From: Phytopythium helicoides
Taxonomy: Eukaryota > Oomycota > Peronosporomycetes > Pythiales > Pythiaceae
Reading direction: 5' to 3'
Assembly: GCA_024867545.1 (NCBI GenBank)
Contig: JANFNE010000006.1
Coordinates: forward strand, 620,001 to 684,000
Length of the DNA: 64,000 nt
Made by a program: the position numbers and the translations under genes. The notes beneath the pieces were generated by a model, which saw only the letters and a list, made by a program, of their open reading frames with translations, had not been told where the DNA came from and ran no database searches. Shown here piece after piece: positions 1-64,000 of this stretch. Within the stretch, counting starts at the first letter, position 1. Every line of letters begins with the position of its first letter.

Positions 1-1
1 T

Positions 2-3000
2 AGAGCTGCGCCGGAGCGCATCTTGCTGAGGTCGAACGAAATCCGACCGCTCAACAGAGTTGCAGAAACACCAGACCATGTCGTGCGAGTAGAAGATTCG
101 GTGTTCGTGAGTACCACCGTCGCAGTAGAACCTCGGAAGTCGCAAGTCAGAAGACAAGCCGACTCCACAGTCGAGTTCGACCGAGGGGCAACTGCAGAGG
201 AGGTCGACCGCGAGCCGTCAGAAGTATTAGAAGGCAACCTCGCACGCGTAATGAGAGCAGAAGCGGTGCAATCTACAGAAGCACCAGCGGTATTCCTTCG
301 TGAGGGAGAGGACGCAATATTGTTGCACGAGCTGCGTGACCAGTTGGCGACGTTGCCAGACCTTCCAGATCTGGCACCGACGGCTGACATCGAAACGGCC
401 GATGTTGGTACACCTGGGGAGACGTCTCCAGGGCAGGAAGACAAAGTCCGAGAGATACTACGCCGTCACAAGAGCGCCTTCTTAGGTGAGGGTAATGCGT
501 TGCCACCACCAGCTCGAGGTGTGACTTGCGATCTTGACGTTCAAGGGGCGAAACCTATCGCACAGCGTGCCAGGCGTATACCGCCACAGTACCTGCGTAA
601 GGTGTACGATCTGCTCAAGAAGCTACTCGAGAGCGGCCTGATCGAGTTCTCGGACTCTCAGTGGGCCTCCCCAATCGTGATTGTGCTCAAGAAGAATGGC
701 AAGGACATCCGCCTCTGCATCGACTACCGAATGGTCAACCAGCTCCTGCAACTAGACCTCTACCCAATGCCACTAATCGACGACCTGCTGGATAACTTCG
801 ACGAAGTGATGTGGCTGGTGAGCCTCGACATGGCGAGCGGGTTCTGGGCAGTGCCACTGACTGACCGTGCAAGAAGGATATCGGCATTCATTTGCCCCCT
901 CGGTCATTTTCAGTGGACCCGAATGCCCTTCGGCTTAAAGAATGCACCACTCGTGTACCAGCGAGTGCTCGACAACTGCCTGTGGGGGTTTGTACGACTA
1001 CCGCCTGAGCTCGAAGCACAAGCTGACCCTGATGTGCGCGAACATTACCACTTGAATGTGGGTTCACAGCAGAGCGACTCGGAGGATGCAACTGCTGCTG
1101 AGGGAGATGGTCCTTTGACCGTCTTCCAGATCAACCGGCCAGCGCCACCCCGGATGGGGCCGGTGCTCGGCCGCAGCAGCTATGTTGACGACGTCGCCTT
1201 CGGGGGCAGAGACTGGGACGAGATGTGTCACAAGCTGGATGAGCTGCTGTACCGTCTGCGGTACTGGGGTATTTCGGTGAGCCTGCCCAAGAGCGTGTTC
1301 GGCAAACGAGAGGTTGACTTCCTGTCACACCGCGTGAGCCGTGAAGGCATCCAAGCCACGCCAAAAATCGCAAAGTCCGTGCGTGAAATGCCGTTTCCCT
1401 CCACACTCAAAGGCGTTCAATCGTTCTTAGGAAGCATCAACTATTACGCGAAATTTATCGAGGGCTTGCCCTTGATCGCGTCGGTGCTCTACGAGTTGAC
1501 GGAGGACCAGGTGAAGCACCAAGAAGGGCTCGACAAGGCAAAGAGAGCGTTCGAAATGCTGAAGGAGAAGATCACAGCTACGCCACTTCTAAGACATCCA
1601 GACCGCGCCAAGCCATTTGCAATCATCACACACTCGAACGACTGGGCGGTCAGCGCAGTCATTGCACAAGAGTATGATGGGATGCTATTTCCGGTACGGT
1701 TCACAGGAAGGGTGTTACACGGCGCTGAGATCAACTACCCAGCTGCGGAAAAGGAAATCCTCGCGTTGTTCCGCTCTCTAGAAGTCTACCACACTCTCCT
1801 GCTTGGGCAGAAGCTCAAAGTCTACACGAGGCACTCGACGCTAAGTTGGTTGTTCAAGTCTAAGTCGCTGAAGAGAAGATGCCACCAGTGGGCAACAATG
1901 CTGTCTCCATGGACAATGGAAGTGATCCAGCTACAGAAGGACGCTGACGGGCTGGCAGCTATACTGAGCGCCAGCATCACTCCTCGCGAACACCTCGATA
2001 GGGTTGTCGAAGACCTAGTCCCGCAGAAAGTGCTCAAAAAGCCGGCACCTGCGGTCAGCATCGAAATGCTGGAGGAGAATTATAGAGGTTGGCTGCTGAC
2101 GTTCGATGGCGCTGCCAAGTTGAAGTCTAAGGTGGGAAGTGCTGGCTACGTCTTGTGGAAGTTACCAGAATGGAAGATTGTCGAAGCTCATGGCGACTAC
2201 CTGACGGACGATTCTGTGACGGTGAACGTCGCCGAATACCATGGGCTGATAAGTGGACTCACACTGGCACTCAAGAGGGATGTGAAAGAGCTCGTTGTTG
2301 TAGGTGACTCGCGGTTAGCTATACAGCAAGCGCAGGGCGTGATCAATTGTCACGACCCGAAGTTGGCGCTTATGCTTGCCCAAGTCCGCACGCTCCTCGA
2401 GAAGTTTGTTTCAGTACAGCTGATTCACGTGAAACGGGAATTCAATGCCGCGGCAGACCACGTTACCACGCGTGTATTGCACCACGCCGCGTCACTCGAA
2501 ATCCGTGACTCAATGGAGCTGGAGCTACTCGAGAAGCTAAATCGCCTGCCAGAGCGCCTGACCAAACCTCCACCGCCGAGAGAAGTCCTCGACAAGCTAC
2601 CGCCACCCGATGAGACGGTTGGCGACGACGAAGCTGGCGTGTTCGCGGTGCAAACCCGCTCCCGAGAGCGAAGGGCACAAGACTTACCTGAGGGAGTGAC
2701 AGAAGACCCAGATATCGCCGTGGAAACGCGTTGGGAACGCATTCGTGTGAACCAGGACGCAGAAGAGCCTCTACGAAGGCTCAAAGCATTTCTACACGGC
2801 AATCTGAGCGAATTGACCCAAAGGGAAGTTCAAGAGCTGGCCAAAGTCGCCGACCGTTTCGTCATCGACGAGCGAGATGTGCTATTCTACCTGCCCACGA
2901 CCAGCCCGAAGCGGCCAAGACCTGCGCAAGATCACCCACGATTAGTTGTCCCACAAGAGCTGCGCAACGACCTACTCCAACAGTACCACGAGGACAAGCA

Positions 3001-4414
3001 AGGAGGCCACCAAGGAATTCTTCGCACTTTCGAACGCCTCAAGAAGGACTTTTACTGGCTCGGAATGTACGCGGATGTGGAGAGATACGTTAAAGAATGT
3101 GTCGATTGCACGACCGCCAAGGGAGTACCTCGCAACCCAGGACCGTCACCTGGCAATCTGCTCGCTGAGGAACCATTCCAAGTTGTCTCAATGGATTTTG
3201 TACTGCCATTACCACGAACAGCCAAAGGAAACACAGCATTATTGCTGTTTCAAGATACTTTTTCGGGCTACGTGATGTGCAAGCCAATGAGCAGCACCAC
3301 TTCGCAAGATGTTGCTGAAGCGTATGAGGAATGTGTATTCCAACACTTTGGAGCGAGCTCCAAGTTGCGGCATGACCGCGATCCGCGGTTTATGTCTGAC
3401 GTGTTCCGACAATTTAGAGAGCTACTTGGCAGTCAGCAGAGATCCACACTCGCTTACAGACCGCAAGCAAACGGCCAACAAGAGAGGTCCGGACAGACAG
3501 TGGTGCGGAGCATACGTGCGTATATCGCAGAGGCAGATCAGAGCGATTGGGACGACATTGTCCGCCGTCTGATGTTCTGCATTAACACGTCATACGATTC
3601 TACCCGCAGAGAGACCCCGTTCTATCTCGTCCACGGATGGGATGCCAGAACGACGGTGAAAGCAATGCTCGGGAAGGTACCTCGGGGCGTAGATGCAAGG
3701 ACAGCTTATCTCTGGAGGGCGAAGATTCAGCGCGAATATGAATATGCGAAGGCGTGGGCACGCGACCTGCAACGAGAAGCAAAGCGGCAGCGAGCGGAAC
3801 AGCAGACAGAGCTATGGAAAGCCTTGTCCGACAAGTTTTAGGATGGTTTCGGCATCGGCGATGCTGTGTGGTTGTATATGCCACGTGTCCAACCGGGCTT
3901 GAGCAAAAAGCTCGCCCACAAATGGCACGGACCGTTCAGAATTGTTGAAAAGGATTCCGACTTCCGCTACAAGCTGCAGATCGAAGGATCTACCTACCGC
4001 TTCTATCCGTGGGTGCACGTGAGTCGCCTCAAGCCGCGCTTGTTACACGAAAATCGCCCGAAAGAGACTTTGCGAGATGTGCCAGAGCTGTTTGATTTCG
4101 ATGCTGCTCTACTGCCGGAGGACAGTTGGGTCGACGAGGAGAGTGGTGATTATGAGGTCGAGAAGCTATTGGACGTGCGCGTGGTGAAGAAGACAAGGAA
4201 TGCGAGACAGATGCGCGAATACCTGGTGAAGTGGCGCGGATACGACGAGACAGAATGGGTACCGCTGGAAAGACTGAATTGTGGGCAGCTTCTATACGAG
4301 TTTGACAAAGTGAATCGCTCCAGAGCTAGATTTCGGTCGATGCAATCTGCAGACGAGTTCTCGAGTGCACAAGGTGAAGAAGACGAACGACAAGGTGATC
4401 GGCAGCGTCATTAG
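2..4414 (+). mobile_element. Ty3/gypsy chromodomain retrotransposon pol, left-truncated, with one in-frame stop
   Basis: Polyprotein that copies element RNA into DNA and integrates it. The frame is open to the left edge, so gag and the 5' end lie outside. Numbering from base 23: reverse transcriptase about 185-460 with SYVDD at about 386-390; Ty3-type RNase H about 530-620; a second RNase H about 688-820; integrase from about 970 with the HHCC finger, D in SMDF, D in HDRDPRF and E in QQERSG. A TAG at 3839-3841 interrupts the frame just after the integrase. The same frame then runs to 4414 and encodes a chromodomain (EYLVKWRGYDETEWVPLE). The first RNase H has lost expected Asp residues (THSN for TDAS, TRH for TDH) while the second keeps its acidic set. 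The identity is clear; whether the copy is active is doubtful because of the stop. Confidence 0.93.
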
Positions 4415-5062
4415 ACGCAGTACTCGCTCAGAAGCTGAACAGACGAACGAAGAAAAACACACAAAAATGCATGTTAACGGTGGCCGAAAGGCACTGTCGC
4501 CCGGAGTGGCTCCGATTCCCTGGCGGAATCTCGTCCCAGGTGGACAACTGCATGTATCGCTTTTTCAAGATTTCAAGTGTCGTATGCAGCAAGGAAGATG
4601 GAGACCAGAGAAGAAGAACTTGTGAGTTGCTGGTCAAGATGAGAAGAAAGAAGAAAAACTGAAGATGAAGAGTGCAAGAGGCTGACTTTATTGATTAGGA
4701 AGAAATGGAACGCAACAGCTACAGCCAAAAGCAACCTCGACAGGCGTGGATGCACGAACGACCTCTTGGGAGACTCAGAGCGCAACGCAGCAGCTCACGG
4801 AGTCAAGTGGAAGACTTCAAAGGTCCCGCGGATACGCGTGTGGTGAGCCACTATGAGACGACACGTTCTCGTCGTCGTTCTCGGTCTCCTCAGCACTGTC
4901 GCCGGATCCTTCCACCTCCACAACGGATGCTGGACTGCTGCTTGCTGAAGTGACTGACCGACTGCTCTCGTCGCTTCGAGGACTAATTGGACGACGTTGT
5001 CGGCGACGCCGGCCTCTTTGAGGGGTTTCCGATGGCTTCAACCAGCCGAGGCCTTCCCATGG
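4415..5062. other. Non-coding spacer between pol and the antisense ORF
   Basis: No convincing coding frame. The stretch is purine-rich around 4600-4700 (several AGAAGAA-type runs) and could hold part of the element's 3' untranslated region. I see no LTR boundary here. Confidence 0.5.
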
Positions 5063-7444
5063 CTAGCCGTCCTCACCAGTGATGGTGCAGTCGATGTTGT
5101 CAGCGACGACGCGAGCCTCCGACCAAGTGTCGACGCACGGGACCGGCCGAGTGTACTTGCCCGCGACAAAATTGCGAAGGCGACGCTCGAGACCACCTCT
5201 CTTCATGTCCTCGTGCACGTGCTCAAAGAACTTGGGGAATCCGACCTCATCCGTGGAGTAGCCAAATCGAACTGGCTCCAGAGCGTCGATCTCGCGAACA
5301 AGCTGGATGAGCCGGGGGCGCTCTTCGACTGGGAGGTGAGAGTTGGCTGGGGGGACCCAAGCACACGGCTGCAATGGGACGACCCAAAATGCCGGTTCAC
5401 ACCAGAGCCGCATGCGCATGTCGCGAAACTTGACGCCGTAAGTGTGCGAGAAGCCATTCTCAAGAGTCTCAAACTTGGCCACCAAAGCTTGTCGACGTTG
5501 AGCGCGAAGGTAGTAGATGCTCGACTTGTTTGACGATTGCGGGATGGGTAGCCAATGCAGGCTTTCCCAAAACGCACGCTGATGGAGGAACATGAAGTCC
5601 CAAATGACTGGGGCGATCTCCTTCACCATCGAATCCTCAGGGTCGACCAAGAAGAGTGTCTTCACGCGGTCTCGGAACATCCGTCGCCACGGTCGCTCGC
5701 GAAGCAGCTCCACATACTGTCCAGAGTCGTACCGTTCGTACACGGTTCCGGTGAAGAAGTTTGTCAGACAATAATCCGGATACCCTGAAGTCTGCACAGA
5801 GAGGAGACCAAGCTTGAGCTGCGACTCGAAAAACTCTTGGCGAGGGACGTCACGATACTTGAACCGACGGACCAACTCAGGATCACCATCACGAGCCGTT
5901 GCTCTAGCGACATCTCGAGCTCCCTGGTTCGCCACACCAAGTCCTCCGCGACTACCGGCGGCAACTTCAACTTGGTCACGAGCTTCACCGGCAGATAAAG
6001 GAACCTGGTCTGCAGGAGCAGCGTCGACAACGCCGCCTGGAGAGGGAACTGGACTATCGTGAGCGGTGCCTTGTAAACCGTCCTCATCTTCTACCGGCGT
6101 GCCACCTCCAAACTCATGCTCCTCAGCAAGAGGAGAGCGATCCCGACTTGGGGAGGAGGTTGACACGGCATCTTGGAGACTGGACTGGGGCGCCGAAATC
6201 TCGACTGGGTCTCCACGCAAACCAGAGTCCTCCACAGCATTGCGTCGACGAGAGTGATCTTGAGAGGAGTGAGAAGAAGAGCCGCCAAGCATCAAGAGCG
6301 AAGATGCACCACGCTGAGAGCTGTCATCGATGCCAGCAGCACTTCCAACTTCGTGAGCTGGTGAACAAGGTGGAGAGCCGAACCATTCCGACGGAGAACC
6401 AGGAGGCGAAGCCACGCCATCGTAGTCGAGTGACGCAGCTTCCGGACCGAGTGCCGTGACGGCGATGACGGTTTCCGCTTGGACGAGCTGGGTGGCATCC
6501 CGCTGAGCGTAGCGCTGCAACAAGTCTTCGAGGCGCGAACGGTGTCCTGTGACCTTGGCGTTCGACGTCAAGTACTTGTAGAGCCCAGTCGGACTCTGCA
6601 GAGGTACTCCACGAAGCCTCTCGAGCTCACGCGTCAAATCCTGGATGTGGCGACCCTGGTCAACAAGAAGGGCCTCCGCTTGTTCCGCGCGGCGCGTCTG
6701 CGCTGCAGCAGCGTCCGTCGCCGACTTGACTGCGTCTTCGAGCGAGCGAACCTTGGCTTCGAGGTCCACGTCCGTCGATGTACGCTGCCGCTTGGACGCC
6801 CGCTGCTCACGCGCGATCTCAGTGACCACCTGAAGGAGCTTGAGAGTCCGAAGCAGACGCGAGACGAACCCTTCAGCACGCCAGTACGTGAAGAGCAGAT
6901 CGCCCTCGAGGTGGTCGTAGCTGACCGAGGTCTCGAACGCACCCGGCGGCAAGCGCGAGCCGAGAAGCGTGTCCTCGAGGTCTTCGACATCGAGAGCTTC
7001 AAGAAACACGCAGTCGTCGAGCGAGAAGTGGGGAACGCGCTGGAGGACACACGGGCCAGACGGAGTGTCCATGACTTCGCGCTGGTGGTTGTGCACGTCC
7101 ACGTGCACGAGCAAGCTGTGGAACGGGCTACTGGGACCAACCGGAGACTCCGAGAACGTCGCCACCTCGAGCTTGCTGGGGTCGAGAGCCACAAGTGAGC
7201 GCCGGCGCACGACTGGCTGCTCCATGTCGACGTCTTGGTCAGAATCGGCTGTGGCAGCTCGCCGCTTGCCGCGATCTTGAAGCGACGGACTCACGGCTGA
7301 CGCAGTTGAAGCTGCTGGCGCTGTTGAAGCTGCCGGCGCCGCCGGTGCTGCCGAAGCTGGAGAGACTGGGGCGCTGGCGCGCGCACGCGCAATCCGCTGC
7401 GCTGGCCTTGGGCTGTCTTGTGCCCGCGCGGCGCGCTTGGTCAT
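5063..7444 (-). CDS. Large antisense ORF of unknown function, 793 aa, next to gypsy pol
   Basis: Not recognised. The first ATG of the open frame is at 7444; the frame itself stays open to 7510. The N-terminal quarter is disordered and rich in Ala, Pro, Ser and Arg. A heptad-like coiled coil follows (around LEAKVRSLEDAVKSA, about residues 230-290). Then comes a long Ser/Gly/Asp-rich linker, and a C-terminal third of about 240 residues that looks globular, starting at FKYRDVPRQEFF and rich in Trp, Phe and Arg. No zinc knuckle, protease, polymerase or nuclease motif is visible. It lies between pol and a possible LTR, on the opposite strand. Antisense ORFs in that position are known in some plant Ty3/gypsy elements; that this is one of them is inference. 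A captured host gene or an ORF of another nested element are alternatives. Confidence 0.6.
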   Translation of the reverse strand: MTKRAARAQDSPRPAQRIARARASAPVSPASAAPAAPAASTAPAASTASAVSPSLQDRGKRRAATADSDQDVDMEQPVVRRRSLVALDPSKLEVATFSESPVGPSSPFHSLLVHVDVHNHQREVMDTPSGPCVLQRVPHFSLDDCVFLEALDVEDLEDTLLGSRLPPGAFETSVSYDHLEGDLLFTYWRAEGFVSRLLRTLKLLQVVTEIAREQRASKRQRTSTDVDLEAKVRSLEDAVKSATDAAAAQTRRAEQAEALLVDQGRHIQDLTRELERLRGVPLQSPTGLYKYLTSNAKVTGHRSRLEDLLQRYAQRDATQLVQAETVIAVTALGPEAASLDYDGVASPPGSPSEWFGSPPCSPAHEVGSAAGIDDSSQRGASSLLMLGGSSSHSSQDHSRRRNAVEDSGLRGDPVEISAPQSSLQDAVSTSSPSRDRSPLAEEHEFGGGTPVEDEDGLQGTAHDSPVPSPGGVVDAAPADQVPLSAGEARDQVEVAAGSRGGLGVANQGARDVARATARDGDPELVRRFKYRDVPRQEFFESQLKLGLLSVQTSGYPDYCLTNFFTGTVYERYDSGQYVELLRERPWRRMFRDRVKTLFLVDPEDSMVKEIAPVIWDFMFLHQRAFWESLHWLPIPQSSNKSSIYYLRAQRRQALVAKFETLENGFSHTYGVKFRDMRMRLWCEPAFWVVPLQPCAWVPPANSHLPVEERPRLIQLVREIDALEPVRFGYSTDEVGFPKFFEHVHEDMKRGGLERRLRNFVAGKYTRPVPCVDTWSEARVVADNIDCTITGEDG

Positions 7445-7655
7445 CTTGGCGCTTCCAGTCGGTTGGTCGCGTGACTCGCGATTCGCGCAATGCCTCAACG
7501 CTCGCCGCACCCGACCAACGGGGCGGTTGTGATGAAGCGCTGCAGCTGGAGCTGGGAAAGGCCTTCCTGCAGAGGCAACTCAAAGCGTCTGTGACGCGCG
7601 CACTCTCGACTTCAGTATCGGAGGTTTTCTCTAGGATAAAATATAGCTCCTTAGA

Positions 7656-7712
7656 CCTCTCTTGGGGAAGTACCCCTAGAGAGGTACTCCTGTACCCTCA
7701 AAAAGGGTACAG
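7656..7712. repeat. Two consecutive stem-loops
   Basis: 7656-7684 folds CCTCTCTTGGGG onto CCCCTAGAGAGG (11 of 12 pairs, 5-nt loop). 7690-7712 folds CTGTACCCT onto AGGGTACAG (9 of 9, 5-nt loop). They sit just before the LTR-like block, at a place where a retroelement would have its polypurine tract and LTR edge. They may act in RNA or as transcription stops; the function is inferred only. Confidence 0.6.
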
Positions 7713-7714
7713 GA

Positions 7715-7973
7715 AAGAGTTGGTGTGGGCCACACCGCTCACCAAAGACGGGCTGGCCTCCAGACTGGCTTCCCATGGGTTCAGTATCAGGTCTCTATCA
7801 TCAGAGCTGCAAGTATAAAAAAGTAGAGGTAGCAGAGACAGTAAGACTGTCAATACAGACTTCCGCTTTCTCCCTCAATCGCGCACGCTGGAGAACAAGC
7901 TCCCCAGGGAGGAAATCCTTCTTGGGGCTTGAGGAGGTCATCCGCGCGTCAAGTCAAGTCCAACACCCGAACG
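7715..7973 (+). repeat. Probable LTR-like block with TATA box
   Basis: The block starts near the imperfect palindrome GTGTGGGCCACAC. It contains a TATA-type sequence (GTATAAAAAAGTAG around 7812) and ends just before an exon-like GAACG followed by GTAAGT. The layout fits U3/R/U5 of an LTR. I cannot see a second copy in the window to fix its ends, so the boundaries are approximate. It could be the 3' LTR of the element on the left or the 5' LTR of a second, truncated element on the right. Confidence 0.35.
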
Positions 7974-8535
7974 GTAAGTGCTGCGTGTAAGCACGTGCAT
8001 TTGCTGCTTGGTTTCATATTCTCGGCGTGGTGCTGGACGGTCGCTTGGGTGTAGCGACACGTCTGGCATTGCTGCTGACTTCATATTAAGAGGAGGATCA
8101 GGGGGGTTCAGCGGAGCCCCTCTGGCTAGATAGATCCGCGTTTTGGCTGCGAGGTCCGGCAGAGCCTCAGCAGCGTCATACCCATCTGCCTTTGTGGTTC
8201 CCTAGCCGGAAACAGCTAGTGGAACCACCCCTGTGTGTACTCATATCGTTTGTTTGTTCAGGAGAAGAGGGAGGAAGCGCCGTCGCCTGTGCCGACCGCC
8301 GACTCTTACGCGTGCGTTTAGAGCTCCTGGTCCCCCGGACGGAGCCTACGGGGATCACAACGCTCCGGTACTGACCAAGCGAGCCCAAGCCAAGAGCCTC
8401 CTCAGGGAGATCAAGACCGAAGCTCGCTGCGAGAGGGGTGAGACTACTCCCCCAGGGGTGAGACTACTCCCCCAGCTCGCCTATCGACCCGTCATGGAGG
8501 GCGCCGCATCATCACATCATCGCAAATCAAGATAA
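7974..8535 (+). other. Retroelement leader-like region with possible intron and start of an ORF
   Basis: GTAAGTGC at 7974 matches a strong splice donor, and a pyrimidine-rich TTTGTTTGTTCAG near 8250-8262 matches an acceptor. The open stretch after it (to 8535) encodes a short Arg/Pro-rich peptide and includes a perfect tandem 20-bp duplication (8435-8454 and 8455-8474, unit begins GGGGTGAGACTACTCC). This may be the leader and gag start of a truncated element. It has no recognisable domain. Confidence 0.3.
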
Positions 8536-8587
8536 GAAGAGTACACGTCATGAAGAATCAAAACAACAAGCATCTATTCTCGTAAAT

Positions 8588-9470
8588 CTATTTACGCTGC
8601 AACTCAACCCGGCGGACGAAGAGCAACGCCTCGAGCCAGTCACACAAGAAGTCATCGAGGAGCTCTCGCGTCGTCCCAGCATCAGTGGCGAAAGACCCCG
8701 CAGTCTCAACCTCCAAGAGGAATGCGTGAGCGAGGCGCTTTGGTAACGGGAAAGCCCCAGCGCAGATGTATACCCCACAGGGTAACCCCAGGCTCGCGAT
8801 ATAACCAAGAGCCCGACGACCAGTGACGCTTCCAACAACCAGGTTACGGTCGAGGGTATCCTGGGACAGCTCGGGTAACCCATGAGCCCGCGCCCTGGAG
8901 TTGGCGAACTTCACAAAACGTCGCAGGGTGGGCCACACCACAGGTGACTCGTCACCTGAGTTACGCAGGCCGGAAGAAAGAAACTCTTCAACAACGGTTG
9001 CCGAAGACCAGGCGCAGTGCGCCCACAACTCTTGCAGCAGCTTCAAGCGCTTCAAACCCGCAGCGGCCACTTGGCGACGCGCGGATTGACAGTGGGATGC
9101 TCCGTTCACGACAGTACGTCTCGAAGCGTAAGGGTTGAAGGGGTTGTGGATGTTGGTCTGCGCAGGTCCGGAAGGCGCCGACGACATCAAGGTCGTCACC
9201 CAAGCTTGAACACTCTCGCAACAACCAGACGCGAGGCTCCCAAGTTGACTGGCCGCGTTTCTTCCGGTTGCGGGGCAGCGCCCACACGACGCGGTATTCG
9301 TACGCGCCGGGCCTGCCCCTGCGGTCAACCACAGACCAGATCGACCAGCGCTTCTTGGGATTTACCCGGGTCGTGCCTGGCGTCGACTTCCGGGCGGCCG
9401 CTACGGACAGCTGCATACGCGGCCCGCAGCCGCCGGTCGACTTGCGCGCATTTTGCTTGGTCCCCGTCAT
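8588..9470 (-). pseudogene. Histone-H3-tail mimic + chromodomain-like + Cys-protease-like ORF, one frameshift
   Basis: From ATG at 9470 the frame reads like a histone H3 tail: TKQNARKSTGG corresponds to H3 residues 3-13, then PR-QL and AARKSTP correspond to residues 16-20 and 24-30. The Lys positions equivalent to K4, K9 and K27 are kept; those of K14, K18 and K23 are not. A chromodomain-like segment follows (YEYRVVWA ... STWEPRVWLL). Next is GRCGFEAL (Cys codon at 9060-9062), which resembles the catalytic Cys motif of OTU-type proteases. The frame stops at 8988. A second frame, overlapping and open to 8588, continues with WPTLRRFV and a GVYIC ... LAHAFLLEV block (His codon at 8726-8728) that would suit the catalytic His. 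One small indel near 9000-9060 explains the split. It is antisense to flanking gypsy remnants. The H3 similarity is read directly; the protease assignment is inference. Confidence 0.6.
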
Positions 9471-9639
9471 GGCCACGTTGAGCGTCAGCAGAAGCCGACA
9501 CGAGACCAAGGATCTCCCGCAACGTCTCGGCGCACAACAGCAGGACGCAAGCACGGTCGCGACGAGAAGTTCTGGTGACACCCGGGTGAGTAGTACACGG
9601 TTGGTTTGGTTGTGCTAATTGTTTTCCAGCCTCGAAGAG

Positions 9640-9773
9640 CGCCCACGTCCTCGAGCACGCTCGGCTTGAACGCGTTGAAGTCGCTCGTGCCGGCCGAGGA
9701 CGCGTTGAAGTTGTCTTACCGGCCGAGGACGCGAGTGTGCCACAATTGGCAGGTTATCAGCTCAAAAGGGGGG
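9640..9773 (+). mobile_element. 3' end of a gypsy element: internal tail and polypurine tract
   Basis: This tail contains two imperfect units ending in CCGGCCGAGGACGCG, then GGCAGGTTATCAGCTC and a polypurine tract AAAAGGGGGG (9764-9773) directly before the LTR. The arrangement is that of the 3' end of a plus-strand gypsy element whose body is missing or replaced. Confidence 0.55.
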
Positions 9774-9990
9774 TGAGTGTATGAGATATCCAGTTAGAGC
9801 CGGTATACACATGGTATTAGATATTAGAGTAAAATAGAAAAAGGGAGACGTACAGCCATCTCAACGGATGGCTGGAACTCCCTGCTGGCGGGACGGCATC
9901 ACTCCGGAACTTGCCCGCCAGCGCACAAGCCAAGCTCTTCTCCTTCTCCTCCTTCTCCTCCTCCTCTTCGAGGACGGGTTTGCATCATGC
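9774..9990 (+). repeat. Gypsy 3' LTR (solo or truncated)
   Basis: Begins TGAGTGTATGAG right after the polypurine tract. Inside are two stem-loops, 9853-9860 with 9867-9874 (CAGCCATC/GATGGCTG) and 9884-9892 with 9914-9922 (GCTGGCGGG/CCCGCCAGC), and a CT-rich run at 9935-9970. The 3' edge is estimated from where sequence related to the sugar transporter begins; no partner LTR or target-site duplication is visible in the window. Confidence 0.55.
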
Positions 9991-10049
9991 AGCATGTGAT
10001 TTGAGGTGAGTTCCGATCACGAAATGCGTAGTACGAGCTTAGTGATCAC

Positions 10050-10596
10050 CTCGTTGATAGTTACGAGAGTGCCTCTGATATCAGGATGTGCAGTCTCAGC
10101 AACATATACGGATACGCACGGTCCGCTGCTGCCAACTGCAAGCCCTGCGACGAATCGTCCGACCAAAAGTGTCTGCACCGATCCGGCAAATGTCATAAAG
10201 GCTGATCCAGCGAAGAAAAGAACTGCTGTCACCAGGTTGGCGGGTTTGCGACCGATCCTTCACTCGAACAGTCAGTATCGTCTCACGACAATTGCAGATG
10301 CTCAAGCGTCCCACCAGTCTGCAACAACTCCGCCACCAAGAGACCCGAAAACAGCGCCAAGCATCAGCGTGCTGACAATGCTCTCAGCACACGCGGTCGA
10401 GAGCCCAAAGTCCTGACAACGGACCGTAAATACCAACAAAAGACGCATGATAACACAACACTCAGACCTGCTGGATGAGGGGGAGCGCGATGACCATGAC
10501 GCACAGGTCATAGCCGAAGAGGAAGCCTGAGAAAGCGCTGAGTGCGCAGATCCAGGCCTGCACTCCGCAGTACAGCGACCCTCCAACCCGCAGCAT
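10050..10596 (-). pseudogene. Sugar transporter (MFS), 5' three exons only
   Basis: Exons 10468-10596, 10315-10412 and 10050-10257 splice in phase and give 145 residues, about the first four or five of twelve membrane helices. Exon 1 has FSGFLFGYD, typical of helix 1 of sugar porters. Across the exon 2/3 junction it reads ADW then IGRKPAN, the loop 2-3 signature. Exon 3 has VGRFVAGLAVG and YVAETAHPDIRGTL, the PESPR-type region. The exon structure is intact, but the rest of the gene is missing: the 9774-9990 LTR lies where the next exons should be. The family is proton-coupled hexose uptake; this fragment cannot be functional. Two CCAAT boxes (10776-10780 inverted, 10834-10838) lie upstream. 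Confidence 0.8.
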
Positions 10597-10722
10597 GGCG
10601 ATCGACGATCGGCGTCTCGTTTCCGTTTCCGTTTCCGGTGGTGCGTAGCTCGGCAAGCGAACTCAGGCGAGGAGAGCACAGCAGAGTCCCACGTCCGTTG
10701 TTGTCCGACTTGCTGTGCCGCT

Positions 10723-11012
10723 GCCGCTGCTGCTGCTGCTGCTGCTGTCCGGTTCACGAGGAGCTCCGATTCTGGATTGGCTGAAACTGCGCGCGCAGCA
10801 GCATAGCAAGCACAGCAAACACACACAGCCTCGCCAATCAGACGCGACTCACTCGCATTACGCCACGCACCCTGCAGCTGCTGCACGCTCTCGCCATGAC
10901 GCAACGCTTGCTGACTGCAAAATCCGCCATTCATTCATTCGGACAGGCTGAATACACGCTACGCTGCTGCTGCTGCTGTTGCTGCTACTGCTACTGCTGC
11001 TGCTACTGCTCA
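10723..11012. repeat. CTG/CAG trinucleotide runs flanking the transporter promoter
   Basis: CTG-rich runs at about 10723-10747 and 10963-11012 bracket about 215 bp containing the transporter's CCAAT boxes. In the two other tandem units the same place has one merged CTG run and the bracketed DNA is absent, as expected from recombination between the runs. Confidence 0.75.
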
Positions 11013-11017
11013 CTCAC

Positions 11018-13354
11018 TCACTTCTGGTGGTTCTGGTTCTCGCGCTCCTGCAACTGCCGGCGCAGAATCTTGCCGGACGCAGACTTGGGGATCACGTCGA
11101 TGAACTCCACCTGACGAACCTTCTTGAACGGAGCGACGTTCTCGGCGACGAAGTCCATCACGTCCTGTTCCGTCAGGCCAGCCGCGTTCGCGGGGTCCTT
11201 CAGCACCACGTACGCCTTGGGGATCTCCTCACCGAACGCGTCCTTGCCACGCACACAACACGCGTCCTTGATCTGCGGGTGCTTGTTCAGCACGTCCTCG
11301 AGCTCGGCCGGCGCCACCTGGTGACCCTTGTACTTGATCAGCTCCTTCAAGCGGTCCATGATGAACACGAAGCCGTCTTCGTCGATGTAACCAATATCTC
11401 CCGTGCAGAGGAACCCGTCCTCGGTGAACACGTTCTTGTTGGCCTCCGAGTTGTTGGAGTAGCCGATCATGACCTGCGGTCCTCGGTAGAGGAGTTCGCC
11501 TAGCTCACCGACAGGGAGATCTTTGCCAGTCTGTGTGCATCGTACGCGGAGCTCCGTGTTGGGCACGAGACGTCCGACACTCCCCTGTTAGTTGAGGAAG
11601 TGTTAGGCATGTGGGTATGTTGATTGGAATTCACAATCGAAAGTACTGCGTCGTCGCAGACTTACCGGTTTGAAGTACGAATCTTCGCTGAAGTTGACGG
11701 CTGGGGACGCCTCCGTCATGCCGTATGCTTGCTTAACGTTAACTTTCAGTCGGTTCTTGACGAGCTCCTCAACTTCTTTTCCCATAGGCGCTCCACCGGA
11801 GACCAGGAACTCTGTTGCTGACAGGTCGTAGTTTTCGACCATCGGGTTGTGAGCAAGGAAAAGTGCCACAGGGGGTGCAATGTGAGCGATGCGGATCTAA
11901 TGAGTATATAGAGGATCAGTTTGCATGAAGTCAACCCCACTGTAACATTCGATTGTTGCTGTACGAACCTTGTATTTCTCAAGCGTCTGAAGGAACAATT
12001 CAGGGTCAAAGCGCGGTAGCACAACCTTAGTGGAACCTTGCAGCATTGACAGATTCAGCATCATCATGCCATAGATGTGAAAGAACGGAAGAAGTCCCAG
12101 TGCGTGATCCCCTAGCTTCTCAACATGGTCTACTTGAAGAGCATTTGCCATCATGTTTCGAGCACTCAGAGCAACACCCTACAAACAAACAACAACCTCG
12201 TCAATCAACAAAAGCAAACAATCGACAAACCTAAACAACCATCGAACGGTACCTTCGGCACGCCAGTGGTTCCGCTCGAAAACGGCAGCAGCACATTCAG
12301 CTCCGGGTCGATCTTCTCGAACTGAAACGACTCGAACTCGCGCTCTGCCATCTCGCTGCAGTGGAAGTGTAAGTGAGTATTGGTGATGCAATCAGCAGTA
12401 GCGCGTTTAGTGAAATCGCAAGTCAGTCCATGCACGACGTACTTGATATGCCTGCTCGGCGCGTGCACCTCATCTGCCGAGCCCATCGTGTAGACGTAGC
12501 GCGAGTCGATCCCAGTGAGCTTGGCGGCGTCCAGCGCCACCTGCTCGAGCTCCTTGTGCGTGATAACGTGCTTTGCCTGGGAGGAAAGCGCACCATCCAT
12601 CCGCGGTCAGTTCGCTATCAACAGCATAATCACACGTACACACACACACACACATGTGCGTGCGCGCGCGCGTGTGTGATCATGAATGGTGTAGATAACT
12701 CACCTTGGCTTCGCGGATCTGAAGCGCGAGTTCGTCAGGGAGAAACATGGGCGACGCTGGCGAGCAAATGGCTCCAAGCGACGTCAGGGCTGTGAGGATG
12801 CAAGATCGTCAGCAACGACAATGGGAAAGTAGTAGGTTGATATACGCAGTTCCGCAATTCCGCACCGAGAAGAACCATCGGGTACTCGATGCAGTTGAAG
12901 GAGTGCACGATGACGGCCTATACGATCGATTGAGCCCATTCAGTCAGTCAGTCAGTTGTCCAGTCTATCAGTCGCAGTCGCGTGAGACCGAAAATGGGGG
13001 CAGCCCACTCACCTCTCCCTTCTGGACGCCGTCCTCGGCCAGCGCGACGGCGAGGCGGCGCGAGCGGTCGTATAGCTGGCGGAAGGTGACGCGCTCGTGC
13101 TTGACGCCGCAGATGAAGGCCGTCTTGTCTCCGTTGGTGGCGGCCTGCTCCTCCACGACGTCCCAGATGGTCTTGTTGGGGATGTCGATCTCCGGGTGGG
13201 GCGAGCGGTGCACGATGGTGGAGAAGTCGAGCGCCGAGGCGACGCGAGCGACCGCCAGTGGCCGGCGACCCGCGCGCAACGCGGCGGCGGGCGGCGCGAC
13301 GCGGGCCGAGAGCGCGCGCGCGGCGCGGGAGGCGAGCAGGCGGCGCGCGAGCAT
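11018..13354 (-). CDS. 4-coumarate:CoA ligase-like acyl-CoA synthetase, copy 1
   Basis: ATP-dependent activation of a carboxylic acid to its CoA thioester (ANL superfamily). Eight exons join in phase: 13013-13354, 12866-12917, 12704-12789, 12443-12576, 12253-12355, 11969-12178, 11666-11896, 11018-11584; 574 aa. The P-loop-like PFSSGTTGVPKG spans the exon 5/6 junction (about residues 229-240), YGMTEASP is at about 367-374, GDIGYIDEDGFVF and the hinge DRLKELIKYKG are in exon 8, and the catalytic Lys is in SASGKILRR near the end. The start at MLARRLL is chosen because all three copies are conserved from there. The first 45 residues are rich in Arg, Ala and Ser and look like a mitochondrial presequence; there is no C-terminal peroxisomal signal. 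Exons 6-7 differ from copies 2 and 3. The true substrate is unknown; fatty, aryl or bile-acid-type acids are possible. Confidence 0.88.
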
Positions 13355-13667
13355 CGGCGACAGGCGGCGGGCGACGGGCGGAGGGAGCGTGGGAGGGCGG
13401 CGCTTGCGCAGGAGGCGGGGAGTTGGCGAATGACGCGCAGGGGCCAAGGGCGGAGGTGTTGACGAGACCCCATGGGGTCGGGAGGTATCGTGCGAGGGTA
13501 GTTGAACCTCGCGGTTTCGTTGGCGTCGTGGCCTCCAGTTAACGTTTGTGGTAAAGATATTGAATATAGTAGGGATATATGTTGAAAGGAGTGTTTCGCT
13601 TAATAAAGTAGAGATTGAGGTATGAGGGATTGAAGGATATAGGAAACAAGCGGGACTTGAAGCGAGA

Positions 13668-13961
13668 ATCGCTTGCAAATCTGACCTGCACACTGATCCA
13701 CCTCTGGTGAAATGATAAACAACAAAATGGGTACAGGGTAGTAAACCGCAACATCTTGACAAGCCAGCATCTCCTCGGGCTTCCTTGGAGCTCAGGTGGT
13801 CAGCTCAGGTTGTTGTCGAGTCCACAATGCCACCACCAAGGTTCCAACATATGCCAGATACTCAACTACGCAACGCTGATCAAAGGTTGATTGAAGTTTC
13901 CTGTCCATGTCGTCACACACACACGCACCCCACTGTACAGCGACCCTCCGACCCGCAGCAT
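13668..13961. repeat. Spacer between 4CL copies 1 and 2 with transporter 5' remnant
   Basis: About 13668-13930 matches 20503-20738 downstream of copy 3 almost throughout. It then joins a remnant of transporter exon 1 (ATG at 13961, about 10 codons kept, cut near 13932) and its 5' flank. The junction marks the edge of the tandem repeat unit. Confidence 0.75.
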
Positions 13962-14151
13962 GGCGATCGACGATCGGCGTCTCGTTTCCGTTTCCGTTTC
14001 CGGTGGTGCGTAGCTCGGCAAGGGAACTCAGGCGAGGAGAGCACAGCAGAGTCCCACGTCCGTTGTTGTCCGACTTGCTGTGTCGCTGCCGCTGTCACTG
14101 CTGCTGCTGCTGTTGCTGCTACTGCTACTGCTGCTGCTACTGCTCACTCAC

Positions 14152-16484
14152 TCACTTCTGGTGGTTCTGGTTCTCGCGCTCCTGCAACTGCCGGCGCAGA
14201 ATCTTGCCGGACGCAGACTTGGGGATCACGTCGATGAACTCCACCTGACGAACCTTCTTGAACGGAGCGACGTTCTCGGCGACGAAGTCCATCACGTCCT
14301 GTTCCGTCAGGCCAGCCGCGTTCGCGGGGTCCTTCAGCACCACGTACGCCTTGGGGATCTCCTCACCGAACGCGTCCTTGCCACGCACACAACACGCGTC
14401 CTTGATCTGCGGGTGCTTGTTCAGCACGTCCTCGAGCTCGGCCGGCGCCACCTGGTGACCCTTGTACTTGATCAGCTCCTTCAAGCGGTCCATGATGAAC
14501 ACGAAGCCGTCTTCGTCGATGTAACCAATATCTCCCGTGCAGAGGAACCCGTCCTCGGTGAACACGTTCTTGTTGGCCTCCGAGTTGTTGGAGTAGCCGA
14601 TCATGACCTGCGGTCCTCGGTAGAGGAGTTCGCCTAGCTCACCGACAGGGAGATCTTTGCCAGTCTGTGTGCATCGTACGCGGAGCTCCGTGTTGGGCAC
14701 GAGACGTCCGACACTCCCCTGTTGGTTGAGGAAGTGTTAGGCATGTGGGTATGTTGATTGGAATTCACAATCGAAAGTACTGCGTCGTCGCAGACGTACC
14801 GGCTTGCGGTAAGTGTCCTCACTATAATTGACGGCTGGCGACGCCTCCGTCATGCCGTATATTTGCTTGACGGTAACCTTCAGTCGGTTCTTGACGAGCT
14901 CCTCAACTTCTTTTCCCATAGGCGCTCCACCGGAGACCAGGAACTCTGTTGCTGACAGGTCGTAGTTTTCGACCATTGGATGATGAGCAAGGAAAAGAGC
15001 CACAGGGGGTGCAATGTGAGCAACACGGATCTGTTACAACGTAAATGATAGTTAGCTCCTGCTACGATCAAGTACCACATAAATAATGCCATTTGTACCT
15101 TGAACTTTTCAAGCGTCTCAAGAAAGTTCTCCGGCTCAAAGCGCGGTAGCACGACCTTTGCAGACCCCTGAATCATCGACAAGTGCAGGAGCATCATGCC
15201 GTAGATATGGTAGAATGGCAGAAGACCCAGTGCGTGCTCGCTCAGCTTCTCAACATGGTCTACTTGAAGAGCATTTGTCATCATGTTTCGAGCACTCAGA
15301 GCAACACCCTACAAACAAACAACAACCTCGCCAATCAACAAAAGCAAACAATCAACAAACCCAAACAACCATCGAACGGTACCTTCGGCACGCCAGTGGT
15401 TCCGCTCGAAAACGGCAGCAGCACATTCAGCTCCGGGTCGATCTTCTCGAACTGAAACGACTCGAACTCGCGCTCTGCCATCTCGCTGCAGTGGAAGTGT
15501 AAGTGAGTATTGGTGATGCAATCAGCAGTAGCGCGTTTAGTGAAATCGCAAGTCAGTCCATGCACGACGTACTTGATATGCCTGCTCGGCGCGTGCACCT
15601 CATCTGCCGAACCCATCGTGTAGACGTAGCGCGAGTCGATCCCAGTGAGCTTGGCGGCGTCCAGCGCCACCTGCTCGAGCTCCTTGTGCGTGATAACATG
15701 CTTTGCCTGGGAGGAAAGCGCACCATCCATCCGCGGTCAGTTTGCTATCAACAGCATAATCACACGTACACACGTACACACACACATGTGCGTGCGCGCG
15801 TATGTGTGTGTGATCATGAATGGTGTAGTTAACTCACCTTGGCTTCGCGGATCTGAAGCGCGAGCTCGTCAGGGAGAAACATGTGCGACGCTGGCGAGCA
15901 AATGGCTCCAAGCGACGTCAGGGCTGTGAGGATGCAAGATCGTCAGCAACGACAATGGGAAAGTAGTAGGTTGATATACGCAGTTCCGCAATTCCGCACC
16001 GAGAAGGACCATCGGGTACTCGATGCAGTTGAAGGAGTGCACGATGACGGCCTATACGATCGATTGAGCCCATTCAGTCAGTCAGTTGTCCAGTCTATCA
16101 GTCGCAGTCGCGTGAGACCGAAAATGGGGGCAGCCCACTCACCTCTCCCTTCTGAACGCCGTCCTCGGCCAGCGCGACGGCGAGGCGGCGCGAGCGGTCG
16201 TATAGCTGGCGGAAGGTGACGCGCTCGTGCTTGACGCCGCAGATGAAGGCCGTCTTGTCTCCGTTGGTGGCGGCCTGCTCCTCCACGACGTCCCAGATGG
16301 TCTTGTTGGGGATGTCGATCTCCGGGTGGGGCGAGCGGTGCACGATGGTGGAGAAGTCGAGCGCCGAGGCGACGCGAGCGACCGCCAGTGGCCGGCGACC
16401 CGCGCGCAACGCGGCGGCGGGCGGCGCGACGCGGGCCGAGAGCGCGCGCGCGGCGCGGGAGGCGAGCAGGCGGCGCGCGAGCAT
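14152..16484 (-). CDS. 4-coumarate:CoA ligase-like acyl-CoA synthetase, copy 2
   Basis: Same exon plan as copy 1: 16143-16484, 16000-16051, 15838-15923, 15573-15706, 15383-15485, 15099-15308, 14800-15030, 14152-14718; 574 aa, no stop or frameshift. Exons 1-5 and 8 are almost identical to copy 1. Exon 6 differs at about 11 of 62 compared residues (for example LSEH for LGDH, FYHIYG for FFHIYG) and intron 6 is unrelated, so the middle of the gene has a different history. Exon 7 has EDTYRKP for EDSYFKP. The ANL motifs SSGTTGVPK and YGMTEASP and the C-terminal catalytic Lys are kept. Mitochondrial presequence as in copy 1. The 3' flank is the merged CTG run followed by the transporter remnant. Confidence 0.88.
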
Positions 16485-16655
16485 CGGCGACAGGCGGCGG
16501 GCGACGGGCGGAGGGAGCGTGGGAGGGCGGCGCTTGCGCAGGAGGCGGGGAGTTGGCGAATGACGTGCAGGGGCCAAGGGCTGAGGTGATCTGGCCGTGA
16601 GATCTGGGCGGTATGAGTTCATTAATTGAAGGCTTGGTTTGGATAAAGGAATGGA

Positions 16656-17100
16656 TATGAGGACGCCGCCAAGGAACTTGCGCATCTGGTCAGGCCCCGA
16701 CCAGATGCGCAAGTTCCTTGGCGGCGTCCTCATACACCCCGACCGACCGTCGGGGTACCAGATGTTAGGGGAATGGTCGGGGTTCCCGACTTATTGATCC
16801 TCCCATCCGGGGGCCTAAACCTTGCACAACACGCTCCCCCGTACAATACACGAGAACTGTAGCCAATTGATCCTCCCATCCGGGGGCCAAAACCTTGCAC
16901 AACACGTTCCCCGTACAATACATGCATGCACAAACACTCTGCATCACATACTTTCACATACAAAAGCAACCTGTACCATATTTTCCCTGCGAAAGTAGTG
17001 GCCGAACCAAGACACCGGTGCTATGAACGCACCGGTGTCTTGGTCCGGCCACTTTCGAAACTACAACGTTGCAGTTTCGAAAGTGAGTACGGTGCCGTAC
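16656..17100. repeat. Cluster of perfect foldback hairpins and a 72-bp tandem duplication
   Basis: Five stem-loops in 445 bp: 16656-16691 with 16699-16734 (36 bp perfect, 7-nt loop); 16736-16743 with 16749-16756 (ACCCCGAC/GTCGGGGT); 16997-17021 with 17029-17053 (24 of 25 pairs, 7-nt loop); 17050-17062 with 17073-17085 (13 bp perfect); 17087-17092 with 17095-17100. Between them, units starting at 16793 and 16865 (TTGATCCTCCCATCCGGGGG) form a direct repeat of about 72 bp. There is no coding sequence. It may be the end of a foldback or MITE-like element or the scar of palindrome-mediated joining. Confidence 0.8.
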
Positions 17101-17239
17101 CGGTAACGCGCCACCACCTTGCTTGCGGGCCAAGCACCACAGACACACAGACACCATGGCATCAGTGAAGGACTTGGCGAGCATGCGCACGGACACCCAA
17201 ACGCCAGCACACGAGCAAGCAACACACAGCACAGCACGA

Positions 17240-20195
17240 GCGCAGTGCGAAAGTTTAGCGGTTCTTCGTCGAGCGATGCGGGCGCTGACGTGAGCGTGAC
17301 AAGCGGCGGCTCAAGCAGCGGTTTGTCTGCGCGATGCTCGTGTCAAGCGGCTCTGGAGGCGGCATCTGTATCATCCAGGGAAGCAGCGTAGGCGGCAGCG
17401 TCGGCAGCGAAGTGTTGTTGCAGGGCGGATCGGTGGACAGCACGAGAGCGGCGCAGTCTATGAAGATCCTCGGCGCCTGCAACGCGTAGGCAATGTGACA
17501 GTGGATAGCGGGTCCTCGTCCGGCTCAGGTGGAAAAAAATTTCGTTTTATAAAAAAAAAAGGACGAGTGGCGAATCGCCACTGGCGATGGCTTGTCGATG
17601 AGTAGCTCCGTGTTGATCTCGACACACGGCGCTGCGAGCAGCAGCAACGTGATCGTGACGAGCAGCGACTCTGGCCGTCCAGCGGGTCCGTGCGCATTGG
17701 AAATGGATCGTCGACGTCGTCTGGTACCGGCAGGATCGAGGTCGCGGGTGGATCTTCCGTGAGCGGCAGCGGTGCGTCCATCTCTCTGTCAAGTGGTGCG
17801 TCATCGGGTGGCGCGGGCGGCAGCGTGAGCATCCTGAGTGGTGCTAGCGAGTCTACGACAAGCGGCGCGGTGAGCGTGGGTTCGAGCGCTGTGACGGGGG
17901 CCGCGTGCGTGTTTCAAGCGGCTCTGCATCTGGCGGTGCGTCCGGGTCGGTGTCGATCTCGCAGGGTGCGTCCACGACTGTGTGGTGAGTGTGTATGGCG
18001 GCTCTGGCGGTCTGTCTGGAGGAAACGTGACTTTCTCTGGCGGCGCGAGCTCTGCGAGCACGACGTCGGCGAGTACGGGTGCCGGTGGCGTGCAGGTCGT
18101 GGGTGGTTCTTCATCTGGGAGCCCCGCAGGTCGGTGTCTGTGTCTAGCGGCGCTGGCAGCAGCAGCAGTGGCGTTAGCATCGTTGGCGGCGTCACAACGG
18201 GAAGCACGGCCGGCGTTGTGACGATTGCCGGCGGTGCGAGCACCTCTAGCGGCGGCGGGTCGGTGTCTGTGTCAGGCGGGAGCAGCGGCAGCGGCGTCCG
18301 TGGTGGCTCGGTGTCTTTGACGAGCGGCATGGGCGGGGTGGGTGGCTCAAGCGGCGACGTGACGGTGGTAAGCGGTGTCTCGTCCGGCGTCGACAGCAGT
18401 GGTGTTGTGCGCGTGGCAACCGGCGCTTCGGCGTCGGGGTCGTCAGGCGTGGTGTCGCTGATGTCTGGCGACAGCTCTGCCGACTCGAGCGGGTCCGTGA
18501 CGATGGGTACGGGATCCTCGGGCACTGCATCAGACGGGTGCAATGCAACCATCACTGGTGGCTCGTCGATCCGTGTCGCTGACTTCCGGTCCGGACGGAG
18601 TGGTGCACGTGAGCACTGGTGCGCGCTCCACGTCTATGGGAAGCTCGACCTCGATCTCGGCGGCACCAGCTCGACGAGTGCAATCGTCGGAGCCACGGTG
18701 GCCGTGAATGGCGGGTCGCTGAGCGCCTCGAGCGGTGCAGTTGACGGTGTCTCGGTGTCCGGCGGTGCAGCGATGGGCGAATCTTGTTTCGCGGTGGGTG
18801 GTGGTGCGTCCTTGTCGGGCGGCTCGAGCAAGTCTGGTGCGGGCGGCAACGTGGGCGTGTTCTCCGGCGTGGGTGGCACGAGCAGCGGCGCCGTGGAGGT
18901 GATGAGCTGCAGCGCGATGATGTCGACGGGTCCGAGCGGAGTCAAGGTGTTCGGCAGTGGCACGTCTGCAAATTCATCTTCGGGCGATGTGACGGTGGTA
19001 TCGGGCGAATCTGTGAGCACAAGCAGTAGCAGCGGCAGCTCGGTGCGCGTGTCGTCTAGCGCGGCGGTGTCTACTGCCGGTTCTGTGTCTGTTTATGGCA
19101 GCGGAAGCGGTCAGTCAATGGGAGGTTCCGTGTTGGTGTCGAGCGGACCGCGTGTTTCCTGCAGCGGCGACGTGTCCGTGTCTAGCGCCGCGTCAACTGG
19201 AAGCTGCGTGTCGGGTGCGGTTCGAGTGCAGTATAGCTCAACTATGGATGGGGCGTCGGGCGAAGTGTTGGTAAGCAGTGGATCCAGCACGACGTCTGTA
19301 GGTGGCGCTGTGCGCGTAGTCGGCGGCTCTAGCACGTCGGCGCCCGGCGGCTCTGTGTTGGCGAGCGGAGGCGACTCTGCGAGCGGGTCGCCCACCAATG
19401 TGTCTGTGAGCGGCGGTGTGTCGTCGTCGAGGGGCTCTGGTGGCTCTGTACGTGTGTTCAGCGGATCTTCGTCGAGCGGCGCTGGCGGTGACGTGAGCGT
19501 GTCAAGCGGCAGATCAGGTAGCGGTTTGTCTGTTTCGGTGCTAGTGTCAAGCAGCGCTGTTCAAGTCCGTGGAGAGCGGAGTTGTGTGTGTTTCAAGAGG
19601 CTCTGCATCTAGCTGTACGTTCGGGTCGGTGTGGATCATGTCGGGTGCGTCCACGACTGCTTATGGGAGTTTGGTGAGCGTGTTTGGCGGTTCTGGCGGC
19701 TTCGACGGCTCTGGCGGGTAGTTCGGAGAAAACACGGCGAACTCTGCGTCAGTTGGCAGTGTTGGGTCTTTGTCGGTGTCCAGCGCCACTGGGTCGGTCA
19801 GCAGCGACATGCGTGTGTCGGACGGTGCAAGCTCTTCGACTGCCGGCACATTGGTGTGTGTCGACTGGTGCGAGTTTGACGACGATCGGCAGTGTGTTCG
19901 TGTCAAGCGCGACTGATGCGAGCTCTGTTGCTGTGACGCCGTCGAATGGGTCAGTGAGCAGCGTCTCTTGCCGGCGACATTGTCGTATCGGTGGACTCGT
20001 CCATTGTAGACGGTGGTCGCATGGCTGTGTCTGGCGGCTCGAGCTCGACGGGCGCTGCCGGAGAAGTCTTGATCTCTGGCGGCGCGAGCTCTGCGAGCAC
20101 GACGTCGACGAGCTCAGTGAGCAGTGGTGTGCTACTTTCTGTTGCTGGGTGCCATGAGGTCTGTGTCACCTCAATGTCAGGAGATAGATTGTAGT
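17240..20195 (+). pseudogene. Ser/Gly-rich short-repeat protein gene, broken by frameshifts
   Basis: The longest open piece (17690-19612) encodes dozens of units of about 14-15 residues of the form GGSVSVSSGSSSSG, with alternating Val/Ile/Leu in a Ser-Gly background. This periodicity is expected of a beta-solenoid or an adhesin-like surface protein. Related units continue in other frames at 17245-17480, 17980-18120 and 19620-20195, and part of the open piece (about 17890-18120) is itself out of the repeat frame, so at least four indels or stops break the gene. An A-rich run (17552-17561) lies in the 5' part. No signal peptide or anchor can be read. It is inserted between 4CL copies 2 and 3. 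Function unknown. Confidence 0.6.
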
Positions 20196-20502
20196 AGCGT
20201 GGAGGAAGCACGATGGTGACGATTGGAGCTAGCAGCATGGGTAGTTGTGTGTCATCTGTATTGGCGTATTGCGAAAGTGGTAGGAACGGTGAATACATGT
20301 GACGACAAAGCAGCAGTGGAGCATCCTGTTGCATGTGCATCTTGGACAGCAACTCCCCAACAAACTGGACCAGCGTTGTCACGAGTGCTGGCTTTTCGTG
20401 CAGCGAAAGAAGCGTCGTGTTTGTGGCAATTGGAAGTAGCTTCAGATTGATAGGGTGTCTGGTATCAACCGTCTATATGGCGGGATCTTGAAGTGAGAAT
20501 CG

Positions 20503-20770
20503 CTTGCAAATCTGACCTGCACATGATGAACAACAAAATGGGTACAGCGTAGTAAACCGCAACATCTTGACAAGCCAGCATCTTCTCGGGCTTCCTTGGA
20601 GCTCGGGTGGTCAGCTCAGGTTGTTGTCGAGTCCTCAATGCCACCACCAAGGTTTGAACATGTGCCTGATACTCAACTACGCAACGCTTATCAAAGGTTG
20701 ATTGAAGTTTCCTGTCCATGTCGTCACACACACGCACTCCGCAGTACAGCGACCCTCCAACCCGCAGCAT
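20503..20770. repeat. Spacer repeat plus transporter exon-1 remnant downstream of 4CL copy 3
   Basis: Homologous to 13668-13961. The remnant keeps the transporter ATG (20770) and 12 codons (MLRVGGSLYCGV), then breaks off near 20738, at nearly the same point of transporter exon 1 as the copy-2 remnant. Confidence 0.75.
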
Positions 20771-20960
20771 GGCGATCGACGATCGGCGTCTCGTTTCCGT
20801 TTCCGTTTCCGGTGGTGCGTAGCTCGGCAAGGGAACTCAGGCGAGGAGAGCACAGCAGAGTCCCACGTCCGTTGTTGTCCGACTTGCTGTGTCGCTGCCG
20901 CTGTCACTGCTGCTGCTGCTGTTGCTGCTACTGCTACTGCTGCTGCTACTGCTCACTCAC

Positions 20961-23293
20961 TCACTTCTGGTGGTTCTGGTTCTCGCGCTCCTGCAACTGC
21001 CGGCGCAGAATCTTGCCGGACGCAGACTTGGGGATCACGTCGATGAACTCCACCTGACGAACCTTCTTGAACGGAGCGACGTTCTCGGCGACGAAGTCCA
21101 TCACGTCCTGTTCCGTCAGGCCAGCCGCGTTCGCGGGGTCCTTCAGCACCACGTACGCCTTGGGGATCTCCTCACCGAACGCGTCCTTGCCACGCACACA
21201 GCACGCGTCCTTGATCTGCGGGTGCTTGTTCAGCACGTCCTCGAGCTCGGCCGGCGCCACCTGGTGACCCTTGTACTTGATCAGCTCCTTCAGGCGGTCC
21301 ATGATGAACACGAAGCCGTCTTCGTCGATGTAACCAATATCTCCCGTGCAGAGGAACCCGTCCTCGGTGAACACGTTCTTGTTGGCCTCCGAGTTGTTGG
21401 AGTAGCCGATCATGACCTGCGGTCCTCGGTAGAGGAGTTCGCCTAGCTCACCGACAGGGAGATCTTTGCCAGTCTGTGTGCATCGTACGCGGAGCTCCGT
21501 GTTGGGCACGAGACGTCCGACACTCCCCTGTTAGTTGAGGAAGTGTTAGGCATGTGGGTATGTTGATTGGAATTCACAATCGAAAGTACTGCGTCGTCGC
21601 AGACGTACCGGCTTGCGGTAAGTGTCCTCACTGTAATTGACGGCTGGCGACGCCTCCGTCATGCCGTATGCTTGCTTGACGGTAACCTTCAGTCGGTTCT
21701 TGACGAGCTCCTCAACTTCTTTTCCCATAGGCGCTCCACCGGAGACCAGGAACTCTGTTGCTGACAGGTCGTAGTTTTCGACCATTGGATGATGAGCAAG
21801 GAAAAGTGCCACAGGGGGTGCAATGTGAGCTGCACGGATCTGTTACAACGTCAATGATAATTAGCTCCTGCTACGATCAAGTACCACATAAATAATGCCA
21901 TTTGTACCTTGAACTTTTCAAGCGTCTCAAGAAAGCTCTCCGGCTCAAAGCGCGGTAGCACGACCTTTGCAGACCCCTGAATCATCGACAAGTGCAGGAG
22001 CATCATGCCGTAGATATGGTAGAATGGCAGAAGACCCATTGCGTGCTCGCTCAGCTTCTCAACATGGTCTACTTGAAGAGCATTTGCCATCATGTTTCGA
22101 GCACTCAGAGCAACACCCTACAAACAAACAACAACCTCGTCAATCAACAAAAGCAAACAATCGACAAACCTAAACAACCATCGAACGGTACCTTCGGCAC
22201 GCCAGTGGTTCCGCTCGAAAACGGCAGCAGCACATTCAGCTCCGGGTCGATCTTCTCGAACTGAAACGACTCGAACTCGCGCTCTGCCATCTCGCTGCAG
22301 TGGAAGTGTAAGTGAGTATTGGTGATGCAATCAGCAGTAGCGCGTTTAGTGAAATCGCAAGTCAGTCCATGCACGACGTACTTGATATGCCTGCTCGGCG
22401 CGTGCACCTCATCTGCCGAACCCATCGTGTAGACGTAGCGCGAGTCGATCCCAGTGAGCTTGGCGGCGTCCAGCGCCACCTGCTCGAGCTCCTTGTGCGT
22501 GATAACGTGCTTTGCCTGGGAGGAAAGCGCACCATCCATCCGCGGTCAGTTCGCTATCAACAGCATAATCACACGTACACACACACACACACATGTGCGT
22601 GCGCGCGCGCGTGTGTGATCATGAATGGTGTAGATAACTCACCTTGGCTTCGCGGATCTGAAGCGCGAGTTCGTCAGGGAGAAACATGGGCGACGCTGGC
22701 GAGCAAATGGCTCCAAGCGACGTCAGGGCTGTGAGGATGCAAGATCGTCAGCAACGACAATGGGAAAGTAGTAGGTTGATATACGCAGTTCCGCAATTCC
22801 GCACCGAGAAGGACCATCGGGTACTCGATGCAGTTGAAGGAGTGCACGATGACGGCCTATACGATCGATTGAGCCCATTCAGTCAGTCAGTCAGTTGTCC
22901 AGTCTATCAGTCGCAGTCGCGTGAGACCGAAAATGGGGGCAGCCCACTCACCTCTCCCTTCTGAACGCCGTCCTCGGCCAGCGCGACGGCGAGGCGGCGC
23001 GAGCGGTCGTATAGCTGGCGGAAGGTGACGCGCTCGTGCTTGACGCCGCAGATGAAGGCCGTCTTGTCTCCGTTGGTGGCGGCCTGCTCCTCCACGACGT
23101 CCCAGATGGTCTTGTTGGGGATGTCGATCTCCGGGTGGGGCGAGCGGTGCACGATGGTGGAGAAGTCGAGCGCCGAGGCGACGCGAGCGACCGCCAGTGG
23201 CCGGCGACCCGCGCGCAACGCGGCGGCGGGCGGCGCGACGCGGGCCGAGAGCGCGCGCGCGGCGCGGGAGGCGAGCAGGCGGCGCGCGAGCAT
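20961..23293 (-). CDS. 4-coumarate:CoA ligase-like acyl-CoA synthetase, copy 3
   Basis: Exons 22952-23293, 22805-22856, 22643-22728, 22382-22515, 22192-22294, 21908-22117, 21609-21839, 20961-21527; 574 aa, uninterrupted. In exons 1-5 and introns such as the CA/GC-alternating intron 3 it is closest to copy 1. In exons 6-7 and intron 6 it is closest to copy 2. The gene is therefore a mosaic. It has the same AMP-binding (SSGTTGVPK), YGMTEASP and SASGKILRR motifs and the same Arg/Ala-rich presequence. Upstream sequence from about 23403 is related to that upstream of copy 2 (GATCTGGGCGGTATGAGTTC), so the array probably had a common spacer before later insertions. Confidence 0.88.
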
Positions 23294-23403
23294 CGGCGAC
23301 AGGCGGCGGGCGACGGGCGGAGGGAGCGTGGGAGGGCGGCGCTTGCGCAGGAGGCGGGGAGTTGGCGAATGACGCGCAGGGGCCAAGGGCGGAGGTGTTG
23401 ACA

Positions 23404-25127
23404 CGGCCGATAGATCTGGGCGGTATGAGTTCATTAATCGAAGGCTTGGTTTGGATAAATAATGTAAGGGAAACGGTTTGCGGTCAGGATTGCAGAGAGG
23501 CAAGCTTGTTGAACTTGGTGATCTTGACCGACCGCGTGGCGAGTAGGAGTGAGTTTTGAGTATTGGTTACACAAGGTTATTGTGTTTAAACGTCAGATGG
23601 TTATTTTATGATCATACATAAATGATTAATCAAGAATTAGATTATACAGATTGTATAGATATGAAAGGACTTGAATTCGAACGCTTGCTTGCTTGTAAAC
23701 GGTCATCTGCACGCAATCTGACTGGCACACCAAAATGCAAGATGGGCCTCAAGCGAAACCCGCTTTAGTGACTAAAATGGGTACTACTGAGGCCAGTTCA
23801 GTGCATCCACTTCAACTTGATGACAGAACGCTTGGGTGCTTGATCACCACCACCTCTGGCTCGCGGACGGACGCAGCTCATCCCAAATCACTCGCAGTGC
23901 CCACCGCTGCACTCATTTCTCGATTTCATAGGGAGATTGCATCTGCGTCTGTTGCCCCAGCGCCTACAGGTAGCTATGTGGTTTGCGTTGGAATCATTCA
24001 CAAGGCAGCGAGTTCTAACCATTAGCTGTGGTGACAGGAGAGCACCTCGACGACAAGTGGGTTAAGGTCGGTGCTAAGGAGGCAGCGAGATCAGGTCAAG
24101 CTTGAATGGTCAGCCGACTAGCGCTGACCCAGCAGGCGATTGAAGTACTCGCCCCGGAGACCACGAACCCTCAGAGTCAGCGTGATCCCTGTCTGACGCA
24201 TTGGCCGCATCAAAGCGAGCAATGCACGACGTGCACGCATACACCTCAGCCACTTTGGCAGACGCAACCGCTGAGCCAGCGAGATGGAAGCCGAGCGTTC
24301 GCAGGTTTACCCGTTTTTTCATCCGGCCGTCGCTGTCGCACGCGCTAGTGGCACCACGGTGCCCACCACGCTGCCACAACATCGTTTCTTCTGTCACCGT
24401 AGACGCTAGTGTGTCAAACGCAGCAGGAACATTCCTGCTGATTGCTAGAGCCGCCCAAAGCGACTGCAAGAGCTGACAGTACGAAAGGCTGGCTCTTTTG
24501 GAATATCCATGGGATCGATCAGCGCCTGGAGAGTAAAGACCACCTTGGCCAAGCAAACAAAGAAAAAAGTCCCCAACAACCGTCCGGGGGATCGAGTTGA
24601 AGAGATCGGTGAGCTATCGCGAGTACCCTCAAGTGGAGACCTCGTCGCCAGCGGAAAGGCTCACTTCACAGAAGACAGTTCAGAGACTGAGCCAATTCCA
24701 TGATACGGAGACCTCAGTGTTCATGACCACGTAGCGATGCTTCATGAGATCGCAGAGTCATCACGATCGCAGAAAAAAGTAGATGACTGTTACGCGGTGA
24801 CTTGCTGCGATCTAGATCAGCAGCAGCCAGAAGCTTCGCGGAATCACCTGGGTTTCCACGCTCTCTTGTAAGCCCTCCATACACGGAAGCGTCGCTTCCT
24901 GCTGACCTCTTGAGCTGCACCAGCTCACTGACAGCCGCGAAACCCCTCCGACCTCCTCTGTCGTCTGCATACGCCACTTTCCGTCTAGCTGCCGACTACA
25001 AGTTGCTCGTTCCACCTCCTCGTGGTCGCTCGGGGTCCGTCCATCCGTCCGTCCGTCTGTCAGTGGTAACTGCATCGCCACCTACCTGGAGCTTGTGAGT
25101 ACTCTCCCAGCGCCACTCGCGCTCTTG
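23404..25127. other. Intergenic stretch without a supported gene
   Basis: AT-richer from 23560 to 23700. Short ORFs (for example 24110-24556 minus) show no domain, biased composition or splice logic. The last 300 bp are pyrimidine-rich (CCGTCCGTCCGT near 25040) and probably hold the promoter and 5' leader of the START-like/FYVE/GAF gene. Confidence 0.5.
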
Positions 25128-27701
25128 ATGTCTCGGAAGCTCGGCAGCAGCCACGAGCAGTACAACCAGATTCACATGAGTAGTGGCGGTGGAGCCTTCC
25201 CGTTGCGACCCAACTACTTCCGTAGCCTCCCGCTCGCTCGGAGAGCGAGGGATGAGCTGTACGCAGAGGCCAAGGAAAACGCTCGCGCTTGTCTTCGACT
25301 AGCGTTCAACGACCAGTGGCGCTACGTTCCACCTGAGAAGGATGGAGCGCAGGTTCGTAAGGACACGAGCAACTTGGCCGAGTCGCGGCGACTCGTGCGT
25401 GCGGCCACAGTGCTGCGTTGCCAGGAGCACGAGGTAAACCAGGTGTTGGCCAACACTTCGTCCGAGAGCTGGCGCGAGTTTGCGCGCAAGTGCTGCGGGA
25501 AATACTTTGTCGACTCGCTCGTGCTGCACACGGTGCGATCTCCCAGCTGCAGCGCTAGCAGCAGCATGAGCAACAACCAAGATGCAAGCAGTGGCTCAGA
25601 GGGTGATGAGGACTGTGGCGCACGTCCTAGTCACTGCAACAATCACATCGGCGGTATCGGCCGGCCTCCTATCCGGCTGGTAGATGACGACTGCCTCAGC
25701 GAACCTGACACGAACACGCCCAAGCGGATTCCTCGCCGCAGCTCAGAGGTCAGCACAGCAGACATGAGGGCACGAGCCCACCATAACCGGTGGACCGGGG
25801 CTCAATTCACCACGCCGTCCAGCAACCAAGACGAGCGTGAGGTTGACCCAGATGGCTTGGGCGAAGATGCTGATGAGCTGTTGACAGTCAAGTGGGGAGC
25901 ATTCGAGACTGGCATCGCCGGCAAACGCGACCTGTGCGTGGTTGACTACCTGTCGCTCGCGTGCGTCCCAAGCTCTGACGACGATGCAGACAGTATGGAG
26001 CGAAACAACATCGCAAGAGAGCGTGTGCACGCGTGGTGCTTCACGTCAGTGGACGGTGAGCGTGTGGGCTGCATGCAGCTGCGTGAAACTCACGGTGTGA
26101 GGCGAACAAACTTGCCCCGCTTTGGAGTCTTCTGGAGAAAGAACTCGCCGAGCGAGACAGAGGTCATAGTGTGCGGCAGCTTTCCGTCGCGGCATGCTCC
26201 CGCTGCGAGCACAATCTTGTTGGCATGTCTTTCACGGCTCCAATCCATCGTCGAAGATCTCCGACTGAGCAATCAGGCATATCTCCCGCGAAGTGCTTGG
26301 GTGAATGACCGCGAGCGATCGAGCTGCCGGCTATGCATGCGAAACTTCTTTGCGCTGCGACGCAAACATCATTGCCGCAAGTGCGGCGAGGTCTTGTGCT
26401 CTGATTGCTCAACAGTTGAGAGCATCGACTTGCCTGGCATCGGGTACTCCAAGATTCGCATGTGCAAGGTCTGCTCCATGCGTGCTCGCTCGACCCCGCT
26501 GGAAGAAATCCGTCGCGAGAACTTGTTTGACAGACTCGTTCGTGTTAGAAGTGCTAGCAACCTGTTGTTGCAGCGATCACCGAGTCACTCAGCAAGTGGC
26601 AGCGGGTACCTCTCATGTGCTCATCGCAGCCGACGATCTTTCTCTGAGAACAAGCGGTCCGACCGATTCGACAACACTGGCAGCGGCAGTAGCTCTGGAT
26701 CTGACGCAGTACCAGTGTCAGCCGCTGCGATGGCCCGATCAACTCGCGGATACTCTGGTGGTGGTAACCAAGTTAGCAGCAGCGAAGACGAGCAATACGA
26801 GTTTGCAGACTCCGGCGTGAGCAATTTGAGTGAGCGAGCGACAGCAGTGCTCGGCGCTGTCGTCTACCCGATGCCCGAACCTGACGACTACATCGACGCT
26901 CGCAGCCTTAAGCGGCAGCTGACAGCTATGGAGGCGAAGAAGCGGAAGGACAACCAAGAAAAGCATGATGAATCCAGCAGCAGCAAGGGTGGGGATATGT
27001 TTGACTTGCTGTGCGAGCTGGCGTGCCAGACGATCAGCTGTCCAATTGCTTCCGTGTGCGCCGTGGACGACCGAGGAGAGTCCATTTCCTCCTCTGTCGG
27101 GCTAAAGGGCAAGCCCAACCTCGACCGAGAGCTGGCGGTGTTCATCGACAAGGTTATGGGCTCTTCGCCCAAAGTCGTGCTAGATGCGAACGTGGATGCA
27201 CAGGCTCGAGCAGCCTTCCAGTCAAGCCCGCCGTCCATCCGCTTCTTCGCTGGTAGTCCGATCTACTCTCGGTCAGGGCGGAAGCTTGGCTACGTGTGCG
27301 TGGCTGACTTGACCAAGCGGGACATGCTGGGACCGAGCTGCGCCTTCACGATGGAGCGGCTGGCATCGCTTGCTGTCACGACCATGGAGGGCAATATCGG
27401 CAGTAGCAAGAGCTCTTGTGCTGTTGGGAGCAACAACCAAACAAGCGAAGATGGCTCTCGACGTGGAGCGAGCAAAGCATCCGATGTCGAGCTTCTCGAT
27501 GTTGAGCTGGTCTACGAGGTCTCACCTATGCCTAGAGAGACCACGTCAGCCCACAGACCGATTGCGTCCGACTACGACGGCACCGTACTGGACGCGCAGG
27601 AGCGAATGCGGAAGCTGTTGCTAAAGTCGTACCACACGCAGCAGCAGCTCGCAGCTAACGGCTCGCCCACAGTGCAACCATCGACTCCACCGCCGTTTTG
27701 A
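25128..27701 (+). CDS. START-like/FYVE/GAF domain protein
   Basis: 857 aa from ATG at 25128; the open frame extends 11 codons further up but without an ATG. The first 370 residues have the length and Trp/Arg pattern of the START-like lipid-binding domain that precedes FYVE in many oomycete proteins (inference). The FYVE finger at about 390-451 is canonical: WVNDRERSSCRLC (WxxD), RRKHHCRKCG, and a final CKVC pair; it should bind phosphatidylinositol 3-phosphate on endosomes. A GAF-type domain follows at about 630-770 (DMFDLLCELACQTI ... FFAGSPIYSRSGRKLG). A Ser-rich linker lies between, with a Lys/Glu-rich helix before the GAF. It is convergent with the dehydratase gene, 129 bp apart. Role: probably a membrane-recruited sensor or adaptor; the ligand is unknown. 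Confidence 0.85.
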   Translation: MSRKLGSSHEQYNQIHMSSGGGAFPLRPNYFRSLPLARRARDELYAEAKENARACLRLAFNDQWRYVPPEKDGAQVRKDTSNLAESRRLVRAATVLRCQEHEVNQVLANTSSESWREFARKCCGKYFVDSLVLHTVRSPSCSASSSMSNNQDASSGSEGDEDCGARPSHCNNHIGGIGRPPIRLVDDDCLSEPDTNTPKRIPRRSSEVSTADMRARAHHNRWTGAQFTTPSSNQDEREVDPDGLGEDADELLTVKWGAFETGIAGKRDLCVVDYLSLACVPSSDDDADSMERNNIARERVHAWCFTSVDGERVGCMQLRETHGVRRTNLPRFGVFWRKNSPSETEVIVCGSFPSRHAPAASTILLACLSRLQSIVEDLRLSNQAYLPRSAWVNDRERSSCRLCMRNFFALRRKHHCRKCGEVLCSDCSTVESIDLPGIGYSKIRMCKVCSMRARSTPLEEIRRENLFDRLVRVRSASNLLLQRSPSHSASGSGYLSCAHRSRRSFSENKRSDRFDNTGSGSSSGSDAVPVSAAAMARSTRGYSGGGNQVSSSEDEQYEFADSGVSNLSERATAVLGAVVYPMPEPDDYIDARSLKRQLTAMEAKKRKDNQEKHDESSSSKGGDMFDLLCELACQTISCPIASVCAVDDRGESISSSVGLKGKPNLDRELAVFIDKVMGSSPKVVLDANVDAQARAAFQSSPPSIRFFAGSPIYSRSGRKLGYVCVADLTKRDMLGPSCAFTMERLASLAVTTMEGNIGSSKSSCAVGSNNQTSEDGSRRGASKASDVELLDVELVYEVSPMPRETTSAHRPIASDYDGTVLDAQERMRKLLLKSYHTQQQLAANGSPTVQPSTPPPF

Positions 27702-27830
27702 GACAGAAACTTCGTGCGTGTGCTTGGTGACGTCGCGTGTGTGTGAATGCTCGATAGGTAAAACGTGAACACTACAACTGTTGATACGGCTATTACAGAG
27801 CAAGCGGAAGCCTAGTGCTCGCAAACCTAC

Positions 27831-29600
27831 TTACTCGTCCGTGACACAGCCCTCGGACGCCGACTTGACGTTCTTGATGAACTTGTACAGCGTGCCGCGC
27901 GTGGCCTTGAGCGGCGGCGGGCTCCAAGCCTTCTTACGGCGCTCGAGCTCCTCCGGAGTCACGTCCACAAAGTCGATGCGGTTCTTCACGGCGTCGATCG
28001 TGAGCTTGTCGCCATCCTTGATAAGCGCGATCGGGCCACCAACTTGAGCCTCAGGGGTGATGTGACCGATGATGAAACCGTGCGAGCCGCCCGAGAAGCG
28101 GCCGTCCGTGAGCATGGCAACGTCCTTGCCGAGACCAGCACCCATGATCGCCGACGTCGGCGAAAGCATCTCGGGCATGCCGGGGCCACCCTTAGGACCA
28201 ACGTAGCGGATGATAACAACGTTTCCCTTGCCGATCTCGCCGCGCTCAAGAGCAGGTAGCATGTCCTCCTCACGGTCGAACACCTTGGCCGTGCCCGTGA
28301 AAAGGAGACCCTCCTTGCCCGTGATCTTGGCGACCGAGCCCTCCGGCGCGATGTCGCCACGCAGCACGCGCAGGTGACCGCTCGACTTGATCGGGCTCTC
28401 CACCGGGTGGATGATCTTGTGTCCGTCCGAAAGGTCCGGCACGTCGCGCACGTTCTCCGCGAGCGTCTTGCCCGTGACCGTGAGGCAGTCGCCGTCAATG
28501 TAGCCCTTGTTCAGCAGGTACTTGAGGATGGCAGGAGTGCCACCAACGCGATGGATGTCCTCCATCACGTACTTGCCACTCGGCTTCAGGTCGGCAAGGA
28601 ACGGCACGCGCTCCGAGATCTCCTCAAAGTCGTCGATCGACAGCGGCACGCCCGCGGCGCGCGCAATGGCGATCAGATGCAGCACAGCGTTGGTCGAGCC
28701 ACCGAGTGCCATGGTGACCGTGATGGCATTCTCGAACGCCTGGCGGCTCAGAATGTCGCGCGGCTTGATGTTCCTCTCAAGCAGCACCTTGATGGCCTCA
28801 CCAGCCTGGAGGCACTCGTTCTTCTTCTCCGGCGAGTTGGCCGGGTAGCTGGACGAGTACGGGAGACTGAGACCGAGCGTCTCGATGGCCGTGGCCATGG
28901 TGTTGGCCGTGTACATGCCGCCGCAGGCGCCGGCACCGGGGCAGGCGTTGCGGATGATGTCGAAGCGCTCCTCCTCCGTGATGCGGTTGGCGATGTACTC
29001 TCCGTAGGCCTGGAAGGCCGAGACGAGGTCGAGCGTCTCGCCCTTCTTGCTGCATCCGGCGCGGATGGTGCCGCCGTAGACCATGAGCGAGGGTCGGTTG
29101 ATGCGCGCCATGGCGATGATGCATCCGGGCATGTTCTTGTCGCAGCCGGGGATACAAATGTTGGCGTCGTACCACTGGCCGCCCATGACGGTCTCGATCG
29201 AGTCGGCGATGATCTCGCGCGACTGCAGGCTGTAGCGCATGCCGTCCGTGCCCATGCTGATGCCGTCGCTGACGCCGATCGTGTTGAAGCGCAGCGCGAC
29301 GAGCCCGGCGTCCTGCACGCCCTTCTTGACCTCCGCGGCCAGGTCCAGCAGGTGCATGTTGCACGGGTTGCCCTCCCACCACATGGACGCGATGCCCACC
29401 TGCGCCTTGTTCATGTCCTCCTCCGACATGCCCGTCGCGTACAGCATGGCCTGCGACGCGCCCTGCGCCTTGGGCTGCGTGATGCGCGCGCTCACGCGGT
29501 TCAGCGGCTCTCCGTCGTTCGCCAGCGCCGCGAAGCCGCGCTGCAGCACGCCGCTGCGCTTGATGGGCGAGCCCGCGGACCGCACGGCCTTGCCCAGCAT
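27831..29600 (-). CDS. ILVD: Dihydroxy-acid dehydratase, mitochondrial
   Basis: Third common step of valine and isoleucine synthesis: dehydration of 2,3-dihydroxy acids to 2-oxo acids, using an Fe-S cluster. 589 aa from ATG at 29600, single exon, close to the usual length plus a targeting peptide. The cluster ligands sit in [10 protein letters not shown] and [16 protein letters not shown]. Further family blocks include [25 protein letters not shown] and TDGRFSGG. The first 25 residues ([17 protein letters not shown]) are basic and lack acids, like a mitochondrial presequence. The frame stays open upstream to 29849, but the ATG at 29600 fits the presequence. It is divergent from the gene at 29907; the shared 306-bp region carries three CCAAT boxes. 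Confidence 0.96.
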
Positions 29601-29733
29601 CTCGCTCTCTGCCCCACGCGCCAAGATCCAAAGTGAGGCACTCCCTCCTCCATCCGCGGCCGGATCCGCGTCGGAGCTCCCCGCATGGTACCGGTACGCG
29701 TGGATTCTTCTGGTGGTGGGCGGCCGGCTGGTG

Positions 29734-29797
29734 ATTGGACAAACAGGACTGGCGACGCCCGATTGGCGGAAAAACAGACCTCGACGCCGCTGATTGG
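29734..29797. promoter_or_regulatory. Three inverted CCAAT boxes in a divergent promoter
   Basis: ATTGG occurs at 29734-29738, 29762-29766 and 29793-29797, spaced about 28 and 31 bp, between the dehydratase start (29600) and the start of the plus-strand gene (29907). Regular CCAAT boxes bound by NF-Y are typical of bidirectional eukaryotic promoters; binding here is inferred. Confidence 0.55.
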
Positions 29798-29906
29798 CTG
29801 TTTCTAGACAGAGACGGGGCGGGATTGCGCGCACACTCACGTGGGCCACACCACCGGCGGTTGAACTTCCGTCGACGCTTCAGTCGACTGGAAGGATCAC
29901 CGGAAA

Positions 29907-31355
29907 ATGGACATGCAAGGGGAGGAGGACGATCATCTGCGGCGCGTGGAGGCGCGTCTGGCGGCCATGGAGGCTAGGCGGGTGCAGAGGAGAGTGAGGA
30001 GAGACTCCGGCGGTGGCCTCGGTGGCTCTGCGGGCTTCCACGGCGCTTTGGAGCCGTCAGGAGGGCGGAAAACGTCCGAGGTGGAGATGCGCTCGGTCAC
30101 CTCCGGAGTGGACCTGTTGGAGGCGGTGGACGGCTCAGGCAGCGAAAGTGACGGAGAAAGCTATGTGTGCAGAGGAAGAGGAGGCAATAGGCGACTGAAA
30201 GACAGCCTGGAGCTGTCCATGTCAATGTCCATGGCAGAGCCTGCCGCGTTGAGTGCAAGCCGACACTCAGACGGCAGAGTGGACGATAAACGCGAGAGTT
30301 GGACCTATACGGCCCCGACACAAGCCCTCACTAGTGTAGAATATGTAGACCCAAGTGTGTCGTCGAAGCTGGTCATGCGACGAAGGCAGTTGGAGCAGCA
30401 GGCAAAGGAGCGAGCGGTGAGCGACTACGTGGGAGAGTTGCCGAAGGCGACAAATCCGACAGCTGGCATTCCTACAGCTTCTAATCCTCCAGGGAAACTA
30501 GAACGTAGTGAGAACTCAGTTTTGAGCTCTCCAATTGCTGCTGAAGACACGAGGAAGCAGCCGCTGAAACCAAAATCTGTGAGCCACATTCGCCCCACTG
30601 CGTTGACCAGCAAAGCACTCAGGCAGGAACCTTGCAAAGAGCCAACCTCAACCAATTTGCTGGGAGCGGAACGTGGTAAAAGAGTGCGCGTGCCAGGCAG
30701 TAATATAGTTGGCACCTGTGAGATCGTGCCGAACATCGTCTCAAACAACCACGCGAGTGAACACATCCCCTCAAATGCGAATGTATCTCGACACGCAAAA
30801 GACCGATCGCCACAATCGAAACCCAACATAGCGCCATCTCGGTTCGGAGATAACCAACGATTAGAAGACTTTAATTATCCTAGTCCTCACAATGAAGAAG
30901 ACGATTACCTCTCTCAAGAAGAGTTGGCGCTTCGCAAATCGCTAGCAAAGCTTGACAAACGATTGACTGATCTGTCGTTAGGCACCCAAGAGCAGAAAAA
31001 ATCACAGGCTGCTGTAGGTGGGATTGCAACCTCAGGACTCCCCGTACGATTTCGCGAAAGTAATGCTTCGACCAAAAGCCCGACACTTGAACCTGTGCGA
31101 GACTGCAACAACAATGACGACGTACTTCGCACAGCTTCCTACGGAGGAGGCACTCATTGTCGACCTGGGCAGATGACGTCTGTTGCCACTCGATCATCTA
31201 GTGCAAAGCGGGCAGAGATTTCGAGTGGACTTCCGAAGTCACGAGTTCGAGGAGGTGGAGCGATAACTTCGGACACAGCTACAAGGGCAATTGAGTCGGA
31301 TGGGCAGCACAAAATAACAATCAAGAAGGACCTAGCCCACCTCCTGTTCCAATAG
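29907..31355 (+). CDS. Hypothetical protein, 482 aa, two short coiled coils
   Basis: Not recognised. A single exon from ATG at 29907. Residues 5-35 (EEDDHLRRVEARLAAMEARR) form a charged helix, and a second heptad-like helix lies near residues 330-360 (EELALRKSLAKLDKRL). The rest is Ser/Thr/Pro/Asn-rich and looks disordered, with scattered RxxS sites. No signal peptide or membrane segment. It shares a CCAAT-box promoter with the dehydratase and is convergent with the cyclophilin gene 60 bp downstream. A cytoskeletal or scaffold role is possible but nothing in the sequence proves it. Confidence 0.7.
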   Translation: MDMQGEEDDHLRRVEARLAAMEARRVQRRVRRDSGGGLGGSAGFHGALEPSGGRKTSEVEMRSVTSGVDLLEAVDGSGSESDGESYVCRGRGGNRRLKDSLELSMSMSMAEPAALSASRHSDGRVDDKRESWTYTAPTQALTSVEYVDPSVSSKLVMRRRQLEQQAKERAVSDYVGELPKATNPTAGIPTASNPPGKLERSENSVLSSPIAAEDTRKQPLKPKSVSHIRPTALTSKALRQEPCKEPTSTNLLGAERGKRVRVPGSNIVGTCEIVPNIVSNNHASEHIPSNANVSRHAKDRSPQSKPNIAPSRFGDNQRLEDFNYPSPHNEEDDYLSQEELALRKSLAKLDKRLTDLSLGTQEQKKSQAAVGGIATSGLPVRFRESNASTKSPTLEPVRDCNNNDDVLRTASYGGGTHCRPGQMTSVATRSSSAKRAEISSGLPKSRVRGGGAITSDTATRAIESDGQHKITIKKDLAHLLFQ

Positions 31356-31415
31356 CTACTCATTGCACTACCACGAAAAAGCAAGGAATCCAACATATGC
31401 AGCCCATCGCACAAC

Positions 31416-32802
31416 CTAGAGTTGCCCACAGTCCAGGATAACGACTTCGTTGGAAGCAAGTGGCCGGCTATTGTTCGCTCGGTCGACCTGAACACTTTGC
31501 ATCATGTCAACGACACCCAGCCCTTCCACAACCTCTCCGAACACCACATGCTTGCCGTCCAAGTTTGTCAAGCCTGCCTTCGTGGTGATGAAAAACTGCG
31601 AGGCATGTCGAGATTATAAGTAGGGTGGTTTCTGGAGGGTACTTCTTTTCAAATCGTACCTGTGATCCGTTTGTGTTCTTGCCACAGTTGGCCATCGACA
31701 GCAAACCGACGTCATCATGCAACAAGAATTTCTCGTCTTTGAAGTTTCCCCACAGATCTCCGTGAGGGGTTCCACGGTAGATACTCTGCCCGCCAGTGCC
31801 GTCACCGACGGTGAAATCTGCTCGATAGAAATCACAATTAGTGATGTTTGCTGGAAACGGTCGATATCGTGGGAGATGAACGCACCCCCGCCTTGCACAA
31901 CAAAATCTTTGATGATACGATGAAACTTTGAGCCCTTGAAGCACAAGTTCGCCCCCTGCACTCACGATCAGGAAGCACAAAGATGATTAACAGTGACAAG
32001 TAGCTCATATAAGCACACAACACGGCACCTTCTCCCCCGTGCACAGGCAGCGAAAATTTTCGGCTGTCACTGGAACTTGGTCATTCAAGAGTCGCATGAC
32101 GATCCGCCCCACAGGTTTGCCGGCGATGCCAATGTCCATATACACGCTCGGATGGTGCGGTTGCGTGAGGAACTTGGTTTTTCGGTCTTTGAGCGGCACG
32201 CCGGCATTAGCATATCGCTCGTGGAGTTTCACGAACAGCTCCTCCTCTCGGCCCTTGTACGCCTCAAGGGTGCGATCAACCATCGACAGCTTGGACGGAT
32301 TGTGTTTGGTGTAGAACTCAACGAGCCGCTCCCTCGGGTTTTTGTGCTTGACACCGCTAGAATTGGGTTCCGTTCCTAGTCCGTAGCCCCGCTTCAGGAG
32401 GTGTTTCGCCAGACTCTCGGCATCACCTTGCGCTCCGCCCACGCTTTCCCTGCCGCCCTGCTTCAAGACCTCGCTCGCCTTGCCCTGGCCAATCTGCTCG
32501 GCCTGGTCCAGCAGCTCGCGGTGCTGCTTCTGCCACGAGTGCTTGGACCTCTGCCTGAACGCGGCCGAGTCCGCCGCCGCGTCCGTTGCAGACGCGCTGA
32601 GCAGCCGCTGGCTGTCGGCGCCGCGCTGCTTGCGGTCGTTAGCGCTCCTGGCCGCCTGCTCGAGCGCCTGCAGCTCCGGCGCCTCGCGCAGGTGCCTGAC
32701 CGCCTCCCAGCGCGCCTGCGACTGGCTGCGGAAGGCTGCGGCCAAGGCCACGCTCTCCTGGCGCCGCCTGCGCTCTGGCGCCTCGAACGCCCCGTCCGCC
32801 AA
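31416..32802 (-). CDS. Cyclophilin-type peptidyl-prolyl isomerase with long N-terminal extension
   Basis: Proline cis-trans isomerase fold. Exons 32029-32802, 31886-31955, 31660-31817 and 31416-31595 join in phase. The domain runs from [16 protein letters not shown] to VILDCGQL and keeps [15 protein letters not shown] (catalytic Arg), [13 protein letters not shown] and GKHVVFG. The Trp that contacts cyclosporin in human CypA is replaced (TNLDG where CypA has TEWLDG), so drug binding and some activity may be reduced. About 220 residues precede it: an Ala/Gln/Arg-rich helical part, then [11 protein letters not shown] ... [12 protein letters not shown], a motif I associate with protist cyclophilins and other proteins. 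No in-frame ATG exists before this region (upstream TGA at 32941-32943), so a short 5' exon must exist; its position is unresolved. Confidence 0.85.
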
Positions 32803-32965
32803 CTGTTCCGCGCCGCAACTAGCGTTAGACGCGCCGCCAAAAGCCGAAACTTCGAGGGCCCACAGATCAAGCCATGCCCGTCTGCATGAGCGCCAGCGCG
32901 GGGCTCTTGAGCCGCCGGGGAGCGCAGCAGCGCACGCACATCAAACAGTCGGACGGGCGTCGCCA

Positions 32966-33013
32966 TGTCGGATCTGGAGGAGGCTCGCCAACTGTACGAA
33001 GCGAGTCCATAAA
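32966..33013 (+). other. 15-codon ORF between cyclophilin and RPL13A
   Basis: An ATG followed by 14 codons and TAA (MSDLEEARQLYEASP). It lies about 150 bp upstream of the RPL13A start. It could be an upstream ORF in a longer leader or the stub of a decayed gene. No other support. Confidence 0.3.
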
Positions 33014-33136
33014 GGACATACACTTGATGATTGGTCAAAATAACAAACAATACCGCATCTCATTGGGCAAAAGTCTCCGCGAGCCAGCGGGTGGCCCGCG
33101 TAGCTCCCCGGCATGAGCTCAAAGCGCCAATGCGGC

Positions 33137-33151
33137 GCATTCCTCTTTTCC
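33137..33151 (+). promoter_or_regulatory. Possible oomycete initiator element of RPL13A
   Basis: GCATTCCTCTTTTCC, 13 bp before the start codon, resembles the oomycete Inr pattern (CATTY followed by a TTTC-type block). A transcription start this close to the ATG is common for oomycete ribosomal protein genes. Confidence 0.4.
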
Positions 33152-33163
33152 TCGCGGTTCACC

Positions 33164-33918
33164 ATGGTGTTCGAGAAGCCCATCGTTGTCGACTGCCGCG
33201 GCCACCTGCTCGGTCGCCTGGCCTCGCTCATCGCCAAGGAGCTGCTCCAGGGCCAGCACGTCGTTGCTGTGCGCTGCGAGCAGCTCGAGATCTCGGGCTC
33301 GCGTGCGTGGCGCTGGTGATGGCTGCTCCGCGGTGGATAGAGGACTCACAGGTGGCTCCCACTCCATGCAGACGTGCGCAACAAGGTCAAGTACTTCCAG
33401 TTCCTGAACAAGCGCACGGCCACCAACCCGAAGAAGGGCCCCATCCACTACCGCGCGCCGTCGCGCATGCTCTGGCGCACCATCCGTGGTATGCTCCCGC
33501 ACAAGACGGCCCGTGGTGCCGCCGCCCTGCAGCGCCTCAAGGTGCGTCGGTCGTAAAGCAATTAGCGAACTTGGGGCGAGTGCGCGCTTACTTACAGTGT
33601 TTCGCCCTCGCATAGGTCTTCGACGGCATCCCGTCGCCGTACGACAAGCAGAAGCGCATGGTCATCCCGGACGCGCTCCGCGTGCTGCGCCTCAAGGCCA
33701 ACCGCCGCTACACGGTGCTCGGCAAGCTCGCCTCGGAGGTCGGCTGGGGCCACGCCGAGCTCGTCAAGCGCCTCGAGGCCAAGCGCATCCTCAAGTCGGA
33801 CGCCTTCTACAAGAAGAAGCTCGCGCAGCAGAAGCGCGAGGCCGAGGCCGAGGCCAAGGTCTTCGCCGAGCACGCCGAGCTCAAGCCTACGCTCGCCAAG
33901 TTCGGCCACGCTCTTTAA
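33164..33918 (+). CDS. RPL13A: 60S ribosomal protein L13a (uL13)
   Basis: Structural protein of the large ribosomal subunit. Exons 33164-33302, 33372-33541 and 33616-33918 give 203 aa, the usual length of the family. Visible family blocks: [14 protein letters not shown] at the N-terminus, [34 protein letters not shown], and [13 protein letters not shown] at the start of exon 3. The C-terminal helix is Lys/Glu/Ala-rich as expected. Codons end almost always in C or G, the bias of a highly expressed gene. It is head-to-head with the cyclophilin gene. Confidence 0.97.
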
Positions 33919-34915
33919 GCGCTGTGGGTCGATACTGGTCGCGTGCTGGGAGACCACTGCAGTGCTGGCTGGGGTCTTGGAACTCTGGTCTAGGTGCTCG
34001 CTGCCAGTCCTGTGACTCTCTTCTGTTGGATAACAACAGTGAACACGGAGGAAAATTGAACGCAATCACAATGTCTGAGAGGGTTGAATGAATCATTTCA
34101 TTTTGGTTGGTGTTCACCCACAGAGAGAACAAAACAGCGTGACAAGACCAAAGTACGGAGCACCAGTCTCCCCAGAACTAATGTCCAAATCGAGAAGATC
34201 GCGATCATACCAGCACCGCATTATTACCGGTTGTGCGTACGTTTAGCCTCGAGCTCGAGGAAGATGTAGAGGGCTGCGCAGCCTCAACCTCAGCCGCGTG
34301 CGTACCAGTCACTCGGCACATTGGCGTAATTGGGCATCACCTGCTCAATATGGCGCACTACACGGATGCAGTTGCTGCATTGTCGGGGCTGACTTCACCT
34401 ACGTTTCTGATTCAAGTAGTCGTGTCTGAATTTCCTGCCATTGCTCCCCACTTCCGTAAGTCTAAACGGCAATGCCCTGTAAATCCAAGGGGTCATTTTA
34501 ACGCCAACAAATCTCCACACAGCTAACACATTGCCGTCATCCACAAACAGTAATTCGAATGCGCGCGCGCATGTGTGTGCCAATGCTCCTTGCGCAACAA
34601 AGTGAAATTAGCAGCCCACTACGACGCCAACAACTCGAACCCTCTTGATGTATCCTTCGGGAATCTCATAGTCGATACCAGATAGACGAGCGTGATACTC
34701 GTATAAGAAGACACTCTCCACCAAATGGCTTGATTATCGTTTGCTCATTCTCTAGCGCTCCCTGAAAAAAAAAAACTATGGACGCCATACTTTTCTTTGC
34801 TCTGAATTCACCTTGCGGTCTATTGCATGCTGCACTATTTTGAGTCTTCATCGATGTCCAAGCGAATGGCGGCGTTTGGGCACAGCGACACTGTGTCCAT
34901 TTCCAGATTCCCAAA
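33919..34915. other. Intergenic, nothing supported
   Basis: Mixed-composition sequence with an A-tract near 34766. No domain, repeat or RNA gene recognised. Confidence 0.5.
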
Positions 34916-36574
34916 ATGGACTCCAGACGAGTGTCCTCCGCTCTTCATCTTGCTCAAGTTGCTGTCGACAAATGGGAGCTTGTACAGGTCGAGTTGCAAG
35001 GGAAGTACTCACTTGAGCGCATGGGTGCATTCTACGCATATTCAATCCAGACTCGCTGGTGTCGCATTCTCCTCTGGAGTATTATCACTCCCATTCCGAG
35101 TCTCATGGTTAACATACTTCTGGACGTTCCTCCGCTTGCTCTACCAAGTGCTGGACGCGATGCAAACTACGTCTTCTGGACTCGTTTGATGATCTCTACA
35201 GTCATTGTTGCTTACTGGCTGTGGATGCAGACGGGATTCATGACGCCGGGGCTTGGTATGACGCGCCGGCATGCATTTACAACGGCTATTATCGTTGCTA
35301 CCGCCTGCACGTTCTACACATATATACTTGCAGGTATCATCACAATGCCCGTTCCATTCCTGCTGATTTCTTCGTCTCCTGCATTCGCAATGACGACAGC
35401 CATCATGGTTGTGTTCTACTTTGGTCGCAGACTTAAGAACGAAGCAAGGCTGCTCGCGTCTTTTAACCGAGCAGGGGGTATTGTCTGGCTCCAACTCTTT
35501 TTAACCTTTATCTACCCTGCCTTCATCTACGGCTTCAATTCAATTGCCTCGAAGTACCAGACACCATGTATGATCCTCATACCAGTGATAAAACTTATAG
35601 CAAAGAATATCATGAGCAGACTCGTCGGTAGCAACGACGATATGAAATCTGTGGAAATCATCTTCAATGTCGACTGCTTCAATGCCATTTACGTTTCATT
35701 GGCGATGCAGCATGCTACTACCGTCTCGACCTCACTAATAGTTATGTTGACCGATGTCGTCCAGGGTTGTGTATCAGTGTATGATGTCTACCAAAGGTAC
35801 CAACCTCTAAAGCGCTTCATTAATGATCTACCGGCAGACCATCCACTATATGGGAAGAATTTTTTGGAGGTAGCGATCGCCCTTGATCAAAATGGTAGCC
35901 TAAAGCCGCAAGGAGGCCAGGCTTTCATTAAGACAAACAAAAACCGAACGCTCCTAATTAACCCATCGCCACAGAACACTAGAACCAGTGGCAAGCGAAC
36001 TTCGACAAAAGTTTTTGTTGCTAATTCTCAGGCAAATCGAGGCGCCATTTGCATACAGTCTAATGTATGTTCTTCTGAAACGCGATCTGCATTTTTGCAC
36101 GCAACGAGGAAGCTGCTCTTCACAACCGAATTCGTCATCCTTGTAGAATACACGGAAGTCATCATGCCGGTCTTCTACAGTAAGTTCATATACATCTATG
36201 CCAATATTATGGCATACTATCTAGCTCAACTCGTACTTCAACGGTCAGGTCTCCTCATGGCAGCAACATACTATTTGCCCAACCGCACATTCTACTCTAC
36301 CATTGCCGATATTGACGAACATGAACTATGGTCTATGATTATCAATGTTCTCATGTACGCCACTCTGGAGCTAGCGTCGCTTGTAGTGATAGATTTTGTG
36401 CTGCGTCGAATCACCGGGGTGTCAGCGATGGGTCAGGTAGGATTCGTGCTCGAAAGTCAGTGCACGATAGTGCAGTCGAAGCTGCTGTCATGGGTGTTGT
36501 ACGCGGTGCAGAACTCGCTGGAGCACTATGGTGCTGACTTTAGCTTCCAGTTCAAGTGGCTGCACTCTAAGTGA
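34916..36574 (+). CDS. Polytopic membrane protein of unknown function, 552 aa
   Basis: Single exon. Hydrophobic segments appear near residues 48-70, 90-108, 120-145, 148-168, 190-210, then around 260-290, and again near 395-430, 440-455 and 470-495, so eight or more membrane spans. A soluble, Asn/Ser/Arg-rich loop of about 90 residues (about 300-390, including NKNRTLLINPSPQNT) divides two membrane halves. No transporter, channel or enzyme motif is visible. Codon use is less GC-biased than in RPL13A or the dehydratase, which suggests low expression or faster evolution. Oomycetes have expanded families of such predicted membrane proteins; membership is inferred. Confidence 0.7.
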   Translation: MDSRRVSSALHLAQVAVDKWELVQVELQGKYSLERMGAFYAYSIQTRWCRILLWSIITPIPSLMVNILLDVPPLALPSAGRDANYVFWTRLMISTVIVAYWLWMQTGFMTPGLGMTRRHAFTTAIIVATACTFYTYILAGIITMPVPFLLISSSPAFAMTTAIMVVFYFGRRLKNEARLLASFNRAGGIVWLQLFLTFIYPAFIYGFNSIASKYQTPCMILIPVIKLIAKNIMSRLVGSNDDMKSVEIIFNVDCFNAIYVSLAMQHATTVSTSLIVMLTDVVQGCVSVYDVYQRYQPLKRFINDLPADHPLYGKNFLEVAIALDQNGSLKPQGGQAFIKTNKNRTLLINPSPQNTRTSGKRTSTKVFVANSQANRGAICIQSNVCSSETRSAFLHATRKLLFTTEFVILVEYTEVIMPVFYSKFIYIYANIMAYYLAQLVLQRSGLLMAATYYLPNRTFYSTIADIDEHELWSMIINVLMYATLELASLVVIDFVLRRITGVSAMGQVGFVLESQCTIVQSKLLSWVLYAVQNSLEHYGADFSFQFKWLHSK

Positions 36575-36779
36575 GCTACACTTCCGTCTGAACTAGAGTG
36601 CATTTGGCTACTTTGAAGTGAATCAAATGCAGCATGGTTCGACTGCTAAACGTGTCAACTCCGTCCTGGTGGTGATGCAGTGACAAATGTTCTCAACCAT
36701 CACGTTGCCTATGCCAGTTAATAAAGCACACGCCGCGATCGATACATCCTGTCTACTGTAGATCTAATCAACATACACG

Positions 36780-38385
36780 TCAACCGCTGTGCTATGGGTC
36801 TCTTTTCTGTTGGATGCCACCCAACACGAAGGGAGGTTCATCACACGGAACTCGTTTGGTCGATGAACGTATCGAGTGAAACAACAAACTTGCATTGGAT
36901 AAGCCCGCTGGGTTGAGAGTCTCTGCGAAGCAATCCGCGAAACCGAGCCAGCGCATGCCCACACTGTCGGTCAAGTATTTGGCAGTCAGCGACCTGTCGG
37001 TGAGCTTCTTCCCTCATAGTCCACATCAACAATACGAACTCCGCACGCCAAAATGCATCGAACTGTTGTTCCTTGGTCTCGCAGATGCCTCTCCTCAAGT
37101 TCACAATTCGTGCAACCGCGTCTCTCTTCCAATCCGACGCGGTCAGTTGGGCTCATCGAATATACGCGTATCAAAAACCTGGGGCGTGGCATCGGTGTCA
37201 AATTTTCATGCAGCGCTTTCATCCGGTCCAGCTTTTCCGCTTTGACCTTTTTCTGCCAGCCGTCAGTAGGTCGATGCCAATCACTCGGGACTCTTCCACC
37301 TGACAGTCGCTGCCATGCTGCTCCGCACGCTGCGTCGCTCTCCTGGCGCTCGCCGCTGCTTCATGCCTTCGCGAGCTCTTTCGTCCGCTTCCGAGTCATC
37401 CTCGACCTCTTCGGAGCCTCAGCCCAAGCAACAGCAGCAGCAGCAGCAGGTGTCCAAGCCGCAGACGACGTGGGCGTCCGTGGTGGTGGGCGAGATCATC
37501 CAGTTCCACGCGCACCCAGCGGCCGACCGGCTCAATGTGTGCCTCGTGGACGTGGGCGACCGTGAGAACCCGCTGCAGATCATCTGTGGAGCTCCCAACG
37601 TCCGCGAGGGAGCGCGAGTGCCTGTGGCGACCGTCGGCACGCGCCTCGCGATCGCTGACCCCGAGAGCGGCGAGACGTGCGTGGCGCTCAGTGATCTACT
37701 AGTCGATCCGCCTACGCTCTGGTTACTGACATGACCTCATGTGGACTGCGCACAGCAAGCTGCTCAAGATCAAAAAGTCCAAGCTGCGTGGTGAGGTATC
37801 ACAGGGCATGATCTGCTCCGAGGCAGAGCTCGGACTTGCGGACAGTAGCGACGGCATCCTGATCCTGGAGGACGACGCACCCGTGGGCTCGCGCGTGAGT
37901 GAGTGGTCGCCGATTGGAGCGCGACTCGCAGCGCTCGAGGCAAGGGAGAAGGGAACCCATAAGGTGGAGCTTGCCGCAAGCGAGCCTGCGGATGGAGACT
38001 ACCGCTGCCACATCTAACTCAAAAGACAGGATTGGGAGATCCTGTGTTATTTCAACATCACACGTTCAGATCCCATCAGTAATGTAGAATTCTCGATCGC
38101 TGCTAAGTCCTCTTTGTCATCTGCGACCGTATCACAATGCCATCTCAACCATGAATGAACTCGAGGTCAAGCTGTCCTCAAAGCCAACGCCATCGAGGAA
38201 CTTGAGAGGTGAGAACCTGCTCCTCGACTGCTTTGCGCATCAAAGCCGATGGAGGACAAAAGTCTACAAACCTAACTGTGGTTTGTATCGATTTCTCGTG
38301 GCATCAAATAGGATCGAAGTGATGTCGGACATTGGTCAACGAGCTGGAGATGTACCGTTTGTAGCTCCATCCCGATAAAGACGTT
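36780..38385 (+). repeat. Left arm of a long inverted duplication
   Basis: Matches 46255-48035 in reverse orientation. It includes a full copy of the tRNA-binding gene, its promoter, a trace of the ARPC2 3' end (about 37020-37080, much decayed) and the 3' flank with an ORF starting MNELEVKLSSKP. Similarity stops near GATAAAGACGTTTCC at 38385. Confidence 0.85.
37315..38017 (+). CDS. tRNA-binding (EMAPII/YtpR-type OB-fold) protein, left copy
   Basis: Exons 37315-37676 and 37756-38017 join in phase: 207 aa. The N-terminal 40 residues ([16 protein letters not shown]) are Arg-rich and lack acids, like a mitochondrial presequence. A CAG-coded run of seven Gln follows. The OB-fold covers about 57-180: [33 protein letters not shown], and [20 protein letters not shown]. 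These are the blocks shared by the N-terminal domain of bacterial PheRS beta, Trbp111 and EMAPII, which bind tRNA elbows. It stands alone here without a synthetase. Role: probably an organellar tRNA-binding cofactor. A near-identical inverted copy lies at 46647-47352. Confidence 0.88.
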
Positions 38386-39704
38386 TCCCTCTGAACTGCT
38401 CATCAACAAAAATCGGGTTCACGACATCGATTCAATTGTCAACACTTGGTTTCGATTCATAAGTGGAGATTCTTCATTTGGGAGGCTAACAAGCACAAGC
38501 GTAGAAGGGGACAGAGGAATACAAACACAAACATTGATTCTGGAGCCATTCTTGCAATCCAGGTTGAGTTTCCTTCTTTTTCTGTCGGTGTACTTCGAAC
38601 CTCAAGGCATAAGTCGTAATTGCAATCAATGCAACCCACAGGAGCCGCACACTCACGCTCGAGCGTAAAATGTTTTACTGGAAGTCTTTTTGAGAGGTGA
38701 TTGTGGGTTGAACTGACATATATTTGACCCCTTTTCTTCCCAGTGTATGGTTTTGAATGCGTGAATGGATTGGGTGGATATTTGTATGAGTAGGAGACAA
38801 ACTTTGAAATGAGATCATAATCTCGTGTCTAGGCAGACTTGATTTGAATCGCTGCGTATGACGGGCATCCAAGGATTAATTTTTTGCTCCAACACAACTA
38901 AAGTTGGCTCTTTCTGATCGATTGGTTTCTGCTCTAGCATTACAGTTCTGAAGTAATGAACGGTGTTGCGCCACTTTTCTTTTCTTGCTTGTCTGAAACC
39001 CGACGGAATTGAGAACCCGCTCACACTAAAGATTCTCTGTTTGCTCTCTTGAAGCTCGCAGGTTGCATCAAGTGCATAATTATTAGCGAGCTCTAACCTG
39101 GGATCTTCAAGTGATGTGATGAGCAATCATGCTGCTCAGTGTCTCAAAGCCACCACAAACAACAAGTCTTGCTGTTTGCTCCAATGGTGTGCTCGCGGAG
39201 AAATTACATTGACGCCGTCTAGAAAACGCTCGTGCCTCGAAATATCGGTGAGCTTTTTCTCGAGATTGCGCACGACTCACCATCCAGTCGAGCAGAACGG
39301 TATGGGGTCTTCTGACGTCGCAAAATGTAACTCACTGTGTTGGCCTGCTTCACAAACAGCTCGATTGAATGAGATCCACCTCGGAAACCATGACGCTCGT
39401 GGGATACGACAAACTCGACAAGAGTTCATGTGAAGCTCTACTGTAGTGATATTGCGGCGTTAACGAAGGAAATGCAAATGCAGGTGCACAAAACTGGGTG
39501 ACGAACGGGCAGCCATGAGGCGCGGGCTCGAGCGACGCACGCGCTGCGTGGAGCTGGAGAGGAATAAGAAGGCGAAATACGAGCGGCCGACCTTCGGGCC
39601 GTGCAGAGCGATGGTAGAAATACACGACGACAAGCTAGCACACCTAACGACGACGGCGACCGCCTCGGATAGGAAGGGGGCGGGTCCGACCTGTCCTGGC
39701 TGGC
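38386..39704. other. Intergenic, nothing supported
   Basis: The minus ORF 38815-39126 (103 codons) has no recognised domain and no clear splice partner. The remainder is AT-richer than neighbouring exons. Confidence 0.45.
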
Positions 39705-40205
39705 CTACCGCTTCTGCGGCATGTTGGCGACGCCGTCGAGGAACTCGACCGTCTGGTTGCCGGCCGTGACGTGCAGGAAGCCAGTGGGCTGCTTGTTCTC
39801 ATAAATAGACAGCTCGATGGGCGTGGGCATGCCCGGCGCGACCAGCAGCATCTCGGGCGAGGCCGGCTCGGGCGGCGGCGGCTGCGGGTACATCTTGTAC
39901 ATGTTGGGCACGCCGTTATTGCTGTACATGGGCGAGGCGACGGGCCGCAGGCCACTGGCGCCCGCGTACATCTGCTTCATCCCAGCAAGCCCCACGGGCG
40001 GCGGCGTGGCGAGCGAGAAGGCCGAGGGCCCGAGCCCTGCGACCGCGCGGGTTGGCGGCGTCGAGGGCAGCGGCGCGCTGTCGTACGCTCCGTAGCGCAG
40101 CTGCATCTGGATCTGCACGGCCGGGTCCATGTTGGTCGTGTAGTGCGTGTGCGCGTGCGAGGAGAAGGGCAGGCGCGAGGGCGACCCGCGGTAAATAGTG
40201 GCCAT
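39705..40205 (-). CDS. Hypothetical Pro/Tyr/Met-rich protein, 166 aa
   Basis: Not recognised. ATG at 40205 starts MATIYRGSPSRLPF. The middle is low-complexity (Ala, Pro, Tyr, Met). The last 45 residues (PIELSIYENKQPTGFL and HVTAGNQTVEFLDG) look folded, with alternating hydrophobic residues that suggest beta strands. Codons are strongly GC3-biased as in real genes nearby. The open frame extends upstream to 40691, but that part is Arg-rich and looks like read-through of GC-rich leader. CCAAT boxes at 40504-40508 and 40542-40546 (inverted) lie about 300-340 bp upstream and support a promoter there. Confidence 0.6.
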   Translation of the reverse strand: MATIYRGSPSRLPFSSHAHTHYTTNMDPAVQIQMQLRYGAYDSAPLPSTPPTRAVAGLGPSAFSLATPPPVGLAGMKQMYAGASGLRPVASPMYSNNGVPNMYKMYPQPPPPEPASPEMLLVAPGMPTPIELSIYENKQPTGFLHVTAGNQTVEFLDGVANMPQKR

Positions 40206-40503
40206 GCTGCGTGCTCCACTGGTGGAAAGGCTGCTCGGCTGTCGAGGGCGATAGCGCGCGATGCACTGGGCGCTGGGGGCTCGGAGAGGGCTCGATCGGC
40301 GGCGGAGAGCGGCGCGCGGAGGCTGCGGACACGTGCGGACGGCTGCGCGGCGGGGGTCGAGCGCTGGGGCCCGCGCGAGTCGCGGCGGGAGCTGCGCCTG
40401 GTTGCTTGCGTTTCGGCGAATGAGGCGAGCGCTGCGCTGCCCGTGGCAGGCTTTGGCCGTTTGCTTTTTATTCCTTCTTTTTTTAGAAAATTCAAATGGT
40501 GCG

Positions 40504-40546
40504 CCAATCAGCGGTGAGTAACTGCCACTTGCGCGCCGCTGATTGG
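40504..40546. promoter_or_regulatory. CCAAT-box pair upstream of the 39705-40205 gene
   Basis: CCAAT at 40504-40508 and ATTGG at 40542-40546, both within the motif GCCAATCAGC or its reverse complement. They resemble the CCAAT boxes in the dehydratase promoter. Confidence 0.45.
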
Positions 40547-40695
40547 CCAGGAGCAACTTGAGCCTTCCCCTGGTCCCATAAACTGTTTTGTTGGGTAATG
40601 ACACGATCATAATGGCGTCAACCAACGGCGAGAGAAAGCGGTCGCGTGTTGTGGTGATGGCGCTCATGTGGGGATGGATGGCTACATGCATTTCG

Positions 40696-41247
40696 CTATA
40701 GCCCCAGGTCGCTGAGCCCCGGGTGGTCGTCGGGGCGGCGGCCCTGCGGCCAGCGGAAGAGGCGGTCGGCCTCGTCGATGAGCACGTCGTTGATGCTTGC
40801 GTAGCGCGCGGCCATGAGTCCGTGCGCGTCGAAGACCCAGTTCTCGTTGCCGTAGGAGCGCACCCACTGGTCGCGCTCGGCGTCCAGCCACTCGTAGGCG
40901 AAGCGCACGGCGATGCGGTTGCCGCCGAACGTGAACAGCTCCTTCACGAGCCGGTACTGCTCCTCGCGCGCCCACTTGCGCGCCAGGAAGGCCTCGATCT
41001 GCTCGCGGCCCTCGAGGAACTCGCTGCGGTTGCGCCACCGACTGTCCACCGTGTACGCCAGCGCCACTTTCTGCGGGTCGCGCGAGTTCCACGCGTCCTC
41101 GGCCGCGCGCACCTTGACCTCCGCCGACTCGCGCGAAAACGGCGGCACGGGCGGCCGCGCGGCCTGCGAGCTCAGGCGCCGCGCGCCAGCGCCAGTTGCG
41201 GCGATTAGCGCCGTCCGCGCGCGCGTTCGCAGCGCCACCAACGCCAT
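40696..41247 (-). CDS. DUF1348 / NTF2-like (SnoaL-type) protein, mitochondrial
   Basis: 183 aa, single exon, ATG at 41247. The first 30 residues ([15 protein letters not shown]) are Arg/Ala-rich with no acids, suggesting import into mitochondria. The rest is a compact alpha+beta barrel of the DUF1348 family: [74 protein letters not shown] and [21 protein letters not shown]. Members are about 150 residues; their biochemical role is not established. It resembles bacterial homologues, so an organellar or transferred origin is possible. Confidence 0.85.
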
Positions 41248-41782
41248 CGGGCGATCCTGCGGCGACTTGAAGACTGGCGACGCCTCAAGCTCACCAAGCT
41301 GCGGTCGTCTCTATCTCAGTTGATATCGCCTGGAATGAGGCAAATGCAATGATCCAAATGTTAGAAGTCAGGTGGGTACGCTTTGAACCCAGCTGCGAGT
41401 ACGCGCAACATTCCTGCGACCTTCCATTGACATGCTCTTGCTTTCTGTATGGCATACATTTCTCCAGTTTCTCCGTGGAGGAGGGAGGGAAGCGCCATCG
41501 AGCACACAACCAGCCCCGGCCGACAGGCGCCACGCACTTTCTCGCGGGCTCCAGGCGGCGACGGACGCTCAGCGCGCGCGCGGCGGTCGGCGAGGACCCC
41601 CGAGCGGTGACGAGCGCGCGTCGAGGCGTCTGCAGCGCGGTTTTTGCGCCTCCAGCGGCCGCGAGCGCTCCTCGCGGCGACTCTGAACCGGAGAGAGGGC
41701 CGCGCCCGCCCCCGCGACGACCATAGCGCCCTCCAGCACCACCGGCAGCTTCTCGAAGCGCACGCCGGCCGCAGCGTCCGCC

Positions 41783-44629
41783 ATGCTGAACCGCTTCTCG
41801 AGCGCCGTGCAGAGCGCCGTGCAGTCGGCCTCGGCCTCGGTGCAGGGCATGCTCGGCGAGGAGTTCACCAAGAACTACGAGACGCCCAAGGACTCGACGG
41901 CCTCGGGCGGACACGAGCTCTCGTGGAAGATCTTCCCCGCCGTCTCCAAGAAGAACGGACAGGAGGTCAGCGTGTTCGTGTTCGACAAGGACGACCTCAA
42001 GAAGCTCAAGAACAAGGAGGCTCACGAACGCATCCTCGAGGTGCTGCGCCACGACATGAAGACGCTGCGCCTGCTGCGCCACCCGCACGTGCTCAAGGTT
42101 GAGGAGGTCTTCGAGGAGAGTCGCCGCACGCTCAGCTTTGTCACGGAGCGCGTCGTCTGCTCGCTCGCGAACGCCAACAAGAACTTCACCAACGTCGCCA
42201 ACGTCACGCCTGAGGTGCTCGAGATCGGTCTCACTGAGTTCGAGATTGCGTGCGGGCTCATGCACGTTGGCGAGGCGCTGAGCTTTTTGCATCGCGAAGG
42301 CCGCCGCGTGCACCTGAACATTGGGCCGCACAGCATATTTATTACGCCGAAGGGCGAGTGGAAGCTCGGAGGCATGAGCTTCTGCCGCGTCGTTGAGCCC
42401 GGGCAGACTTCCCGCAGCGAGTACTACGGGTACGAAGGCGCCCGCGCCTCGGAACCAGGTGGTAGTTGGGAGCCCCCGCTCGAGTACTGTGCGCCAGAGC
42501 TGGTCACTGAGCCTCGTCAGTTCAACAGCGGGGCCGACATGTTTTCGCTCGGCCTGCTGGTGTACGAGCTATTCGTGCCTCCTCGTGCTGATGGTGGCAG
42601 AAATCCTGTGCTCGACGTTCGGGACGCCAACACAATGACGCACGGGTACAAGGTACAGTCGTTGCACCCAATTGCATTCCCAACGTCAGTGCCAGTGCCG
42701 CTCCAGAACACGATTCGCTCGCTCCTAGACTTGGATCCGGCGAAGCGTCTTGAGCCGCGGGCATTTCTCGCTTCCCCGTTCTTCGACTCTGGGCCGATCA
42801 AGACTCTGCGCACGCTTCAGAGCCTCGTGGAGCAGGACCCTGCCTCCCAGGCGAAGTTCTTGACAACTCTTCCTAACGAGATTGATGGATTTTCGCCACG
42901 CGTGCTACGGGATATGGTCATCCCAGGACTCCAGTCGGTTGTTATCAACAAGGCTGTCGCACCTTTTGTGATCACGCCGCTGCTCAAGATCGTGGGCAAG
43001 GTTGACAAGATTACCTTCTCGAACTCGATCGCTCCCATGATGATTCCGCTGCTTGCGATTACAGAGCCCGTGCAGTGTATGCTTATGTTTGTGTCGGAGC
43101 TGGAGACACTGGTGCCCAAGGCAGAAGATGGCTACATTCGCGACCACATCGTTCCGATGCTGTGCCGTGCGCTTGATAGTACGGTGCCCGAGATTCTAGA
43201 CACCGTGCTGAACAAGATTGTCGATCAGGCGAGTCTGTTTGAATACCGCATTCTGAAGCAAGTGATTCTCCCACGAGTCAACAAGCTGATCCTGCAGCCG
43301 CCGCAGATGTCTGTGCGCGTGAATGCGCTATTGTGGCTGGCCAAGTCATTCCATGTCTTCGACAAAGATTTGCTGATTGAGAGTGTTCTGCCAACGCTTG
43401 CGCAGACGCTGCAGACTGACAAGACACCGGCTGTATGTATGTGCATTCTTGGCTGCTACGACAACCTGGGCAAGCACCTTGGCCCTGAATTTATCGCGAA
43501 GCTGATTTTGCCGGCGGTTGCTCCTTTGCTGTGGGAACAAACACTCAACAATGCACAGTTCGATGTTGTGTGTGAGAAGCTGCAAGACATGATCAAGGCT
43601 GTCATCATGGAGCGTGACAAGGGGTTCAGTGCCGAGAGCTCGGTGAAGTCAGTAACAACCGGTATCACGGCTGCGTCGGGTATGACTGATGCCGTTCGCG
43701 CTGCGGAGGCTTCTCGTGAAAAGGCGACGGGTGTTGCAGCTGCGAACAAGCTGTTGTCGGAAGAGTACGTGCCGCCAAAGAAGGATGCTGACATCCGTAG
43801 AGGAAGCGGATCCCCGAAGAAGCTCGAGCCATATTCGGATGATCCGTTCTACTTGGGAAGCAGCAGCTCGTCCTCATCGTCGCGGCGCACGCAAAGCAGT
43901 GCCAATCTTGATCAACAGCGCAGCAGTGAGTCTCGGGATTCGACGTCAGATCGCTCGGAGACTTTCTCATCTCGGCGGCGCGCAGCAAAGAAGAGTGGGT
44001 CGCGCACGACTCGTCGCGCTGGTTCACACAAGGAAGATGCTGGTAACGCCAATTTGCTTGATATTCCATCGGTTCAGGTACGATGGACTCTCGTTCGCCG
44101 CCAGTGTTTGACGAATTGCGGTATTCTAATTTTATTTGTCGTGATGCGGTTGTAGCCTGGTACCTCTGGAGGACTTCTCGACACGAGCGGTCTGATGTCG
44201 AGCCTTCCAGCAGCACCTGGATCGAGTGGTGGCGGTGCGAGCAGTGGAATGTTCAACGGGATGAGTATGGGTGGCAGCTCGACTGCAATGGTGACATCAT
44301 CCTTCTCGACACAGCCTGCTATGTCATACCCGGGTGCTCCGATGCAGCAGCAGCAGCCCATGATGGGCGGTGGATATGGCGGGCAGTCGTCGGGTATGAT
44401 GAACCAGCAGTACAACCCAAGCATGATGCAGATGGCGCCTTATGGATTGCAGCAGCAGGCACCCATGAACGGTGGCGGATACGGACAGCAAGGCGGTATG
44501 AACGGCGGCATGATGATGGGAGGTGGAGGAATGGCAGGGCCGGGTCAAATGCTGCAGATTCAGGCAAGTCCAGGATATCAACAGCAAAGCACGTCAAACG
44601 ATCCCTTTAGTGCCTTTGACGGTTTGTAA
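41783..44629 (+). CDS. SCYL2: SCYL2-type protein pseudokinase with HEAT repeats
   Basis: Exons 41783-44077 and 44156-44629 join in phase: 922 aa. A kinase-like domain covers about 28-320, but the catalytic HRD is HLN (VHLNIGPHSIFI) and the DFG is replaced (WKLGGMSF), so it should be inactive. Residues 350-620 show repeated helical pairs typical of the SCYL HEAT solenoid (for example RVNALLWLAKSFHVFDKDLL). The C-terminus is disordered, with a Gly/Met/Gln-rich exon 2, and holds DPF motifs (SDDPFYLG, SNDPFSAFDGL) and NLLDIP, which match AP-2 and clathrin binding signals. In animals SCYL2 works in clathrin traffic between the Golgi and endosomes; the same role is likely here. Confidence 0.92.
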
Positions 44630-45035
44630 GCCGTGGCACGAAGAGAGATCAATGGACTTTGGGAAAAGAAGGGTGCTCATCCGTACAAAGGCAGTCTGTG
44701 CGAACGGTAGTAGCAAACTGTAGACGAGAGAAGTGCGTGCAATATGAAGTCAAAGGTTTCGTGACTCTGCAATTACCTGCGCTCTTTGTTCGTATCGAAT
44801 ATCTTTGTCATCACAACACCACCTTTGATACCAGAAGCCTGACCGAGGTGCGTCTGGTGGTCAAGTCAATCGCTTCCCGCGTGAACCTTCGCTTGGAATT
44901 GCTTGGTCGAGGATATTGTAGTCCAGCAGCTTTTCGGTCGCGCGCATAGCTTACGGCTAGAAGATTCGAAAAGTGTGAAATCACAAACACGAATTGAATT
45001 GATACCCTACTTGTTTGTAACAACTACTCGCTTCG
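44630..45035. other. Convergent intergenic region, nothing supported
   Basis: 3' flanks of the SCYL2 and Mlf1-like genes. No repeat or motif recognised. Confidence 0.5.
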
Positions 45036-45740
45036 TTACGGCGCGGGTTGCGGCTCACACCCTTCCTCTTCCTTAGCGTCACGCTTTTGCTTTTCTTCAA
45101 TCGTCTGAACATCCACGAACTCCATGGCGTCCTCTCCACCTTTCTCGCGTTCCGCTTGTTCTCCACTCTCTTCGTGCTCACCGTGCGCTGATGCACTCGT
45201 GATAGTCTTCTTCTGCGCCTCGCCGAAGGGAGTTGACTGCCATAGCTGCTCAAACTCCTCGGGAGACCCGCTCGTGCACTCACTCACGTGCATACCCGCG
45301 TCGTCCTTACCTTGTTTGCTCCACACGGTGCGTAGCTTTTTTCCTTCAATCTGCCGCTCGTGAATTGCTTTAAGACGGCCGGTCGAGTCCTCGTAGCGAC
45401 GACGAGTGCTCATAACCCGGCGGCCCTTGTCATCCACGACTGACGAGCTGCTGAACGAGTACGACGAGAAGGCGCGATGATGGCTGCCGTCTGCTTTGCC
45501 TTCTTCGCTGACAGGGGCGTGCTGCGTTGCAGGCAGATGCTCGCGTGCCATCACTGGCAAGTCTCGGAAAAACTCGTCGTCATCGACAGCACTAGGTGCT
45601 GCCAGCATTTCGTCGCGGAACGGGAACTGCGACCGCCGCATGCGGTCGTGCATGAGCTCCAGGTCCATCATACTCTGCTCGAGCGAGGACATGGGGTACC
45701 AGAAGCGAGGGCGAACGAGGTCCCACGGGCTGCTGAACAT
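45036..45740 (-). CDS. Mlf1 (myeloid leukemia factor)-like protein
   Basis: 234 aa from ATG at 45740. It starts MFSSPWDLVRPRFWYP, followed by a Met/Arg-rich helix (LEQSMMDLELMHDRMRR). The middle has SYSFSSSSVVDDKGRRVMSTR and KAIHERQIEGKKLRTVW, which follow the order of Mlf1 proteins: a Ser-rich strand, a charged extension, then a helix ending in a Phe/Trp pair (EEFEQLWQS). The C-terminus is Glu/Lys-rich. The open frame extends upstream to 45995 without matching the family. Mlf1 proteins are cytoplasmic/nuclear adaptors, some in cilia. The assignment is tentative because only the general pattern is conserved. Confidence 0.5.
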   Translation of the reverse strand: MFSSPWDLVRPRFWYPMSSLEQSMMDLELMHDRMRRSQFPFRDEMLAAPSAVDDDEFFRDLPVMAREHLPATQHAPVSEEGKADGSHHRAFSSYSFSSSSVVDDKGRRVMSTRRRYEDSTGRLKAIHERQIEGKKLRTVWSKQGKDDAGMHVSECTSGSPEEFEQLWQSTPFGEAQKKTITSASAHGEHEESGEQAEREKGGEDAMEFVDVQTIEEKQKRDAKEEEGCEPQPAP

Positions 45741-46039
45741 CTTGACGGAGACTCTGGTCTTGAAAAGCTGAGCTGGGTCGCTTGGTCGTGTGGTTGCTTG
45801 ATCTGCGCGGTGCCTGGCAAATTGCCAACTGAAGCTAGCGGCTCTGCCAGAAGGCAAGTTGAAGCGCGATCTGTGACATGATACCACATAGTGAACACAA
45901 GATTCTTGATTTTCTAGAATCAATTCTCGAAGTTGAGAAATGCTTGCTCCCTTGAGAACCACTTGCGACCAGCCTCGCATCATGGCCGCCACCATGGTAT
46001 CACTACATCACCTCGGGTGGAGTTCACAGGTACTGCAAG

Positions 46040-46258
46040 TTGTCCTCGTCGACCTCAAAGTAGCCGGATTGCGCCAGCTGCGCTAACCACTTGGCGGCCG
46101 TGCGAGGCGTGCTGGCGAGCTCCCTGCTCTCAACCGAGTACTCGTACACGTCGCCCGTGGTGGCCGTCCAGTTGATGTAGTGCATGCCGATACAAAGTAG
46201 TCGAGCAGTGACCAGACCGTATAGCCGACGACCGAGATTCCGTGCTCGTAGAAGGCGG
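46040..46258 (-). pseudogene. C-terminal remnant of a GH1 beta-glucosidase gene
   Basis: On the minus strand the segment reads EHGISVVGYTVWSLLDYF, the last conserved block of glycoside hydrolase family 1. It is followed in another frame by MHYINWTAT ... TPRTAAKWLAQL, the usual end of GH1 proteins (YxVDF ... PKxSAxW). The residues normally between them are missing, so a deletion and frame shift are present. Everything upstream is absent because the inverted duplication begins at once. It is therefore a broken gene tail. Confidence 0.65.
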
Positions 46259-46646
46259 AAACGTCTTTATCGGGATGGAGCTATCGGGGTGGAGCTACAA
46301 ACGGTACATCTCCAGCTCGTTGACCAATGTCCGACGTCACTTCGATCCAACTTGATGCCGCGAGAAATCGATACAAACCACATCCGATTGTTTCGTGACT
46401 TTTTGTCCTCCATTGGCTTTCATGTGCAAAGCAGTCGAGGAGCAGGTTCTCACCTCTCAAGTTCCTCGATGGCGTTGGCTTTGAGGACGGTTTGACCTCG
46501 AGCTCAACCATGGTTGAGATGACATTGTGATACGATCGCAGATGACAAAGAGGACTTAGCAGCGATCGAGAATTCTACATTTTCTGATGGGATCTGTACT
46601 TGCCATGCTGAAATTGACACGAGATCTCCCGATCCTTTCTTTTGAG

Positions 46647-47352
46647 TTAGATGTGGCAGCGGTAGTCTCCATCCGCAGGCTCGCTCGCGGCAAGCTCCAC
46701 CTTATGGGTTCCCTTCTCCCTTGCCTCGAGCGCTGCGAGTCGCGCTCCAATCGGCGACCACTCACTCACCCGCGAGCCCACGGGTGCGTCGTCCTCCAGG
46801 ATCAGGATGCCGTCGCTACTGTCCGCAAGTCCGAGCTCTGCCTCGGAGCAGATCATGCCCTGTGATACCTCACCACGCAGCTTGGACTTTTTGATCTTGA
46901 GCAGCTTGCTGTGCGCAGTCCACACAAGGTCATGTCAGTAACCAGAGCGTAGGCGGATCGACTAGTAGATCACTGAGCGCCACGCACGTCTCGCCGCTCT
47001 CGGGGTCAGCGATCGCGAGGCGCGTGCCGACGGTCGCCACAGGCACTCGCGCTCCCTCGCGGACGTTGGGAGCTCCACAGATGATCTGCAGCGGGTTCTC
47101 ACGGTCGCCCACGTCCACGAGGCACACATTGAGCCGGTCGGCCGCCGGGTGCGCGTGGAACTGGATGATCTCGCCCACCACCACGGACGCCCACGTCGTC
47201 TGCGGCTTGGACACCTGCTGCTGCTGCTGCTGCTGTTGCTTGGGCTGAGGCTCCGAAGAGGTCGACGATGACTCGGAAGCGGACGAAAGAGCGCGCGAAG
47301 GCACGAAGCAGCGGCGAGCGCCAGGAGAGCGACGCAGCGTGCGGAGCAGCAT
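46647..47352 (-). CDS. tRNA-binding (EMAPII/YtpR-type OB-fold) protein, right copy
   Basis: Exons 46988-47352 and 46647-46908, same splice sites as the left copy; 208 aa. It differs by one extra Gln in the CAG run (eight against seven) and by Val for Met at residue 17. The presequence, the [20 protein letters not shown] block and the [19 protein letters not shown] block are intact, so both copies may be expressed. The promoter side leads into the ARPC2 remnant and then the ARPC2 gene. The high identity over exons, intron and flanks shows a recent event or ongoing conversion between arms. Confidence 0.88.
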
Positions 47353-47599
47353 GGCGGCGGCTGTCAGGTGGAAGAGTCCCGAGTGATTGGCATCGACCTA
47401 CTGACGGCTGGCAGAAAAAGGTCAAAGCGGAAAAGCTGGACCGGATGAAAGTGCTGCATGAAAATTTGACACCGATGCCACGCCCCAGGTTTTTGATACG
47501 CGTATATTCGATGTGAGCCCAACTGACCGCGTCGGATTGGAAGAGAGACGCACTTGCATGAATTATGAACTTGAGGAGGGGCGTCTGCGAGACCGACTA

Positions 47600-47790
47600 A
47601 CACACGCGGACGCAAGTGCGACCCGTGACGGACTTCGCTCGTCTTGGTCGGGTTCTTCCTCGGCCGAGTCATCATTATCACGGCAACGTCAGCATGAGCC
47701 ATTCAGCCTGTTCAAGCATACATGATCATTTTGTCAGCAAACTTTGCAGCAACAGGTCGACGCGCTTGTGCATGCAGAGTTCGTGCCGTC
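47600..47790 (-). pseudogene. Decayed copy of the ARPC2 3' end
   Basis: Aligns with 48690-48865 of the ARPC2 gene: the penultimate-exon end (sense GCGCGTCGACCTGTTGCTGC), the last intron, and the last exon (KTSKK- and GRTF-coding region) are all recognisable but carry stops and indels. It lies inside the right inverted arm; a more decayed trace is in the left arm. Confidence 0.7.
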
Positions 47791-48035
47791 GATGTGGACT
47801 ACGAGGAAAGAAAGCTTATCGACGAAACTGTGTAGGTAGCTTGCCTGCCAAATACTTGACCGACAGCGTGGACATGGGCTTGCTCGGTTTCGCGGATTGC
47901 TTTGCGGAGACTATATACCCAGCGGACCCAGCGATACGTTCATCCACCAAACACAGTCGCAGGAAACACGTCTGATCAACCTCCCTTTGTTGGCTGGCAT
48001 CCAACAGGAGAGCCGTAGCACAGTAGTTCACATGC

Positions 48036-48665
48036 GTGTTGATTGGAGCTAGATAGAATGCCAGCTAGCACTGTAGCCTTACACCCCCACCAATTTTGAG
48101 ACGAAGTGAAGAGTATGTGTTCCAGCGTAACGTGAATGCGTCGTGTGTGATCGGGACAGGAACAAGCAACTTGACTAAAACTACAGTTCACCGTGGTTGG
48201 GCAATCTCGGTATCTTCCTCTGCTCAGCTTGAAGCTGAGCATACGAGCAACGGTGGCACGACGGCACCAACGCAATGCTGAGAGTTGGCTGCCGAATGTC
48301 ATCTTTCAGAGACTTTGGGCTTTTGAAGTTAACCAGAGATATTCGCAAAGGTTTGTGGAGGTCTGTTTTCGCTTCATAAAATCATTGTCTTCTCTCTTTT
48401 GTCCAGGCGAAGCGTAGTTTGCTAGATTGTATTAGCTGGACAACTATTGCAACATAATCCAGATACAGTATTTTGGTTTCCGCGTTGATGTTAGAGATGC
48501 AAAGATGTAATGCTGGGACAAACGACAGTTGATTCAGATCGTTTGTTGACACAGCAGCGTGCGCAATGCAGCGCCTGGTTCGTTTATGGGATAGATGGAG
48601 AGCAGTTGGTCCTGCGAGAGGTAAAACGGGATGGCAGCTCTACTCTGTCTGTACTTGCTCGGCGT
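48036..48665. other. Intergenic region downstream of ARPC2
   Basis: AT-richer; no domain or RNA gene recognised. A short inverted repeat GCTCAGCTTGAAGCTGAGC lies near 48218-48236. Confidence 0.45.
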
Positions 48666-49994
48666 TTACGCGCGAGCGAACGTGCGACCCGTGATGGTTT
48701 TCTTGCTCGTCTTGGACGGGTCCTTCTCCGGGCGAGCACGGTTCAGCACTGCAAAGTCGCCATGACGGCAATGTTAGTGTAACCCATTCAGACAGAACAA
48801 GGAAACACAATCGTTGTTGAAAACAAACCTTGCAGCAACAGGTCGACGCGCTTGCGCATGCGGATGTGAAGGTACGTCTTGGAGGCCTTGATGTGGTAGT
48901 TGAGGTAGTTGCGTAGGCTCTGCACGAGTGTGGCAGCCTTGACACGCTTCTCCGGAGTGTCGACGTGGGACGGAAAGATGGCGAGGCTGAGGTAGCCCAC
49001 AAGGTCGGTCGAGTTGCGCAGACCTGGAGCACCGCGCAGCTCAAGCGGGGGGTCCTTGCTGAACGCCACGGGCGGAGCATTGTTCACCGAGCGGCGCGTG
49101 TCGACGAACTCTTGCAGGAAGACGCGCGCGACTGCCTGGTCCGTCTTGTCCTCGAAGCAGATCGAGTAGACGATCACGATGCGGTCGGCCTGGGGAAGCA
49201 CGTACATGGTCTCGTTGCGGCGGTACGGGATCTGCACGGCACCCAGCGAGCTGGCCGTACCGGTCGATAGCGCCGCGAAGCACCTAGTTATCAAACAGAA
49301 GCACATGAGGAAGATGCACGTCTGCGCTTACGAAAGAGTTGTCAACGCACTGCTCGAACGGCGCGCCAAGGATGTTGCGCTTGAGCAGCGCAATGCGATC
49401 GATGAAGGACGCTGTAGCAAACAGCGAGTCATGAGTCTGGTCGTCGGATACTAGCGTCGTACTATAATGGTAGCCACGCACAGGCGTTCGCGGGCGTGAT
49501 GAGGTCGACGCTGACCTGGAGCGAGAGGTCAAAGCCCGCCTTGGGGGCCACTACCTTGAACTCTGGGTATGTGGCGCTGAACATCTGCTGCACGCCAAGT
49601 CTGCATGCCACTCCGTGAGCTCGCGATGGCCACACGTTCCCCCTTCGAGGCGCAGCTCGCTCACCCCTCGATGCTCTTGTACGGCGGGTACGAGAGCGAC
49701 ACGGTGAGCACGTTGTCCACGATCGACAGGTCATACTGCACGTCTGCAGTCTCCCCCGTCAGCCTTCCACGCGCCTCCACCCTCAACCTTCAAGCGCTAC
49801 GCTACCGTCGAAATCGCACAGGCGGATCTCCAGCGGCTGCACGGGCCGCGGCGCGCTGCATCGGACCATTTTCCCCCCAAAGTTCCGTCATTCAGCCGCT
49901 CCCAGGCAGGCGGCAAGCGGCCCACGCACCTCTCGCCCAGGCGGCCCGTCAGCACCTCCTTGATGATCTTGTTCTCCGCCTCCAGGAACAGCAT
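48666..49994 (-). CDS. ARPC2: Arp2/3 complex 34-kDa subunit
   Basis: Core subunit of the seven-protein Arp2/3 complex that nucleates branched actin. Seven exons join in phase: 49930-49994, 49806-49855, 49665-49743, 49482-49600, 49351-49411, 48829-49283, 48666-48748; 303 aa (human protein 300). Splice sites were chosen so that the product aligns along the family: MLFLEAENKIIKEVL at the start, DFDDVQYDLS, ALLKRNILGAPFEQC, RRNETMYVLPQADRIVIVYS, VFLQEFVDTRR, PPLELRG, LRNYLNYHIKASKTYLHIRM, and the C-terminal VLNRARPEKDPSKTSKK. It is head-to-head with the PH-domain gene, whose start is 351 bp away. Confidence 0.93.
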
Positions 49995-50064
49995 GGCGAC
50001 CTCCAAGCGCGCAGCAGCAGCGACAGCAGCACTCGGCGATGACGGCGAGGCTTTCAGCTTTGCC

Positions 50065-50087
50065 TTTCTCCCCTTCAAGGGGAGAAA
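50065..50087. promoter_or_regulatory. 23-bp perfect palindrome in the ARPC2/PH-protein divergent promoter
   Basis: TTTCTCCCCTT, then C, then AAGGGGAGAAA: 11 perfect pairs around one central base, 71 bp from the ARPC2 ATG. It may be a site for a dimeric regulator of one or both genes. No known factor can be named. Confidence 0.5.
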
Positions 50088-50344
50088 TCCGTCACTGGCG
50101 CGGGGTGGAAACGTCACTCTTCGGGAGGTTACACGCCTTCCGGCTCGCATTGCAAGCGGCGTCGCCCGTTCGCACCCGAGGTGATCGCCGACGCGTCTAC
50201 GCGTCGCTCGCCGCGCACAGCGCGAACGGCTCGGCGCCCCGCCGAGCGTCCCAGCGTCCTATTGAGCGCGACAGGCGGCTGCGCGAGCACGAGAGCGAGC
50301 GCCTGAGAGGCTGCTGCTGCTGTGCGCAAGATCGCAGGTTGAAG

Positions 50345-51872
50345 ATGGCCGAGCTGGAGCTGGGCGTCTACGGGCGCGTGCTCTACTGCGGACAGCTCGA
50401 GAAGCGGCGCGACGGCGCCGTGCGCGCGGGCTGGACCACGCGGCTGTTCCTGCTCACGCCAGAGGCGCTGCACTACTTCCGCAAGGCCACCGACTTTGAG
50501 CTGCTGGGAGAGGAGCGCGGCTACGTGCGTTTGCTGCATTGGGCGACCCGGAACGAGAGAGACACTCACACTGACATTGCCGTGTTTGCAGCTGCCGCTG
50601 TCGGCCATCACGTCGGTGCGCGCCATGCCAGAGGATGAGGCGCCGTACGCGTCCGTCGAGCTAGGATCCGAGCACTACTACCTGGAGATCGCCACGGTGC
50701 GGTCAACGCCGGTGAATGATGCTGGCTGCAACTTGAGCTGACGCGTCTCCGCTTCGCAGGAATCGCGCGCGTTCCTGATGCGCGCGCCAGTGAGCGAGGC
50801 GTCAACGTGCGAGAGCTGGTCCATCGCCATCGAGGAGCAGCGCAAGGCGCTGCGAGCCAAGCAGACCGATCAGCGTGAGTGCTCCTCTGCCTATGCTTCC
50901 TCCTCGGCGACCGGCCGCGGCACGTCGCTGGCCGAGGTCATGCCCAGCCCGACGCTGCTGGCGAGGAATCATGAACTGTTCTCTCTATTTGTAAGTTGAT
51001 GCTTATGCGCTGCTGCTGTTCACTGCTGCATAGACTATAAAAGCCTGCTCTTTCTCAACTCGCACCCTCCACAGGAAGCGTCGCCTCCGCGCGTCGCCAT
51101 GGTCTCGGTCGTGCGGGTAAACGAACGCGATGCGCGACCAGTCGAGATCGTAGTCAAGCGTCGAGTTGCGTGGAACGAGTTAGTGCCGCTTGGTGTCGTT
51201 CCGCAAGGTGGCGCGTGCGTCATCTTGCTGCAAGGTGGGGGCATCGCGCGTATTGGAACACAGGCGCTCATGGGAAGCTGGGATGCTGGTCACCCCTGTT
51301 GGATCGAAGCCGCAGATACGGAAGCACCAACCGAGATAGAAGGTGCGGATGCTTTTTGAAAATGTGATTTCGCGTGAAAGCGTAATCTGATCTTGGATTG
51401 CTACGCAGTCTCTGTCGCGTGCAAGGTGTTGCCGAGCGTGGCGTCGACTAGCCCAACTGTTAGCAAAGTCGCGAGTACAACATCAGCACGGGATTCGCTG
51501 CCACGGTGGCTTGATTGGGCAGACGAAGGCTCCAGCGTCGGCTTTTTGCTCATGTGTCTATTTGTCCACTTGCTCTACGGCGTTGAGGGCTTCCACTGGG
51601 CTCACAAGTGCTGCCTCACAGTTGGGGCAGCACTCGCCATTTCAACAATCCTGAACGGCTCCACGTCACGAGGAACCTCAAGTGGTAGCAGCGGGACTGC
51701 CGCTCCGGTGTCGAGCCCAACGCCGAAGCACCACACAAACCCGACAACTTTATTGCCGACGCTGCAGTTTACGCTCACCGTGCACCGCTGTCGGATAAAG
51801 ATGGAGGGAACCGAGTTTGTGTACCCGACGGCATTACCAGGCAAGACGACAAGCGCTAGTGGCTTTAAGTAG
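50345..51872 (+). CDS. PH-domain protein with C-terminal membrane segments
   Basis: Five exons in phase: 50345-50524, 50592-50696, 50760-50990, 51075-51342, 51409-51872; 415 aa. The N-terminal PH domain (about 8-130) reads VLYCGQLEKRRDGA, GWTTRLFLLTPEALHYF, LPLSAITSVRAM and the closing helix ESWSIAIEEQRKALRAK with its Trp. Such domains bind phosphoinositides or proteins. The middle (MVSVVRVNERDARP to ARIGTQALMGSWD) is beta-rich and unknown. Near the C-terminus two hydrophobic stretches (GFLLMCLFVHLLYG and CLTVGAALAISTIL) probably anchor it in a membrane. The last 70 residues are Ser/Thr/Pro-rich. It may tether membranes or signal near actin sites; the shared promoter with ARPC2 is suggestive only. 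Confidence 0.75.
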
Positions 51873-52061
51873 TAGAGCAACCTTCACCTACATCAAACAA
51901 TGCAAGATTCTTCACATCAACGCCAGGCACAGTTGTTGCTACATGGTACCCCGGGCTTCATTGTTACTTCTTCCTTGGGTTGGGAATAAATTAGTCGACC
52001 CGCTATGACGAGTCTACATTCTGCTGCCTAGTGGTACGGTCTCTTTCTGGCGGGTAACTAG

Positions 52062-54206
52062 CTACGGCGCAGCAGGGCCACGTCGAGCGGTCTCGAGTAA
52101 AGCTGCCATTGCATCGCGGTTGGACGACGAGTACCCGAGCTCGACGAGATGTGTACGGAACTCTGGGATAGTTAGCGCACCGCACGAGAGGCTGCTGATG
52201 CCTAGCATCACGTCCATCAGCACGTCGGGTTTCTTGATCTTGAGCAACGCATCACGCTCGATAACACTCATGGTTGGGAACGAAAGCTTCCACAGCTCAC
52301 AAAACTTTTTGTCACCAGCCGCCTTGGACACCTTGCCTGATGATGCAGCAGTAGCAGAAGCCAACGTTTCCGGAGTCGCAGCAGTTGAGGCGGACGGTGT
52401 GTCCAACTGAAACGAGCGAGTACGAGGCGTATCAATTGGCTTGAGTCCGTGACGATCTTGGAAAGCGTCAACAGTGCCTTCAGATGATGACCGCTCGCGG
52501 TAACTGCGTTCGGAAGGCGACAGTCGCCCACCGCTTCCTGTACGCCGGATCTGACGAGATCGATTATTGAATTGCTGCTGCTGGCGCAGGAATTGCAGGC
52601 GATGCTGCTGCCGTGGGGACAGCCCGTTGTTTTGCTGCGGTGATGTACGAACTTCTTGGACATTGCCCGCCTTACCGACCGAGACAAAAACCTCTGTCTC
52701 ATCGGGCAGTTCTTCGATATTGAACACTGGCTCGCCGTTTTCCAGCGAAATATCAATGATTTGGCTCTCTCGAACTGCAAAACGAGTCTTGATGACGTTC
52801 AAGATCAGCTGCGGCTCCGTCCCTTCGAAGTAGGAGATACACACGGGCCGACCAAAGGTTGAGAGAGAGTTGACGTTCAGGTGCTTGCAGCGCACATACT
52901 TGGAAGGAAGCCCCTTGCGCGGACGAGGGAGGTTAATCTGCCACAGGCGACTGACACACACGTCACACACACGCTTTGCGCGCTGCTCGGATTCCAGTCC
53001 TGCTGCCACGACTTTTTCTCGCACGGGGTTCGCTAGCCGTGTGCTTGTGCACTTGCTACAGCACTCCTTTTTACAATAGCTGCACTTGTGCTTCCATTCC
53101 AGCAGCGAGAAAAATTTTCGGCACTGTGCGCAGCTTTCCGACTTTTGGTTGTGAACCTGCAATGGCACAGGTCGATCCGGGATCTGGTGCTGCAGCAATG
53201 TGTCAATCTCTTCAAGTGTCACGCTGTTACCCTTGTACAAGCGGAACTCCTCCTTCATAAGCGCCTTGACGAACCCTTCGTTCGGGTACACGACGCCGCG
53301 ACTGGCCATCGCAAAATTGACGGCCGTCACGAGCGACCAGTTGTTGGCGCGCATAAGATACATAATGACAAGCGTGGCCGACCTAGAAATTCCCTGTGTG
53401 CAGTGCACCAGTACGCGTCCGTGCTGCGTGCGCTTAGCCGACTCAATGAAGGCGTACGTCGAGTCAAAGTACGCCGTGATGTCTGCGTCAGCCTTGTCCT
53501 TGATCTTGACGTCATGGTACTTGACGCTGTCGTTCACGAACGGGTCGCCAATGTCAAGACTCGCGTTGACAATGTGCGTGATGCCGAGGTGGTCAATGAC
53601 CTGCTTGGACTGCGCGTGCCACATGTTACCCAAAAAGAGAAAGCCCTCGAGGATCTCGTTTGGGTAGTTGAGGTTGTGCGTTCCGCTGCGCGTGCGCGCA
53701 AGTCCTCCTCCGCCTACTCCTGGCGCGGTGGCCATCTCGTTGAGCATGGCCGCCGATGTGTAAAACGGGTACCGGTACTTGAACGTGAGGAACCCGTCGT
53801 AGAGCAGCTTGACGCTGGTGACGAGTCCGTCTTCGACCAGCATGCGCTCGAGCTGTCTGATCCACGAGCCCTCGTCTCCGCCCGAGCGCTTGATGACGTC
53901 TCCGAAGAGCACAACGTCGCGCAGCTTGCGCTTCTTGGGCGCGAGCATGTATCGCTGCTCAGCCAGCACGCCGGCCTCGACCTCGTCGATGGAGCGCGCG
54001 TGCGGCATGGGCGGCACGGAGATGGCGCTGGGGATGGTGTCGTCCTCAAAGGCCTCGCGCGCGCGCACGTCGATGAGGATCATGCCGCGCGCCGCCTGCA
54101 CCTGGTTATAGAGCCAGCGGCAGGTGACGAGCCCCGTACGCACGACGCGGCGCGGCGGCTCGCCCGCCTCGGCGCGCGCGCCGCCCTGGTCGTCGCCCAC
54201 CGACAT
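52062..54206 (-). CDS. Rhodanese-like / dual-specificity phosphatase / FYVE-type fusion protein
   Basis: 714 aa from ATG at 54206; an upstream in-frame ATG at 54308 is possible. A rhodanese-like domain (about 25-150, MILIDVRAREAFEDDTIPSA) lacks a catalytic Cys, like the docking domain of MAP kinase phosphatases. The phosphatase domain (about 178-325) has the active site HCTQGISRSAT with Cys269 and Arg275. A FYVE-type zinc finger follows (about 359-420: CAQC, WKHKCSYCKKECCSKC, RVCDVC) that should bind PI3P membranes. Next come a ubiquitin-like beta-rich stretch, a Gln/Arg/Ser-rich linker and a short C-terminal helical block. Substrates are probably phosphoproteins or phosphoinositides at endosomes. 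Its paralogue lies immediately upstream at 55103-56212. The fusion is unlike animal MKPs. Confidence 0.88.
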   Translation of the reverse strand: MSVGDDQGGARAEAGEPPRRVVRTGLVTCRWLYNQVQAARGMILIDVRAREAFEDDTIPSAISVPPMPHARSIDEVEAGVLAEQRYMLAPKKRKLRDVVLFGDVIKRSGGDEGSWIRQLERMLVEDGLVTSVKLLYDGFLTFKYRYPFYTSAAMLNEMATAPGVGGGGLARTRSGTHNLNYPNEILEGFLFLGNMWHAQSKQVIDHLGITHIVNASLDIGDPFVNDSVKYHDVKIKDKADADITAYFDSTYAFIESAKRTQHGRVLVHCTQGISRSATLVIMYLMRANNWSLVTAVNFAMASRGVVYPNEGFVKALMKEEFRLYKGNSVTLEEIDTLLQHQIPDRPVPLQVHNQKSESCAQCRKFFSLLEWKHKCSYCKKECCSKCTSTRLANPVREKVVAAGLESEQRAKRVCDVCVSRLWQINLPRPRKGLPSKYVRCKHLNVNSLSTFGRPVCISYFEGTEPQLILNVIKTRFAVRESQIIDISLENGEPVFNIEELPDETEVFVSVGKAGNVQEVRTSPQQNNGLSPRQQHRLQFLRQQQQFNNRSRQIRRTGSGGRLSPSERSYRERSSSEGTVDAFQDRHGLKPIDTPRTRSFQLDTPSASTAATPETLASATAASSGKVSKAAGDKKFCELWKLSFPTMSVIERDALLKIKKPDVLMDVMLGISSLSCGALTIPEFRTHLVELGYSSSNRDAMAALLETARRGPAAP

Positions 54207-55102
54207 GCTGCGCGGCCGCCGGGCGCAGCTAGCGGTCGCGCTCGTCAGGTTCGCGGCGGGAGGAGCGGCTTGCGGGTGTGGACCTGGCGCGGGCTCGCCC
54301 GGGCGCATGCACCCTCGCCTCGCCTCGCCTCGGCCTCTTCGCGGGGGGAAGTGAGCGGCCGGGTGAGCGTTGCCTCGCACCTCGACGTACGGTACAAGCA
54401 GCAAGAGAGACGGAGTGATGCGGGAGAAGCCGCGGCGCGGGATCAGCGGCGCCGAGCGCTTATTGGCCCGCTGGAAGCGTCGCCGACGCGCCTGTCCAAG
54501 CCGCGCGGCTCCACTAAACTTGTGGCGCCGCCGCGCCTGCGATGCAGCAACTGCGCACCTACCACACTCGATAGCCCCGCCACTCTCATGTGCGCCGGAA
54601 CGCTTTAATTTCTGGTGACATCCAGACGCGAGTCAGCTGCCCGGGCAAGAAAGGACGCAAACGGCTCTCTCGGCTCCGTACGTTACTCACCGCCCGAGGC
54701 AACTCGAGCGCCGGACTTGCTTCAGTCGCGGCGCCGCCTTCAACATGCTGGCGCGCCGCAGTCGGCAAAGCGCGCGGATCGGCCGCGCTGGCTGTCTGGC
54801 TGTCGGGTTGTGCACCGAGATGACGCCGGCGGCAGTCGTTGATCGCGCGCTTTGCCTCGCGCTTGCGCATTCGGCGGCGCCTGCTTTCGGCTGCCCGCCG
54901 GCGCCTGATGCGCCAGGGGGGGGGGGGCGGGTCGTGAATGCGCAACGCACGGCGCAGATGAGTGTGTCGAGGCGGCTGCCTGCGCGGCTGGCGTGATGCA
55001 GTGCAGTTTGAACGCGTTACATTACGATGTCGTATCCTACACGGTCGCGCACGCGACTCATTTCCTAGCGTGAGATGCGGTGCCTGATTACTTCAAGAGG
55101 GT
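54207..55102. other. Region between the two phosphatase genes
   Basis: Very GC-rich leader and promoter of the FYVE phosphatase, then a run of 12 G at 54916-54927. No gene is supported; the long plus-strand frames here are shadows of GC-rich sequence. Confidence 0.5.
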
Positions 55103-56212
55103 TTACATGACAGAGCACCGGGCGCGGTCCATCAGCGCGCACTCGACAGGCTGCTCGGCGCCAGACGCTGTCAGCAGCGACGACGATCCGACGGTCTTGA
55201 TGGTCGCCGCCCGGTTCGGCAGGTTCCCGCTTAGCAGTTCGTCCATATCCGACTCGGTCACGCTGAACTTATCGTGGTGCAGCAGCCGCTCCTCGGCCAT
55301 AAGCGCGCGAACGAAGCCGTCGTTCGGGATGATAACGCCGCGGCCGGAACGCACGAAATTGAAAGCCTGTGCGAGCGACCAGTCGAATGCCCGCATCACA
55401 TACATGACGACGAGCGTGGCCGAGCGCGAAATGCCCTGGGTGCAATGCACGAGCACGCGGCCGCCGCTCTGCTTGGCCTCGTCGATGAACGCGAACGTGC
55501 TATCGAAGAAAGCCGAAATGTCGGCGTCCTGTGTGTCGCGGATCTTGACCTCGTGGTACTTGACGCCGTCAGCCTCAAACACGTTGCCCACGTCTAGCGT
55601 GGCGTTGACGACGTGCGTGATGCGGAGGTGGTCGATCACTTGCTTGGAGCTCGCTTGCCACATGTTACCCAGGTACAAAAAGTTATCGACGATCTCGTTT
55701 GGGTACGTGACGTGGTTCATGCCCGAGTGCAGCACGCCCTCGCCGACCGTGCCCTGAGTCGTGTAGAATGGGTATCGCTCGTTGAAAGTCGAGAAGCCGT
55801 CGCACAACGTCTTGACGCTCGCTGCAAGCCCTTCATCCAGCAGCAGCGCCTCGAGTCGGTACAGCCACGAGTCAGCGACGCGCAGGTCTTCCAGCTCGGC
55901 GAACAGCACGATGTCTCTCAGCGAACGTCTAGCAAAAAGCGCCGCCGCGGTCTGCGCCTCTTGGTCGTCCTTGAGTGCGCGCAGCACGTCTTCCAGCGAT
56001 GTACAGGCGTCCGCGGGCATGGGCGGCACGCTGACGGCGCCCACGATCGAGTTGGCGGCGAACGCGTCGCGCGCGCGGCAGTCGACGAGCAGCTCGCCCA
56101 CGCGGATGTTGTTGAACACCCAGCGGCTGTTGACGAAGCGCTTGCTCAACGTGCGCTTGCGGGTGGGCGACGTCGACGCGCAGGGCGCCGCGGGGTTCGG
56201 CGCTTCGCCCAT
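55103..56212 (-). CDS. Rhodanese-like / dual-specificity phosphatase with C-terminal CaaX box
   Basis: 369 aa, single exon. Paralogue of the adjacent gene: the rhodanese-like part (about 30-150, GELLVDCRARDAFAANSI) and phosphatase part (about 168-320) align throughout, with HCTQGISRSAT at 256-266 (Cys257, Arg263). It has no FYVE finger. Instead it ends in CSVM, a classic CaaX signal (Cys, two small/aliphatic residues, Met) for farnesylation, preceded by basic residues (DRAR). So both paralogues appear built to sit on membranes, by different means. Function is expected to be removal of phosphate from Ser/Thr/Tyr of signalling proteins. The ATG at 56212 is the first in frame. Confidence 0.88.
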   Translation of the reverse strand: MGEAPNPAAPCASTSPTRKRTLSKRFVNSRWVFNNIRVGELLVDCRARDAFAANSIVGAVSVPPMPADACTSLEDVLRALKDDQEAQTAAALFARRSLRDIVLFAELEDLRVADSWLYRLEALLLDEGLAASVKTLCDGFSTFNERYPFYTTQGTVGEGVLHSGMNHVTYPNEIVDNFLYLGNMWQASSKQVIDHLRITHVVNATLDVGNVFEADGVKYHEVKIRDTQDADISAFFDSTFAFIDEAKQSGGRVLVHCTQGISRSATLVVMYVMRAFDWSLAQAFNFVRSGRGVIIPNDGFVRALMAEERLLHHDKFSVTESDMDELLSGNLPNRAATIKTVGSSSLLTASGAEQPVECALMDRARCSVM

Positions 56213-57173
56213 CGCGGGGCTCGAGCTCTGGGGGGCGGCGGGCGAATGGAGTTGTGAGGCGTGCGGGCAAAAGTACCCACCTGAAAAACGCCCCCGAGAA
56301 AGCTGTTTTGAGCCGAGCAGCCGGCGAGCGGGTACCTTCGAGAAGCGATGGTCGTCACGGATTTGGTGACTCCTCGGCTAGACGAAGGCTTGCGACATAC
56401 CTGTGAAAATGCATATAACAAGTGGCGAGCTTTTTTCTGAGGTAGCCGGATCTGCGAAACGACGTGGCTGCATGGGACCGAACCGTAACCGTACGTACTT
56501 GTCCGCGTTGCAGTGGTAGCCATCGCGTCGAGGGACCGGAATACGTGACGAGGCAGCGCTTGCACTTGCATAAAACCTGCGGCGGGACTCGGATTCCGAA
56601 TCCTCCTTGACACGCATGGCGTCGCGTCACCCGCCCGCCTCCAGTCGCTGGCTGAAGCGGCCGCCCGTGTCGGACCCCGCAAGACGCGGCGCGTCCGAAG
56701 CTGAAGCACGCGCTCTGGCACCGCGGGAGGCGGAGCTGCGACACCCAGCGGCGCTCGCGGCGGATGTGAAGCTCGCTCGCTCACGGGGGATCCCCACGCC
56801 AGAGAGAGAGAGAGACAGAGGATGGCGAGCGGGCTGAGCGGAGCTGGCTGGCGGCGGAGCAACCGCTGGCGTGGCGCGCCGCCCCGGCTTTGGCGGCCTC
56901 CGCGGCCTCTTGGGGCTCGTGATTGAGCCTGATCGCCGACCCCAGAGCACCTGCTTCCGCCTCCTCACGCGGCCCAGCGGCGCCGCAAAGATGCTGCTCG
57001 GTGCGTCTAATCAAGCGGCGTGGAAGGTGTTGCCGCGACCGCTAGGTTCGCATCAGTCGGGTATGCCTGCGCTAATCCGCACTTAACCCAGGTTACGTGC
57101 AGGTACTAAATCGATAACTGCACGTCCGAAAACCGCTCGTGGAAGGGGAGCGTTCCGAGTCTAACTGATCCTC
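56213..57173. other. Divergent promoter region between the phosphatase and PHD genes
   Basis: Contains a GA microsatellite (56801-56816) and GC-rich sequence. The minus ORF 56146-56862 starts with a hydrophobic stretch, but its composition and overlap with the phosphatase start argue against a gene. Confidence 0.5.
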
Positions 57174-60100
57174 ATGGGGGGCGCCGCCGCCGCCGCCGTG
57201 TGCAGCGTGTGCCTGTCGGCCGACGACTACCACGGGTCCGAGCTCGTGCGCTGTGCGGGCTGCGCGCTGCAGGTGCACGTGCGCTGCTACGGGCGCAGCG
57301 TGTCGGCCGACCTGTCGGCGTGGCGCTGCGAGCCCTGCGGCCTTTCTCCGGCGCCGCTCGTGCCGCCGCAGTGCGCCGTGTGCCCCGTGGCGGGCGGCGC
57401 GCTGCGGCTCACGAGCCAGCGCGACGTGTGGTGCCACGTGCGCTGCGTCAACTGGATCCCCGAGCTCTCGCACAGCCTCGCGGGCGAGCTGGACGAGCAG
57501 GTCGACATCGCGCTGCTCGACGCGAGCCGAGACGCGCTGCGATGCCTGGTTTGCGGCCAGCGCGGGGGCTGCATACAGTGCGTCAGTGGCCGCTGCGCGC
57601 GCTCTTTCCACGTCTCGTGCGCCTTCCGCGCGCCCTCGGCGCTCATCTTCACAGGCTACAACGAGGCCAACCAGCAGATCTACCACTGCAAGACGCATCT
57701 CTCAGATGTCTCCTCGCGCAGGTTCGAGATGGTCGACGACTCGTGGCGCGCGCTCGACGCCGTCAAGGAGCGCGAGCGCGCGCACCCGCTCGTGCCTGGA
57801 CGCTGCCGCTACTGCACGACCAAGCTCACACCTGGCAACCAGGACGTGCACGAGGATCAGTGCATGCTCGCCTGGCTCGCCAAGGAGGACGTTCAAAGGC
57901 GCAAGCTACTGCTCACGCGGCACGGCATCACACCACCCACGATATCCCGCACTAAAAAGTCGACGAGTGGCAAGCAGCGCGGAAAGTCAGATCGACGGGA
58001 CAACGCACAGCGCTCGTCGTCGTCTGGCAAGGCGAGGAGGCAAAACGGATCGAGCACTATCCCTGTGCGGCCGTGCCCCGAGTGCGGAGAGCATATCCGC
58101 GAGACATTGATGATGGGCCACCTCCGTAACAACTGTCCAAAGGCCAAGCACGCGACGCACGGCAAGTGGAAACGCAAGCACACAGATCTGCCGATGGTGA
58201 CTGGTGCTGGCGAGGCTGCTTCCGCAGATCGGGAGGCTTTGCTCGGATCAGACCTCTCAGATGTACTCTTTGACTCGTGGCCGGGTCAAAACGCTGGCGC
58301 ACCCATGAATGCAGCACATCTGTGGAAGGTGGTGGATCGCAACTTTTTCAGCAGCAAGGCGATGGTCAAGAAGCGAATGGATCAGCTCTGTAAGAGCCTC
58401 TGCGGAGCAAAGTTAGATGATGTTAGTAACTTCCGTCGCCGACCTGCTGCGACAGACCTGGACTGCAGAGATGCCGTCCTGTTCGAGTACGGCACACGCG
58501 AGGACCCCGGCTGTGCATCGTTATCATACAAGACATCAGTGCATCGGTGTGATTTTATGATGCGAGCGAGTCGCACCCACTGTGTTAGCGATGTAAGTGC
58601 GGATCCTTGCATTGAGATTATTCCGCGGTCGTCCGCATCAGCAGAGGTTCCAGAGCACGCAGTATTGCAGGATGTGGCACAAGAGAACGGTGAGGACTCG
58701 TCCAAGTATCAAGAATTGGCACTTTCAGGCGACATTCGAGTCGCCTTTCAGAATATCAACGAAGACAAGCTGGCTGCTAGCTGCAAGTTCTTGTTGCGAT
58801 TATCCGGGAAGGAGGCGATCGACCAAGTTGACCAACTTGATCAAGAACGAGGTGTTTGGTCGACATTCCTCCATGACGCTCATTCTACGATGGTTGGTCC
58901 GTTGGGCAAGTTGAAATTACCACTATCACCGATCAACAATTTGCTCATATCGATGACCTCGCTGGATGATGCACCTCACGCCAATGGATTGGAAACTCTT
59001 TCAACAAACCACAACTTTGAAAAGGGTGACATCAACCAGTCGATCAATCTGCTCGCTGATCACCTCAACGAGCAGATGCAAACAAACCGGCGTGAGCTGC
59101 GAGGTCTCGTGAAAAAATTAGAAGCGGTGGAATACAACTACAACAAGTTCCAGAATGTTGCTGCGATCACTGAGATGTACTATAAGGAGTATGCGGCGTG
59201 GAAGCAATTATGCAAAAGCCTTGTCATTGGCTACAGAGGATCGAAATCGTTAGCAGCAGTCATGTCAGGTCTAAGTGCGACTGGCGAGGCTGAAGGATCG
59301 AATTCGACGAATCATGATGACCAAGAAGACGAGGAAGAGCTTATCGATGACGGCACTTGTGTTGTTTGCTTTGATGGTCAATCGCCCGAGTCGAACCCAA
59401 TCGTGTTTTGCGACCGGTGTGAGCTTGCAGTACATCAACGTTGTTATGGGATCGTTAAAGTCCCGAGCAACGAATTCATCTGCGACCGTTGTAAGATTGA
59501 GCGCGAAGGGCAGGACCCGGCGACTTCGGTATTCTGCCAGCTGTGCTCGCTTGGGGACGGTGCGTTCAAGCGGACGATCGACGGCAAATGGGTGCATGTT
59601 GTCTGTGCGCTGTGGTGTCCAAAGGTCTGGATCGGAAACTTGTTGGAGTTGTCGGAGATCAACTTAGTCGGCCCGAGCGCAAATTCAGGTCCGCGATTCC
59701 GCGATACAACATCTGAAGTGCAGGCACTCATTTCCACGTCAGCAACTAATGGGGTTTCATCCGTCAAGAAGACTGCAGCCGACAAAGAAGAAGAAAGCGA
59801 TTCGAGCTTATGCCAAGGGAATCTGTGTATGTATTGCCGAGTCGCTTGTGGACGCACTATCCAGTGCTGCCATTCGGGTTGCTCAGTATCATTCCATCCT
59901 CTGTGTGGTTGGTTCGAGGGTCTGCCAATGACCATTGGGCTGAACGAGAGTGGCTTCATCTACGGCGGTGGTGGCGCAGGGCTGAAATTCCAACTGCTGT
60001 GCAAAAATCATTTGCCTACGGACTACCGCGAGGCGGAACGATTGATCCAGCGACAACGTCGACGAAAAGTGCGCATCGACGCGTTCTTTGTTTACAAGAC

Positions 60101-61794
60101 TAAGAGCAGTCGTTTCAACCATTCGCGCGTCCCAAGCGATGCAGGATCTTCGTTGCTATCTGGGTCGATTGTCCAGGCGATCATCGCCGCCGAGGACTCG
60201 GCCAAGCAAGACGTGAAGGAAGTAGACCCTGGAAGACCCGACTGGACGGACATGACCATGTGCTCGGCATGCTTCGAATTTGTTGTTCCGACGGTTGGTC
60301 CGCTTTCAGACGTCAACATGCTGCATCGTCGCCAGTTTATGATGCGATGCCAATACTGCAATATTTATATCCACCCCGAATGCTGTATCAGCGATATCGG
60401 GCAGTCGGCGACTATTTTTCGCAGCAACTGGATTTGTGAGTGTTGCATCCAGCTTGGTGACAAGAGGGCGAGGGAGGGTTGTATTACCTGCGGACTTTCG
60501 AGCGATTACTTGATGCCATGCGCGAGCAACCCAACCAATTCGAGCAACGGAACTCTGGCTCTTGGCGGGAAGACGCCACCAAAAGTGTCCGAATCTCGTA
60601 AAGATATGCAAAATGACATTTTGCTGCTGCAGAATACTGCAATGGGTGCGCAGCTAGTCCAGGCCTCGCGAGGACCAAATGGAACACAACACCAGCATTC
60701 CGGCAGCAAGAGCTCTCCACGTAGCAATGGTGAGCATGCGCTGACGTTCGACAAGTGGATCCATGTGTACTGCTGTAAATGGAAGAAAGCCAAGGTGGTG
60801 AAGCGTCATCACGTTCAACACGCACATGCTCCACCGCCAGCTCCGGCAAGTACTCCCAGCTCGCTGTTGGCGACTGTTGCTCGTTGCGACGTGTGCTCTA
60901 GACGATCGGTACGTACAGTTCTTGGCCATTTTGTATTCTTCCTCGATAGCTAACCCGTTTCATTATGCAAAGGGTGAGCTTGTAAGCTGTGCACAGTGCC
61001 AGAAGCGTTTTCACCCACTCTGTGCTGCCAAGAAGAAACGCTTTTGCGCCCGATCGAGTCGATCGGATTGGAAGTTCTATTGCGACGCCCACGCACCGTC
61101 CGACGCTGTATTCGATGTCAAGCGCCAATCGTGGATAACGCGAGAGATCTTGAACCAGCTGATAGATCTGCGCCAATCACTAGAGCGCGGGCGAATGCTT
61201 CTTGAGATGTCACGCCAACGTGATCGTCAGCAGAAGCGATTGCTGAATGTTGCCGAGGTACCGCTGATGACAGCATCCGTCGATATTGTTGTCAAGAAGC
61301 GACCTTCCGCCGTGATGCGCGAAGTTTACCACTCTATGACCGGTGACACACTAAAAGACACTCCACGGCGACCAAAGCCGCATCCTGCTACACCCGTCCG
61401 GCCCAACCGTAGAACATCAAGTCGCCGAACTGGCGGCGGTAAAGCCGAAGCGGATGAAGGAGCAGACGCAGAGCAAACCCCTCACCGAACCAGTGCTCGT
61501 CTTGCAGCTACACCATCATCAGCTTCAAAACGAACACGCGGATCGGCGGGCGTTGAAGAGATTGCATCTGGATCGAGGCCAAAACGGCGTCGCCTCGAGA
61601 TTGAGATGGAGGAGGTGACGGATTTGCCAGCTCGGCCAACGCGAAGCAGTGGAAGACGAGCATCGCCTCGTAACGAAGAAGATCACGCTACACTGAGGGC
61701 CCAGAAGCTTTTCTTCGAGGACACTTCGCTCGAAGATGCCGAACAAGATTTTGATGATATCGTCCCCGAGATGTTCCCGGAAATGGTACGGTGA
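57174..61794 (+). CDS. Large multi-PHD-finger chromatin protein
   Basis: Exons 57174-60908 and 60973-61794; 1,518 aa. Three zinc-finger clusters. N-terminal: PHD (CSVCLSADDYHGSELVRCAG ... CEPC) plus extended PHD (CAVCPVAGGAL to FHVSCAFRA and YHCKTH). Central (about 725-950): CVVCFDGQSPESNPIVFCDR, CELAVHQRCYGI, then an extended PHD with WVHVVCALWCP and FHPLCGWFEG; this PHD-knuckle-PHD order is that of BRPF/Jade/AF10 proteins, readers of the H3 tail. Third (from about 1020): CSACFEFV, CQYCNIYIHPECC, WICECC, WIHVYCCKWKK, and, across the intron, CDVC and FHPLCAAKK. A C2HC-like CPECGEHIRETLMMGH unit lies near residue 300. The C-terminus is basic, with repeated RRxSxR and TPxRP motifs. Probably a nuclear histone reader; no catalytic domain is visible. 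Confidence 0.88.
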
Positions 61795-62219
61795 GATTGT
61801 TCCCACAATGGAATGCGTGCGTGTGATCTGATGAATATTCGTCTTGTGTGCAGATTGACGTGTAGGTCATTAATGGGTCGACTCTAACCGAACATGACGC
61901 AACTGTTTCCCTACTTGCTCTATGTGCGTGTGTTCCTACCAAAAGGCTTGATGTTTCACAAGTGTTACACTGGAGGTCGGTGCAGCCTGGGCAAAGGGTG
62001 GTGCGGTTTGATTGATCAGCACACCGAGAGGCACGTTCTTCAAGTTGGTCAATCCGCTTATAGTCATCGCTGTTATTTTAGGAACCACCTGCTCTTTGGT
62101 CTTGGCGATCGCGATCGAAGGAAAGGTAGTGACAGTTCTCGCACGTGTCTAAGCGGCATGAGCCGAGATCGTTGCAGCTGTAGTGCGGTTGCTGACTCCA
62201 ACCCAGCGCGAAGCGCCAA
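61795..62219. other. Intergenic between PHD protein and kinesin
   Basis: No gene recognised; short ORFs on both strands have no domain. Probably the 3' UTR of the PHD gene and the kinesin promoter. Confidence 0.5.
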
Positions 62220-64000
62220 ATGCTGCATCTTGATAGTGGAAGAAAGGATTTCAAGCACGTGGTAGACCGAGCAGGTCTCCCTAACAATGGAGAATGGCAA
62301 CAGAGCTCTCGGACGGCTCCATCGACAGCCGGCTCAGTTGTTTCGGACACGATCAACAGCACCGACGCCGACGTCTATTCGTACCGAGAGGAGTGGGACC
62401 TTGTTGGAGACTCAATATCTATTCAACCTGAAGCAGCGTCGGCGATGAATGAAAATGACACTCACAACAATAACGACAGCAGCATTGAATCAGCGACATC
62501 TGTTGATACGAAATGTAGTGAAGACCTCTCTCCAGATATCACATTGACAACTGCAAACGAAGACAAGGTGGATCGTGGTTTGTCTGAGCCTCAATTACAG
62601 CCACACGAGTTGACGAATAGGTCTCAATCGCCAGCTGAGTGTTTGGGTGACGATGGTATTCTCGATAGCACTTGCACTGATACATCAACACCTGAAAATT
62701 CTCAGAGTGAATCTCCCATTGAAGGCACTTCGGTGTCCGACGATGGTGAAACTCGACGTATTCAAGTATTGGTGCGTGTACGTCCTGCATGTGGGCTGAC
62801 AGATGACAAGACGGTTGTCACTGTTTGCAACCAGGGCACGGCTATTCAAGTGCAATCAACTAGCAGCCACAACGGCACGACTGGTATGCTGACAGTAACA
62901 GAGTGTGCATTCGACCGCGTTTTCCCAACCTCAGCCACGCAGGAAGAGATTTTTTCGGCTATTGAACCCAGCGTTCGAGCAGCAATTGGTGGTTTCAACT
63001 CAACTGTGTTTGCATACGGGCAGACGGGCACTGGAAAAACGCACACGCTGTTTGGGAAAGACTACGATCTATTCGGCGCAACAACTAGTACGACCGATTC
63101 CAAGCCGTCCGAAGAGTCTGTTCCTTCGCACGAAGTCTTTGGAGACGCATTTACGATGACGACCGGTTGGGGAATCGTTCCTCGCGCGTTGTGTCTCCTA
63201 TTAGCACATGCTGCTCGGGTGTCAGTCGAGGAAACACGCATATTGCTTCAATGCAGCTTTGTACAAATATACAACGACAGATTGTTTGACCTGCTGACAG
63301 ACCGACGCCGACAAAAGCCACTACTTCTTCGCGAACAACCTCGCACAGATGGACTAACTAATGTTATCATCCAAGGGCTGTCAAGTGAGCGCATCGAGTC
63401 AGTGGCGCAGGCTATGCAGCTACTTCGCCAAGGGCTTGAAAATCGATCAGTTCGCGAGACTGACGCAAATCTTGCGAGTAGTCGAAGTCACGCAATTGTT
63501 CAGATTAATATAACGCTACAGAGGCGGCTACCAACTGGCGAACAATCAGTGCGCACTTCCCGGTTGAATCTCGTGGACCTCGCAGGCTCAGAGAAGTGGA
63601 ACACGGAGCTACCAATGGATGAGTCACACTCGCTTGAATTGAAGAATATCAACGCCAGTCTCTCAGCTCTTGGAAACTGCATTGCAGCACTCGCTGAACC
63701 TGGTCGAAAGCATATTCCATACCGTGACTCCACACTCACTCGAGTACTTCAAGACTCTCTCGGAGGAAACACGCAGTCCTGCCTCATCGCAACAGTGAGC
63801 CCCAGCTTGAACGCAAGTGATGAAACTATTCGGACACTGCAATTCGCGGATCGTGCGCGCTCAGTCATGCAAACTGTTCGAGTCAACGATGCATCTGGAG
63901 GATTAGGCACTGAGTTGCTTGCAGCCCGAGCACAAATTTCCAAACTGCGTGATCGATTAGAAAGCGCGCAGCGAAGACACCATGAAGCACGGCTCAAAGA
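62220..64000 (+). CDS. Kinesin, N-terminal part (gene runs off the window)
   Basis: ATP-driven microtubule motor. From ATG at 62220 (preceded in frame by TGA at 62193-62195) the frame stays open to the end: at least 593 codons. Residues 1-180 are acidic and Ser/Thr/Asn-rich, unusual before a motor domain. The motor starts at IQVLVRVRP (about 180) and has the P-loop FAYGQTGTGKTHT, switch I ANLASSRSHAIVQI, switch II LVDLAGSE, and the closing FADRARSVMQ near 560. About 50 residues between P-loop and switch I (FGATTSTTDSKPSEES) are an insertion. A coiled coil begins at LLAARAQISKLRDRLESAQR. The class cannot be told from this part. Confidence 0.93.
   Translation, partial: MLHLDSGRKDFKHVVDRAGLPNNGEWQQSSRTAPSTAGSVVSDTINSTDADVYSYREEWDLVGDSISIQPEAASAMNENDTHNNNDSSIESATSVDTKCSEDLSPDITLTTANEDKVDRGLSEPQLQPHELTNRSQSPAECLGDDGILDSTCTDTSTPENSQSESPIEGTSVSDDGETRRIQVLVRVRPACGLTDDKTVVTVCNQGTAIQVQSTSSHNGTTGMLTVTECAFDRVFPTSATQEEIFSAIEPSVRAAIGGFNSTVFAYGQTGTGKTHTLFGKDYDLFGATTSTTDSKPSEESVPSHEVFGDAFTMTTGWGIVPRALCLLLAHAARVSVEETRILLQCSFVQIYNDRLFDLLTDRRRQKPLLLREQPRTDGLTNVIIQGLSSERIESVAQAMQLLRQGLENRSVRETDANLASSRSHAIVQINITLQRRLPTGEQSVRTSRLNLVDLAGSEKWNTELPMDESHSLELKNINASLSALGNCIAALAEPGRKHIPYRDSTLTRVLQDSLGGNTQSCLIATVSPSLNASDETIRTLQFADRARSVMQTVRVNDASGGLGTELLAARAQISKLRDRLESAQRRHHEARLK

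Follow-up and report, generated by a model that had tools for sequence, protein, structure and literature searches.

It has long been asked whether transposons use proteins of their own to counter chromatin silencing. The locus described here raises this question in a concrete form: what could a gene whose product begins like histone H3 do in a retroelement? The window, i.e., the whole 64,000-nucleotide stretch of Phytopythium helicoides DNA that was analysed (on contig C57), carries this gene on its minus strand. The ORF product has three parts: at its start an H3-tail mimic, then a chromodomain-like domain, and lastly a hydrolase-like domain with a conserved Cys and His.

Anatomy of the antisense ORF

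The window ORF starts with an ATG at 9470, and its translation begins MTGTKQNARKSTGGCGPRMQLSVAAARKSTPGTTRVNPKKRW. The first open frame (8988..9470, minus strand) encodes 160 amino acids, has its stop codon at 8988-8990, and ends just past a Cys block, GRCGFEAL. The initial methionine and H3 positions 1-32 occupy 9372..9470 (minus strand), as read from a phmmer search against PDB sequences and from a codon listing. The search gave a best E value of 6.7e-8 and 135 matches at E<=10, and the 60 of these matches that were listed are all histone H3 types, aligned within residues 1-51. The window tail is also identical to the host H3 gene L011 at 21 of 32 positions. These two results confirm the H3-tail order that the initial annotation had read from this ATG, and they argue that the resemblance is not due to chance. 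Overlapping open frames are common in the window, and a GC-rich frame might resemble H3 by accident, but this reading is vanishingly improbable, being refuted by the E value of 6.7e-8 and by the finding of H3-like tails in 9 of the 11 genome places described below. The residues had been correctly assigned as well: K9 and K27 are present in ARKS contexts, and K14, K18, and K23 are absent. K4 is also retained. The C-terminal histone fold of H3 was not found in the window ORF. Since the listed PDB matches end at residue 40-51 and a chromodomain-like region follows, the product is not a histone. A further observation at the nucleotide level is that 18 bases of the window (9429-9446, CGC AAG TCG ACC GGC GGC) are identical to the host H3 gene L010.

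The chromodomain-like region (RWSIWSVVDRR...YEYRVVW...STWEPRVWLLREC...; 9186..9350, minus strand) was delimited by hhalign with a five-row family alignment (A5), which contains the window ORF and four natural relatives and was compared with four HP1/Polycomb/CBX segments and two chromodomains of integrases from the same genome. Over 49 columns, the comparison reached a probability of 91.4 (E = 9.2e-7), versus at most 2.95 for 100 column-shuffled controls. Against the HP1 set alone, the family scored 93.2, and against the two integrase chromodomains alone 34.9; among subsets of the family, the Gypsy-type rows alone gave 86.5 and L009 alone 34.1. Pfam returned no family for the window frame at E<=10, and PF00385 was absent from L009 at E<=10 and from L005 at E<=1. 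Despite the negative Pfam result, the profile-profile comparison bears out the chromodomain-like block proposed initially. Of the three aromatic residues that we take to form the methyl-lysine cage, two are visible by eye in the A5 hhalign alignment and the third is missing.

The rest of the protein, the C-terminal hydrolase-like part, is encoded in a second frame (8588..9043, minus strand; GVYICAG...LAHAFLLEV) that ends in a natural stop codon at 8588-8590. Cys137 of the GRCGFEAL block corresponds to 9060-9062 in the first frame, and the His of the LAHAFLLEV block to 8726-8728 in the second, with the frame break located between 9043 and 8988. The two blocks are split by one frameshift in the window, as had been claimed, and they lie in one natural frame in L005, L006, and L009. 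The window copy is broken, and the full protein is probably no longer made from it. When three natural relatives are aligned, the 30 invariant columns include one Cys, in DGDC/GGRC/DGRC, and one His, in RHC/LAHA/LAHP, with no clear third residue. This conserved pair is what the proposal of an OTU-type Cys/His protease rests on, and the enzyme class has no profile behind it: Pfam gave no accepted match to OTU or any other protease for the window frames, L009, or L005 (the sole match, of the second window frame to Phage_lambda_P, is sub-threshold at E = 0.024), and a three-sequence profile retrieved no PDB match at E<=10. Folding of the window frames as single sequences yielded mean pLDDT values of 42 and 34, too low to inform. 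The C-terminal part can be called putatively hydrolase-like at most, and the labels of OTU protease and deubiquitinase are unsupported.

The carrier retroelement and the insertion nested in it

The ORF is located in the 3' internal part of a Ty3/Gypsy element (the region from pol to the 3' LTR; 8521..9777, plus strand), with a polypurine tract at 9764-9773. The 210-bp 3' LTR (9778..9987, plus strand) is identical at 210 of 210 positions to the 5' LTR found at C57:609068-609277 (L048 3068-3277), and the target site duplication (TSD) TGCAG is present at 9988-9992 and at L048 3063-3067. The gag-pol region lies outside the window, at C57:609-614 kb. The sequence L045 (C57:612001-620000) begins inside this pol, which encodes RNase H, integrase, and a terminal chromodomain-like stretch, and the frame ends at L045 2149. 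Pfam identified RH-IN in the pol of L045; in the C16 copy it detected PR together with a portion of RT, and the PR-RT frame of the window element (L048 4112-5998) was read by eye only. The chromodomain-like stretch at the C-terminus of pol matches Pfam Chromo with E = 3.2e-4 and 21.0 bits versus a cut-off of 25.1. With its LTR pair, TSD, polypurine tract, and PR-RT-RH-IN, the carrier is a recently inserted Ty3/Gypsy element that was later split by a younger one. Because the LTR, TSD, and polypurine tract set the boundaries, the ORF can be placed, in antisense orientation, in the interval that separates pol from the 3' LTR in a recent insertion.

The linkage to a retroelement asserted in the initial annotation holds for this carrier, but the piece nearest to the ORF in the window (1..8516, plus strand) is the 3' part of a different element, a younger and nested Ty3/Gypsy insertion, which starts at C57:614174 (L045 2174) and measures 14.3 kb in all. 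Its pol frames are found at 2-3838 and 3842-4411, and its 3' LTR (7528-8516) is identical to its own 5' LTR across 989 bp, followed by the TSD TCAT at 8517-8520. Since the LTR begins at L045 2174, has an identical 989-bp partner, and is accompanied by this TSD, the first 8516 bases of the window are the end of the 14.3-kb nested insertion.

An open frame of 838 amino acids (5063..7579, minus strand) runs antisense to the nested element's pol. It was considered as a partner of the H3 mimic and rejected: it is not part of the mimic and belongs to the younger nested element. The genome search gives at least 23 stretches matching this ORF, its relatives (L036-L044) are tail-to-tail with the C-terminus of a nested-type integrase in 9 of 9 copies examined, and no Pfam match was found for it. 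Judged from these relatives, the 838-aa ORF appears to be a second conserved antisense gene in the Gypsy elements of this genome.

A family of H3-mimic genes in the genome

A search of the 49-Mb genome located the family in at least 11 places besides the histone genes, the window included: C57 (window), C16 (L002), C45 (L003), C40 (L004), C1:558k (L005), C68 (L008), C10 (L006), C49 (L007), C79 (L009), C28 (L016), and C1:1216k (L046). The matches in C14 and C46 (L010 and L011) are host H3 genes, and that in C4 (L047) corresponds to an H3 gene that lies beside H4 and whose frame is broken; all of them were excluded from the 11 places. The homologues implied by the initial proposal do exist elsewhere in the genome, and the uninterrupted one is the C79 copy, a single frame of 515 amino acids with the tail VRIKQHAKRSTGGKAPRKQLAKAAARVV. 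Its order is tail, chromodomain-like region, Cys block DGDC, GVYLVD...RHCMALRVD, and an acidic/basic tail. From the tail through the chromodomain to the Cys block, it shares 28% identity with the window ORF over 158 columns (tblastn against the fetched loci, E = 2.7e-8). In L046, the tail is followed by a chromodomain-like stretch read across a stop codon and a frame break. The C28 place (C28:162382-162666; L016/L032) is an isolated frame of 95 amino acids that combines an H3-like tail with a weak chromodomain-like stretch (MACTRQTAKRSSGGRAPRRNL...), next to what is presumably a WD-repeat-like gene; this frame may be either a relic or a host gene.

Wherever the fetched DNA contains the family pol (5 of 5 copies; C57, C16, C1, C40, and C68), the ORF is antisense to pol, downstream of it, and tail-to-tail with it, the 3' LTR boundaries having been read for the window copy. 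No pol match was found in the fetched DNA of C10 and C49, which are outside this count. Some 3.5 kb from the C45 ORF, and on its strand, lies a pol of another kind (34% identical), which was not taken as its carrier. All five copies counted with their family pol carry a damaged ORF.

The C79 copy has another neighbor. A LINE ORF2 (endonuclease plus RT) lies antisense and tail-to-tail to its ORF, the two ends being about 250 bp apart, and on the other side of the gene there is a truncated 18S rRNA (L009 3158-3783; Rfam RF01960 positions 4-605). This setting suggests an insertion into rDNA, and the C79 ORF is likely to be part of the LINE, at this one locus. Neither of two relatives of this LINE (40% identical, in C56 and C98) coincides with an H3-mimic match in the genome search. 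The C79 gene could instead be a resident chromatin gene of the host, either the source of the retroelement copies or domesticated from them, as its open frame, its being single in the searches made, and its added acidic tail might suggest. We regard this as very unlikely, given the mobile-element setting beside truncated 18S rDNA and the absence of a relative from a protein database that includes Phytophthora proteins.

A recognizable H3 tail is found in 9 of the 11 places, and none was recognized in C10 and C49; the view that the homologues share an H3-like N-terminus holds for the former but not for the latter. The tail copies share ancestry, so that the residue counts are not independent events. 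Lysine is retained at K4 in 3 of 8 tails (L004 being unreadable there), at K9 in 1 of 9, at K14 in 4 of 9, at K18 in 7 of 9, at K23 in none of 9, and at K27 in 7 of 9, the positions after 21 having been read in another frame for L008, and the L046 tail having an in-frame stop at position 22. Position 9 is R in five tails, M in two, W in one, and K in one, that of the window, and four tails have K8-R9 (AKRS) where H3 has R8-K9. In a typical tail of the family, much of the A7/S10-L20 core (STGGKAPRKQL) is retained, as are K18 and K27, whereas K9 and K23 are replaced and R is often found at K4. The window copy is opposite to this trend, with K9 present and K14 and K18 absent. The kept K9 ARKS context, noted initially for the window copy, is consequently not family-wide, and a methylated ARKS read by the protein's own chromodomain is not the family rule, with K9 kept in 1 of 9 readable tails and K18 and K27 in 7 of 9 each. 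Since K9 is replaced, the family tail looks like an H3 tail that is unmethylatable at K9 rather than a methyl-K9 ligand that the protein's own chromodomain would bind.

Constraint between copies and possible functions

Selection between copies was estimated as dN/dS (NG86, in-frame codons, bootstrap 5-95% ranges in brackets). The window gave 0.16 (0.09-0.25) against L003 over 128 codons (tail, 0.13; 0.07-0.31), 0.17 (0.10-0.27) against L005 over 105 codons (tail, 0.22; 0.09-0.41), and 0.23 (0.15-0.34) against L004 over 139 codons (tail, 0.35; 0.15-0.70), and its C-terminal part 0.24 (0.16-0.36) against L005 and 0.26 (0.14-0.41) against L006, ratios that are rough because several dS values are above 1. 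The comparisons of the first frame with L009 (131 codons, 0.66) and of the window with L008 (0.41-0.46) rest on alignments that are poor or frame-shifted. Between the tails of L005 and L009 (25 codons), there are 11 codons with synonymous changes only and 5 with amino-acid changes. In the closest pair, window and L002, the ratio is 0.63 (0.32-1.46) over 93 codons of tail plus chromodomain, 0.88 (0.33-3.72) for the tail, and 0.11 (0.03-0.28) at the C-terminal end. There is protein-level constraint between divergent copies, with individual copies damaged.

These values bear on the possibility that the ORF is a functionless passenger, i.e., a host gene with H3 tail and chromodomain transduced by retroelements, the similarity between copies reflecting replication only. 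The damage of the ORF in all five copies with pol in view, including the recent window copy, and the tail ratio between the window and L002, compatible with neutrality, are in favor of this idea. So is the distance of the tails to the host H3 gene L010, dS being lower for the window (0.54) and L002 (0.41), and also for L004 (0.64), than for L003, L005, and L009 (1.3-1.4). The passenger explanation is nevertheless improbable, as the divergent copies, compared in the first frame and the C-terminal part, give ratios of 0.16-0.24 and the C-terminal end of window and L002 gives 0.11, values that argue for constraint, and the tail-plus-chromodomain layout recurs in four sequence groups (Gypsy, C79, C28, and C1:1216k, grouped without a tree). 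A local re-copying or gene conversion of the window tail from a host H3 gene is possible.

The explanation that we favor, with about an even chance of being right, is that a Ty3/Gypsy LTR retrotransposon carries the ORF as an accessory gene, opposite in strand to gag-pol, and that the encoded tail would engage the enzymes or readers of the H3 tail. An antisense transcript arising in or near the 3' LTR would probably make the protein. Its H3-like N-terminus may then be held by the host proteins, enzymes or readers, that usually bind the H3 tail, so that the protein might compete with this machinery or divert it at newly made copies, as an anti-silencing decoy or scaffold. Being unmethylatable at position 9, the tail is easier to reconcile with a decoy or blocker than with a ligand of the protein's own chromodomain. 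Several facts speak against this explanation: C10 and C49 have no recognizable tail (2 of 11), and the tails differ at key lysines; the ORF of a recently inserted element is broken, so that it may be dispensable or supplied by other copies; the chromodomain similarity is weaker in subsets (34.9 and 34.1); and the ratio for the closest pair, window and L002, is 0.63 with a range that spans 1, those of the window against L009 and L008 being 0.66 and 0.41-0.46.

A wider version of the favored explanation, which we propose only tentatively and rather doubt, is that two unrelated classes of oomycete elements, Ty3/Gypsy and LINE, share an antisense-encoded false-tail protein, unmethylatable at K9 (R/M) and joined to a chromodomain-like reader and a hydrolase-like domain, that would block or redirect the heterochromatin machinery of the host. 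If true, the false-tail protein would represent transposon-borne counter-silencing via histone mimicry.

The best-kept positions of the tail allow another reading, to which we assign a fairly low probability, in which the protein would be a scaffold or recruiter instead of a decoy: the tail would serve as a docking site for a HAT or bromodomain (GK14AP/K18), drawing activating or integration factors. S10-L20 and K18 are among these positions, and K14 is kept in 4 of 9 tails, although it is lost in the other 5. The chromodomain-like end of the integrase of the same element (Pfam Chromo, E = 3.2e-4) might even bind the mimic, which would then act as an adaptor or regulator of integration, but the substitutions at K9 would weaken binding by an integrase chromodomain that reads methyl-K9.

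Searches for a decoy or accessory protein of this kind in other organisms gave no relatives. With the L009 ORF, 0 of 6,634 candidates in the protein database were accepted at E<=1e-3, and with the L002 ORF, 0 of 428. As a control, the carrier pol matched 4,400 proteins at E<=1e-20 among 7,989 scored in the same database, the best being 75% identical and from Phytophthora. Organisms related to the host are therefore represented in the database, and the mimic is missing from it, unpredicted there, or beyond the word and length filters. None of the pattern matches in viral contigs, 6 in one search and 154 in another, was confirmed.

No transposon-encoded H3-tail mimic was found in the open-licence literature, as covered by titles and abstract beginnings. 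Influenza NS1 and G9a are mimics of histone H3 segments. The 'oncohistone mimic' EZHIP, whose K27M-like motif inhibits PRC2, is similar to the H3-mimic ORF in being a non-histone protein that copies an H3 segment; it is encoded by a host gene of mammals and its mimic is short, whereas here a tail of about 30 residues is found in a retroelement and K9 rather than K27 is replaced (PMC12713659). In the plant Ty3/Gypsy elements Grande, RIRE2, and Retand, antisense ORFs with a TRP28 domain have been described between pol and the 3' LTR, and a regulatory role has been suggested (PMC11963269). These Retand-type ORFs are like the H3-mimic ORF in their accessory position and orientation, but their common domain is TRP28 and the word 'histone' is absent from that text, whereas here there are an H3-tail mimic and a chromodomain-like domain (PMC11963269). 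TRP28 (PF04195) gave no Pfam match in the window frames, L009, or L005. Genes placed antisense and downstream of pol, as known from plants, are also present in oomycete-type Gypsy elements, and two separate families of them meet in the window.

The oomycete element Chronos and other aRNH/chromodomain Ty3/Gypsy elements captured a chromodomain (PMC5348765). The words 'histone' and 'antisense' do not occur in the text of that article (PMC5348765), and the H3-mimic element differs in having an H3 tail and an antisense ORF. ORFs common to unlike retroelements have been reported in bdelloid rotifers, a case that is similar to the present one in that one type of accessory ORF is found in different retroelement classes (PMC5408684). 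The rotifer ORFs are of the GDSL, DEDDy, and coiled-coil types, with no 'histone' in the text of the article, whereas the ORF described here encodes an H3 tail (PMC5408684). A constrained transposon-encoded H3-tail mimic beside two retroelement classes would permit a peptide-level test of whether transposons counter silencing with their own proteins.

Elsewhere in the window, a tandem duplication was observed between 10964-13458 and 14098-16588, which are 95% identical over 2.5 kb; we take the duplicated gene to be AMP-forming ligase-like.
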